From the NCBI GenBank assembly GCA_003142185.1, contig PLOR01000051.1, positions 1 to 40,743 of the forward strand: a stretch of 40,743 nt of DNA, given 5' to 3'. This stretch comes from Bryobacterales bacterium. Its GTDB lineage: Bacteria > Acidobacteriota > Terriglobia > Bryobacterales > Bryobacteraceae. The translations under genes and the position numbers were made by a program. The notes under the pieces are model-generated. The model was not told where the DNA came from and did not search any database. It saw nothing but the letters and a program-made list of their open reading frames with translations. This document shows positions 1 to 40,743 of this stretch, piece by piece. Position 1 is the stretch's first letter. Each line of letters opens with the position of its first letter.

Positions 1-3
1 CCG

Positions 4-600
4 ATGGAACAACACATCCTGGCATGGATCACCGAATACGGTTACGCCGCCATCGTCGGCCTGCTCATGCTGGGAATTGTCGGCCTGCCTGTGCCGGATG
101 AGACCCTGCTCACCTTCACCGGCTATCTGGTGTTCCGCGGCAACCTTCGTTTGCCGCTGGCGTTCGCGGCCGCGCTCACCGGCAGCGCGTGCGGCATCAC
201 CATCAGCTACCTGATCGGCCGCACGTTCGGCATCAAGGCGATTCACCGCTACGGCCGGTATGTGCGCATCCGCGAAGAGCACGTGGAGAAGGCGCACGCC
301 TGGTTCCGCAAAGCCGGCCACTGGAGCCTCACGCTAGGCTACTTCATTCCCGGCGTCCGGCACTTGACCGCTTTCGCCGCGGGCATGAGCGACCTCGAAG
401 CTCCGCAATTCGCCCTCTTCGCCTACACCGGCGCCATCCTCTGGGTGTCGGCGTTTCTGTCGCTGGGCTACTTTCTGGGCGACCGATGGGAAGCCGTCGA
501 ACGGAACGTCCACCATTACCTGGTTTACCTGACGCTGGCGGGGATCATGGCGCTGGCGGGTTACTGGGTTTGGCGAAAGCGGCGGGCGCGAGCCAGGTGA
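4..600 (+). CDS. DedA family membrane protein
   Basis: Integral membrane protein of 198 residues, the usual length of the DedA/SNARE-associated family, whose members are linked to lipid flipping, proton motive force and envelope homeostasis. Visible family marks are the N-terminal hydrophobic hairpin with GLPVPDETLL, the GxxxGxxxxYxIGR stretch near residues 58-72, and the FIPGVRHLTAFAAG motif near residues 113-126 that holds the conserved F-x-P-x-x-R element. It ends in a hydrophobic helix and a short basic tail (KRRARAR). The last 56 or so coding bases exist a second time about 500 bp downstream, so the present tail may have been supplied by an insertion. The exact substrate is not predictable. 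Confidence 0.9.
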   Translation: MEQHILAWITEYGYAAIVGLLMLGIVGLPVPDETLLTFTGYLVFRGNLRLPLAFAAALTGSACGITISYLIGRTFGIKAIHRYGRYVRIREEHVEKAHAWFRKAGHWSLTLGYFIPGVRHLTAFAAGMSDLEAPQFALFAYTGAILWVSAFLSLGYFLGDRWEAVERNVHHYLVYLTLAGIMALAGYWVWRKRRARAR

Positions 601-628
601 GAGTCAGCGACACCACCACCACCCACGG
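544..628 (+). repeat. Direct repeat, copy 1 (dedA/symporter tail)
   Basis: Imperfect direct repeat of the stretch starting at 1043, about 80-85% identical by eye over roughly 80 bp. It encodes the DedA C-terminus on the plus strand. On the minus strand it still encodes a symporter-like tail (LTLTWLAPAAFAKPSNPPAP and a stop at 545), although the real symporter ends at 1044. Both reading frames are preserved, so this is a second allele of the junction and not a chance match. Confidence 0.85.
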
Positions 629-635
629 GTATAAT
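607..635 (+). promoter_or_regulatory. Sigma-70-like promoter for the inserted 115-residue gene
   Basis: A perfect TATAAT lies at 630-635, and GCGACA lies 17 bases upstream at 607-612, matching four of six bases of the -35 consensus. The GTG start of the next gene is seven bases after the -10, so transcription would begin at about the start codon and give a leaderless mRNA. The -35 falls within the duplicated segment. Confidence 0.5.
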
Positions 636-641
636 AGCCCT

Positions 642-989
642 GTGTCGGAATCCGCCTTGAAAGCATTCGTTGCTAGGCCTGTGCCGACAGTTCGCGCTGA
701 GGAACTGAGGCGTGTGTGGTCCTTTTTGGCGTCCGACCAAAGTCGAATCCAGGCCCAGAGGTCGGTCAGCTTGAGCGTCGTGGCCGGTCTGTGCGGGCCG
801 AAAACGGACGCGCTTGCAGTGTGGTTTCGGGCGACCCTTATCCAGGCTTTATTGCGGCGAGGTCGATTGGACCGATGGCGAGATGGGAGCAGCTTGCAAG
901 ACAAGGTCTTCGAGGTGGCAGCAAGATTCCCGCTTCCAAAAGGGCCGGCCGAGGCCGATCTTGACGCCTTGGTTGCCGCAATGGAGTAG
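642..989 (+). CDS. Hypothetical protein in an inserted segment
   Basis: A 115-residue protein from a GTG start that I do not recognise. It has no signal peptide or membrane segment. It looks helical and charged, with a WFRATLIQALLRRGRLDRW stretch in the middle and a DLDALVAAM ending. The frame is open well upstream, but the GTG is preferred because a TATAAT box lies immediately before it. Codon choice is less GC3-biased than in the flanking genes. It is the only plausible gene between the two copies of the dedA/symporter tail, so it is probably cargo of the insertion. A leaderless gene is inferred, not shown. Confidence 0.5.
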   Translation: MSESALKAFVARPVPTVRAEELRRVWSFLASDQSRIQAQRSVSLSVVAGLCGPKTDALAVWFRATLIQALLRRGRLDRWRDGSSLQDKVFEVAARFPLPKGPAEADLDALVAAME

Positions 990-1042
990 TTCGGGCCGCC
1001 CCAGTGGCGCTGTCTGGCCGACTGGTATGGTTCCGGGTCGAC

Positions 1043-1128
1043 ATCATTGCGCTGGCGGGCTACCTGATTTGGCGAAGGTCGCGGGCGCGAGCCAGGTGAG
1101 AGTGAGCGCCACCGTCACCACCACCACG
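1043..1128 (+). repeat. Direct repeat, copy 2 (dedA/symporter tail)
   Basis: Second copy of the 544-628 stretch. On the plus strand it reads as an orphan DedA tail (ALAGYLIWRRSRARAR, stop at 1097-1099). On the minus strand it is the true C-terminus of the sodium:solute symporter. Before the insertion the two genes would have overlapped tail to tail by 56 bases. Confidence 0.85.
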
Positions 1129-2750
1129 CAGCCAATCACGTTGTACCAGAGATAGGAAATGTTGCCGCGCAGGAACGTCCAGAAAATCGCGGCTTCGCCC
1201 GCCAGCATGCCCAGAAACACGGCGCTGCCGCCAACCCTCTTGAAGGCGAAAGCCACCACGAAGCAGCCGAGCAGCGAGCCGTAGAACAGCGATCCAACCA
1301 CGTTGACGGCCACGATCAGCGATCCGAGCTTTTTGCCCCAGCCCGCGAACGCGACCGCATAGGCGCCCCAGAACAAGGTGGCCCAGCGGGAGGCCGTCAG
1401 ATAATGATGATCGCTGGCGCCGCGGTGGAAGTGCCGGCGGTATATATCCACCACGGTCACGGTGGCGAGCGAGTTGATTTCGCCAGAACTGGCGGACATA
1501 GTGGCGGCCATGATCACCGCAATTACCAGCCCCACAATCCCCACCGGAAGGTAGCGCGTTACAAACGAGAGGAAGATGTAGTTGGTGTCGCTAAAGCCCT
1601 TCTCACCATGGTTCTTGTCCACCAGGCGCGCGGCGCTGGCGCGGGCTGCATCGAGCGATTGCTGCGCGCCGCGGTAATCGGCCAAGCCCCGCGCGTGCGC
1701 CGCACCGTCGCCGGCCTTATGCGCCTGGGCAAGCGACAGGGCGGCTTCCCGGCGCCGCTCAAACGCTTCGTGATAGCGTGTCTCGACGCCCGTGTACTCG
1801 CTCGACTGCGAGATGCGCGCCAGCTCGGTGTGCTGGAACAGCACTGGCGGTTCGACGAACACATAGAAGACGAACACCATGGCGCCGATGAACAGGACGA
1901 AGAACTGCATCGGAATCTTGGCCACGGCGTTGAACAGCAGGCTGAGCCGGCTTTCCGCGATCGAGCGGCCGGTGAGGTACCGCTGCACCTGCGACTGGTC
2001 GCACCCGAAGTAAGACAGAAACAGAAACGTGCTGCCTATGAGACCGCTCCAGATATTGAAGCGGTCGTTCCAGTCGAAGTTGGTGGTGACGGCGTTGAGT
2101 CGCCCCGCCGCGCCTGCCAGAAACACCGCGTCGCCGAACGACACCGAGTGCGGCAGCAGCACGATGACGGTCACCAGCGCAATCAGCAGCCCCAGGAAGA
2201 TGACGCCCATCTGCTGCACGTCCGACCAGGTGACGGCCTTGATGCCGCCGATCACGGTGTAACTGACCACGGTCGCGCCCATCAGCAGCGTGGTAGCGCG
2301 CTCCGGCCATCCCAGAATCACCGACAGCACGATGGCTGGCGCATAGATGGTGAGCCCCGCGGAGATGCCGCGCTGGCAGAGGAAGATAACACTAGCCAAT
2401 GCGCGCGTCTTGGCGTCGAACCGGTTTTCCAGGTATTCGTACGCGGTATAGACGCGGGCGCGATAAAACGCCGGCACCACCACTGCACAGACCACGATCA
2501 TGGCGATGGGCAGGCCGAAGTAAGCCTGCACGAAGCGCATGCCATCTACGTAAGATTGGCCGGTGGTGGAGATGAACGTGATGGCGCTGGCTTGCGTGGC
2601 CATGATGGAGAGCGCCATGGCGTACCACGGCATGGTCTTGCCGGCGAGCAGGTACCGGTCCACCGTGTTGCTGCCGCGGCTGCGGTACAGGCCGTAGGCG
2701 ATGATGGACACCAGCGAGGCGAGCAGGACCACCCAATCCAGGGCTCTCAT
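1044..2750 (-). CDS. Sodium:solute symporter (SSS family)
   Basis: Sodium-coupled solute importer of 568 residues with about 13 hydrophobic segments, in the usual SSS (SLC5-like) size range. Family marks include the N-terminal YLLAGKTMPWYAMALSIMAT region near residue 33, GLTIYAPAIVL, YTVIGGIKAVTWSDVQQ near residues 165-181 and GCDQSQVQRYLTGRS near 248-262. An extended soluble loop rich in Ala, Arg and Gln (about residues 310-385) interrupts the membrane part, which is longer than in typical sugar transporters. The substrate (sugar, sialic acid, proline or other) cannot be assigned. Its ATG overlaps the stop of the upstream 44-residue peptide (ATGA), so the two are co-translated. Its last codons lie in the duplicated junction. 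Confidence 0.9.
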   Translation of the reverse strand: MRALDWVVLLASLVSIIAYGLYRSRGSNTVDRYLLAGKTMPWYAMALSIMATQASAITFISTTGQSYVDGMRFVQAYFGLPIAMIVVCAVVVPAFYRARVYTAYEYLENRFDAKTRALASVIFLCQRGISAGLTIYAPAIVLSVILGWPERATTLLMGATVVSYTVIGGIKAVTWSDVQQMGVIFLGLLIALVTVIVLLPHSVSFGDAVFLAGAAGRLNAVTTNFDWNDRFNIWSGLIGSTFLFLSYFGCDQSQVQRYLTGRSIAESRLSLLFNAVAKIPMQFFVLFIGAMVFVFYVFVEPPVLFQHTELARISQSSEYTGVETRYHEAFERRREAALSLAQAHKAGDGAAHARGLADYRGAQQSLDAARASAARLVDKNHGEKGFSDTNYIFLSFVTRYLPVGIVGLVIAVIMAATMSASSGEINSLATVTVVDIYRRHFHRGASDHHYLTASRWATLFWGAYAVAFAGWGKKLGSLIVAVNVVGSLFYGSLLGCFVVAFAFKRVGGSAVFLGMLAGEAAIFWTFLRGNISYLWYNVIGCVVVVTVALTLTWLAPATFAKSGSPPAQ

Positions 2751-2881
2751 CGGTAGGCACGCGTGAAAAAGTATGCCGCCAGAATCACGCCCGCAAGGTA
2801 GATCAGCACCGCCACGTAGACGCGCCGCCAGCTACCTAGAAACGGCGGCGGCGAGTCCGGCACATCGGGAAGCTCCGGCAT
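2747..2881 (-). CDS. Small single-pass membrane protein, probable symporter partner
   Basis: A 44-residue peptide. It starts MPELPDVPDSPPPFLG, continues with one hydrophobic helix (VYVAVLIYLAGVILAAYFF) and ends RAYR. Its stop shares four bases with the ATG of the sodium:solute symporter, which strongly supports translational coupling. Many SSS-type transporters are preceded by a short membrane subunit, but this one is smaller than the two-helix DUF485 or DUF4212 partners and I do not recognise its family. The proline-rich cytosolic start followed by Trp-Arg-Arg fits an N-in topology. The coding call rests on the overlap, the clean hydrophobic helix and the frame. No strong ribosome binding site is visible. 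Confidence 0.7.
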   Translation of the reverse strand: MPELPDVPDSPPPFLGSWRRVYVAVLIYLAGVILAAYFFTRAYR

Positions 2882-3141
2882 GTGAGGCAGTGTAACACGG
2901 GAAGAATGTGGCGCAGGCCGCTGTGATGGGCCGGCCGTGGTCGCGCCGCCGATGCGGCATCGACCGCCGGGAAAACAGGAGAAAAGCAGGCTAATAACTT
3001 TTTTCTCACTTTTCTTGTTCGCAGCGAGGATATGGCCTGCTTAGATGTTCTAGTACCACTACATTCAGGCCTTGAGTACCAAAATCAAGCGGATCTCGTT
3101 CCTTCTTGCGCTACGCTCGATGTGGAAGAGGAATCGGGAAA

Positions 3142-3789
3142 ATGAAAAACCTATTGCTGGCGGGAGTCTTGCTGCTGCCGTTCGTTGCCAGCGCGAGCCA
3201 ACTGTGCTCGACGCAAACAGATTGGTCCTTTTTGACGTGGTCCGGTGCCGGTTTTTCTTGCGAGGCTGACGACCTTGTGTTCTCAAGTTTCTCGGTCAAC
3301 AACGTCCCCGGCAACATGGCCCTGAACTTTTCGACGAACGCCTCTGGCAGCATGATCTCCCTGAACCTCGTCAACGGGACCTTTGCCCAGAGCTTTAGTT
3401 TTAGCTACGAAGTCACGCTCGACGACACTGCGTCTCCGGCGGATAACGAACCCCTATGGGTCATCAATACGGCCTCTGCCGCGGTTCAAGCCGTAACTGG
3501 TGCGAATGGAACGCTTGAGAAGCAGGTCTATCAAACTCAGGGTGGGACCCTGATTGGCACTGACGTCTACACCCAGAGTGGCAACACTGGCGGGGACATC
3601 GGTCCGATTCCTATTAATTTGACTTCGATCTTCATAGTCGATTCGTTCAGTTACGGGAGTGGGACTTTCCTCGACGCCAGCAACACCTTCACCCAAGATC
3701 CAATTCCGGAACCCTCCACGATGGTGCTGCTCGGTGGCGCACTGATCGGCATGGGTTTGATTGGCCGCAAGCGCCGCAAGAGCAGGTAG
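3142..3789 (+). CDS. PEP-CTERM sorting-domain secreted protein
   Basis: A 215-residue exported protein. The N-terminal signal peptide (MKNLLLAGVLLLPFVASA) is followed by a beta-rich body with paired Cys residues and many Asn, Ser and Thr. The end is a textbook PEP-CTERM tail: PIPEPSTMVLLGGALIGMGL, then a basic RKRRKSR cluster. Such tails are recognised by exosortase, which is linked to exopolysaccharide or surface structures; no exosortase gene is in this window. The ATG at 3142 is chosen over upstream in-frame starts because it begins the signal peptide and follows a purine-rich stretch. The body has no domain I recognise. Confidence 0.88.
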   Translation: MKNLLLAGVLLLPFVASASQLCSTQTDWSFLTWSGAGFSCEADDLVFSSFSVNNVPGNMALNFSTNASGSMISLNLVNGTFAQSFSFSYEVTLDDTASPADNEPLWVINTASAAVQAVTGANGTLEKQVYQTQGGTLIGTDVYTQSGNTGGDIGPIPINLTSIFIVDSFSYGSGTFLDASNTFTQDPIPEPSTMVLLGGALIGMGLIGRKRRKSR

Positions 3790-3819
3790 GATATTGCGTC
3801 CCCGCGCCGGCAGCGGCTG

Positions 3820-5538
3820 TCATCGGACAACATAGGGCGAAAGCTCCGGCGGTCCTTGCCAGGGAGCGTGGAGCACCCAGACCCGCCGGCCGCCGAAATA
3901 GCGCAACAACTCTTCGGGACGGTCCGTCTCCCACGCCCACACCACGTCCGCCTTGTCGATTTCGGGATCGTTGTAGACCCACTGCTCGAAAGGATTGTCG
4001 CCTTTGTTCCATCGGACGAGGATCAGATGCTGCCCGCCCAGCCGTCGCAGTTTGTCCAGGACATCTGCTCGATGGGTGCCACCGGGCAAGCTGTAGCACC
4101 ATGTCATGGGAAAATCGGGCGGATGGTACGGCAGCGGCTGTGCCAAAACGCGGGCGGCCACCATCGCGGCACAGATGAGCGGTATCCCTCGGACAAGCGC
4201 CATTCCTGACGATTGAGTCCGGCGCCTCCACAAACAGAGATGGCGCATGGACTGGAGCAAAATCGCATAGAGCAGCGCGGTCGCCGGAGCTGCGTAGTGC
4301 GGATAGAACCAGATGCTGACTCCCAGCCCCGCCAGGAACACCACGCCCGCAACCAGCAGAAAGCGGATTCTCCTATCCCTAAGTACCCAAGGCAATGCGA
4401 GGAGGGGCAGGGTCAGAACCGGGCCGAGGTAAAACAACCAAAAATCCCGGATCTTGATCGCAGTCGCCCATAACCAGCCTGGGATGGATCGGGTGCTGCG
4501 ATAGTAATCCATCTCCGCACGCGTGTAGAAAGCCCGCAAGGCTGCGTTACGATAGACCGGTTCCGGTTTGGCGGGCGATTGCCAGATGAAATACGGCGCC
4601 ATCGCATACGTGTTTCGCTGCAATTGCTGCGGCGATTGCAATGGGTTACCCGTGACCCGCGACCAATAATAGAGAGTGGCCGCGCATCCGATCGAAAGCG
4701 CCACTAACATCGGCAGCGCGACGCGGAAAACGGACACTCTAAGGGGAGGACGCTTTCCGCCGAACGCCCAGACAGCCAGAGCCACGGCGACAGGCAGAGC
4801 GAGAACGAATCCCTCGTAGGGGCGTGAGTTCGCCAGAACGATCAGTCCCAGCGCCATCGGCAAGGCATCGCGGATGCGCTGTTTGCGGATGAGCCGTGGC
4901 AGCGCGCCCAGCACCAGTGCGCCCCCAAGCGCCGGTACTGCACCACCGTAGTAGGTGTTCATCCAATACCCGAAAATGCCCAATCGCGCAACCGCGAGCA
5001 AGCCGCCCAGCAGCGCCCACGTTGGCGGGAGCCACGCCTGCAGCATCCAGCAGAGGGCCGCGCACATCAAACCAACGCTCAGCCAGACTCCGGCCCAAGG
5101 ATGTCCAGTGACGATTTTCCCAGCCGCGAGAAAGAGTCCTTGCGCGGGAAAGTACATCGACATGTAAGTCGGCTGCTGGAGAATGTGCGGACTCTCGAAA
5201 TGAGTCCACATCGGATGCGCGGGGTTAGTAAGGCGGCCGAGGGCGAACGTATCGCCCGCCAGCAAATAGCCGAAATCGTCGGCGATCCAGGGCAGACGCG
5301 GAGGCAGAATTGGCAGCAGCGCGGTACGGATCACCAGCGGCAGAATTCCCACCGTGACGATGGCTAACTTACGCCGCCTGGCGAGCCAGTGAAACCAGCC
5401 GAAACTGCGAAACCATTTCCTGCGCGAATGGGGATACCGCAGCGCGCTCCGCACCAGGAAAATGACCGCCAGCGCTTCCACGACATACAAAAAGTACCGG
5501 ATGACAGTTGCCAGAAGCGTCCCCAGGAAGAATATCAT
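3820..5538 (-). CDS. GT-C-like integral membrane protein (PMT/GT39-like)
   Basis: Polytopic protein of 572 residues. The first third carries [19 protein letters not shown], with the Asp-Asp pair after the first helices that is typical of lipid-linked-sugar GT-C glycosyltransferases, then [16 protein letters not shown] and a long run of about ten hydrophobic helices. The last 100 residues are soluble, with [20 protein letters not shown] and ADVVWAWE. Its likely role is transfer of a sugar from a polyprenyl-phosphate donor outside the membrane, but donor and acceptor are unknown. It ends 30 bases from the convergent PEP-CTERM gene. I cannot exclude a non-enzymatic membrane protein. Confidence 0.65.
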
Positions 5539-5631
5539 CTGACGCGGTCCAATCCGGCACTATTCGATCTCAGGCGCATCTCTGTAAAGGAACATTGTAG
5601 GCGCAATCGCGCCGGATCTCTGTTGCGGGCA

Positions 5632-5704
5632 GGTTGGCAGGCGGAAGCGCCTGCCCCACTTTGTTGTCGCAGACGTGTGGGGCAGGCGCTTCCGCCTGCC
5701 AACC
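5632..5704. repeat. REP-like palindrome, family A, copy 1
   Basis: Two perfectly complementary 28-base arms (5632-5659 and 5677-5704) separated by 17 bases. The arm begins GGTTGGCAGGCGGAAGCGCC and ends TGCCCCAC. It lies between the GT-C-like gene start and the phosphoglucomutase stop. The same arm recurs near 16809-16915 and 39606-39682. Confidence 0.9.
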
Positions 5705-5708
5705 GCCC

Positions 5709-7346
<1,638 letters not shown>

Positions 7347-7385
7347 GGAGAATAACTTAACCGTTTTGGCGGAGCCAGTGCAAAT

Positions 7386-7455
7386 GGTAGGGCATGCTTT
7401 AGCTCGCCCGTTTATTGAATTTTTTGTTTTAGGGCAAGCTAAAGCATGCTCTACC
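7386..7455. repeat. REP-like palindrome, family B, copy 1
   Basis: Inverted pair: GGTAGGGCATGCTTTAGCTC... at 7386-7409 and GGGCAAGCTAAAGCATGCTC... at 7432-7455, separated by an AT-rich 22-base loop. It lies in the divergent spacer between pgm and the tricorn-like peptidase gene. Single arms of the same family occur at 32947 and 35248. Confidence 0.85.
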
Positions 7456-7484
7456 TGGGCGTTTTTCGGAGGATACTGGAACGT

Positions 7485-10400
7485 ATGCGTCCATTCCTTA
7501 GCGTGCTTCTGCTGGCGGCCTCGTTCGCCAGTGCCCAGACGGGTCCTCTGCTGTTGCGCAAACCGGCGTTGAGCAAGACCCAGATCGTGTTCACCTTCGC
7601 TGGCGATTTGTGGAGCGTGCCGCGCGAAGGCGGCCAGGCGCGGCGGCTCACCGCGGCCCCGGGAGTGGAAACGTCGGCGGTGTTCTCACCCGATGGATCG
7701 ACCATCGCCTTCACCGGCGAGTATGACGGCAACGTGGACGTCTTCACCATACCGGCCGCGGGCGGCGTGCCCCGGCGGCTGACTTTCCATCCGGGCCGCG
7801 ACGTGAGCGTGGGTTGGACGCCGGACGGCAAGCGCGTGCTGTTCAGTTCGCACCGCGCGGTGCCCAACGATGGCGACCGCCTATACACGATAGCGGTGGA
7901 AGGCGGCGGCCTGCCGGAGGAATTGCCGCTGCCGATCGCCGAAGAGGGTTCCTACTCGCCCGACGGTTCGCACCTGGCCTACGTGCCGCTGTTCCAGTGG
8001 CAGGATGCCTGGAAGCGGTACCGCGGCGGCCAGACGCGCAAAATCTGGATCGCCGATATGGCGGATTCGAGCGTGGTCCCGATTCCGCGCGAGAATTCGA
8101 ACGACTTCAATCCGATGTGGGTGGGCGACCGGATCTATTTCCTCTCCGACCGCGAAGGGCCGGTGACGCTGTTCTTTTATGACGTCAAATCGAAGAAAGT
8201 CACCCGCGCCATCGAAAACCAGGGCCTCGATTTCAAATCGGCTTCGGCGGGACCGGGCGCCATCGTGTATGAACAGTTCGGCTCGCTGCATTTGTATGAC
8301 CTGAAGAGCGGGCGGACCAAGGAGGTCGCGGTCACCCTGGCCGGCGATCTGCCGGAGGTGCGGCCGCACTACGTCAACGTCGCCAAGCGGCTCACCAATC
8401 CCGACATATCGCCCAACGGTGCGCGGGCAGTCTTCGAAGCGCGGGGCGAGATCATCACCGTTCCGGCCGAAAAGGGCGACCCGCGCAACCTGACCCAGAG
8501 CCCGGCGGTGATGGAGCGGGAGCCACGCTGGTCGCCCGATGGCCAGAGCATCGCGTACCTTTCCGACGAATCGGGCGATTACGCGCTGCACGTGCGCAAC
8601 CAGGATGGTACGGGCGAAGTGAAGAAGATCCCGCTCGGCGATAAGGCGTTCTATTCCTCGCCCGATTGGTCGCCGGACAGCAAGAAGATCGCGTACCTGG
8701 ACAACCACAGCCATCTCTTCTATATCGACCTGGAGCAGAAGAAACCGGTGCTGGTGGAGACGGATTACTACGCCAACGGCAATGGACTGGCCCCCTCGTG
8801 GTCGCCGGACAGCCAGTGGCTGACGTACTCGAAAACGCTGAAGAGCCATATGCGGGCGGTTTATCTCTACTCGCTGGCGGACGGCAAGACCACGCAGGTG
8901 ACCGACGGCATGAGCGACGCCGAAAGCCCGGTCTTCGACAAGAACGGCAAATACCTGTACTTCACCGCCAGCACCAACTCGGGCGCGTCGATGGAGCCGG
9001 ACATCCAGAGTTTCTCCCGGCCGGTGACGGCCAGCGTGTACGTAGTGGTGCTCTCGAAGGCCGAGGCCTCGCCTCTGGCGCCGGAGAGCGACGAGGAGAA
9101 GAAGCCAGACGCCAAGAAAGACGAATCGAAGAAGGACGACGCGAAGGACGCCAAGAAGGACGACGCGAAAAAAGACGACGCCAAGAAGGACGATAAGGAC
9201 AAAGACAAAGACAAGAGCGCGGAAAAGGTAGAAGTGAAGGTGGATCTGGAAACCATCGGCCAGCGCATTTTGCCGCTGCCGATGCCGGCGCGACGCTACG
9301 TTGGACTTGCCACAGGCAAGGATGGCGTGGTCTATGCGGCCGAAGCGCCTGCACCGGGAACGCCGGGGCCAGTCGCCATGACCATCCATCGTTTCGATCT
9401 GAACAAGCGCAAGGCGGACACCGTGCTGAGCGGCGTCAGGAACGTGCAGGTATCGTTCACCGGCGAAAAGCTGCTCTACCAGCAGGGCGACAAATGGACC
9501 ATCGCCGATGCGCCGGCGCCGCCCGGGGACGCCCCCGACGCGCCGCCGGCCAAGCCGGGGAACGAGAAGGCGCTGAAAACCGCAGACCTGGAAGTGAAGG
9601 TGGACCCGGCCGCGGAATGGAAACAGATGTTCCACGAGGCGTGGCGGATCGAGCGCGATTTCTTTTACGACCCTCATTACCATGGCCTGGACCTCGGAGC
9701 CGCCGAAGAGCGTTACGGCGCCTACCTGAGCGGCCTCGCATCGCGCGACGATTTGAACTACCTGTTCACCGAGATGCTCGGCAACATCACGGTGGGGCAC
9801 ATGTTTCTGCACGGCGGCGACCAGCCGGAGGTGAAGCACGTTTCCACCGGGCTGCTGGGTGCCGACTACAAAATCGAAAACGGGCGCTACCGTTTCGCCC
9901 ACGTGTTCAACGGCGAGAACTGGAACCCCGATACCAAGGCGCCGCTCACGCAGCCCGGCGTCAATGTGAGCACCGGGGATTATCTGCTGGCGGTGGACGG
10001 ACGGGAGCTGCGCGCCGCGGACAACATTTACAGTTTCTTTGAGGCCACGGCGGGCAAGACCGTGGTTCTGAAGGTGGGCGCCGACGCAACCGGCGCCAAC
10101 GCGCGCGAGGTAAAGGTTGTGCCGGTGGGCGACGAATTCGGGCTACGGCACCTGGAGTGGATGGAAGAGAACCGGCGCAAAGTGGACCAGGCCACCCATC
10201 ACCGCGTTGCTTATGTCTACATGCCCGACACTGGTAGGGGTGGTTACACCAACTTCATGCGCTACTTCTTCGCGCAGGTGGACAAGGAGGCGGTGATCAT
10301 CGACGAGCGGTTCAATCACGGCGGAGCTTTGGCGACCGATATCATCGAGTATCTCCAGCGTAAGCCAATGAGCCTGGTAACCACGCGCGACGGCGCGGAT

Positions 10401-10808
10401 TCTGTCCAGCCGCAAGGCGCCATCTTCGGGCCCAAGGTGATGATCATCAATGAATTCGCGGGCTCCGGCGGGGACGCCATGCCGTGGTACTTCCATCGCG
10501 CGGGCGTGGGCAAGCTGATCGGCGAGCGCACCTGGGGCGGCCTGGTCGGGCTGAGTGGCTTCCCCGAACTGATGGATGGTGGCGTGGTATTCGCGCCAAA
10601 CTTCGCGGTCTGGAATCCGAACGGAACTTTCGACGTGGAGAACCACGGCGTGACCCCGGACATCGAAGTGCAACTCGACCCTGCGGCGGTGCGGCAAGGC
10701 CACGATCCACAGCTCGACAAGGCCATCGAAGTGGTGATGCAGGAACTGACCGCCAATCCCCCGCCGCAGTACAAGCGGCCGCCGTATCCGAACTACCAGA
10801 AGAAATAG
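7485..10808 (+). CDS. Tricorn-like S41 family peptidase
   Basis: A 1107-residue secreted peptidase homologous to the archaeal tricorn core protease, a peptide-degrading enzyme with beta-propeller gates. Order: signal peptide (residues 1-18), TolB/WD40-like propeller repeats with recurring [10 protein letters not shown] or [12 protein letters not shown] motifs (about 25-520), a Lys/Asp-rich linker (about 540-585), a second propeller part, a tricorn C1-type helical segment with [12 protein letters not shown] (about 735-750), a PDZ-like stretch with [12 protein letters not shown], and an S41 catalytic domain with [12 protein letters not shown] and the likely nucleophile in [12 protein letters not shown]. 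The ATG at 7485 has GGAGGA upstream and starts the signal peptide. The linker is near-repetitive in DNA and probably tolerates length changes. Confidence 0.93.
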
Positions 10809-10833
10809 TGAGCGCTCAGTAACAACTGAACCA

Positions 10834-10895
10834 ACCGCTCCCTTTGGCCGCGGCTCCGTTTTGCTTTCAGCGCCGCGACCGCAGGGAGCGGTCGC
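10834..10895. repeat. REP-like palindrome, family D, copy 1
   Basis: Imperfect inverted repeat: ACCGCTCCCTTTGGCCGCGG with a CTC end at 10834-10856, and its partner CGCCGCGACCGCAGGGAGCG at 10871-10895. It starts 25 bases after the tricorn-like gene and may act in its transcript end. Related elements lie at about 16935-16985 and 28938-28995. Confidence 0.75.
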
Positions 10896-11030
10896 GCCGG
10901 CCATGGAGCCGGTGATTTCATGACAGGTCTTGAGAGTCCATTGCCTCGTTTTGCACAATCATGTTAGGGTGAGGTGTAAGAATCCTGGAAGCATTCCCGG
11001 GAGCACTACTTCCTAATTAGGAGAACCGAT

Positions 11031-12059
11031 ATGCCATTAGTGTCGTTGCGGCAGGTCCTCGATGAGGCCGCCAAGGGTGGGTACGGAGTTGGCGCGTTCA
11101 ACGTCAACAACATGGAGCAGATTCAAGCGATCATGGAGGCGGCCCGCGAGACCAAGTCGCCGGTCATCATTCAGGCCAGCCGGGGCGCTCGCGCCTACTC
11201 GCAGGACCGGTTTTTGTATCACCTGATGCTGGCGGCCACCGAGCTGTATCCGGAGATTCCGACCGTGTTGCATCTGGACCACGGTAACAGCCCGGAGACT
11301 TGCCTGAGCGCCATCGAGATGGGCTTCACCAGCGTCATGATGGATGGCTCGCTGCTGCCGGATGGTAAGACGCCCTCGAGTTTCGAGTACAACGTGGAGG
11401 CCACCCGCAAGGTGGTCGAGGCGGCGCATGCCAAAGGCGTGACCGTGGAAGGCGAAATCGGCTGCCTGGGTGGCATTGAAGACGGGCACGGCGCGGGTCT
11501 CGACGGCCTGAGCCACCTGACCGATCCCGCGCAGGCGGTGGATTTTGTCAAGGCCACCGGTTTGGACGCGCTGGCCATCGCCATCGGCACCAGCCATGGC
11601 GCTTACAAATTCTCCAGCAAGCCGACCGGCGAGACGCTCAAAATGGAGCGGCTGATCGATATTCACAAGCGGTTGCCCGGCGTCCACCTGGTGATGCACG
11701 GCTCTTCCAGCGTGCCGCAGGATTTGCAAGATATCATCAACAAGTACGGTGGCAAGCTGAAGCCGACCTGGGGCGTGCCGGTGGAAGAAATCCAGCTCGG
11801 TATCAAGAACGGCGTGCGCAAGATCAACGTGGACACCGACAGTCGGCTGGCCATCACCGGCGCGATCCGCAAAGTATTCTTCGAGAAGCCCGAGGAATTC
11901 GATCCCCGCAGCTACCTGAAGCCGGCGCGCGAGGCCATGAAGAAAGTGGTGGCGTTGCGCATGACCCAGTTCGGCCAGGCCGGCCACGCCAACGACTACA
12001 AGCCGCTCAGCCTGGAAACCATGGCGAACAGCTACGCCGCGCAGCCCGTGGCAGTGTAA
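11031..12059 (+). CDS. fba: Class II fructose-bisphosphate aldolase
   Basis: Zinc-dependent cleavage of fructose 1,6-bisphosphate to dihydroxyacetone phosphate and glyceraldehyde 3-phosphate in glycolysis and gluconeogenesis. The 342-residue protein shows the N-terminal [16 protein letters not shown] motif (residues 20-35), zinc site HLDHGN near 82, EGEIGCLGG near 142, the second zinc His in [11 protein letters not shown] near 186, the third in [10 protein letters not shown] near 222, and [14 protein letters not shown] near 261. An AGGAGA ribosome binding site precedes the ATG. It is a single-gene unit with a hairpin terminator downstream. Confidence 0.96.
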
Positions 12060-12071
12060 GTTGGCGTAACG

Positions 12072-12097
12072 CCGGCGGTCTTGCCGCCGGTTCTTTG
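12072..12097 (+). terminator. Rho-independent terminator after fba
   Basis: A 7-bp GC stem (CCGGCGG at 12072-12078 with CCGCCGG at 12084-12090) and a 5-base loop, followed by TTCTTT. It lies 13 bases after the fba stop codon and in the 63-base gap to the convergent gene. Confidence 0.7.
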
Positions 12098-12122
12098 CGA
12101 GCCATGCCGCCCCACCAGCGCC

Positions 12123-13226
12123 TCACGTGTTCTTCTGCATCGCGGCGACAATCGCATCCGGCACGCCGGCCTGCTTCAGTTTGAGCAGGTCGTCGTCGCC
12201 GAGCGCGAAGCGGTTGGGCTCAGTGGCGATCAATTTGAGGATGTCCTCGTCGGCCACGTTGCCCTGCACCAGCCGGATCACCAGATCGTTGGTGAATATG
12301 ATTCCCGTCCGCACCGGCTTGGCCGGCTGCGTGTCCTTTTGCGTCTGCTTCTCCCAGGCCACCACGCGCCGGGCCAGCGCCTGCGCCAGCGACTTGTTCG
12401 TCTGGCACTGCGCCACCGCGTCGGTGACCAGCCGGCTGTCGCGGAGCTTGCCGGTTTTGTCGAACGCCTCCAGCGCATGATTGTAATTCTGCACCACCAT
12501 ATACGCGATGCCGAGGTCGTACCACGCCGCGGCGACGGTCTTTGCATTGGCGTGGCACGATTCGGCATTGGCTAGCGCCGCCTTCAGTAGGCCCTTGTAG
12601 TCGGCTGCCTTGAAGAGGTCGAACTCCGCGCGGAGGTTGCAGTCCTTGTCGTCCATGAACGACACTTCCTCGGCGTCGATCCACGGCTCGTACAGGCGCC
12701 GGGTCTGGCCCAGCGCCTGGAGCCGCGCGATCCCCATCAGATCCGCCGGAGCGGGCCACTCGGGCTGGGTGCTCGAGGATTCATTTTGTCTTGCCGGGTC
12801 GGCACGCAGACTCTGCATCGCCAGTTCCTCGCCGCTCGCCCAGTCCTTCACGTGCAAGGTGGCCAGAAAGTGCCCCACGGTTCGCGAGATGTGCGTCGCC
12901 GGAAGGCCCGAGCCGATGATCGGTGGGTCCGGCAGCGCCTGGCACTCCGAGATATCGATGGAGATTGTGACCACCGCCGTTACGCCCGGCTCGGCCTGCG
13001 CTACCAGCGGAATTCCGTGCGCCAGCAGATCCTGCCCCAACAGGCTCGAAAACTCTTTCGCGCACCTGCCGGTGACCTGACCGAGAATCACGCGGGCTCC
13101 AGCTATGCCTTCGCCGAGGATGGCTGGATGCGGCATTTTGACCTGGAGCTTCTTTTGGCCAATTGCCGGAGATGTTGCTATGAGCGGCAACAGGAGAATA
13201 AAGGAACAGCGATAGCAACGGCGCAT
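12123..13226 (-). CDS. Secreted tetratricopeptide-like protein of unknown function
   Basis: A 367-residue exported protein. The ATG at 13226 is chosen because GGAGG lies six bases upstream and the start opens a signal peptide ending near SPAIGQ (residue 24). Residues 25-180 form a mixed region with IVTISIDISECQALPDPPI. Residues 215-300 resemble tetratricopeptide helices (AAAWYDLGIAYMVVQNYNHA). The C-terminal 50 residues contain two copies of a short helical motif seen in many acidobacterial secreted proteins: NDLVIRLVQGNVADEDILKL and DLLKLKQAGVPDAIVAAM. The function is unknown; a scaffold or binding role is only a guess from the repeat type. Confidence 0.8.
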   Translation of the reverse strand: MRRCYRCSFILLLPLIATSPAIGQKKLQVKMPHPAILGEGIAGARVILGQVTGRCAKEFSSLLGQDLLAHGIPLVAQAEPGVTAVVTISIDISECQALPDPPIIGSGLPATHISRTVGHFLATLHVKDWASGEELAMQSLRADPARQNESSSTQPEWPAPADLMGIARLQALGQTRRLYEPWIDAEEVSFMDDKDCNLRAEFDLFKAADYKGLLKAALANAESCHANAKTVAAAWYDLGIAYMVVQNYNHALEAFDKTGKLRDSRLVTDAVAQCQTNKSLAQALARRVVAWEKQTQKDTQPAKPVRTGIIFTNDLVIRLVQGNVADEDILKLIATEPNRFALGDDDLLKLKQAGVPDAIVAAMQKNT

Positions 13227-13463
13227 TTCGGACCTCCATGGGTCGTTAAGATAAGAGCTATTCCGGAGCGGCAAACACCGCCTGCCTTCACTATGCGCTC
13301 TCCCGGAGCGCAACAGGCACATTTTTCGGCTGCTAGCCCTAAAGAGTAGTCCCATGAAAACGGGCCGGCGCACCGGCACTGGGAAAACCGCGGAACAGCG
13401 ACAGACAGCGCAAAGGTGAGAGTCTCTCCCGCCGTAAGGCACTAACACAATCTGCAACCGAGC

Positions 13464-14270
13464 ATGCTGGGGTCGCGATTCCGCCCATTTCCGTGGCTGC
13501 GCGCCGCTGCGTTGGTTGGTATGGCGCTTTGCGGCAATCTTTGGGCGCAAGCGCCCTACTACACCACCGCCAGCATCGTGAACGCCTCCGACTACTCACC
13601 GGGGCCATTCGCTCCGAGCTCCGTGCTCTCGCTGTTCGGCACCAACCTGGCCTGGACGACCGAGGCGGTTACCCCCGAAACTCTGGCCGCCGGTAGCCTG
13701 CCTACTCAACTGGCGGCGACTATCGTTTTCGTGGATAACGTGCCGGTGCCGCTGCTCTACGCTTCTCCCACGCAGATCAATCTTCTGGTGCCCGCCGAGC
13801 AAATCCCCGGCGATGTCACGGTAACCGTGGTACGCCAAGGTGTAAGCGGCCCGGCGGTGACCATCGCGCTGATCGATGCCGCCCCCGCGCTGTTCGTGTT
13901 GGATGGCAACTTCGCCATCGCGCAAGACTGGAACACCAACTACACGCTGATGACGCCCGACGCTCCGGCGCATGCAGGCGATATCGCCGTGCTGTATGCC
14001 ACCGGGCTGGGTTATACGAATCCCCCGTGGGCATCCGGTGTGGTGGCGCAATCCGCCGCCTACATCACATGCCGGGGTAGCATGCAGGTGCTACTGAACG
14101 GCGCTGCCATCGATCCCAGTCTGGTCCTCTACGCCGGCGTCACGCCCGGATACTCCGGCTTGTACCAGATCAACTTCACCATCCCCGCGGACGCCGGCAC
14201 GAACCCGGAAATCCGCGTCCGGATCGGAACGCAGGTCAGCATATCATCCATCAAGCTGGCAGTAGAATAA
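13464..14270 (+). CDS. TIGR03437-type secreted protein (Solibacter family)
   Basis: A 268-residue secreted protein. The signal peptide ends near LWAQ (residue 29). The body matches the Solibacter C-terminal domain family TIGR03437: IVNASDYSPGPFAPSSVLSL with GTNLA, FVDNVPVPLLYASPTQINLL with VPAE, a GDIAVLYATGLGYTNPP segment, and a final GLYQINFTIPADA before the beta-strand ending. This family is usually the C-terminal module of larger surface proteins; here it makes up almost the whole mature protein. No enzymatic motif is seen. It is transcribed divergently from the tetratricopeptide-like gene across a 237-base spacer. Confidence 0.88.
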   Translation: MLGSRFRPFPWLRAAALVGMALCGNLWAQAPYYTTASIVNASDYSPGPFAPSSVLSLFGTNLAWTTEAVTPETLAAGSLPTQLAATIVFVDNVPVPLLYASPTQINLLVPAEQIPGDVTVTVVRQGVSGPAVTIALIDAAPALFVLDGNFAIAQDWNTNYTLMTPDAPAHAGDIAVLYATGLGYTNPPWASGVVAQSAAYITCRGSMQVLLNGAAIDPSLVLYAGVTPGYSGLYQINFTIPADAGTNPEIRVRIGTQVSISSIKLAVE

Positions 14271-14388
14271 ACCAAGCGAAGGCGGCGCGCGACACGCGGG
14301 GCAGGCGCATTCGCCCAGCTCGCGGTAGATCCAGGCGCGAATCGGCTTGGGTTCGCGGTCGACGGTGGCCAAGTTACACTAAGAGCTT

Positions 14389-15048
14389 ATGAAGACGCGG
14401 ACCATCGGGCTTGTGGTTCACGCAGTCGGCACCACCGGAGTGCTGCACCAACTGACCGGCGTGATTGCACAGCACCTGGGTGATATCACTTCCGTCGAGA
14501 TTCTGGCGAACCGGCCCGAAGAGGCCCGCACGTATTTCGAAGTGATTCTGCCGGGAGGCGTCGATCCGCTGATCGAGGGACTGCGGGCCCTACCCATCGT
14601 GCGCGGCGTAGAGATCGTCAAGCCTCTCGAGACCGTATACGGCAAGCGCATCATCATCATGGGCGGCGGCGCGCAGGTGGGCCAGGTGGCCATAGGCGCG
14701 GTCTCCGAAGCCGACCGTCACAACATCCGCGGCGAACATATTTCGGTGGACACCATTCCGCTGGTGGGCGAGCAAAAACTGGCCGATGCCGTCCGCGCGG
14801 TGGCCCGCTTGCCGCGCGCCAAGGCGCTGGTACTGGCCGGATCGTTGATGGGCGGCGAAATTGAAACCGCGGTCCGCGAGGTTCGCGAACAGGGCCTGCT
14901 GGTCATCAGCCTGAACATGGCCGGCAGCGTTCCGGATGCGGCCGACCTGGTCGTCACCGACCCCGTACAGGCCGGTGTGATGGCCGTGATGGCGGTCGCC
15001 GAAACCGCCAAATTCACCATGGAACGCCTCAAGCGCCGCGTGTTCTAG
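14389..15048 (+). CDS. ACT-domain protein resembling DUF5612
   Basis: A 219-residue cytoplasmic protein. Residues 1-75 fit an ACT-like fold with GVLHQLTGVIAQHLGDITSV and EVILPGGVDPLIEGL. Residues 85-219 form a Rossmann-like half with IIIMGGGAQVGQVAIGAVSE near residue 88, ISVDTIPLVGEQKLADA and LVVTDPVQAGVMAVMAVAET. From memory this layout matches DUF5612 proteins, which are best known from methanogenic archaea and whose function is unsettled; regulation by a small ligand through the ACT domain is an inference. It starts at ATG 14389. No operon partner is apparent. Confidence 0.75.
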   Translation: MKTRTIGLVVHAVGTTGVLHQLTGVIAQHLGDITSVEILANRPEEARTYFEVILPGGVDPLIEGLRALPIVRGVEIVKPLETVYGKRIIIMGGGAQVGQVAIGAVSEADRHNIRGEHISVDTIPLVGEQKLADAVRAVARLPRAKALVLAGSLMGGEIETAVREVREQGLLVISLNMAGSVPDAADLVVTDPVQAGVMAVMAVAETAKFTMERLKRRVF

Positions 15049-15135
15049 CGGCGCTGTTTTCGGCGGCAATTCGCGCCCGAACCGGATACGATTGGCGGTC
15101 GTCACAAAACAGCCGATTTACGTTATCGTAGCCAC

Positions 15136-16755
15136 ATGAGGTCTATTTCACTCCACTCAGTTCGCGACCGTGCCGCTGCGGGCATGCTCGCTGTGCTCAT
15201 GCTGGCTTTTGGCTCTTCCGGTGCCGGGGCCCAGGAAGCCAAGCCCGCGCCTACGCCGGCTCCTGCCGATGCGAAGCCCGCGCCTACGCCGGCTCCCGCC
15301 GATGCGAAGCCCGCGCCTGCGCCGGCTCCTGCCGATGCGAAGGATAAAGACAAAGACAAAGAGAAAGCCGGCGACAAGGAGGCTCCACTGCCCGCGGACG
15401 CGCACGTGGCGCAAAGCATTCAACTGGATGGCAAGCCGCTCCACTACACCGTCACCGTGGGCACGCTGCCCGTCTATGACGCCGGCAAGAAGACTGGGGA
15501 GGTGGTCTGCACCGCGTACACCGTGGAGGGCCAGGACCGGCCGGTCACCTTCGCGCTGAACGGCGGTCCGGGCGCGGCTTCCGTCTTTCTGAATTTCGGC
15601 GCCATCGGACCCAAGCGCATCGAGTTCGGCGTGGAGGGAGACAGCCCGTCGGATCCGGCGAAGTTAACCGACAATCCGGGTACCTGGCTGGATTTCACCG
15701 ACCTGGTGTTCATCGATCCCATAGGCACCGGTTACAGCCGGTCGCTGGTTCCGGCGCTCGACGCCAAAATTCAGTTTTACGCCACCGATAACGACATTCA
15801 TTACCTCTCGCGCATCATTTACGACTGGCTGGTCGCCAACGGGCGCGTGAGCTCGCGAAAATATTTCGTCGGCGAGAGCTACGGCGGCTATCGCGGCCCG
15901 CGGATCACACATTACCTGCAAACCCAGCTTGGCGTGGCGATGAATGGTGTGGTTCTGGTCTCGCCGTACCTGAATCCGGCGATCGAGGACAACGGCGACG
16001 TCTCCCCGGTTCCGTGGATGATGACGCTGCCGTCGATCACGGCGGCGCATCTGGAGCGCGAGCACAAGCTGACGCCGGAGGCCATGGCGACGGTGATTGC
16101 GTACACTCGCGGCGATTATGCCGCCGACCTGCTGAAAGGCCGCTCCGACCCGGAGGCGACGCCGCGCATCGTGAAACGCGTGACTGCGATGACCGGCCTG
16201 GAAGAGGAGTTTGTGCGGCGGGCCGGCGGGCGGTTGGACACCGGCGCCTATCTGCGCGAGGTCTTCCGCGAGAGCGGCAAGATCGGCAGCATATACGACT
16301 CGAACGTGACCGGGTATGACCCGTTTCCCTTCGCTCCGGAGCAGCGCACCAACGATCCAATGCTGGAGAGCATCATCGCGCCCACCACTACCGCGATGGT
16401 GGATTTTGTGACGCGTGTGGTTGGCTGGAAGACGGATGCGCGCTACAACACGCTCAGCCACGAGGTGGGCTCGCAGTGGGATCGCGACAGCCGCTCCCTG
16501 CGCATCGGCGCGGTGCCCGACCTACGACAGGCGGTGGCGGCCGACCCGAAATTGCGCGTCATCATCGCCCACGGCTGGAACGATCTCTCGTGCCCGTTCA
16601 TGGGCTCGGTGCTGACGGTGGACCAGATGCCGTTGATGGGCGATCCAGCGCGTATCGCCGTGCGTGAGTATCCAGGCGGCCATATGTTCTACAGCCGTCC
16701 GGGCAGCCAGGCTGCCTTGCGCAAAGATGTGCAGGCGATGGTAAGCAAGCACTGA
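15136..16755 (+). CDS. Secreted S10 serine carboxypeptidase
   Basis: Removes C-terminal residues from peptides outside the cytoplasm. The 539-residue protein has a signal peptide (residues 1-34), then a Pro/Ala-rich linker of three 11-residue repeats (KPAPTPAPADA) and a DKDKDKEK stretch. The S10 alpha/beta hydrolase domain starts near residue 90: NGGPGAAS, the oxyanion region near 140, DPIGTGYS near 195, the nucleophile elbow GESYGG near 242, the acid in AHGWNDLSCPF near 478 and the catalytic His in YPGGHMFY near 516. Together with the tricorn-like peptidase it suggests external peptide use. The linker is encoded by 33-bp tandem repeats and may vary in copy number. Confidence 0.93.
   Translation: MRSISLHSVRDRAAAGMLAVLMLAFGSSGAGAQEAKPAPTPAPADAKPAPTPAPADAKPAPAPAPADAKDKDKDKEKAGDKEAPLPADAHVAQSIQLDGKPLHYTVTVGTLPVYDAGKKTGEVVCTAYTVEGQDRPVTFALNGGPGAASVFLNFGAIGPKRIEFGVEGDSPSDPAKLTDNPGTWLDFTDLVFIDPIGTGYSRSLVPALDAKIQFYATDNDIHYLSRIIYDWLVANGRVSSRKYFVGESYGGYRGPRITHYLQTQLGVAMNGVVLVSPYLNPAIEDNGDVSPVPWMMTLPSITAAHLEREHKLTPEAMATVIAYTRGDYAADLLKGRSDPEATPRIVKRVTAMTGLEEEFVRRAGGRLDTGAYLREVFRESGKIGSIYDSNVTGYDPFPFAPEQRTNDPMLESIIAPTTTAMVDFVTRVVGWKTDARYNTLSHEVGSQWDRDSRSLRIGAVPDLRQAVAADPKLRVIIAHGWNDLSCPFMGSVLTVDQMPLMGDPARIAVREYPGGHMFYSRPGSQAALRKDVQAMVSKH
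15241..15339 (+). repeat. Three tandem 33-bp repeats in the carboxypeptidase linker
   Basis: Three in-frame units (15241-15273, 15274-15306, 15307-15339), each encoding KPAPTPAPADA with one substitution (T to A) in the third. Near-identity between units points to recent slippage or unequal exchange. Confidence 0.95.
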
Positions 16756-16808
16756 GTCCTGGTTGCGTAATAACCGTACCAACCTCCCTCAGAAGCCGTG
16801 GAAAAATC

Positions 16809-16915
16809 GGTTGGCAGGCGAAATCCGCTTCGGACCCGAAAACCGGGGCGCCTGCCCCACACGCCTGCGAGAACCTTCGACGGCAAAGTGGGACAGACGC
16901 TTTCGTCTGTCAACC
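16809..16915. repeat. REP-like element, family A, copy 2 (diverged)
   Basis: Degenerate form of the family A palindrome: GGTTGGCAGGCG and GCGCCTGCCCCAC at the left, split by an extra GC-rich stretch, and a right arm GTGGGACAGACGCTTTCGTC... at 16888-16915. It lies in the spacer between the convergent carboxypeptidase and phosphatase genes. Confidence 0.75.
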
Positions 16916-16934
16916 TGCCCGTTCCGGTTTTTTC

Positions 16935-16985
16935 ACGGCTCCCGATGCGCGTTTCAGAGCCGCGGCCGTGAGGGAGCGGTTGCCG
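16935..16985. repeat. REP-like element, family D, copy 2
   Basis: CACGGCTCCC and AGAGCCGCGGCCGTGAGGGA with GCGGTT, a partially palindromic unit related to those at 10834 and 28938. It directly follows the family A copy, and the two together fill most of the 243-base spacer. Confidence 0.7.
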
Positions 16986-16998
16986 GACGCAGCTTTCG

Positions 16999-17766
16999 CT
17001 ACCGGCCCATTCGGAACGAATGCCACCAGGGTTGGGGCTGCGCCGCCGGCGGACGCACCAGGGCCGCATTCCCGCCCTCCACTACGATCCTCGGATTGTC
17101 GGTGAACACCAGGTCCGCCACGTCCTCGTCCATCTTGCGCTGGACCAGTTCGCGCGCCAGGTCAAGGCGCGGCGGCCGGTGCTCGAGATCGTGCGCGTCG
17201 CTGGCCACAAAATGCACCAGGCCGCGCGATAGCATCCGCCACGCCGCGTCCGCCGCCTTCGCGCCGAATCCTCCCTCCAGCGACTTTGCCGTGATCTGCA
17301 CCAGGACGCCGCGCTCGCACCACTTCTCCAACTGGTCGACCTTCTGCGCCAACGTCGGGTTTCGCTCGGCATGCGCGATGATCGGATCCATCCCAGCGTC
17401 CGCCAGCCGTGCGAGCAGGTCCTCCGCGTGCGGAGGGAGCTGTCCGGCGAACTCCAGCAACAGGAAATTCTTGCCGTTCACCGTATACTTTCGCGGATTT
17501 GCCAGCGCATCCTGAATCGCGTCAAAGCTTACGTGCAATTCGCAGCCGCGATGAATTCGCGGCTTGCCGTCCAAGGCGCGATTGAGATCCTCCATCTGGC
17601 GATCGATCTCCTCCGCATCGGGCACCGATTCCGCGTTCGCATGAGGCGTGCCAACAATGTCCGTGGTTCCGCTCTCGCTCGCCATCCGCAGCATCGCGAG
17701 CGTGGTCTCGCGGGTATCCGCCCCGTCGTCCACGCCCCAGAAGATGTGACTATGAATATCTACCAA
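16999..17766 (-). CDS. PHP-type protein-tyrosine phosphatase (CpsB/YwqE family)
   Basis: Metal-dependent phosphatase of 255 residues, the normal size for the CpsB/YwqE class, which removes phosphate from tyrosine kinases that control capsule and exopolysaccharide chain length. PHP-fold metal ligands are visible: DIHSHIFWGVDDGA at residues 3-16, GTPHAN near 38, HRGCELHVSFD near 74, IIAHAERNP near 130 and FVASDAHDLEHRPP near 193. No BY-kinase gene lies nearby, so the partner is elsewhere. The start is the ATG at 17766, just downstream of a large cruciform repeat that sits in the spacer to the next minus-strand gene. Confidence 0.88.
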   Translation of the reverse strand: MVDIHSHIFWGVDDGADTRETTLAMLRMASESGTTDIVGTPHANAESVPDAEEIDRQMEDLNRALDGKPRIHRGCELHVSFDAIQDALANPRKYTVNGKNFLLLEFAGQLPPHAEDLLARLADAGMDPIIAHAERNPTLAQKVDQLEKWCERGVLVQITAKSLEGGFGAKAADAAWRMLSRGLVHFVASDAHDLEHRPPRLDLARELVQRKMDEDVADLVFTDNPRIVVEGGNAALVRPPAAQPQPWWHSFRMGR

Positions 17767-17817
17767 TTCTTAAGATATACCGCAGATTCAAACGTCATGA
17801 TGCACGGACCCGGCGAT

Positions 17818-17938
17818 CGACGTGGCGCACGCACTCGTGCGTGCCGTGTCGAGATTCCTCTCGACACCTGCTCGCTCATGGGAACCCTGCGTCGGCACGA
17901 GTGCCGACGCGGCACGCACGAGTGCGTGCGCCACGTCG
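17818..17938. repeat. Large cruciform repeat with two internal hairpins, family E
   Basis: Two perfectly complementary 29-base outer arms (17818-17846 and 17910-17938, starting CGACGTGGCGCACGCACTCG). Between them are two separate hairpins: TGTCGAG/CTCGACA at 17847-17866 and GCGTCGGCAC/GTGCCGACGC at 17889-17910. As RNA or single-stranded DNA the 121 bases would fold into a three-way cloverleaf-like shape. It fills the gap between two minus-strand genes. Confidence 0.9.
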
Positions 17939-17941
17939 AAG

Positions 17942-18526
17942 CTATTTTCCGACAGGCCCCAGCTTCTTCAGCAGCCACGCCATGTTCCGTCCCAGCACTT
18001 TCATGGTGCGGATGCCTTCCTCGTCCTTTTCCACCTCGCCGGGTTCCCGCCCGATCCCGATGTTCCAGTAAGACGATCCCGGTATGATCATCTCGCTGAT
18101 GAGAAAAAAGTGGTTCAGGGCATCGAACGCGTGCATCGCCCCCGCCCTGCGCACGGCGATCACCGCCGCCCCCACCTTACGGCGGAACATGCCGCCGTTG
18201 GCGCCGCCCACCATACAGGCGCGGTCGATCAGCGCTTTGATCTCCGGCGAGACGTCGGCCACGTAGGTCGGTGAACCCAGGAGAATGCCGTCCGCCTCCG
18301 CCATTTTTTCAATATAGGCGTTCCCGACATCGTTGCTCTGGGCGCACCGCCCGTCTTTGCGCGCCGAGCACTCGCGGCACGCCAGGCACCCGTGGATCTT
18401 CGATCCACTCAGCTCCACCAGTTCGGTTTCGATGCCTTCCTTTTCCACTTCGCCGAGCACATAGCGGAGCAAAATCGCGGTGTTACCGCCTCTTCTCGCA
18501 CTGCCGTTGAAAGCGACCACCTTCAT
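17942..18526 (-). CDS. Iron-sulfur-flavoprotein-like NAD(P)H-dependent FMN reductase
   Basis: A 194-residue flavodoxin-fold protein. FMN-binding loop GSARRGGNTA at residues 7-16, a cysteine cluster CLACRECSARKDGRC near residues 44-58 (CX2CX2CX6C, like the compact cluster of iron-sulfur flavoproteins), GSPTYVADVSPEIKALIDR near 82-100 and the RKVGAAVIAVRRAGAMHAF stretch. It probably moves electrons from reduced donors to FMN; the physiological acceptor is unknown. The chosen ATG has GGAAGG six bases upstream and begins directly with the first beta strand. An alternative ATG nine codons upstream (18553) also has a good AGGAGAG site. Confidence 0.85.
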   Translation of the reverse strand: MKVVAFNGSARRGGNTAILLRYVLGEVEKEGIETELVELSGSKIHGCLACRECSARKDGRCAQSNDVGNAYIEKMAEADGILLGSPTYVADVSPEIKALIDRACMVGGANGGMFRRKVGAAVIAVRRAGAMHAFDALNHFFLISEMIIPGSSYWNIGIGREPGEVEKDEEGIRTMKVLGRNMAWLLKKLGPVGK

Positions 18527-18707
18527 ATCGGACCTTCCGTTTCTAAACTCCATTCTCTCTCCTGGCGGGTCTCGCGGCTGCGATAACCGACGATTCTGCA
18601 CTGTAGTAGTCTAAGGGGAAATACGCTACACGATCGGAAAATCCTCAAACTACAAGCGCTAGTTCTGTTGGCCTTGCTCACGGCCGCGGCGCAAACGGGA
18701 GATTGAC

Positions 18708-21647
18708 ATGGACTTGACGCGTAGAGATTTGTTTAAGACCAGTCTGGCCGCGCCGGCTGCGGTTGTGGCGGCGACGGAGACCGCGATCAGCGACGAAGCC
18801 CTCGCCCAAGCCGCTCCGCTCTCGCCCGCGGCTCCCATATCCGGCCGGGAACGCCTGCTGCTCGATTTCGGCTGGCGCTTCCACCTCGGTCATGCCGCTG
18901 ACGTGGCGCAGGATTTCAATTTCAGGGGCAACTTCTCCAAGACCGGAAACTTCGGCCCGGTCGGCACGCTGCTCTTCGACGACAACGACTGGCAGACCGT
19001 CGATCTGCCTCACGACTGGGCCATCGAATTGCCCTTCCAAAACGATCCAGCGCTCACCAGCAAGGGGTTCTATCCGCTGGGGCGCGCGTACCCGGCCACC
19101 AGCATCGGCTGGTATCGCCGCATCTTCGAACTCACGGCTTCGGACGCTGGCAAGCGCATCACCATCGAATTCGATGGCGCGTATCGCGAGGCCACCGTCA
19201 TCTTCAACGGCTTCTACATTGGCAGGCACATCGGCGGCTATGATCCGTTCAGCTTCGACGTAACCGATTTTGCGACTCCCGGCGGCCGCAATGTGCTGCT
19301 GGTCCGCGTCAATGCGACCGAAAGCGACGGTTGGTTCTATGAGGGCGCCGGCATTTACCGGCACGTCTGGCTGGTGAAGACCGCTCCCGTGCACGTGAAG
19401 AAGTGGGGCACGTTCGTGCGCTCGGAGACGCGAGGCGGTGATGCCACGGTCCGGATTCGTACGGAGGTAGAGAACCACGGCAAGGGCGTATTGGGCGCGC
19501 GCGTCCTCTCGACCATCCTCGATCCCGCGGGCAAGGTCGTCGGCAAAGCGGCCACGCTGCCCGAGCCCATCGGGGAAAGCGGAGAGCACATCTATGAGCA
19601 ACAGGTAGCGGTGAAATCGCCCGCGCTATGGTCGCTCGAACAGCGCAATCTGTACAAGCTCGTTACGGAGATCGAAGTGGGCGGCGCAATCGCTGATCGT
19701 TATGAGACGCCCTTCGGCATCCGCATCTGCGCATTCGATCCCGAGAAGGGCTTCCTGCTGAACGGCCAATCCGTCAAGCTCAAGGGAACCTGCAATCACC
19801 AGGATCACGCAGGGGTGGGCGCGGCGGTTCCGGACGCGGTCCAATACTTCCGCGTGCGCAAACTGCAGGAGATGGGCTGCAATGCCCTTCGCACGTCGCA
19901 CAATCCGCCCACGCCGGAACTGCTCAACGCCGCCGACGAGCTGGGCATGCTGGTGTTCGACGAAACTCGCATGATGTCGTCGAACCCCGAAGGCCTGAAC
20001 CAGTTCGAAAACCTGGTCCGGCGCGACCGCAACCACCCCAGCGTCTTTATGTGGTCGATGGGCAATGAGGAAGGTGCGGCGGCCACCGACAAAGGCTTGC
20101 TGATTCTGACGGCGATGAAAGCAGTGTCCACCAAACACGACGGCTCGCGGCTGGTCTCCATCGCGCCGCTCGGCGGCAATAACATGGGCAAGTTCGGGTT
20201 CGCCGCGTGCGATGTGCAGGGCTACAACTACGCCGATCCCGCGGCCGACGCGTTTCATAAACTCAATCCTACGGTCCCCGTGATGGGCACCGAGCAGGTC
20301 AGCGCCGTGGCGACCCGCGGCATTTACGTGATGGACCCGCAGCACGGCTTCGTCGGCTCGTACGATCCTTACACCACCACCGGCCGCGCCTCCTGCGAAG
20401 GTTGGTGGAGCTTCTGCAACGCGCGGCCGTGGCTGGCCGGAGGCTTCATCTGGACGGGGTTCGACTACCGCGGCGAGCCGTCGCCATACGGCTGGCCCAA
20501 CATCAGCTCGCAGTACGGCATTATCGATACCTGCGGTTTTCCGAAGGACAGCTTCTTCTACTTCCAGTCGTGGTGGACGCGAGAACCGGTGCTGCATCTG
20601 CTTCCGCACTGGAACTGGCCGGGGTATGAGGGCAAGGAGATCGCCGTCTGGGTGTACTCGAACCTGGAAACGGTGGAACTGTTCCTCAATGGGCAGAGCC
20701 TCGGCCGCAAGGACATGAAGAACGATTCGCACCTGGCTTGGAACGTCAGGTACGCTCCCGGCACGATTGAGGCGCGCGGATACAAGGATGGCAAGCAGGT
20801 GATGACGGCGAAGCGCGAGACCGCGGGTCCGGCGGCGAGGCTCGTGCTCACAGCGGATCGCACAGAGATTTCGGCCGATGGCGAGGACGTGGCGATGTTC
20901 GCGATCGAGGTGCAGGACTCGCAGGGCCGGGTCGTGCCGACCGCCGATAACCAGGTGAGTTTCCGGGTTTACGGCGAGGGCCGCGTGATCGGCGTCGGCA
21001 ACGGCGACCCCACCAGCCAAGAATCCGACAAAGGCAGTTCGCGCAAAACATTCTCCGGGTTGTGTATGGCCATCGTGCAATCCACCAAGACGGCGGGGAA
21101 CCTTGCGGTCGAGGCAGGCTCGCCCGGATTGGCGCTGGCCAGCGTCACAATTGTGTCGAACGCTGTGAAGCTGCGCCCGCAGGTTGCGGTTTGGGAGCGC
21201 GAGGTCCCGGAAGGCACGGGCATCACAGGCCTATGGAGGCCGGTAGCCGCCGCCGAGGGTCCGGGAGGCTTCGGAGCCAGCCAGGTATTCACCTTCCGGT
21301 TGAATGGGAGTTCGCTCACGGGAACCATTGAGAGCGCCGGCCGCGGCGGCGACGCAACCGTCGCGATCGAAGATGGACGCGTGGTTGGTGGCGCCAACAT
21401 CTCCTTCAAAGCCGCCAACGCTGTTTACACCGGAGCGCTGAATGGGGACGCGATCGAGTTGCAGCGGACTGGCGGAGACCCAAATCGCGGGCGCCCGGTC
21501 CCACCCGAGCCTTCCGGACCGCGCCCGGCTATCGGCCCACCGCCCGACGGTTCGGACCCATCGCATCCATCTTTCGTCGGCCTTGGGGAGAGCGGACGCG
21601 GGCCGCAAACGCCCGCGCCGATCGTCCTTCACAGGACCAAGCGGTAG
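18708..21647 (+). CDS. Tat-exported glycoside hydrolase family 2 (beta-galactosidase-like)
   Basis: A 979-residue secreted glycosidase. The Tat signal (TRRDLFK then a long Ala-rich h-region to about residue 34) is followed by a GH2 jelly-roll sugar-binding domain with DDNDWQTVDLPHDWAIELPF near residue 90, an immunoglobulin-like domain and the TIM barrel from about 350. The catalytic acid/base lies in WSMGNEEGAA near 450 and the probable nucleophile in VPVMGTEQVSA near 525. Downstream are a DUF4982-like and an Ig-like domain (about 640-820) and an extra beta-rich domain ending in a proline-rich tail. Likely substrates are plant or microbial beta-galactosides. GGGAG precedes the ATG. The extra C-terminal 150 residues are unusual for the family. 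Confidence 0.92.
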   Translation: MDLTRRDLFKTSLAAPAAVVAATETAISDEALAQAAPLSPAAPISGRERLLLDFGWRFHLGHAADVAQDFNFRGNFSKTGNFGPVGTLLFDDNDWQTVDLPHDWAIELPFQNDPALTSKGFYPLGRAYPATSIGWYRRIFELTASDAGKRITIEFDGAYREATVIFNGFYIGRHIGGYDPFSFDVTDFATPGGRNVLLVRVNATESDGWFYEGAGIYRHVWLVKTAPVHVKKWGTFVRSETRGGDATVRIRTEVENHGKGVLGARVLSTILDPAGKVVGKAATLPEPIGESGEHIYEQQVAVKSPALWSLEQRNLYKLVTEIEVGGAIADRYETPFGIRICAFDPEKGFLLNGQSVKLKGTCNHQDHAGVGAAVPDAVQYFRVRKLQEMGCNALRTSHNPPTPELLNAADELGMLVFDETRMMSSNPEGLNQFENLVRRDRNHPSVFMWSMGNEEGAAATDKGLLILTAMKAVSTKHDGSRLVSIAPLGGNNMGKFGFAACDVQGYNYADPAADAFHKLNPTVPVMGTEQVSAVATRGIYVMDPQHGFVGSYDPYTTTGRASCEGWWSFCNARPWLAGGFIWTGFDYRGEPSPYGWPNISSQYGIIDTCGFPKDSFFYFQSWWTREPVLHLLPHWNWPGYEGKEIAVWVYSNLETVELFLNGQSLGRKDMKNDSHLAWNVRYAPGTIEARGYKDGKQVMTAKRETAGPAARLVLTADRTEISADGEDVAMFAIEVQDSQGRVVPTADNQVSFRVYGEGRVIGVGNGDPTSQESDKGSSRKTFSGLCMAIVQSTKTAGNLAVEAGSPGLALASVTIVSNAVKLRPQVAVWEREVPEGTGITGLWRPVAAAEGPGGFGASQVFTFRLNGSSLTGTIESAGRGGDATVAIEDGRVVGGANISFKAANAVYTGALNGDAIELQRTGGDPNRGRPVPPEPSGPRPAIGPPPDGSDPSHPSFVGLGESGRGPQTPAPIVLHRTKR

Positions 21648-21833
21648 ATCAGAGCCGCGCGCGTCGGCCGGCGGGTGCTCTAACGCACTTTCACCGCCCC
21701 ATCAGGTCTGAAAAGTGGTATTTCGGCACAAAGAACCGAACACGTTCTCCATTGAGCCCAACGTAGAACCAGCAACTTGCGAACACTAGTGAATGGCACC
21801 CTAGATGCTCGCGGAGTCCGGCATCTGCCTGCC

Positions 21834-21874
21834 ATGACGGAAATCACCGGGCCACAGCCCGGTTCGATCCTTCT
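21834..21874 (+). repeat. xseB: Direct repeat, copy 1: decayed xseB start
   Basis: About 41 bases nearly identical to the first codons of the intact xseB at 22716-22756: three substitutions and one inserted C, which breaks the frame. It reads MTEITGPQP where xseB has MAENTGPQP. It lies 882 bases upstream of the real start, on the other side of the deacetylase gene. Confidence 0.8.
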
Positions 21875-21888
21875 GAGGGCGACTAGGG

Positions 21889-21935
21889 GCTGTTTGAAGT
21901 GGGAGTCCATCGATGCGACTTCCGCGCCAAACAGC
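21889..21935 (+). repeat. Hairpin upstream of the deacetylase gene
   Basis: Two 19-base arms (21889-21907 and 21917-21935) around a 9-base loop, with four non-pairing positions. The ribosome binding site follows directly, so the hairpin could affect expression of the deacetylase or mark the element end. Confidence 0.6.
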
Positions 21936-21959
21936 AGCGACCACGGAGGAGCATCTGGC

Positions 21960-22604
21960 ATGAGCCAGGGGACTTACTATCACGGGCGCCGCGACCAGCC
22001 AACGGTGGCGTTAACATTTGACGACGGCCCTAACCCGCCACGAACCGATGAAATTCTGGAAATATTGGCTTCCCGTGGTGCGCGCGCGACTTTCTTTGTC
22101 ATCGGCAAGTGGGTTGAACGATGGCCCGATGGTTTAAGGCGTATGCTCCAGGCGGGACATGCAATTGGGAATCATAGCTATAGCCATAGCCGGCCGGCGG
22201 CGGACTTTGACCGGGCGGACGCGGTCATCGGAAACCTTACAGGAATGCCCACGAGGTTTCTGCGGGCCCCTTACTTCGATTACAGCCGCTGCGGCCAATC
22301 GGCGGTGGCCATGTCGTCTTCCGTGAGAACCGTCCATTGCGACGTGAATCCCAGCGACTACTTGCCTCGCGACCCCGACCGGATAGTATCCGAATGTCTT
22401 CGAGCTCGGAGCGGATCGATCATTGTCTTGCATGACGGCGCAGAGCATGACGACAAGCGGTTGGCTCGGCCGATGCCCCTGGTGGCCGCGCTACCGCGCA
22501 TTATTGACGGACTGACGTCGAAGGGTTACAGGTTGGTCGGGCTGGACGAGATGGAATTGGTTGAAGGAGAAGAGCTGACGGCCTTTGCCTCCAGCCCCAG
22601 GTGA
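21960..22604 (+). CDS. Polysaccharide deacetylase (NodB homology, CE4)
   Basis: Metal-dependent N- or O-deacetylase fold, 214 residues. NodB motifs: VALTFDDGPNPP (motif 1, metal Asp) near residue 16, IGNHSYSHSRP (motif 2, two metal His) near 68, FLRAPYFDYS (motif 3) near 98, and a late IIVLHDGAEHDD near 155 with the final catalytic His. The start is the ATG at 21960, after GGAGGAGC. The frame is open further upstream, but that region holds a decayed xseB start. No signal peptide is present, so it acts in the cytoplasm or is exported in another way, unusual for an enzyme of cell wall glycans. It lies between two copies of the xseB start, consistent with being inserted DNA. Confidence 0.87.
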   Translation: MSQGTYYHGRRDQPTVALTFDDGPNPPRTDEILEILASRGARATFFVIGKWVERWPDGLRRMLQAGHAIGNHSYSHSRPAADFDRADAVIGNLTGMPTRFLRAPYFDYSRCGQSAVAMSSSVRTVHCDVNPSDYLPRDPDRIVSECLRARSGSIIVLHDGAEHDDKRLARPMPLVAALPRIIDGLTSKGYRLVGLDEMELVEGEELTAFASSPR

Positions 22605-22715
22605 GGCTGCACAGCGACAGGTTGGCCCTCAGCCTCTCGCCACAGCGTCGCTGCCCGCGGCCAAATCCCATCCAAATCCATCTTTACCCGCTGGGCCGCT
22701 TGCTAGAATCTACCT

Positions 22716-22756
22716 ATGGCGGAAAATACCGGGCCACAGCCGGTTCGATCCTTCGA
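22716..22756 (+). repeat. Direct repeat, copy 2: intact xseB start
   Basis: Counterpart of the copy at 21834. This is the functional copy, continuous with the complete xseB reading frame. Confidence 0.8.
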
Positions 22757-22973
22757 AGCTTCTCTGGAAGATCTCGAGAAGGTGGTGAAGGAATTGGAAG
22801 GCGGAGACCTGCCGCTGGAGCGTTCGCTCGAGCTGTTCGAACGCGGCATGAGCCTCTCCGGCGAATGCCGCAAGCAGCTCGAGGCGGCGGAAACGCGGGT
22901 CGAGATTCTGCTGCGCAAGGAAGGCAAGATCGCCGCCGAGCCGTTCCGTCCGGAGGAAACGGAGAAAGCATGA
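22716..22973 (+). CDS. xseB: Exodeoxyribonuclease VII small subunit
   Basis: Small subunit of exonuclease VII, which degrades single-stranded DNA in repair. The 85-residue length is typical. The core reads [20 protein letters not shown] followed by [16 protein letters not shown], the two-helix hairpin of XseB. Its stop overlaps the ATG of ispA (ATGA). It is the first gene of a five-gene operon; the large subunit xseA is not in the window. Its first 41 bases also occur upstream at 21834, so its native promoter region may have been displaced by the deacetylase insertion. Confidence 0.95.
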
Positions 22974-23851
22974 ACCTGCGCGACTACCTCGCCGTGCAGC
23001 AACATCTGGTGGATGCCGAACTGGACAGGCTGACGCCGCCTGAAACGACGCCTCCCGCGACGATTCACCGCGCCATGCGCTACAGTCTGTTCGCCGGCGG
23101 CAAGCGCATCCGGCCGGTGCTGTGCCTGGAAGCCGCGCGCACGGTGGCGGGCGAAGTGGAAGGCGCGGTGACGGCGGCCTGCCCGCTCGAGCTGATCCAC
23201 ACCTACTCGCTGATTCACGACGATCTGCCGGCGCTCGATAACGACGATTACCGGCGCGGCAAGCTGACCAACCACAAAGTGTTCGGCGACGCGATGGCGA
23301 TTCTCGCCGGCGATGCGCTGCTGACGCTGGCGTTTCAGGTGCTTGCCGAGCTACCCGCGCCAGCGGATCGCAAGGTGCGGCTGATGGCGGAACTGGCCAC
23401 CGCGTCGGGCACCGTGGGCGGCATGATCGGCGGCCAGGTGGCGGATCTGGAAGGGGAAGGGAAGCCGCCCGATGCGGCGCTGCTCGAATCCATCCATCGC
23501 GCTAAGACCGGCGCGCTGCTGCGGGCCAGCCTGCGGATGGGCGCCATTTACGCGGGCGCGACCGACGCGCAATACGCGGCGCTCTCCTGCTACGGCGAGC
23601 ACATCGGCCTGGCTTTTCAGATCGTCGACGACATATTGGACGTGGAAGAATCCTCCGAGGCTCTCGGCAAAACCGCCGGCAAGGACGCCGCCCAGCACAA
23701 GATCACCTTCCCCGCGGTCTACGGCCTGGAAGTGTCGCGGACCATGGCCGAAGCCGAGTGCGCCCGCGCGCACCAGGTGCTGGAGCCATTCGGCGAGCGC
23801 GCCGCGCGGCTGCATGAGCTGGCCGACCTGATTGTCCGCCGCAAGTCATGA
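22970..23851 (+). CDS. ispA: Polyprenyl synthetase, farnesyl or geranylgeranyl diphosphate synthase
   Basis: Trans-prenyltransferase of 293 residues that builds C15 or C20 diphosphates from isopentenyl and dimethylallyl diphosphate. Visible are [15 protein letters not shown] near residue 43, the first Asp-rich motif [11 protein letters not shown] near 82-92, GDALLTLAF near 112, [11 protein letters not shown] near 153 and the second Asp-rich motif [12 protein letters not shown] near 219. The spacing of DDLPALD is the type II pattern typical of bacterial FPP synthases. It starts in the ATGA overlap with xseB and ends in an ATGA overlap with tlyA. Its product would also feed squalene and the hopanoid pathway that includes hpnE further along. 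Confidence 0.94.
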
Positions 23852-24570
23852 AGACGCGGCTGGACCGGCTGCTGGTGGAACGCGGTCTCGCCGAAACGCG
23901 CGAGAAGGCGCAAGCACTCATCATGGCCGGCGAGGTGCTGGTGGACGGCCACAAAGCGGCCAAGCCCGGCCAGGGTGCGTCGGCGGAGGCGGTGCTCGAA
24001 GTGTTGGCGCGTCCGCCCTACGTGAGCCGCGGCGGATTCAAACTCGCCGAAGCGCTGCGGCATTGGAATATCGACGTCGCTGGCTGGGTCTGCCTGGACG
24101 TCGGCTCCTCCACCGGCGGCTTCACCGATGTGCTGCTGCAAGCGGGCGCCGCGCGCGTTCACGCGGTGGATGTCGGCTCCGGACAGCTCGATTGGAAACT
24201 GCGCACCGATCCGCGGGTGGTGGTGCACGATAGGATCAACGCGCGCCATCTGGCAGCCAGCGAGATCGGTGAAGCGGTGGATCTGGCCACCTGCGACGTC
24301 AGCTTCATTTCGGTCACCCTGATTCTGCCGGCTATCGCGCCGCTGCTCCGCCCCACTGGGCAAGTAGTTATACTGGTCAAACCGCAGTTTGAAGCTGGCC
24401 GCGGGCAAGTGGGCAAGGGCGGTATTGTGCGCCGGCCCGAAATCCACCAGGCGGCGTGCCAGCGGGTCGAACGGGCCGCGGCGGATCTCGGCTTCCGCAC
24501 CGATGTGATCGAAAGCCCCATCCTCGGCGCCGAAGGGAACAAGGAGTTCCTGCTCTATGCCCACCATTAG
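23848..24570 (+). CDS. tlyA: TlyA family rRNA 2'-O-methyltransferase
   Basis: Methylates ribose positions in 16S and/or 23S rRNA; historically annotated as hemolysin A. The 240 residues contain an S4 RNA-binding domain (residues 1-60, RLDRLLVERGLAETREKA), then an FtsJ-like methyltransferase: SRGGFKLAEAL near 64, SAM-binding CLDVGSSTGGFTD near 82, DVGSGQLDWKL near 108, CDVSFISVTLILPAI near 149 and LVKPQFEAGR near 176. It overlaps ispA by four bases and nadK by 14 bases, which implies coupled translation in the operon. Confidence 0.93.
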   Translation: MKTRLDRLLVERGLAETREKAQALIMAGEVLVDGHKAAKPGQGASAEAVLEVLARPPYVSRGGFKLAEALRHWNIDVAGWVCLDVGSSTGGFTDVLLQAGAARVHAVDVGSGQLDWKLRTDPRVVVHDRINARHLAASEIGEAVDLATCDVSFISVTLILPAIAPLLRPTGQVVILVKPQFEAGRGQVGKGGIVRRPEIHQAACQRVERAAADLGFRTDVIESPILGAEGNKEFLLYAHH

Positions 24571-25420
24571 TACCGTCGGCATTTGTTCCAAGCCGAATTC
24601 GCCGGAAGGGCTCGCCGTGGTGCCGCGTCTGCTCGAGTGGCTACAAGAGCGCTCGATCGCGGTGCGCTGCGACATGGAGACGGCCGCTTACGCGCCGGCG
24701 GCGCTGGGCTGGCCCCGCAGTGACGTTCCGCCGGGCTGCGACCTGGTGATCGTGCTCGGCGGCGATGGCACGCTGCTTTCCGCCGCCCGCGCTATCGGCA
24801 AGCTGGAGATTCCGCTGTTTGCCGTCAACCTGGGCGGCTTGGGATTCCTCACCGCCATCACCATCGACGAAATCTATCCCGAGCTGGAGCGCGCTTTTCG
24901 CGGCGAACACCGCATCGCCAGGCGCAAGCTGCTCTCCACCGAAGTGGTGCGCGGCGACGAAGTAGTGGCGTCTTACCAGGCGCTTAACGACGCCGTGCTG
25001 ACCAAAGCGGCCATCGCGCGCATGATCGATCTGGAAGCCTGGGTGGACCAGCAGCTCGTCTGCGAGTATAAGGCCGATGGGCTGATCATTTCCACTCCCA
25101 CCGGCTCGACGGCGTACTCGCTGTCGGCCGGCGGCCCGGTCATTTTTCCGGCGGTGCCGGCCATTTGCCTGACGCCCATCTGCCCGCACACGCTCACCAA
25201 TCGCCCCGTGCTGGTGCCGGAAACCAGCGTGATCCGCATCCTGGCGCACAATCCGAATGAATCCACTTACCTGACGATTGATGGCCAGGTGGGCGGCCCG
25301 ATTGCCGAGGGCGACGCGATTGTGTGCCGCGCCTCGAACTACGCCCTCCATTTGATCCGGCCGCCGCACGCCAGGTTCTTCGACGTGCTGCGGCAGAAGC
25401 TGGATTGGGGCAAGCGATGA
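24557..25420 (+). CDS. nadK: NAD kinase
   Basis: Phosphorylates NAD to NADP (EC 2.7.1.23). The 287-residue protein shows the diagnostic GGDGTLLSAAR near residues 63-73, NLGGLGFLTAI near 90, the KADGLIISTPTGSTAYSLSA segment near 170-192 with GGPV, and a C-terminal LTIDGQVGG. The ATG lies 14 bases inside tlyA, and the stop overlaps the next start in ATGA. The order xseB-ispA-tlyA-nadK is a common bacterial housekeeping arrangement. Confidence 0.95.
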   Translation: MPTISTVGICSKPNSPEGLAVVPRLLEWLQERSIAVRCDMETAAYAPAALGWPRSDVPPGCDLVIVLGGDGTLLSAARAIGKLEIPLFAVNLGGLGFLTAITIDEIYPELERAFRGEHRIARRKLLSTEVVRGDEVVASYQALNDAVLTKAAIARMIDLEAWVDQQLVCEYKADGLIISTPTGSTAYSLSAGGPVIFPAVPAICLTPICPHTLTNRPVLVPETSVIRILAHNPNESTYLTIDGQVGGPIAEGDAIVCRASNYALHLIRPPHARFFDVLRQKLDWGKR

Positions 25421-26619
25421 AGCGCCCGTCGCTGACGGCGTGGATCTTCATCGGCATGGCGGCCGGCGTGGCCGTGGGCGCGCTGGCTCCCTCGTTCGCG
25501 CGGCAACTGGCGCCCGTGAGCAACGTGTTCCTGCGCTTGATTCGCTCCATCATCGCGCCGCTGATCTTCGCGACCCTGGTGGCGGGCATCGCCGGCGCGG
25601 GCGATCTGAAGCGCATGGGCCGAGTCGGCGTCAAGGCCATCGTCTATTTTGAAATCGTCACCACCCTGGCCTTGTTCCTGGGCCTCGCGGCGGTGAACCT
25701 GGCGCGGCCGGGCGAAGGCGTTCCGATGGGCGCGGGCGGCGCGGAGTTGGGTGCGACACAAGCACCGCCGGCTACGCTCGGCGCCATTCTGGAACACGTT
25801 TTCCCCGCCAGCATCATCGACGCCATGGCGCGCAATGACGTGCTGCAAGTGGTGGTCTTCGCGTTCCTGTTCGGCGCCGCCTGCGCGGCCATCGGCGCGA
25901 AGTCGCTGCCGGTGGTCGAGTTTTGCGCGTCGCTCTCGGAAGTGATGTTCCGCTACACCAAGTATGTGATGTACCTGGCGCCGCTCGGCGTGGGCGCGGC
26001 CATCGCGGTCACGGTCGGCTCCAAGGGCGTCGGCGTTCTGTTTGGATTGGGCAAGCTGATCGGCACCATGTATGTCACCGCGGTGCTGTTCGTGCTGCTG
26101 GTGCTGGTTCCGGTGGTGATCCTGTTTCGCATTCCGGCCCGCCGCTTTTATCGTGCCGTGCGCCAGCCGTTCCTGATCGCCTTTTCCACCGCGTCGAGCG
26201 AAGCCGCATTGCCGCTGGCGCTCGAAAACATGGAAGAGTTCGGCGTTCCTAAACACATCGTGGGATTCGTGCTTCCCACCGGCTACAGTTTCAACCTGGA
26301 CGGCAGCACGCTGTACCTCTCGATTGCTGCGATCTTCGTCGCGCAGGGAGCCGGCATCCACCTGTCTCTCGGCCAGCAACTGGTCATCATGCTGACCCTG
26401 ATGCTGACCAGCAAAGGCGTGGCCGGCGTCCCGCGCGCCGCCATCGTCATCCTGACCGGGACCCTCGCCACATTCCATCTGCCAATGGAAGGCATCGCCG
26501 TCCTGCTGGGCGTCGACGCCGTACTCGACATGGCACGCACCTCGATCAACGTCCTAGGCAACTGCTTGGCGAGCGCGGTGGTGGCCAGGTGGGAGGGGTA
26601 TGGGCTGGAGGCAAGGTGA
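25417..26619 (+). CDS. Dicarboxylate/amino acid:cation symporter (DAACS family)
   Basis: Sodium- or proton-coupled importer of glutamate, aspartate or C4-dicarboxylates. The 400-residue protein has about eight transmembrane helices. The first re-entrant hairpin has STASSEAALPLALENM near residue 264, after which come the GFVLPTGYSFNLDGSTLYL signature near 290-308 and the second hairpin MLTSKGVAGVPRAAIVILTG near 330-349. The last substrate-contact helix has LDMARTSINVLGNCLA near 377. The ATG at 25417 overlaps the nadK stop; an open frame extends upstream within nadK but is not the start. It is the last gene of the xseB operon. Which substrate it carries cannot be read safely. Confidence 0.93.
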   Translation: MKRPSLTAWIFIGMAAGVAVGALAPSFARQLAPVSNVFLRLIRSIIAPLIFATLVAGIAGAGDLKRMGRVGVKAIVYFEIVTTLALFLGLAAVNLARPGEGVPMGAGGAELGATQAPPATLGAILEHVFPASIIDAMARNDVLQVVVFAFLFGAACAAIGAKSLPVVEFCASLSEVMFRYTKYVMYLAPLGVGAAIAVTVGSKGVGVLFGLGKLIGTMYVTAVLFVLLVLVPVVILFRIPARRFYRAVRQPFLIAFSTASSEAALPLALENMEEFGVPKHIVGFVLPTGYSFNLDGSTLYLSIAAIFVAQGAGIHLSLGQQLVIMLTLMLTSKGVAGVPRAAIVILTGTLATFHLPMEGIAVLLGVDAVLDMARTSINVLGNCLASAVVARWEGYGLEAR

Positions 26620-26872
26620 AAAATGCGTCTGTCCCCTTTAGCCTTACTAAAAACAAGCTCTCGGTACAAAATCGGTACAATCTGCATGCGCAAGACGGTC
26701 ATTATGGCTGTCTCCAAGGATTCCAACGCGCCAACGGGAATCGAAACCGGTTCGCGCGCCCCGAATAGCTTTCGGACTCAACTCCCGTATTGTCGATACC
26801 CTTCCTTTGGCGATCCCTCCACAATGGAACAGGTCCATAGTACGGGTTGGCTGTTCTACGTTCGGATCGAAC

Positions 26873-28459
26873 TTAGAATTTGGTAAGTCTCGCCCAAGCA
26901 TTCTCCGCGGTCCAGCGCAAGCTCACGCTGCAGGAAGACTCAGGAGGTAGCGCACCCGTGGAGACGACGGACACCCCAGGCAAAGCCGTTCGTAAATCGT
27001 GAGCTACTTGGTAGCCAAAGTAGAATGCTCCATAACGATCGCTTGACAGATTAACCAGGTAAAGAGTTCGGCAGCAATTTGCTCCTTTGCACGCGGCCCC
27101 TGCTTCGGCAACCGCAACATCCACAGCGCGGATCATCTTTACGTAGGCCAGCGTGTTGAACAGAGCGGCGCTCATCATGATCGCCACCCAGGCTGCAACC
27201 AGGATCCTTCCGAACCCCGTAGGCGGAATTCCGGCTATGATAACAAAAACGATCCAGATCACCGGTTGATAGAGATACCTGCCCTGCTGAGCGAACTGCG
27301 TTATCCAGCCGAACATGTTGAGCATCGGGATGACCGCAAGAAACGGAAGCAGGAGAAAAAGAGTTCGTTTTCCGGCGCTGATATTGCTGAAGAAAATGAC
27401 GGACAGGAATGTAACGTAGGCGATCAGCGTTGCCCGAAGCCAAACAGGTAGTCCTGCGCCCGTGTTGATCAGAAACAAAGCGGCTGGAAGCCGGGTGGCA
27501 ATGGACGTGAACGTCTTCGTGCTTAATACAAAATTCACATTTGCGCCAGCCGCGACATCTGGGTACCCGCCAAGATTTCCGTAGATAGCGATACGGATGA
27601 GCACGAGTAAGATAGTGGCCGCCAACGCCGCAGACAAGACCGCAAACCATTTTTGCTTCGGCAAAGGCAAGAGGAGAGGTCGACGAAGCAAGAATAGTGC
27701 CGCAAGCAACAGCGGATACGCATATGCGGTCTCTTTGCAAGCGACTCCGAGGCAAAAGGCGGCTGTGCTCACCCCGGCGGCACCCGCGAGTGCGCGCTCG
27801 AGGGCAAAATATGTAAATGCGCCCGCCATCAAGTCAAAGCGTGCGCCCGGCCAGATAACGGCTTCGAACGAAGCAGGCACCGCGAGGAAAGCGATACCCG
27901 CCCAGGCAGCCCGCGATTGCTCTAGACCCAGCCGGAAAGCCAATCGCGCCACGAGAAGGCCGTTCAGTAAATGGATGAGCAGATTTTGCACGTGGTAGCC
28001 CCAGAGCGCAGCTCCGAATATCTCGTTATCCAGCCAGAGAGACACAAAGGTGAGCGGGCGATAGAAGCCGTCGTACTGCCGGTGCAGAAAGAAGCTCCAA
28101 GGGTTTGTATGTGTCGTAGTAATACGGTGCGTCCAGTCTGGAAAATCGAGGTTGATTCGAAAGGAAATTCCATAAACGGCGGCAACCACAGCGGCAGCCG
28201 ACAGCCAAAACACGAGCCCGGGACGGAAGCAAGCGCTGGGCTGAGGAGCCTCTTCCATGGGGCAAAGCCGGTACTTCAGAGCGAAACCCATCAGAAACGC
28301 TGCATTTAAGTACAGCAGGGGCTTAAACAGGTAGGTGGCAGCCAAGTGAACCGGGCCCAGCCGAAAATCATAATGGCCGACGATCGCCAGAAGCACGAAG
28401 TTGGCGGCAGCCAGCGCGAAGGCCGCTTCCAGCAACCTTCGCATGATCGATAAAATCAT
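26873..28459 (-). CDS. GT-C-like integral membrane protein
   Basis: A 528-residue polytopic protein with about 12 hydrophobic helices. YDGFYRPLTFVSLWLDNEIF with GAALWGYHVQNLLIHLLNGL near the first third resembles a group of PMT/ArnT-like GT-C proteins common in Acidobacteria, and ACKETAYAYPLLLAALFLL follows. The last 90 residues are soluble, with a Cys-rich CKGANCCRTLYLVNLSS. Likely role: glycosyl transfer from a lipid-linked sugar at the outer membrane face, inferred only. Start: ATG at 28459 with AGGTGG just upstream; ATG at 28492 or TTG at 28543 are possible alternatives. Its codon use looks less GC3-rich than in neighbouring operons. Confidence 0.65.
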   Translation of the reverse strand: MILSIMRRLLEAAFALAAANFVLLAIVGHYDFRLGPVHLAATYLFKPLLYLNAAFLMGFALKYRLCPMEEAPQPSACFRPGLVFWLSAAAVVAAVYGISFRINLDFPDWTHRITTTHTNPWSFFLHRQYDGFYRPLTFVSLWLDNEIFGAALWGYHVQNLLIHLLNGLLVARLAFRLGLEQSRAAWAGIAFLAVPASFEAVIWPGARFDLMAGAFTYFALERALAGAAGVSTAAFCLGVACKETAYAYPLLLAALFLLRRPLLLPLPKQKWFAVLSAALAATILLVLIRIAIYGNLGGYPDVAAGANVNFVLSTKTFTSIATRLPAALFLINTGAGLPVWLRATLIAYVTFLSVIFFSNISAGKRTLFLLLPFLAVIPMLNMFGWITQFAQQGRYLYQPVIWIVFVIIAGIPPTGFGRILVAAWVAIMMSAALFNTLAYVKMIRAVDVAVAEAGAACKGANCCRTLYLVNLSSDRYGAFYFGYQVAHDLRTALPGVSVVSTGALPPESSCSVSLRWTAENAWARLTKF

Positions 28460-28686
28460 TACCCACCTAGAATCGGACCGGGCATGTGGCATGGTGAACC
28501 CAAGTTTATCACCCGGAGTTGAATTCGTATTTCGCGACTTCAACCATCAGTTTCTAGAAAACACTTGGGAGTAACGAGACGTGAATAGAAGAACAGCGGG
28601 GTCTCATCGGGGCAATGATGGTTTTGCGTCTCCGGAGCGAGATTCCGAACCAAAACGGCTGGCTGTCGTGGTAGGGACGATCATTG

Positions 28687-28872
28687 CTAACCGCCCCCTG
28701 CCTCTGCGCTGGTGATCGGCCGACGTTTATCCGGCACCAGAACCCGATAGGCTTGGGCCAGCTTCTCCGGCAGCAAACGATCGAAACGATACTCCAACTG
28801 AAGAGTGCGTTGTGGAACCGGTTTCGGCTCAGCCACGACCTCGCCCTCGTGGCAGAAGCCCGAGCAACACAA
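28687..28872 (-). CDS. Possible small gene or gene remnant
   Basis: An open frame of 61 codons from a TTG, with the coding-like sequence RTLQLEYRFDRLLPEKLAQA followed by YRVLVPDKRRPI. The middle is helical and protein-like, while the ends are not. No ribosome binding site or normal start is visible. I have an unverified impression that similar short ORFs occur near site-specific recombinases in Acidobacteria; no recombinase is present here. It may be a leftover of a mobile element. Confidence 0.3.
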   Translation of the reverse strand: MCCSGFCHEGEVVAEPKPVPQRTLQLEYRFDRLLPEKLAQAYRVLVPDKRRPITSAEAGGG

Positions 28873-28888
28873 TGAGGGTAAAGGGATT

Positions 28889-28917
28889 AAAGCCGGTGAC
28901 AGCCTGTCACCGGCTTT
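28889..28917. terminator. Strong hairpin with T-run, terminator-like
   Basis: A perfect 13-bp stem (28889-28901 with 28905-28917, core GCCGGTGACA/TGTCACCGGC) and a three-base loop, followed on the plus strand by further T residues. No well-supported plus-strand gene ends just before it, so it may be a mobile or REP-type hairpin and not the terminator of a present gene. Confidence 0.55.
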
Positions 28918-28937
28918 TTGTCACGGGCGTCTTCCAA

Positions 28938-28995
28938 CGACCGCTATGGTCGCGGCTCCAAACTCGTATCGGAGCCACTCGCGGTGAGGGAGCGG
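28938..28995. repeat. REP-like element, family D, copy 3
   Basis: CGACCGCTATGGTCGCGGCT and GGAGCCACTCGCGGTGAGGG with AGCGG, related to the elements at 10834 and 16935. Downstream lies CACAGCGTCGCTGCCCGC (29009-29026), an 18-base string that also occurs at 22641-22658 just before xseB. Confidence 0.65.
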
Positions 28996-29031
28996 GGAAC
29001 GGCGAAGGCACAGCGTCGCTGCCCGCTCAGG

Positions 29032-29868
29032 TTACTTCAGATACTTCACCGCCAGTACCGCGTTTCCGCGCTGGTTGTAGAGCAGCTCATCGACCAGGCT
29101 GCGCGACATGAGGATGCCGAATCCGCCGGCGCGTTTGCCGTGCTCTTCGCGGTATTCGATGTGCTTGGTGGGCGAGCCGTCGGGGTTGGAGATGGCGGCA
29201 TGCGGCAGGGCCTGCAACGAGAAGCCCTTGCCCGGATCGGCGATGTGCGCGATCACCGCGCGCGACGTGCGCAGCAGCGAGGCCCGCACCCGCTTGCGCG
29301 CGTCGGACTTGCCGCCATATTCGATGCCGTTGATGAGCAACTCCCGGAACGCGATGGCGACGTCCTCGGCCGTTTGCGGTTCCAGGTCCGCCAGTATTTC
29401 GCGGATAAACTGCGTGGTTCGCTCGGCGGCTTCGATCTTACAGCGTACTTCCAGGGTAATCCACTCGGGGCGTGCGGACGCCACCCGTATATCGTCGCGC
29501 CAGGCCGTGGCGTCGAGCGCCAGTTGCACCATGTCGGCCAGCGGCCCGGTGGGAATCGGCTTATGAAAATAGGCGTAGGCGCGTTCGCGAATGGCTGCCA
29601 CCGCCCCGGCCGGATCGCGGCCTCCAGTCAGGATCACTCTTGCCTCGGGACGGATGGAACGTACGCGGCGCAACAGTTTCAGGCCTTCGTCGCCGTTGCG
29701 GCCCTGCCCGGCCAGCACCAGGTCGCACTCGGAATGGCGCAGCGCCTCCAGCGCTTCGTGCCGGTCGTAAGCGTCCTGAATCGAGCGTCCTTCGCGCTGC
29801 AACACGGGAGCCAGAAGCTCGTGGAGGGCGGGATCGGTATCGAAGACCAGTAACCGGCTGAGGTTCAC
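29032..29868 (-). CDS. Receiver-like plus HATPase (RsbW/SpoIIAB-type) regulator
   Basis: A 278-residue signalling protein. Residues 1-120 are a receiver-like domain: acidic pair in LLVFDTDPALHELL and the conserved Lys in YFHKPI. The strand that should carry the phosphoacceptor reads CDLVLAGQGRNGDEGL, with Gly where Asp is expected, so it is probably a pseudo-receiver. Residues 140-278 are a HATPase_c_2 domain: N box AFRELLINGIEYGG, nucleotide-lid DPGKGFS, GGFGILMSRSLVDEL and a final GNAVLAVKYLK. It may be an anti-sigma or serine-kinase switch. The GTG at 29868 is preferred because AAGGTGAG lies seven bases upstream; another GTG at 29886 is possible. Confidence 0.82.
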   Translation of the reverse strand: MNLSRLLVFDTDPALHELLAPVLQREGRSIQDAYDRHEALEALRHSECDLVLAGQGRNGDEGLKLLRRVRSIRPEARVILTGGRDPAGAVAAIRERAYAYFHKPIPTGPLADMVQLALDATAWRDDIRVASARPEWITLEVRCKIEAAERTTQFIREILADLEPQTAEDVAIAFRELLINGIEYGGKSDARKRVRASLLRTSRAVIAHIADPGKGFSLQALPHAAISNPDGSPTKHIEYREEHGKRAGGFGILMSRSLVDELLYNQRGNAVLAVKYLK

Positions 29869-29982
29869 GTCATCTCTCACCTTCACTTTAGCCGAGGAAA
29901 TCTCCGGCTGGGACTTCTATCGGCATTTTATGGGCGGGAATGTACGGTAACCTGGGCTGTCCGCGCCGCATCTCATGTGGTG

Positions 29983-31539
29983 ATGAAAAAGTTCGAGCCT
30001 GCCCGAAGTGTGTCTCACGCCGGCAGCGCTGTCTTGCGCACTGCCGGCTGGTTCGCCATTTGGCTGCTCGCGGCCGGCGCCGCGAGCGCGCAAGTCTACC
30101 CACCCGGAGGCTACCCGGGCGGCGGTTACCCGCCTGGCGGCTACCCAAATGGAAATCCGGGAAACTACCCAAGCGGCCCCAGCATTCCGCTCGGGCGCAA
30201 CAAGACGAATCCCAAAACCTCCACCAAGGGCGAGCCCATGCCCAGCTTCCGCGGCAAGTTGCAGCAGATGGACGGTAAGGCCATTACCATCGCGCTCGAC
30301 GACGACCGCCAGGTGGACTTCAAGCGCAACGACAAGACCAAGTTCTTCAAGAACGGGGAAGAAGTCAAGAACCCGCAGTTCGCTGTCGGCGACCAGTTGT
30401 CGGTGGAGGGTCCGGAGGATGAGAAGGGCTACCTGATCGCCGTCAATGTGTATTGGGAGAAAGCCGCGGGCGCCCAAACTACGGCCACGAAGGACAAAGA
30501 CGCGGGCGCGGTCGACACGTGGAAAGACAATCCGAAGGAAGCCGCTCCAGCCAGCACGGAGGCGGCCGCGCCCATCACCCACGTGACTACGCCGCCCCAG
30601 CAGAATGCCGACGATCCCGGCCCGCCCGTTTTGCACCGTGGCAGGCCGGCCGACGTGGCGCGCGAGCATGCCCCCGAGCCGCCACCTGAGCCGGCGGCGC
30701 AAACGGGAACGGCCGGCAACGCGCCGCCGGTTATACCCCCGCGGGCCGAGACAGCCGAGGCTGCGGGAATGCCTCCCGCCCCGGTTAATCGGGATGCCGA
30801 CGAGGCGCCCGTTCCGGAGGCGCGGCCCCAGCGCGGCGACGACTTGATCCGCAGGGCCGCCGGGGCGGCGTTCGATTTCACCGAGGGCCTGCCCAATTAC
30901 GTGTGCCAGGAGCAGATCGCCCGTTACGTCAGCGACATTCGACCGGCACAATGGAAGTCTGTCGACCTGGTTTCGGCCGCGGTGATCTATGAGAACGGGA
31001 AAGAAGACTACCGCAACATCAAGGTGAATAACAAGCCGCGCGATAGCTTTAAGGACACCGACGGCGCCTGGTCCACGGGCGAGTTCGGTACCCTGTTGAT
31101 CGACCTGTTCTCGCCGGCCAGCGACGCCCAATTCCGCTTCCGCCAGACCGATCGCATCGCCGGCGTCAACGCGCGGGTCTACGATTACACCGTAGACCAC
31201 CCGCATTCGCATTGGAACATCATCGTGTCGTCGCAAAGCTACATGCCGGCATATAAAGGAGCGGTGTGGATCGACCCGCTGACCGCGCGCGTGCTGCGCA
31301 TCGAGGAACGCGCGTACGGTTTTCCCTCGGACTTTCCCTCCGACCACGTGGAATCGGCCACCGACTACGAGTACGTGCAACTGGGCGACGCCAGAAAGTA
31401 CCTGCTGCCCGTGCATTCGGAAAATCTGACCTGCCAGCGCGGCTCCGACATGTGCAGCCGCAACACCACCGATTTCCGCAACTATCACAAGTACGCCGGC
31501 GAATCCAGCATCACGTACGACGACACGAAGAAGGAGTAG
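29983..31539 (+). CDS. Secreted acidobacterial protein of unknown function
   Basis: A 518-residue exported protein. The signal peptide ends near GAASAQ. A Gly-Tyr-Pro repeat tail (GGYPGGGYPPGGYP) comes next, then a small beta domain with GKLQQMDGKAITIALDDDRQ and VGDQLSVEGPED (about 85-150), a long Pro/Ala-rich disordered linker (about 160-285), and a C-terminal domain from FTEGLPNYVCQEQIARYVSD to the end. That domain ends in a paired-Cys motif (LTCQRGSDMCSRNTTDFRNY) and is, as I recall, widespread in Acidobacteria without known function. The start ATG at 29983 is preceded by in-frame GTGs and no clear ribosome binding site. Confidence 0.78.
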   Translation: MKKFEPARSVSHAGSAVLRTAGWFAIWLLAAGAASAQVYPPGGYPGGGYPPGGYPNGNPGNYPSGPSIPLGRNKTNPKTSTKGEPMPSFRGKLQQMDGKAITIALDDDRQVDFKRNDKTKFFKNGEEVKNPQFAVGDQLSVEGPEDEKGYLIAVNVYWEKAAGAQTTATKDKDAGAVDTWKDNPKEAAPASTEAAAPITHVTTPPQQNADDPGPPVLHRGRPADVAREHAPEPPPEPAAQTGTAGNAPPVIPPRAETAEAAGMPPAPVNRDADEAPVPEARPQRGDDLIRRAAGAAFDFTEGLPNYVCQEQIARYVSDIRPAQWKSVDLVSAAVIYENGKEDYRNIKVNNKPRDSFKDTDGAWSTGEFGTLLIDLFSPASDAQFRFRQTDRIAGVNARVYDYTVDHPHSHWNIIVSSQSYMPAYKGAVWIDPLTARVLRIEERAYGFPSDFPSDHVESATDYEYVQLGDARKYLLPVHSENLTCQRGSDMCSRNTTDFRNYHKYAGESSITYDDTKKE

Positions 31540-31570
31540 GGGACGACGTGGCGCGCGCCACCGGCGCCCC

Positions 31571-32242
31571 TCAAACCCCGCGGCGGCTGCCCCACAGGTC
31601 GATGTGCAAGCGTGGACTGAAGCGGAAACCTTCTTCCTTGCAGATTTCGGCGAGCCACAGCCCCCGCTCGGCCAGCCGCGCGGGTTCGGTGCCCTCCGGC
31701 ATCAGAATCACGCGCTCCCGCGGCGCAGCGAGCATCTCCATCAGCGCGCGAATTTCTTGCAGGTCGGCCGGATTCTCGACCACGAACTTCAGTTGATATT
31801 CGTAGCGCGCCATCAGTTCCGCCAGGATAGTGGGCTGAATGCGCAGGCGGTCGTGCGGCTCGGCGAAGTTGCCGGCGGGCGTTGAGTTGGAAAGCTTGGG
31901 GCTGATGCTCATCAGGTCGCAGGCCACCGGCTGGAACACCGTCCCCGCCGTTTCGATAGTGATGTGCATCCCGAGCGCGCGCAGCCGCTCGGTGAGCGGC
32001 ACCATCTCCGGCTGGATCATCGGCTCGCCGCCGGTAATCACCACGTGGCGCGCCGGGTGCGCCTTCACTTCATCCACGATTCGGTCAAGGTCCAGTTCCG
32101 TCCCCTCCGGCTGCCACGACGTGTACGGCGTATCGCACCAGGCGCACCGCAGGTTGCAGCCGCTGGAGCGGATGAATACCGAAGGCACGCCCACCAGCGA
32201 ACCTTCGCCTTGCAGCGAGTAGAAAAGCTCAGCGATCTTCAA
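31571..32242 (-). CDS. queE: 7-carboxy-7-deazaguanine synthase (radical SAM)
   Basis: Radical SAM enzyme that contracts the ring of 6-carboxytetrahydropterin to 7-carboxy-7-deazaguanine in queuosine synthesis. The 223 residues show [20 protein letters not shown] and the cluster-binding [15 protein letters not shown] near residues 29-43, then [12 protein letters not shown] near 69 and [12 protein letters not shown] near 95. Its start lies 14 bases inside the end of queC, so the two form one unit. Queuosine genes queD and queF are not in the window. Confidence 0.95.
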
Positions 32243-32909
32243 TGCCGGCCTCTTCGAATCCCTTGCGCCGCAGCAGGCAGGCGTCGCAGGCGCCGCAGGG
32301 GCGCCCGCCGGGGCCCGGATCGTAGCAACTATGCGTCAGGCCGAATGGCACGCCAAGCTCGTGCGCCAGGGTGACAATCTGCGCCTTGCTGAGGCCGATG
32401 AGCGGCGTGTGAATGGTCAGCCGCGTGCGCCCTTCCACGCCCGCCCGCGTCGCCAGGTTGGCCATTCGGCTGTACGCCTCGATGTATTCCGGGCGGCAAT
32501 CCGGATAGCCGGAGTAATCGAGCGCGTTGACGCCGATGAAGATGTCGGCGCTCTCGATCACCTCCGCCCAGGCCAGCGCCAGCGACAGAAAAATCGTGTT
32601 GCGCGCTGGTACGTAGGTTACCGGGATGCCATGGCTCATCTCGTCGAGAGACCGCGCCTTGGGCACAGCCACATCCGCCGTCAGCGCCGATCCGCCGAAC
32701 ACATCCAGGCCCACCTTCACGACCAAGTGCCGCTCCACGCCCAGCGCCGCCGCCACGCGCGCCGCCGCTTCCAGCTCGAATATGTGACGCTGCCCGTAGT
32801 CGAACGTGATCGCGTAGCAGGCAAAGCCGTCGCGCCGCGCCAGCGCCAGGCAGGTGGAAGAGTCCAGCCCGCCCGACAAAAGACAAACTGCATTTCCGCG
32901 AGTTGGCAA
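32229..32909 (-). CDS. queC: 7-cyano-7-deazaguanine synthase
   Basis: Converts 7-carboxy-7-deazaguanine to preQ0 with ATP and ammonia. The 226-residue protein has the PP-loop [14 protein letters not shown] near residues 12-25, [10 protein letters not shown] near 35-44, [15 protein letters not shown] near 101, [17 protein letters not shown] near 126, and the zinc-binding Cys set [17 protein letters not shown] near 197-213. The only in-frame start before the PP-loop is a TTG at 32909, since a stop lies just upstream. It is followed by overlapping queE. An AT-rich promoter region lies between it and the divergent glycosyltransferase. Confidence 0.93.
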
Positions 32910-32922
32910 ATGTATGGTCCCG

Positions 32923-32934
32923 TATAATTATAAT
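32923..32934. promoter_or_regulatory. AT-rich divergent promoter region (tandem TATAAT)
   Basis: Two back-to-back TATAAT hexamers (32923-32928, 32929-32934) containing the palindrome TATAATTATA, in an otherwise GC-rich 61-base gap between queC (minus) and the GT4 gene (plus). A TTGGCA at 32903-32908 is poorly spaced (14 or 20 bases), so the -35 is uncertain. The TTG start of queC lies within 20 bases of the minus-strand -10, so its leader would be very short. Confidence 0.45.
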
Positions 32935-32946
32935 GTTTCAGTTTAC

Positions 32947-32970
32947 GGGCAAGCTAAAGCATGCCCCACC
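32947..32970. repeat. REP-like single arm, family B, copy 2
   Basis: GGGCAAGCTAAAGCATGCCC plus CACC, matching the right arm at 7432. It ends exactly at the base before the glycosyltransferase ATG, so the repeat occupies the place of a ribosome binding site. Confidence 0.8.
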
Positions 32971-34008
32971 ATGCGCATCCGTTTCCTCACCAGCACGCCG
33001 CTCGACATTCGCCGCGGCAGCGGAACTTACGTGGGGATCGCGGTGCTGGCCCGCGCGCTCCGCGAACTGGGGCACGAAGTAATTATCGAAACGTCGCGCG
33101 TGCATCTGCCGGTTTACACGGCCGAGCGGCTGCTCTTCAACCGCGGCTTGCGGCCCTCCGCCGGCTTCGATCGCACGGTCGGTTTCGATATGGATGGTTA
33201 CCGCATCGCAGCCGAGGCCGGCCACGTCGCCGCGCTCAAGGGCGTGATAGCCGATGAAGTGCGTTTTGAGCGCGGGTTGACGCGCTTCACCATGGGGATT
33301 CAGGCGCGGTGCGAGCGTCTGCACGTGCTCCGCGCCGAGCGCGTGATTGTGACCAGCCGCTATTGCGCCGCGCAGGTGCGCGCTCTCTACGGTGCGACCC
33401 GCGAGCCGGCCGTCGTGCCGGAATTGATCGATCTGGCCGAGTGGCGGGCGGCGCTGGCCGCTGGCAGCGCGTCGAGCCCCGCCGGCCGGTTCATCGTGTT
33501 GTTCGTGGGACGGCTGTACCGGCGCAAACGGGTGGATGTGCTGCTGCGGGCCGCCGCCGCATTGCGCGGGCGCATCCCCGAATTGGAAGTACGCATCGTG
33601 GGCAACGGCCCCTGCGCGGCGCCGCTCCGGCAGCTTGCCCGCGAGTTGAATCTGGATGGCATGGTCACCTTTCTCGGCGACGTTTCACGCTCCCAATTGG
33701 TGGACGAGTATCGCGCCGCGTCGGTGCTTTGCCTGCCCAGCGTGCAGGAGGGTTTCGGCATCGTGCTGCTCGAAGCCATGGCCGCGGCGAAGCCGATTGT
33801 CGCGTCGCGCGCGGCGGCCATTCCGGAAGTTGTGCCGCATGCCACCCTGGTCGAACCGGACAGCCCCGAAGCCCTGGCGGCGGGCATCGAATCGCTCTCT
33901 CGATCGCCTGAGAATTGCGCCGCCCAAGGCCGGGCCGGCTCCGCTAGAGTGGAGCAGTTTGATGCGCCCCGCGTGGTTCGGTTGTTCTGCGAGGCGATAG
34001 GCGTGTAG
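32971..34008 (+). CDS. Glycosyltransferase family 4
   Basis: Cytoplasmic retaining glycosyltransferase of GT-B fold, 345 residues. The N-terminal half has RRGSGTYVGIAVLARALREL, the acceptor-side nucleotide-fold entry. The C-terminal donor domain shows VLFVGRLYRRKRVDVLLRAA near residue 172, VRIVGNGP near 206, VTFLGDVSRSQL near 230 and the E-X7-E region SVQEGFGIVLLEAMAAAKP near 258-276. The chosen ATG matches the domain start, but no Shine-Dalgarno sequence is visible because a family B repeat abuts it. Its stop codon TAG runs directly into a family C repeat. Probably used in cell-surface glycan synthesis; the sugar is unknown. Confidence 0.88.
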   Translation: MRIRFLTSTPLDIRRGSGTYVGIAVLARALRELGHEVIIETSRVHLPVYTAERLLFNRGLRPSAGFDRTVGFDMDGYRIAAEAGHVAALKGVIADEVRFERGLTRFTMGIQARCERLHVLRAERVIVTSRYCAAQVRALYGATREPAVVPELIDLAEWRAALAAGSASSPAGRFIVLFVGRLYRRKRVDVLLRAAAALRGRIPELEVRIVGNGPCAAPLRQLARELNLDGMVTFLGDVSRSQLVDEYRAASVLCLPSVQEGFGIVLLEAMAAAKPIVASRAAAIPEVVPHATLVEPDSPEALAAGIESLSRSPENCAAQGRAGSARVEQFDAPRVVRLFCEAIGV

Positions 34009-34057
34009 GACGGGCATGCCCGGCCTTCGGCAGGTCGGGGACCCGCCCCACCCTAGC
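34008..34057. repeat. REP-like element, family C, copy 1
   Basis: A GC-rich palindromic unit with GGGCATGCCCGG, CGGCAGGTCGGGGACCCGCC and CACCCTAGCC. It overlaps the last base of the glycosyltransferase stop on the plus strand and provides the TAG stop of the convergent YtxH gene on the minus strand. The 44-base gap between the two genes is therefore entirely repeat. Confidence 0.85.
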
Positions 34058-34352
34058 CGCGCACGAGCCTGCGGCCGCGCTCGAACAACTCGGCCGCGTC
34101 TTCCACCAACTTGCGTCCGCGTTCGAACACGTCGCGGCCGACGTCCACGATGTCGGAGCTGGTCTGCGCAACGGCTTCCTTGCCCTCGTGCGTTTTAGCG
34201 GAGAGGAACCGGCGGGTATCGCGTCCGCTCTTGGGCGCGAACAGCACCGCAACCGTGACGCCGATCGCTGCGCCGGTCAAAAACCACGCGATGGTGCTGA
34301 CACCTCCGCCCTGCCCGTCTTCTTCGGTCATAACGATGGGTTCTTCCGGCAT
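34053..34352 (-). CDS. YtxH domain protein
   Basis: A 99-residue membrane-anchored stress-type protein. One hydrophobic helix (AWFLTGAAIGVTVAVLFAP, residues 22-40) leads into the KSGRDTRRFL signature, then an amphipathic helical region (VGRDVFERGRKLVEDAAELF) rich in charged residues. YtxH proteins are common general-stress small proteins of unclear action. Start: ATG at 34352 with CGGAGG six bases upstream. Its final Gly and stop codon are within a family C repeat. It is transcribed divergently from the DUF2007-like gene. Confidence 0.87.
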   Translation of the reverse strand: MPEEPIVMTEEDGQGGGVSTIAWFLTGAAIGVTVAVLFAPKSGRDTRRFLSAKTHEGKEAVAQTSSDIVDVGRDVFERGRKLVEDAAELFERGRRLVRG

Positions 34353-34419
34353 GCGCCGCCTCCGCGGGAGCCTCGGATTAAGTGCGGCTCCACTCTCCAT
34401 TCTGCGATATCCTTGAGGC

Positions 34420-34737
34420 ATGGCGCAAGATCCCGAGCACGACGAGGAACCGATTTTGAGCGAAGATACGCTCGACGTCTCCCACGACCTGGACATGGTG
34501 CCGGTCTTCTCCTCGACGGGGGTGGATGCGGAGGTGGAAGGCGACCTGATCTGCGGCGTCCTGGCGAACACCGGAATTCCGGCCGTCCAATCCGGCTCGC
34601 TGTTTCCGAACCTGGGAATTTCCGTGTGCGTGCCCCGCGAGAGCCTCAAAGAGGCGCAACGCCTGATCGCCGAAGCGCAAGCCGCCGGTCCCGCCGCCGC
34701 CGCCGAAGCCGAACGCGCGTCTGAAGACGACCACTAA
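34420..34737 (+). CDS. DUF2007-like small protein
   Basis: A 105-residue cytoplasmic protein with an acidic first 25 residues (EEPILSEDTLDVSHDLD). The core MVPVFSSTGVDAEVEGDLIC, GVLANTGIPAVQSG and SVCVPRESLKEAQRLIAEA resembles DUF2007 (putative signal-transducing proteins), a ferredoxin-like fold with ligand roles that are not established. An Ala-rich C-terminal tail follows. It starts 68 bases from the divergent YtxH gene, and both are bracketed by inverted copies of repeat family C. Confidence 0.75.
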   Translation: MAQDPEHDEEPILSEDTLDVSHDLDMVPVFSSTGVDAEVEGDLICGVLANTGIPAVQSGSLFPNLGISVCVPRESLKEAQRLIAEAQAAGPAAAAEAERASEDDH

Positions 34738-34820
34738 AGCAGCCGCTCACGCCACGCGCTATTTCACGCGCGATGCTACGCTGCCAAGATACACGTACCC
34801 GCAAGCGGCCCGGCATGTCC

Positions 34821-34871
34821 GGCTAGGGTGGGGCAGGTCCCCGACCTGCCGAGGGCCGGCATGCCCGGCCC
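34821..34871. repeat. REP-like element, family C, copy 2
   Basis: GGCTAGGGTGGGGCAGGTCC, CCGACCTGCC and GGGCCGGCATGCCCGGCCC, the inverted counterpart of the copy at 34008. It lies between the convergent DUF2007-like and 80-residue genes, so copies 1 and 2 flank the YtxH/DUF2007-like pair in opposite orientation. Confidence 0.85.
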
Positions 34872-34890
34872 TTACAGACGGGCTTCTCTA

Positions 34891-35133
34891 TTAGCAGGCG
34901 TACCCACCGGCTGCCCGCGCCAGCTTTGGCGCTTCGCAGGCTTCGTCATCTTTCGCCAGCAGAAACCCGAACTGAACAGGCTCGTTGCGCTCGTCGAACC
35001 AATCCAATCCACAAAGTTGCAGTTCCATCGCGTCCTTGCGGCCGGCCACGGCCAGACGCATCCGGGATTGCTTGTTGGCTAACACGACGGCTTCCATAAT
35101 GGTTCCGTCGCGCAGCCGAATTAAGGTGTACAT
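34891..35133 (-). CDS. Small hypothetical protein
   Basis: An 80-residue cytoplasmic protein of unknown function. The sequence starts MYTLIRLRDGTIMEAVVLAN, continues with a beta-rich MRLAVAGRKDAMELQLCGLD and ends in a hydrophilic tail with two Cys. The layout (short strands, small charged loops) fits a small SH3-like barrel, but this is a guess. It is supported as a gene by a near-perfect AGGAGGAG ribosome binding site eight bases before the ATG and by the clean reading frame. Confidence 0.72.
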   Translation of the reverse strand: MYTLIRLRDGTIMEAVVLANKQSRMRLAVAGRKDAMELQLCGLDWFDERNEPVQFGFLLAKDDEACEAPKLARAAGGYAC

Positions 35134-35247
35134 TCTGAGTTCTCCTCCTGGAGGTTACCTGATTCTCCACGCCAAAGAGGGTGGGCACAATACTCACCTT
35201 GGTTATGGGCTATTCCTCTCAGGGCAGCATTGGCTCTTGAAAACACC

Positions 35248-35271
35248 GAGCAAGCTAAAGCGTGCCCTACC
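35248..35271. repeat. REP-like single arm, family B, copy 3
   Basis: GAGCAAGCTAAAGCGTGCCC plus TACC, two mismatches from the arms at 7432 and 32947. It lies 65 bases before the hpnE start in the divergent spacer with the 80-residue gene. Confidence 0.75.
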
Positions 35272-35336
35272 AATGCGAGAATGGGATGGATGCGGGACCG
35301 CTCGCCATACGGAGCGATCACCAGTCTAACCTTGCC

Positions 35337-36635
35337 ATGACCAAAGTTATGATTGCCGGCGGCGGACTGGCTGGCTTGGCCGCCGCGGCCGCGCTGGGCG
35401 GCGCCGGATTCGAAGTCGATCTGTTTGAATCGCGCTCATTTCTGGGAGGCCGGGCTACGTCCTATCCCGTGCCGGTGGGCGAAGGCGAATCCGAGACCAT
35501 CGACAACTGCCAGCACATCCTACTGCGCTGCTGCGTCAACCTGCTCGACTTTTATTCGCGGCTGGGCGTTCGCGACCGCATCCGCTTCTATCGCGAGTTC
35601 GTCTTCCTGGAGCCGGGCGGCCGCGCCTCGGTCTTGCGCCGCGGCCGGCTGCCGGCGCCATTCCACTTCGCCGGCGCATTCCTGAAAATGAAATGTCTGG
35701 ACGCGGGCGACAAGCTGGCCATCGCGCGCGGCCTCTGGGCGATTCGCCGCGAGCGCACCCGGCGGCAGGATCTGGACAAAATCAGCATGCGCGACTGGCT
35801 GTTGCAAAAGCGGCAAACGCCGCGGGCGATCGACCGCTTCTGGCGCCAGGTGCTGGTCAGCGCGGTCAATGAAGATCTGGACCGCATGGCCGCCCGGCAC
35901 GGCTTTCAGGTTTTCTGGTTGGGCTTTCTGGCGCGCGCCGACGGTTACGAAATGGGCGTGCCCGCGGTGCCGCTGGGCGAATTATATGGAACTGACGCCT
36001 GGCAGCGCCTGCCGTCGGTGCGCATGCATTTTCGCGCGCCGGTGGAAGCCATCGACGCGAGCGGCTTCGTGGTGGCGGGCGAGCGGCATACCGCCGATTA
36101 CTATATTTCCGCGCTGCCGTTTGAGCGGCTGCCGGCGGTCGGGCTTCCCGCGCCGCCGTTCGAGCATTCGCCCATCACCGGCGTCCACCTCTGGTTCGAC
36201 CGCGAAATCACCACGCTGCCCCATGCCACGCTGCTCGACCGCACCATGCAATGGATGTTCAACAAGGATGGCGGGCGCTACCTGCAACTGGTGGTGAGCG
36301 CTTCACGCGACCTGACCAACTTGTCGCGGGAGGACATCATTGACATCGCGCTGGGCGATCTGCGCCTGTACTTTCCCCGCGTGCGCGAAGCCACGCTGGT
36401 GCGGGCGCACGTCGTCAAAGAGCAGCGCGCCACTTTTTCCGCCGCGCCCGGCACGGAGGCTTTGCGCCCACCCGCTGCAACCGCCCTTGCCAACTTATTC
36501 CTGGCCGGCGATTGGACCCGCACCGGCTGGCCCGCCACCATGGAAGGCGCGGTGCGCAGCGGGTACATCGCGGCCGGCGCCGTGGCGCGCGCCGCCGGCA
36601 AGCCGGGCGAGTTTCTGCTGCCGGATATCGCGTAA
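35337..36635 (+). CDS. hpnE: Hydroxysqualene dehydroxylase (squalene-associated FAD desaturase)
   Basis: FAD enzyme of hopanoid and sterol precursor synthesis that reduces hydroxysqualene to squalene. The 432 residues begin with the dinucleotide-binding IAGGGLAGLAAAAALGGAGF and the ESRSFLGGRATSYP segment. DNCQHILLRCC near residue 50 is the HpnE signature. The C-terminal FAD motif LFLAGDWTRTGWPATMEGAV lies near residues 388-407. HpnC and HpnD are not adjacent. The gene starts at 35337, with a family B repeat in its upstream spacer. Its last 18 codons are duplicated 2160 bases downstream with mostly synonymous or conservative changes, which marks an integration at this gene end. Confidence 0.9.
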   Translation: MTKVMIAGGGLAGLAAAAALGGAGFEVDLFESRSFLGGRATSYPVPVGEGESETIDNCQHILLRCCVNLLDFYSRLGVRDRIRFYREFVFLEPGGRASVLRRGRLPAPFHFAGAFLKMKCLDAGDKLAIARGLWAIRRERTRRQDLDKISMRDWLLQKRQTPRAIDRFWRQVLVSAVNEDLDRMAARHGFQVFWLGFLARADGYEMGVPAVPLGELYGTDAWQRLPSVRMHFRAPVEAIDASGFVVAGERHTADYYISALPFERLPAVGLPAPPFEHSPITGVHLWFDREITTLPHATLLDRTMQWMFNKDGGRYLQLVVSASRDLTNLSREDIIDIALGDLRLYFPRVREATLVRAHVVKEQRATFSAAPGTEALRPPAATALANLFLAGDWTRTGWPATMEGAVRSGYIAAGAVARAAGKPGEFLLPDIA

Positions 36636-36639
36636 GGGC
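36581..36639 (+). repeat. Direct repeat, copy 1: hpnE tail
   Basis: 59 bases with seven mismatches to 38741-38799. The first 24 bases are identical. It encodes the working hpnE end (VARAAGKPGEFLLPDIA, TAA). Confidence 0.93.
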
Positions 36640-36897
36640 GAGTCAGTCACGTCTACGCGTAGGGCGTTTTTGGGCCGGATATACCAGATTCCAAGGGCCA
36701 GACTTCTGGATGGGCTCGCCGCACGGTGGCAAGGACTCGTCAGGTGCGCTACTATTAAGTTAATTCCGCAACGAATGGCATATTTGCCATTTGGGCCGGA
36801 AGGTTCGTAAGATCGGCGCGGCACGGCCTAGGGCGCTCCCACAGCGACTAGTCAACCGACCGCATTAAGAAACCTGTCTGGCGAGGTGGATAGATTT

Positions 36898-36924
36898 CGA
36901 ATGGGGCCGTTTAGGCCCCATTCG
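36898..36924 (+). terminator. Hairpin at the entry of the two-gene cassette
   Basis: A perfect 11-bp stem (CGAATGGGGCC/GGCCCCATTCG) with a five-base loop, then the T-rich CGTTTGTTT. It lies 26 bases before the LOTUS gene start. It could stop read-through from hpnE so that the cassette uses its own promoter, or it could be an element end. Confidence 0.6.
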
Positions 36925-36950
36925 CGTTTGTTTGTGCGATTTTCAATCGA

Positions 36951-37790
36951 ATGGATGAATCCTGGAACCAGATCGTTGCAGACGCGCTAGCGGCTGGCCT
37001 GAAGACTTCCAGCGGAGCGGTACCGGGCGCTAAACTCCGTGAGTTAATTGACAAAGTTGCAAAATCACGCGAGCTTCGCTATCCGCCTAGCGGCCATGAG
37101 CAAGAATCCTTCGGAGACTTTCTCAAGCATTTCGAATCGATCGCGCTCGTTCGGCGCCGAAAGGGCAGGGATCTTCTCGCCGCGCCGGCTGACATGCCCC
37201 AACTCCTCGATGAGGCGCCAGAAAGCGGCGTAGCGAGGCTTAGGGAAGATATCTTCGAGGCTTTTACTCGAATTCCACGTGGCGTGCCACCATCAGAACC
37301 ATGGTACGCGGTTTCGAACGACACCATCGTGTGGCTGCTGCCCACCGAGCTCTCGGGGTCGGGAGAGCTCATCAAAATCCCAGCAGCGACTCTGGAGGGA
37401 GAACTTAGCGAGCGCAAGTCGTTCATCCAATCCGCCGATCTGACGGACGACGCCAAGAATGAAATCGCGGCAAGCCTAGATGCCCACTCCGGCCTCGGAT
37501 CTTTTTCAAAGCTCATCAAGTCCCACGGCCTTTCGCAAATGTGGCACCGCCGCCGATTTCAAGCCGTTGTCCGCCGAATTAGAGCGTGGTGCACCGCAGT
37601 TGGTATTCCTTGGCGCGAGGAATGGGTGCCGTCGAGCGACACGTCGAAACCGCCAGCTCAAACGGGAGATGATCTATCAGCTAAGAATCAGCGCTATCTA
37701 TTCGAGCGATTCGTCCAGTCGCTCACCGACGAGGACGTACGTCGAATCTCGGTACCGCTCGATATAGTGCTCAAATTGATCCGAGAATAG
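36951..37790 (+). CDS. LOTUS (OST-HTH)-like domain protein, cassette gene 1
   Basis: A 279-residue cytoplasmic protein. Residues 22-80 resemble a LOTUS/OST-HTH winged-helix domain: GAKLRELIDKVAKSRELRYP, then HEQESFGDFLKHFESIALVR with the conserved Gly/Ser-Phe-x-x-Phe-Leu pattern, then KGRDLLAAP. Such domains bind RNA and often accompany NYN nucleases; no NYN domain is seen here. The remaining 200 residues (WYAVSNDTIVWLLP, MWHRRRFQAVVRRIRAWCTA, a Thr/Pro/Ser-rich linker, LFERFVQSLTDEDVRRISVP) match nothing I know. No ribosome binding site is clear. The next gene follows after 11 bases, probably in one transcript. Confidence 0.75.
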   Translation: MDESWNQIVADALAAGLKTSSGAVPGAKLRELIDKVAKSRELRYPPSGHEQESFGDFLKHFESIALVRRRKGRDLLAAPADMPQLLDEAPESGVARLREDIFEAFTRIPRGVPPSEPWYAVSNDTIVWLLPTELSGSGELIKIPAATLEGELSERKSFIQSADLTDDAKNEIAASLDAHSGLGSFSKLIKSHGLSQMWHRRRFQAVVRRIRAWCTAVGIPWREEWVPSSDTSKPPAQTGDDLSAKNQRYLFERFVQSLTDEDVRRISVPLDIVLKLIRE

Positions 37791-37801
37791 CTTTCAGCCC
37801 G

Positions 37802-38587
37802 ATGGAGACCGCGATACTTATCGGCATTCCAAGTCCATACGTTGCTAGGCTCCGAAACGCTTTGGATTCGCAAGGTGGACTGCCAGGCACGTGGTCCCTA
37901 TTGTTCGTTCCGGCCCCGAGGAAAGAACCGGGAATCAATCAAGGAACCGTTCGCCAGGCTTGTCGCTTCGCTGACAAACATTCGAGCCCGCACATCCTCG
38001 GCTTTTCGACGCAGCAAAGTCGATCCGAGCTGGCGGCAGAGATCGCACGGTGCTTTCGCTTCCGATGGTGTGACCAACTTGTCAGGTGCCTAAGCTACCT
38101 CGCAACGCCAAATCCCGCCCCTTTCTTGGAAAGGCTAGCCACCGATCTCGCCGAAGAAGAGCAGTGGGCATTTCGCATAAAACCCACGGACATGGGATCG
38201 CCCCTGCTCCTGCCCGAATGTTCATTCAGCGTCGGCGGTGGGCACAGAAATCTCTGGCGTCATGCACGCGGTTACGGCGACCAGGCAAACATCGAGGGTG
38301 CGGCGAAAGCCGTACGCGAGTTTGGGCGAGCCTATCTTCGAAAGCAGGAGCGCTATCAATGGATCGACGACCGAGACTTGATTTTTGGCCGTTACGGACC
38401 TCGGCATGCGGACGCTCCATTTCCGCGTGGATGGAAATTTTCCTATCACCTGCCGGACGGTTTCCACTACGACATTAAGCATCTCGAAGCCCGTAAATTC
38501 TCCATCACTGACGTTGCCGGGACGCTTCACCTTTCGGTGCCAAAGGGATATATCAACATTGACCCGCACGGTTATGTCAGAGGCTGA
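37802..38587 (+). CDS. Unknown protein, cassette gene 2
   Basis: A 261-residue protein I do not recognise. There is no signal peptide or membrane helix. The N-terminal half has SPYVARLRNALDSQGGLPGT and several Cys/Trp-containing helices. The C-terminal 60 residues look like a compact beta-rich module: GWKFSYHLPDGFHYDIKHLE, then a FSITDVAGTLHL strand pair and a final KGYINIDPHGYVRG. The clustered His, Asp and His in GFHYDIKH could form a metal or catalytic site, which is speculation. It follows the LOTUS gene by 11 bases and is the last gene before the hpnE tail copy. A two-component RNA-related or defence function is possible but not shown. Confidence 0.75.
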   Translation: METAILIGIPSPYVARLRNALDSQGGLPGTWSLLFVPAPRKEPGINQGTVRQACRFADKHSSPHILGFSTQQSRSELAAEIARCFRFRWCDQLVRCLSYLATPNPAPFLERLATDLAEEEQWAFRIKPTDMGSPLLLPECSFSVGGGHRNLWRHARGYGDQANIEGAAKAVREFGRAYLRKQERYQWIDDRDLIFGRYGPRHADAPFPRGWKFSYHLPDGFHYDIKHLEARKFSITDVAGTLHLSVPKGYINIDPHGYVRG

Positions 38588-38740
38588 GGGTCACGAGGGT
38601 TTTCTTCGCAACTCCGTCAGCGAGACGATGGAAGCGCGTTCTTCCCAGCCGAAATGCCCAATGATGTCGGTTCAACGAAGTAGACGGTTATCGGCGACCA
38701 GGGAACAATCCATCTGAGCGGTTAGTCGCCATCTCGGACT

Positions 38741-38799
38741 CGTGGCGCGCGCCGCCGGCAAGCCCGCCAAATTCCTGCTGCCCGATATCGCGTGAGGGC
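38741..38799 (+). repeat. Direct repeat, copy 2: displaced hpnE tail
   Basis: Encodes an orphan VARAAGKPAKFLLPDIA and TGA. Of the seven differences from 36581-36639, four leave the product unchanged (two Pro codons, one Phe codon, the stop); the other three change Gly to Ala and Glu to Lys. It ends seven bases before the stop of the convergent cyclotransferase gene. Confidence 0.93.
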
Positions 38800-38805
38800 C
38801 ACGGC

Positions 38806-39585
38806 CTACCGCGCGGCTTTTTTCACCAGTTTGATTTCGAACAGCTTGGGCCACAGCTTGCCGGTGACGAACAGGCGGCCGGTGGCGGCGTCATAAGCGA
38901 TGCCATTGAGCACCGCGCCGTCGCCTGCGCCGATCGGGTCGCTGGGGCTGAGCAGCCCGGCGCAATCGATCCACCCCACCACGTGGCCGCTCTTCGGGTC
39001 GATGCGCGCGATGCGGTCGGTCTGATAGACGTTGGCATAGATCTCGCCCTTGACCCATTCCAGCTCGTTGAGGTCCTTGACCGGCTGCCCGTCGGCGGTG
39101 ACCGTGACGCGGCCCAACTCCGCCAGCGTTTCCGGGTCCCAGAAGCGGAGCTGCGCAGTTCCATCGCTCATGATGATGCGTTTGCCGTCCTGCGTCAGGC
39201 CCCAGCCTTGGCCCGGATAATGATAATTGCTGCGGGGTTCGAACGTGGCGAGGTCGTAGATGAACCCCTCCTGCGCCAGCCAGGTGAGTTCGATCAGGCG
39301 GTCTTTCCAATTCACGATGCCTTCGCCGAAATACTGTCCCGGCACGTCCCGCTTTTCGAGCACCTCGCCCGTTTCGAGCTTCACCTTGCGAATGGAGGAC
39401 TGGTTGTTCAGCCCGGTGCCTTCATATAGGAAGCCGTTGAGGTAAAACAACCCTTGCGTATAGGCGGTATTGTCGTGCGGGTAGGTGTGAACGACCTGGC
39501 AGGCGTACTCGGGAATGCTGCCGGCCTCGGTGGCCGGCCCGCAAGCGGCCGCAGCCAGAGCGGCAGCCAGAATCAGAAAGCGCAT
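38806..39585 (-). CDS. Glutaminyl-peptide cyclotransferase lipoprotein
   Basis: Converts N-terminal Gln of peptides to pyroglutamate, the plant/bacterial five-bladed propeller type. The 259-residue protein starts with a lipoprotein signal and lipobox (AALAAAAC, Cys near residue 15). Family motifs include YPHDNTAYTQGLFYLNGFLY near 35-54, EGTGLNNQSSIRKV, YFGEGIVNW near 86, GWGLTQDGKRIIMSDGTAQL near 127-146, LNELEWVKGEIYANVYQTDR near 172-191 and LNGIAYDAATGRLFVTGKLW near 226-245. It lies two palindromic arms away from the M23 peptidase gene on the same strand, so it may be read from the same transcript. Confidence 0.92.
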   Translation of the reverse strand: MRFLILAAALAAAACGPATEAGSIPEYACQVVHTYPHDNTAYTQGLFYLNGFLYEGTGLNNQSSIRKVKLETGEVLEKRDVPGQYFGEGIVNWKDRLIELTWLAQEGFIYDLATFEPRSNYHYPGQGWGLTQDGKRIIMSDGTAQLRFWDPETLAELGRVTVTADGQPVKDLNELEWVKGEIYANVYQTDRIARIDPKSGHVVGWIDCAGLLSPSDPIGAGDGAVLNGIAYDAATGRLFVTGKLWPKLFEIKLVKKAAR

Positions 39586-39605
39586 ATGAGAATTAGCGTA
39601 CCGCA

Positions 39606-39682
39606 GTGGGGCAGGCGCTTTCGCCTGCCAACCCTGCCGCGGCAGAAAATGAGAGGTTGGCAGGCGATAGCGCCTGCCCCAC
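39606..39682. repeat. REP-like palindrome, family A, copy 3
   Basis: Two 28-base arms (39606-39633 and 39655-39682), GTGGGGCAGGCGCTTTCGCC... facing ...GCGATAGCGCCTGCCCCAC, in the opposite arrangement to copy 1. They lie two bases after the M23 stop codon and before the cyclotransferase start, so they interrupt a possible two-gene unit. Confidence 0.9.
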
Positions 39683-39684
39683 CC

Positions 39685-40578
39685 CTAGAACAGAAACTCG
39701 TTGCGCGCGGCTTGCTGGTAGAGGCCCGACTTGGCCAAGTGATAGCTGTACGGATTGACGGGCACGCCGCCGATGCGCACTTCGTAATGCAGGTGCGGCG
39801 CCGTGGTGCGTCCCGTGGCGCCCACCTCGCCCACGATCTGGCCCAGACGCACAGCCTGTCCCGTCTGCACGAAGGAGCGCGAGAGGTGCGCGTAGTTCGT
39901 GTGAACGCCGCCGCCGTGATCGACCGTGACCATCAGGCCGTATCCGCCTTCCCACGAAGCCGCCTGCACCACGCCATCGGCCGTGGCGCGGACCGGAGTT
40001 CCAGGCGGAGCGGAGATATCGACGCCGGTGTGAAACGCTCCTTCACCGGAGAATGGGTCCATTCGCCCGCCGAAGGCGCCCGTCAACCGGCCGGCCACCG
40101 GCCAGATGCTCGGCCGCGCGCTCGCCGGCTGAATCCAGCGCGTGCGGTCGCTGTGCAATTCCATCGCATTGGCGCTGCGCAGGAAGTCGTACTCTTCCAC
40201 ACTTTCCGCGAAACTCGGCGTCAGTTTACCTTCGCCGGAAATATCCGACGGTCCTTCCAGCTTCTGCTTAATGCCGTAGGCGATCGAAACTTCCTGAGCG
40301 TAGATTTCCAGGCTGGCCAATTGCTGATCGGTCTGGTTCACCACTTTCTGGAGGTTCTGGTAACGCGTGCGTAAGGTGTCCGCTTCGCGCCTCAGGGCAT
40401 TGTAATTAGCGACCTTCCACGCCATGCGCGCGTAGCTGGCCACGAAACCGAAAACCGAAAAGCAGCCGAGCAGGGCCAACCCAAGAATGGCGTAAACAGC
40501 CTGGTGCGGAATATGAATACGGCGAAGCCTGCCGCGGAGCGAGTGGGCCAGCACCACGACAAAGTATTCCTGCCTCAT
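39685..40578 (-). CDS. M23 family peptidase (LytM/DipM-like)
   Basis: A 297-residue envelope peptidase or divisome-type activator. The N-terminal basic segment and transmembrane anchor (residues about 28-50) precede a coiled coil (NALRREADTLRTRYQNLQKV, about 60-90). The LytM domain starts near 165. The zinc ligands are visible in FHTGVDISAP (His and Asp) and APHLHYEVR (the final His), with YAHLSRSFVQTGQ between. The complete set suggests an active peptidoglycan endopeptidase and not a degenerate EnvC-type activator. GGAGAAG lies just before the ATG, and a promoter is about 95 bases upstream. Confidence 0.93.
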   Translation of the reverse strand: MRQEYFVVVLAHSLRGRLRRIHIPHQAVYAILGLALLGCFSVFGFVASYARMAWKVANYNALRREADTLRTRYQNLQKVVNQTDQQLASLEIYAQEVSIAYGIKQKLEGPSDISGEGKLTPSFAESVEEYDFLRSANAMELHSDRTRWIQPASARPSIWPVAGRLTGAFGGRMDPFSGEGAFHTGVDISAPPGTPVRATADGVVQAASWEGGYGLMVTVDHGGGVHTNYAHLSRSFVQTGQAVRLGQIVGEVGATGRTTAPHLHYEVRIGGVPVNPYSYHLAKSGLYQQAARNEFLF

Positions 40579-40674
40579 AGTCTTCTCCGGCCAGGCCTTG
40601 TGAGATTCGGAGGGTTAATCCGCAAGGCCCAGTGGGGCTACTTGGACACACTATCAAAAGAGAGCGAAGGCCCC

Positions 40675-40703
40675 ACTGTAACAACCACCCACCTTGATGT
40701 CAA
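40675..40703 (-). promoter_or_regulatory. Sigma-70-like promoter for the M23 gene
   Basis: On the minus strand a perfect TTGACA (-35, 40698-40703) is followed after 17 bases by TACAGT (-10, 40675-40680, four of six). Transcription would start near 40668, giving a leader of about 90 bases. The GCCCCACTG/CAGTGGGGC pair around it forms a long-range inverted repeat with unclear role. Confidence 0.65.
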
Positions 40704-40743
40704 GGCTGGGTGAAGGAGACCTGTCGCTAGTATGTGAGTTGTC

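Follow-up and report, generated by a model that had tools for sequence, protein, structure and literature searches.

How could a gene come to lie between two convergent genes whose coding ends overlap, with both of them keeping their full length? The question is raised by the start of the window (the whole 40,743-nucleotide stretch analysed here, contig PLOR01000051.1 of a Bryobacterales bacterium), where a sequence-only reading had proposed that the tail-to-tail overlap of dedA and a symporter gene exists twice, that each copy codes for both tails on opposite strands, and that a small inserted gene lies between the copies.

A duplicated coding overlap between dedA and the symporter gene

An independent repeat search finds a direct repeat of 80 nt (544-623 and 1043-1122, spacing 499) whose copies are 85% identical, differing at 12 of the 80 positions, and a gapped alignment lengthens it to the extents given in Table 1. 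The alignment score was reached by none of 500 dinucleotide shuffles, in agreement with the claim that coincidence is unlikely. Both tails can indeed be read in each copy. The plus strand of copy 1 is the tail of dedA, and its minus strand encodes a symporter-like tail of 24 aa that is 75% identical to the symporter and ends at TCA (TGA on the minus strand). Copy 2 starts a single base ahead of the symporter stop codon, and on the plus strand it reads as the dedA-like tail IIALAGYLIWRRSRARAR. The former dedA/symporter overlap spans 1044-1099, that is, the 56 bp originally proposed; the repeat is longer than this because it extends ~27 bp beyond the dedA stop. Between the copies lie ~415 bp (628-1042), close to the first estimate of 420, which hold one plausible gene, here called X, with an 83% identical homologue elsewhere. 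The left edge of the X unit, as delimited by DNA homology, is 3 bp from copy 1 (627/631). The present-day dedA and symporter genes do not overlap and are 443 bp apart.

Table 1 Features of the duplicated dedA-symporter overlap, in window coordinates
Feature	Position	Strand	Description
dedA (VTT domain; DedA/UptA-like membrane protein)	4-600	+	ORF, PF09335; stop 598-600
Repeat copy 1	544-627		dedA tail on +, remnant symporter tail on - (stop 545-547)
Promoter-like site of X	607-635	+	GCGACA (607-612), 17-nt spacer, TATAAT (630-635); consensus match only
X unit	631-1001	+	DNA homology to L112 4990-5360, 85% over 372 columns
Gene X	642-989	+	115 aa, GTG start; orphan, all-alpha model
Spacer	1002-1042		41 bp, between X unit and copy 2
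Repeat copy 2	1043-1128		symporter tail on - (stop 1044-1046), remnant dedA tail on + (stop 1097-1099)
Sodium:solute symporter (SSF)	1044-2750	-	ORF, PF00474, TIGR00813; convergent to dedA

The window starts three bases ahead of the dedA start codon. Domain matches place the dedA product among VTT-domain proteins (PF09335, E 1.7e-20, 74.2 bits against a cut-off of 33.9), and the UptA and DedA models of NCBIfam are matched with scores under their cut-offs. The symporter belongs to the SSF family (PF00474, E 1.8e-35, 123.1 bits against a cut-off of 22.8) and also exceeds the cut-off of NCBIfam model TIGR00813 (215.2 against 184).

Two further ORFs were noted near the symporter. A 44-aa microprotein resembling a single transmembrane segment (MPELPDVPDSPPPFLGSWRRVYVAVLIYLAGVILAAYFFTRAYR; 2747-2881, minus strand) shares an ATGA overlap with the symporter start, and in each of four relatives examined (G002, G021, G001 and G031) the symporter is immediately preceded by an ORF with the same motif; the microprotein could serve the symporter as a small partner subunit. 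The ORF at 3106-3789 on the plus strand has a C-terminal PEPSTMVLLGGALIGMGLIGRKRRKS, by which its product looks like a PEP-CTERM-type secreted protein.

The empty site in relatives

A direct dedA-symporter junction in relatives, the comparison that the sequence-only reading had named as a check, is common. We oriented dedA at 30 loci in 29 genomes, namely the window itself, contig C14 from its own assembly, G001, G002, G021, G031 and 24 more loci (L088-L111), and searched each for the symporter by matches more than 60% identical over more than 100 residues. In 13 of the 30, the two genes overlap tail to tail by 41-74 bp with nothing between them (G002, G021, G195, G257, G131, G256, G159, G250, G193, G253, G175, G171 and G102). 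The genes are 9-51 bp apart at three loci (G203, G202, G062) and more than 400 bp apart at another three (the window, G064, G169). The other 11, among them C14, where the contig ends, and the congener G001, have no symporter within the fetched stretch, which in some cases is short. At ten farther loci (L008-L017, dedA 42-57% identical), no symporter was seen next to dedA at the identity required, and the pairing is therefore characteristic of the closer relatives. The empty site is shown to exist in relatives, and the window represents an insertion together with a duplication.

Other sequence, of 906 and 433 bp, lies between dedA and the symporter in G169 (L094) and G064 (L109), with one plausible gene in each insert by eye, and the dedA-symporter junction seems to accept insertions repeatedly. 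No duplicated overlap was found in these two loci, where the alignment scores were reached by 334 and 105 of 500 shuffles, respectively. In G001, the only congeneric genome searched, dedA is on contig C65 and the symporter on C15, the pair being separated, with other genes beside them, and the G001 dedA tail matches the G001 symporter tail weakly, over 32 bp, a score reached by 17 of 500 shuffles. Since G169 and G064 are without a duplication and the G001 match covers only 32 bp, the duplication is shown in the window only.

In G001, dedA is followed by a long minus-strand ORF (L034, 2-2398) that has a STAND/AAA-type domain below Pfam's cut-off and runs off the contig end. The symporter of G001 adjoins a sensor-kinase-like gene and an S41-type peptidase, both named by reading their translations. 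The peptidase region matches contig C112 of the window's own genome (G000) at 83%, so the separation of the two genes in G001 may be a rearrangement; it is probably a separate event.

Age of the duplication and the second dedA

Alignment with a dedA tail from another genome, also suggested by the sequence-only reading, gives matches for both copies: over the same columns, copy 1 and copy 2 agree with the G001 dedA tail at 42/57 and 45/57 and with each other at 49/57. With the empty site and the shuffle test, both outcomes that this reading had named as refuting it are answered in its favour. For the symporter tail, the copies agree with each other at 47/54, and with G001 at 41/54 (copy 1) and 36/54 (copy 2). 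These same-column counts speak against a divergence between the copies as large as that between the two species. With each copy nearer to the other than to G001, the duplication probably postdates the split from this congener, unless gene conversion evened the copies. When the differences between the copies were polarised by eye with relatives, copy 1 appeared to hold the derived base at 549, 565 and 566, and copy 2 to do so at 580 and 581; the remainder of the 12 were ambiguous.

The assembly holds a second dedA (L033; positions 1-604 of contig C14), 92% identical to positions 1-604 of the window, with glgC upstream of it as judged by reading the translation; C14 stops at the base that corresponds to window 604. 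The 49 differences between the two genes all fall within 36-438, 36 of them at third codon positions. The two versions (C36 and C14) are thus mosaic, the last 166 bp being identical and positions 36-438 being 88% identical. This pattern fits recombination through dedA, an argument clouded by the status of the C14 gene, which may be a strain allele or a tandem paralogue.

Gene X is a sporadic gene of probable foreign origin

X is a real gene. A scan of genome contigs for close relatives of X gave one locus, L112, in the MAG 'Acidobacteria bacterium isolate GL140_6', whose position agrees with that of a separately found homologue (G258, contig C31). BLAST DNA homology to this locus stops at window positions 631 and 1001. 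The homologue belongs to another genus, and its X is 83% identical in amino acids, whereas the dedA of the same genome is only 49% identical. Between the two X genes, dN is 0.10 and dS 0.39; the resulting dN/dS of 0.26 indicates purifying selection, and hence that X is used as a protein. The silent-site distance of X to another genus is smaller than that of the neighbouring, core-like dedA to the congener G001 (dS 0.51), which points to horizontal transfer. From these comparisons, X most likely arrived horizontally as a gene-sized piece.

A profile built from seven family members has matches at E <= 0.001 in 7 of 237 family genomes, and X is near full length in five of them (7 copies), a patchy distribution. 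One near-full-length copy, on contig C513 of G240, is matched through a TAG, and G241 and G248 hold fragments only. Among 396 genomes sampled from the phylum, the only hits of the profile are the genome of the window itself and a partial match in G636. No relative of X was found in phages, plasmids or IMG/VR. The neighbours of X vary. At four loci (the window, G258, G232 and one of the two in G179), X begins 7-91 bp downstream of an unrelated gene on the same strand, distances for which the gene starts are our own annotation; the other three copies (two in G240 and the second of G179) have yet other neighbours. In G258, X adjoins an alpha/beta hydrolase gene and a Phd/YefM-like antitoxin gene, the latter just under Pfam's cut-off, and no direct repeats of at least 14 bp flank it.

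Searches of Pfam and PADLOC with X gave no match at E <= 1; at that threshold PHROGs gave a single match (E 0.07), and NCBIfam a single one that fell below its cut-off (E 0.15). No PDB sequence matched. The predicted fold is all-alpha (pLDDT 84.4), and no solved structure matched it significantly (Foldseek best E 1.9; VIA-align best Z 2.6 over 81 residues), which does not show that the modelled fold is new.

For the proposed promoter of X, a single promoter-like site, GCGACA-17-TATAAT, is present in 540-1140 (10/12 matches to consensus; mean of 0.1 in 50 shuffles). It is a consensus match only, and its -35 box lies inside copy 1. The -10 box lies where the X unit begins, and its counterpart in L112 is GATAAT. 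The GTG start of X is the seventh base past the -10 box, so the transcript is possibly leaderless. X may be expressed from a promoter whose -10 box was carried in and whose -35 box was provided by copy 1.

Source of the interior and its junctions

The interior was also compared with its two neighbours. As decayed dedA or decayed symporter, X is rejected: its scores against dedA on the two strands were reached by 388 and 88 of 500 shuffles, and those against the symporter by 428 and 469 of 500. For the stretch left of copy 2, a dedA remnant that was neutral and as old as copy 1 would be expected to retain ~83% identity (inferred from 19/23 identical positions at 601-623), and nothing alike is seen. 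Positions 986-1042 score against the window's dedA at a level reached by 124 of 500 shuffles and against the G001 dedA at one reached by 13 of 500, which is borderline. The 41 bp left of copy 2 thus appear less like dedA than a young remnant would be, and the similarity of this spacer to the dedA of G001 leaves a little room for a decayed one.

X, the one plausible interior gene, matches no recombinase or transposase family in Pfam, NCBIfam, PHROGs or PADLOC. No inverted repeats of at least 12 bp pair the ends of the interior, 600-1043 contains no attC-like GTTRRRY core (the first match in the window is at 1292), and the window contains no tRNA.

Proposed recombination at the dedA-symporter junction

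Comparison with relatives, many of which have this arrangement, shows that an ancestor carried dedA and the SSF symporter gene in convergent orientation with a tail-to-tail overlap of ~56 bp. A fragment with X, a short stand-alone gene that is sporadic in the family and most likely foreign, entered this junction, and ~84-86 bp spanning the overlap came to stand on each side of the insert; the stretch being doubled, dedA and the symporter each kept a full-length tail. As the most likely mechanism, in an account to which we assign a probability of about 0.5, homology-facilitated illegitimate recombination (HFIR; defined in the cited section of PMC3240628) would have inserted X and duplicated the overlap. 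The incoming DNA, a dedA 3' end followed by X, would have paired by homology with the resident dedA, and its other end would have been attached, with no homology involved, at a point one base short of the symporter stop codon. Copy 1 would then be the incoming dedA tail and copy 2 the surviving resident one, retained because the same stretch is the symporter tail and its loss would truncate the symporter. Among insertions into a two-strand coding overlap, selection would favour those that duplicate the overlap, which keep both genes whole. Among the genomes searched we found no donor with a dedA tail followed by X, so we infer the homologous arm, and the junction details are blurred by the 12 differences over the 80 aligned positions.

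The same final structure would result from a duplicative insertion at a staggered double-strand break, in which nicks ~86 bp apart, capture of foreign DNA and fill-in suffice in a single step with no homologous arm. That copy 1 lies only 3 bp from the X unit, that similarity between the copies ceases on both sides of the insert and that the 41-bp spacer could be filler would all suit such an event. However, the duplications usual at staggered breaks are far shorter than the ~86 bp seen here, and X in G258 shows no such trace (no direct repeat of at least 14 bp around it), and we regard this route as possible but doubtful. We consider it quite unlikely that the locus is the remnant of a site-specific element, with the repeats as attL and attR in the gene tails and the integrase and most cargo lost. 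Gene 3' ends are common attachment sites, elements of this type restore the tail of the gene they enter, and att copies may differ, one having come from the element; against this, the interior holds only X and no recognisable integrase, the tRNA search of the window was negative, X in G258 lacks flanking repeats of at least 14 bp, and the searched phages, plasmids and IMG/VR are devoid of X relatives.

An old duplication in the ancestor of the genus, followed by separate events (the arrival of X here and the separation of the genes in G001), would account for the separated genes of G001 and for the match of its C15 symporter tail to copy 1 (61 columns, 0 of 500 shuffles). It is very improbable, as the copies are nearer to each other than to the G001 tails, unless conversion evened them, and the match between C65 and C15 is weak enough to be reached by 17 of 500 shuffles. 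An assembly artefact might be suspected near a contig end, the more so as the second dedA terminates contig C14 at the base matching window 604; the copies nevertheless differ at 12/80 positions and have a conserved gene between them, so that only the joining of several unrelated pieces could have produced the locus by misassembly, which we find scarcely credible.

Comparison with known systems

Insertion by HFIR, the reading we prefer, has partial parallels. Displaced genes in Vibrio T6SS immunity arrays are tentatively attributed to an HFIR-like process in the cited part of PMC5361080, and homology-assisted illegitimate recombination is discussed for variable loci of E. coli in that of PMC2884548. 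As in the Vibrio arrays, according to the cited parts of PMC5361080 and PMC3240628, one side would be joined at homology and the other at non-homologous sequence, and, as PMC5361080 describes in the part cited, older 3' material remains downstream of the acquired gene or genes. Compared with the Vibrio arrays as described there, the old tail in the window differs in being kept as it doubles as the tail of the opposite-strand gene, and the cargo in being a single orphan gene whose donor was not found. In the part of PMC2884548 cited here, 10-18% of the variable segments of E. coli, S. aureus and S. pyogenes are flanked by repeats, mostly (66-94%) shorter than 30 bp. The window shares with these segments a variable stretch between conserved neighbours, direct repeats and empty sites elsewhere, but its repeats are ~86 bp long, diverged and coding on both strands, unlike those that this part of PMC2884548 reports.

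The locus also differs from the mobile elements that it might call to mind. With no transposase match, no terminal inverted repeats and a duplication of ~86 bp rather than a short one, it is unlike an insertion sequence or transposon; with no site-specific recombinase between the repeats, it is unlike an integrative element with att repeats. An integron gene cassette is a single gene that moves as a compact unit, and X is likewise one gene in a compact unit; in contrast to a cassette, it has no GTTRRRY core in 600-1043, no integrase nearby and its own -10 box. A further suggestion, which we think unlikely, is that X belongs to an undescribed class of ~370-bp single-gene units (a gene plus a -10 box, with no recombinase) that spread horizontally among these Acidobacteria, land in the same orientation just downstream of host genes and can regenerate the tail of the gene entered; in the window, such a unit would have split a two-strand coding overlap at no cost to either gene. 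A limited literature search turned up no account of a convergent overlap duplicated on either side of an inserted gene.

Significance

The structure looks like a recombination scar rather than a new system: the locus reveals no new machinery, and is a well-preserved scar carrying an undescribed small gene. X exposes a small, sporadic protein family of the Acidobacteria that is absent from the searched libraries. The locus is a clear natural example of an overlapping gene pair that was separated, with a foreign gene fitted in and neither partner damaged, because the shared stretch was duplicated, and it shows selection filtering the outcomes of recombination.
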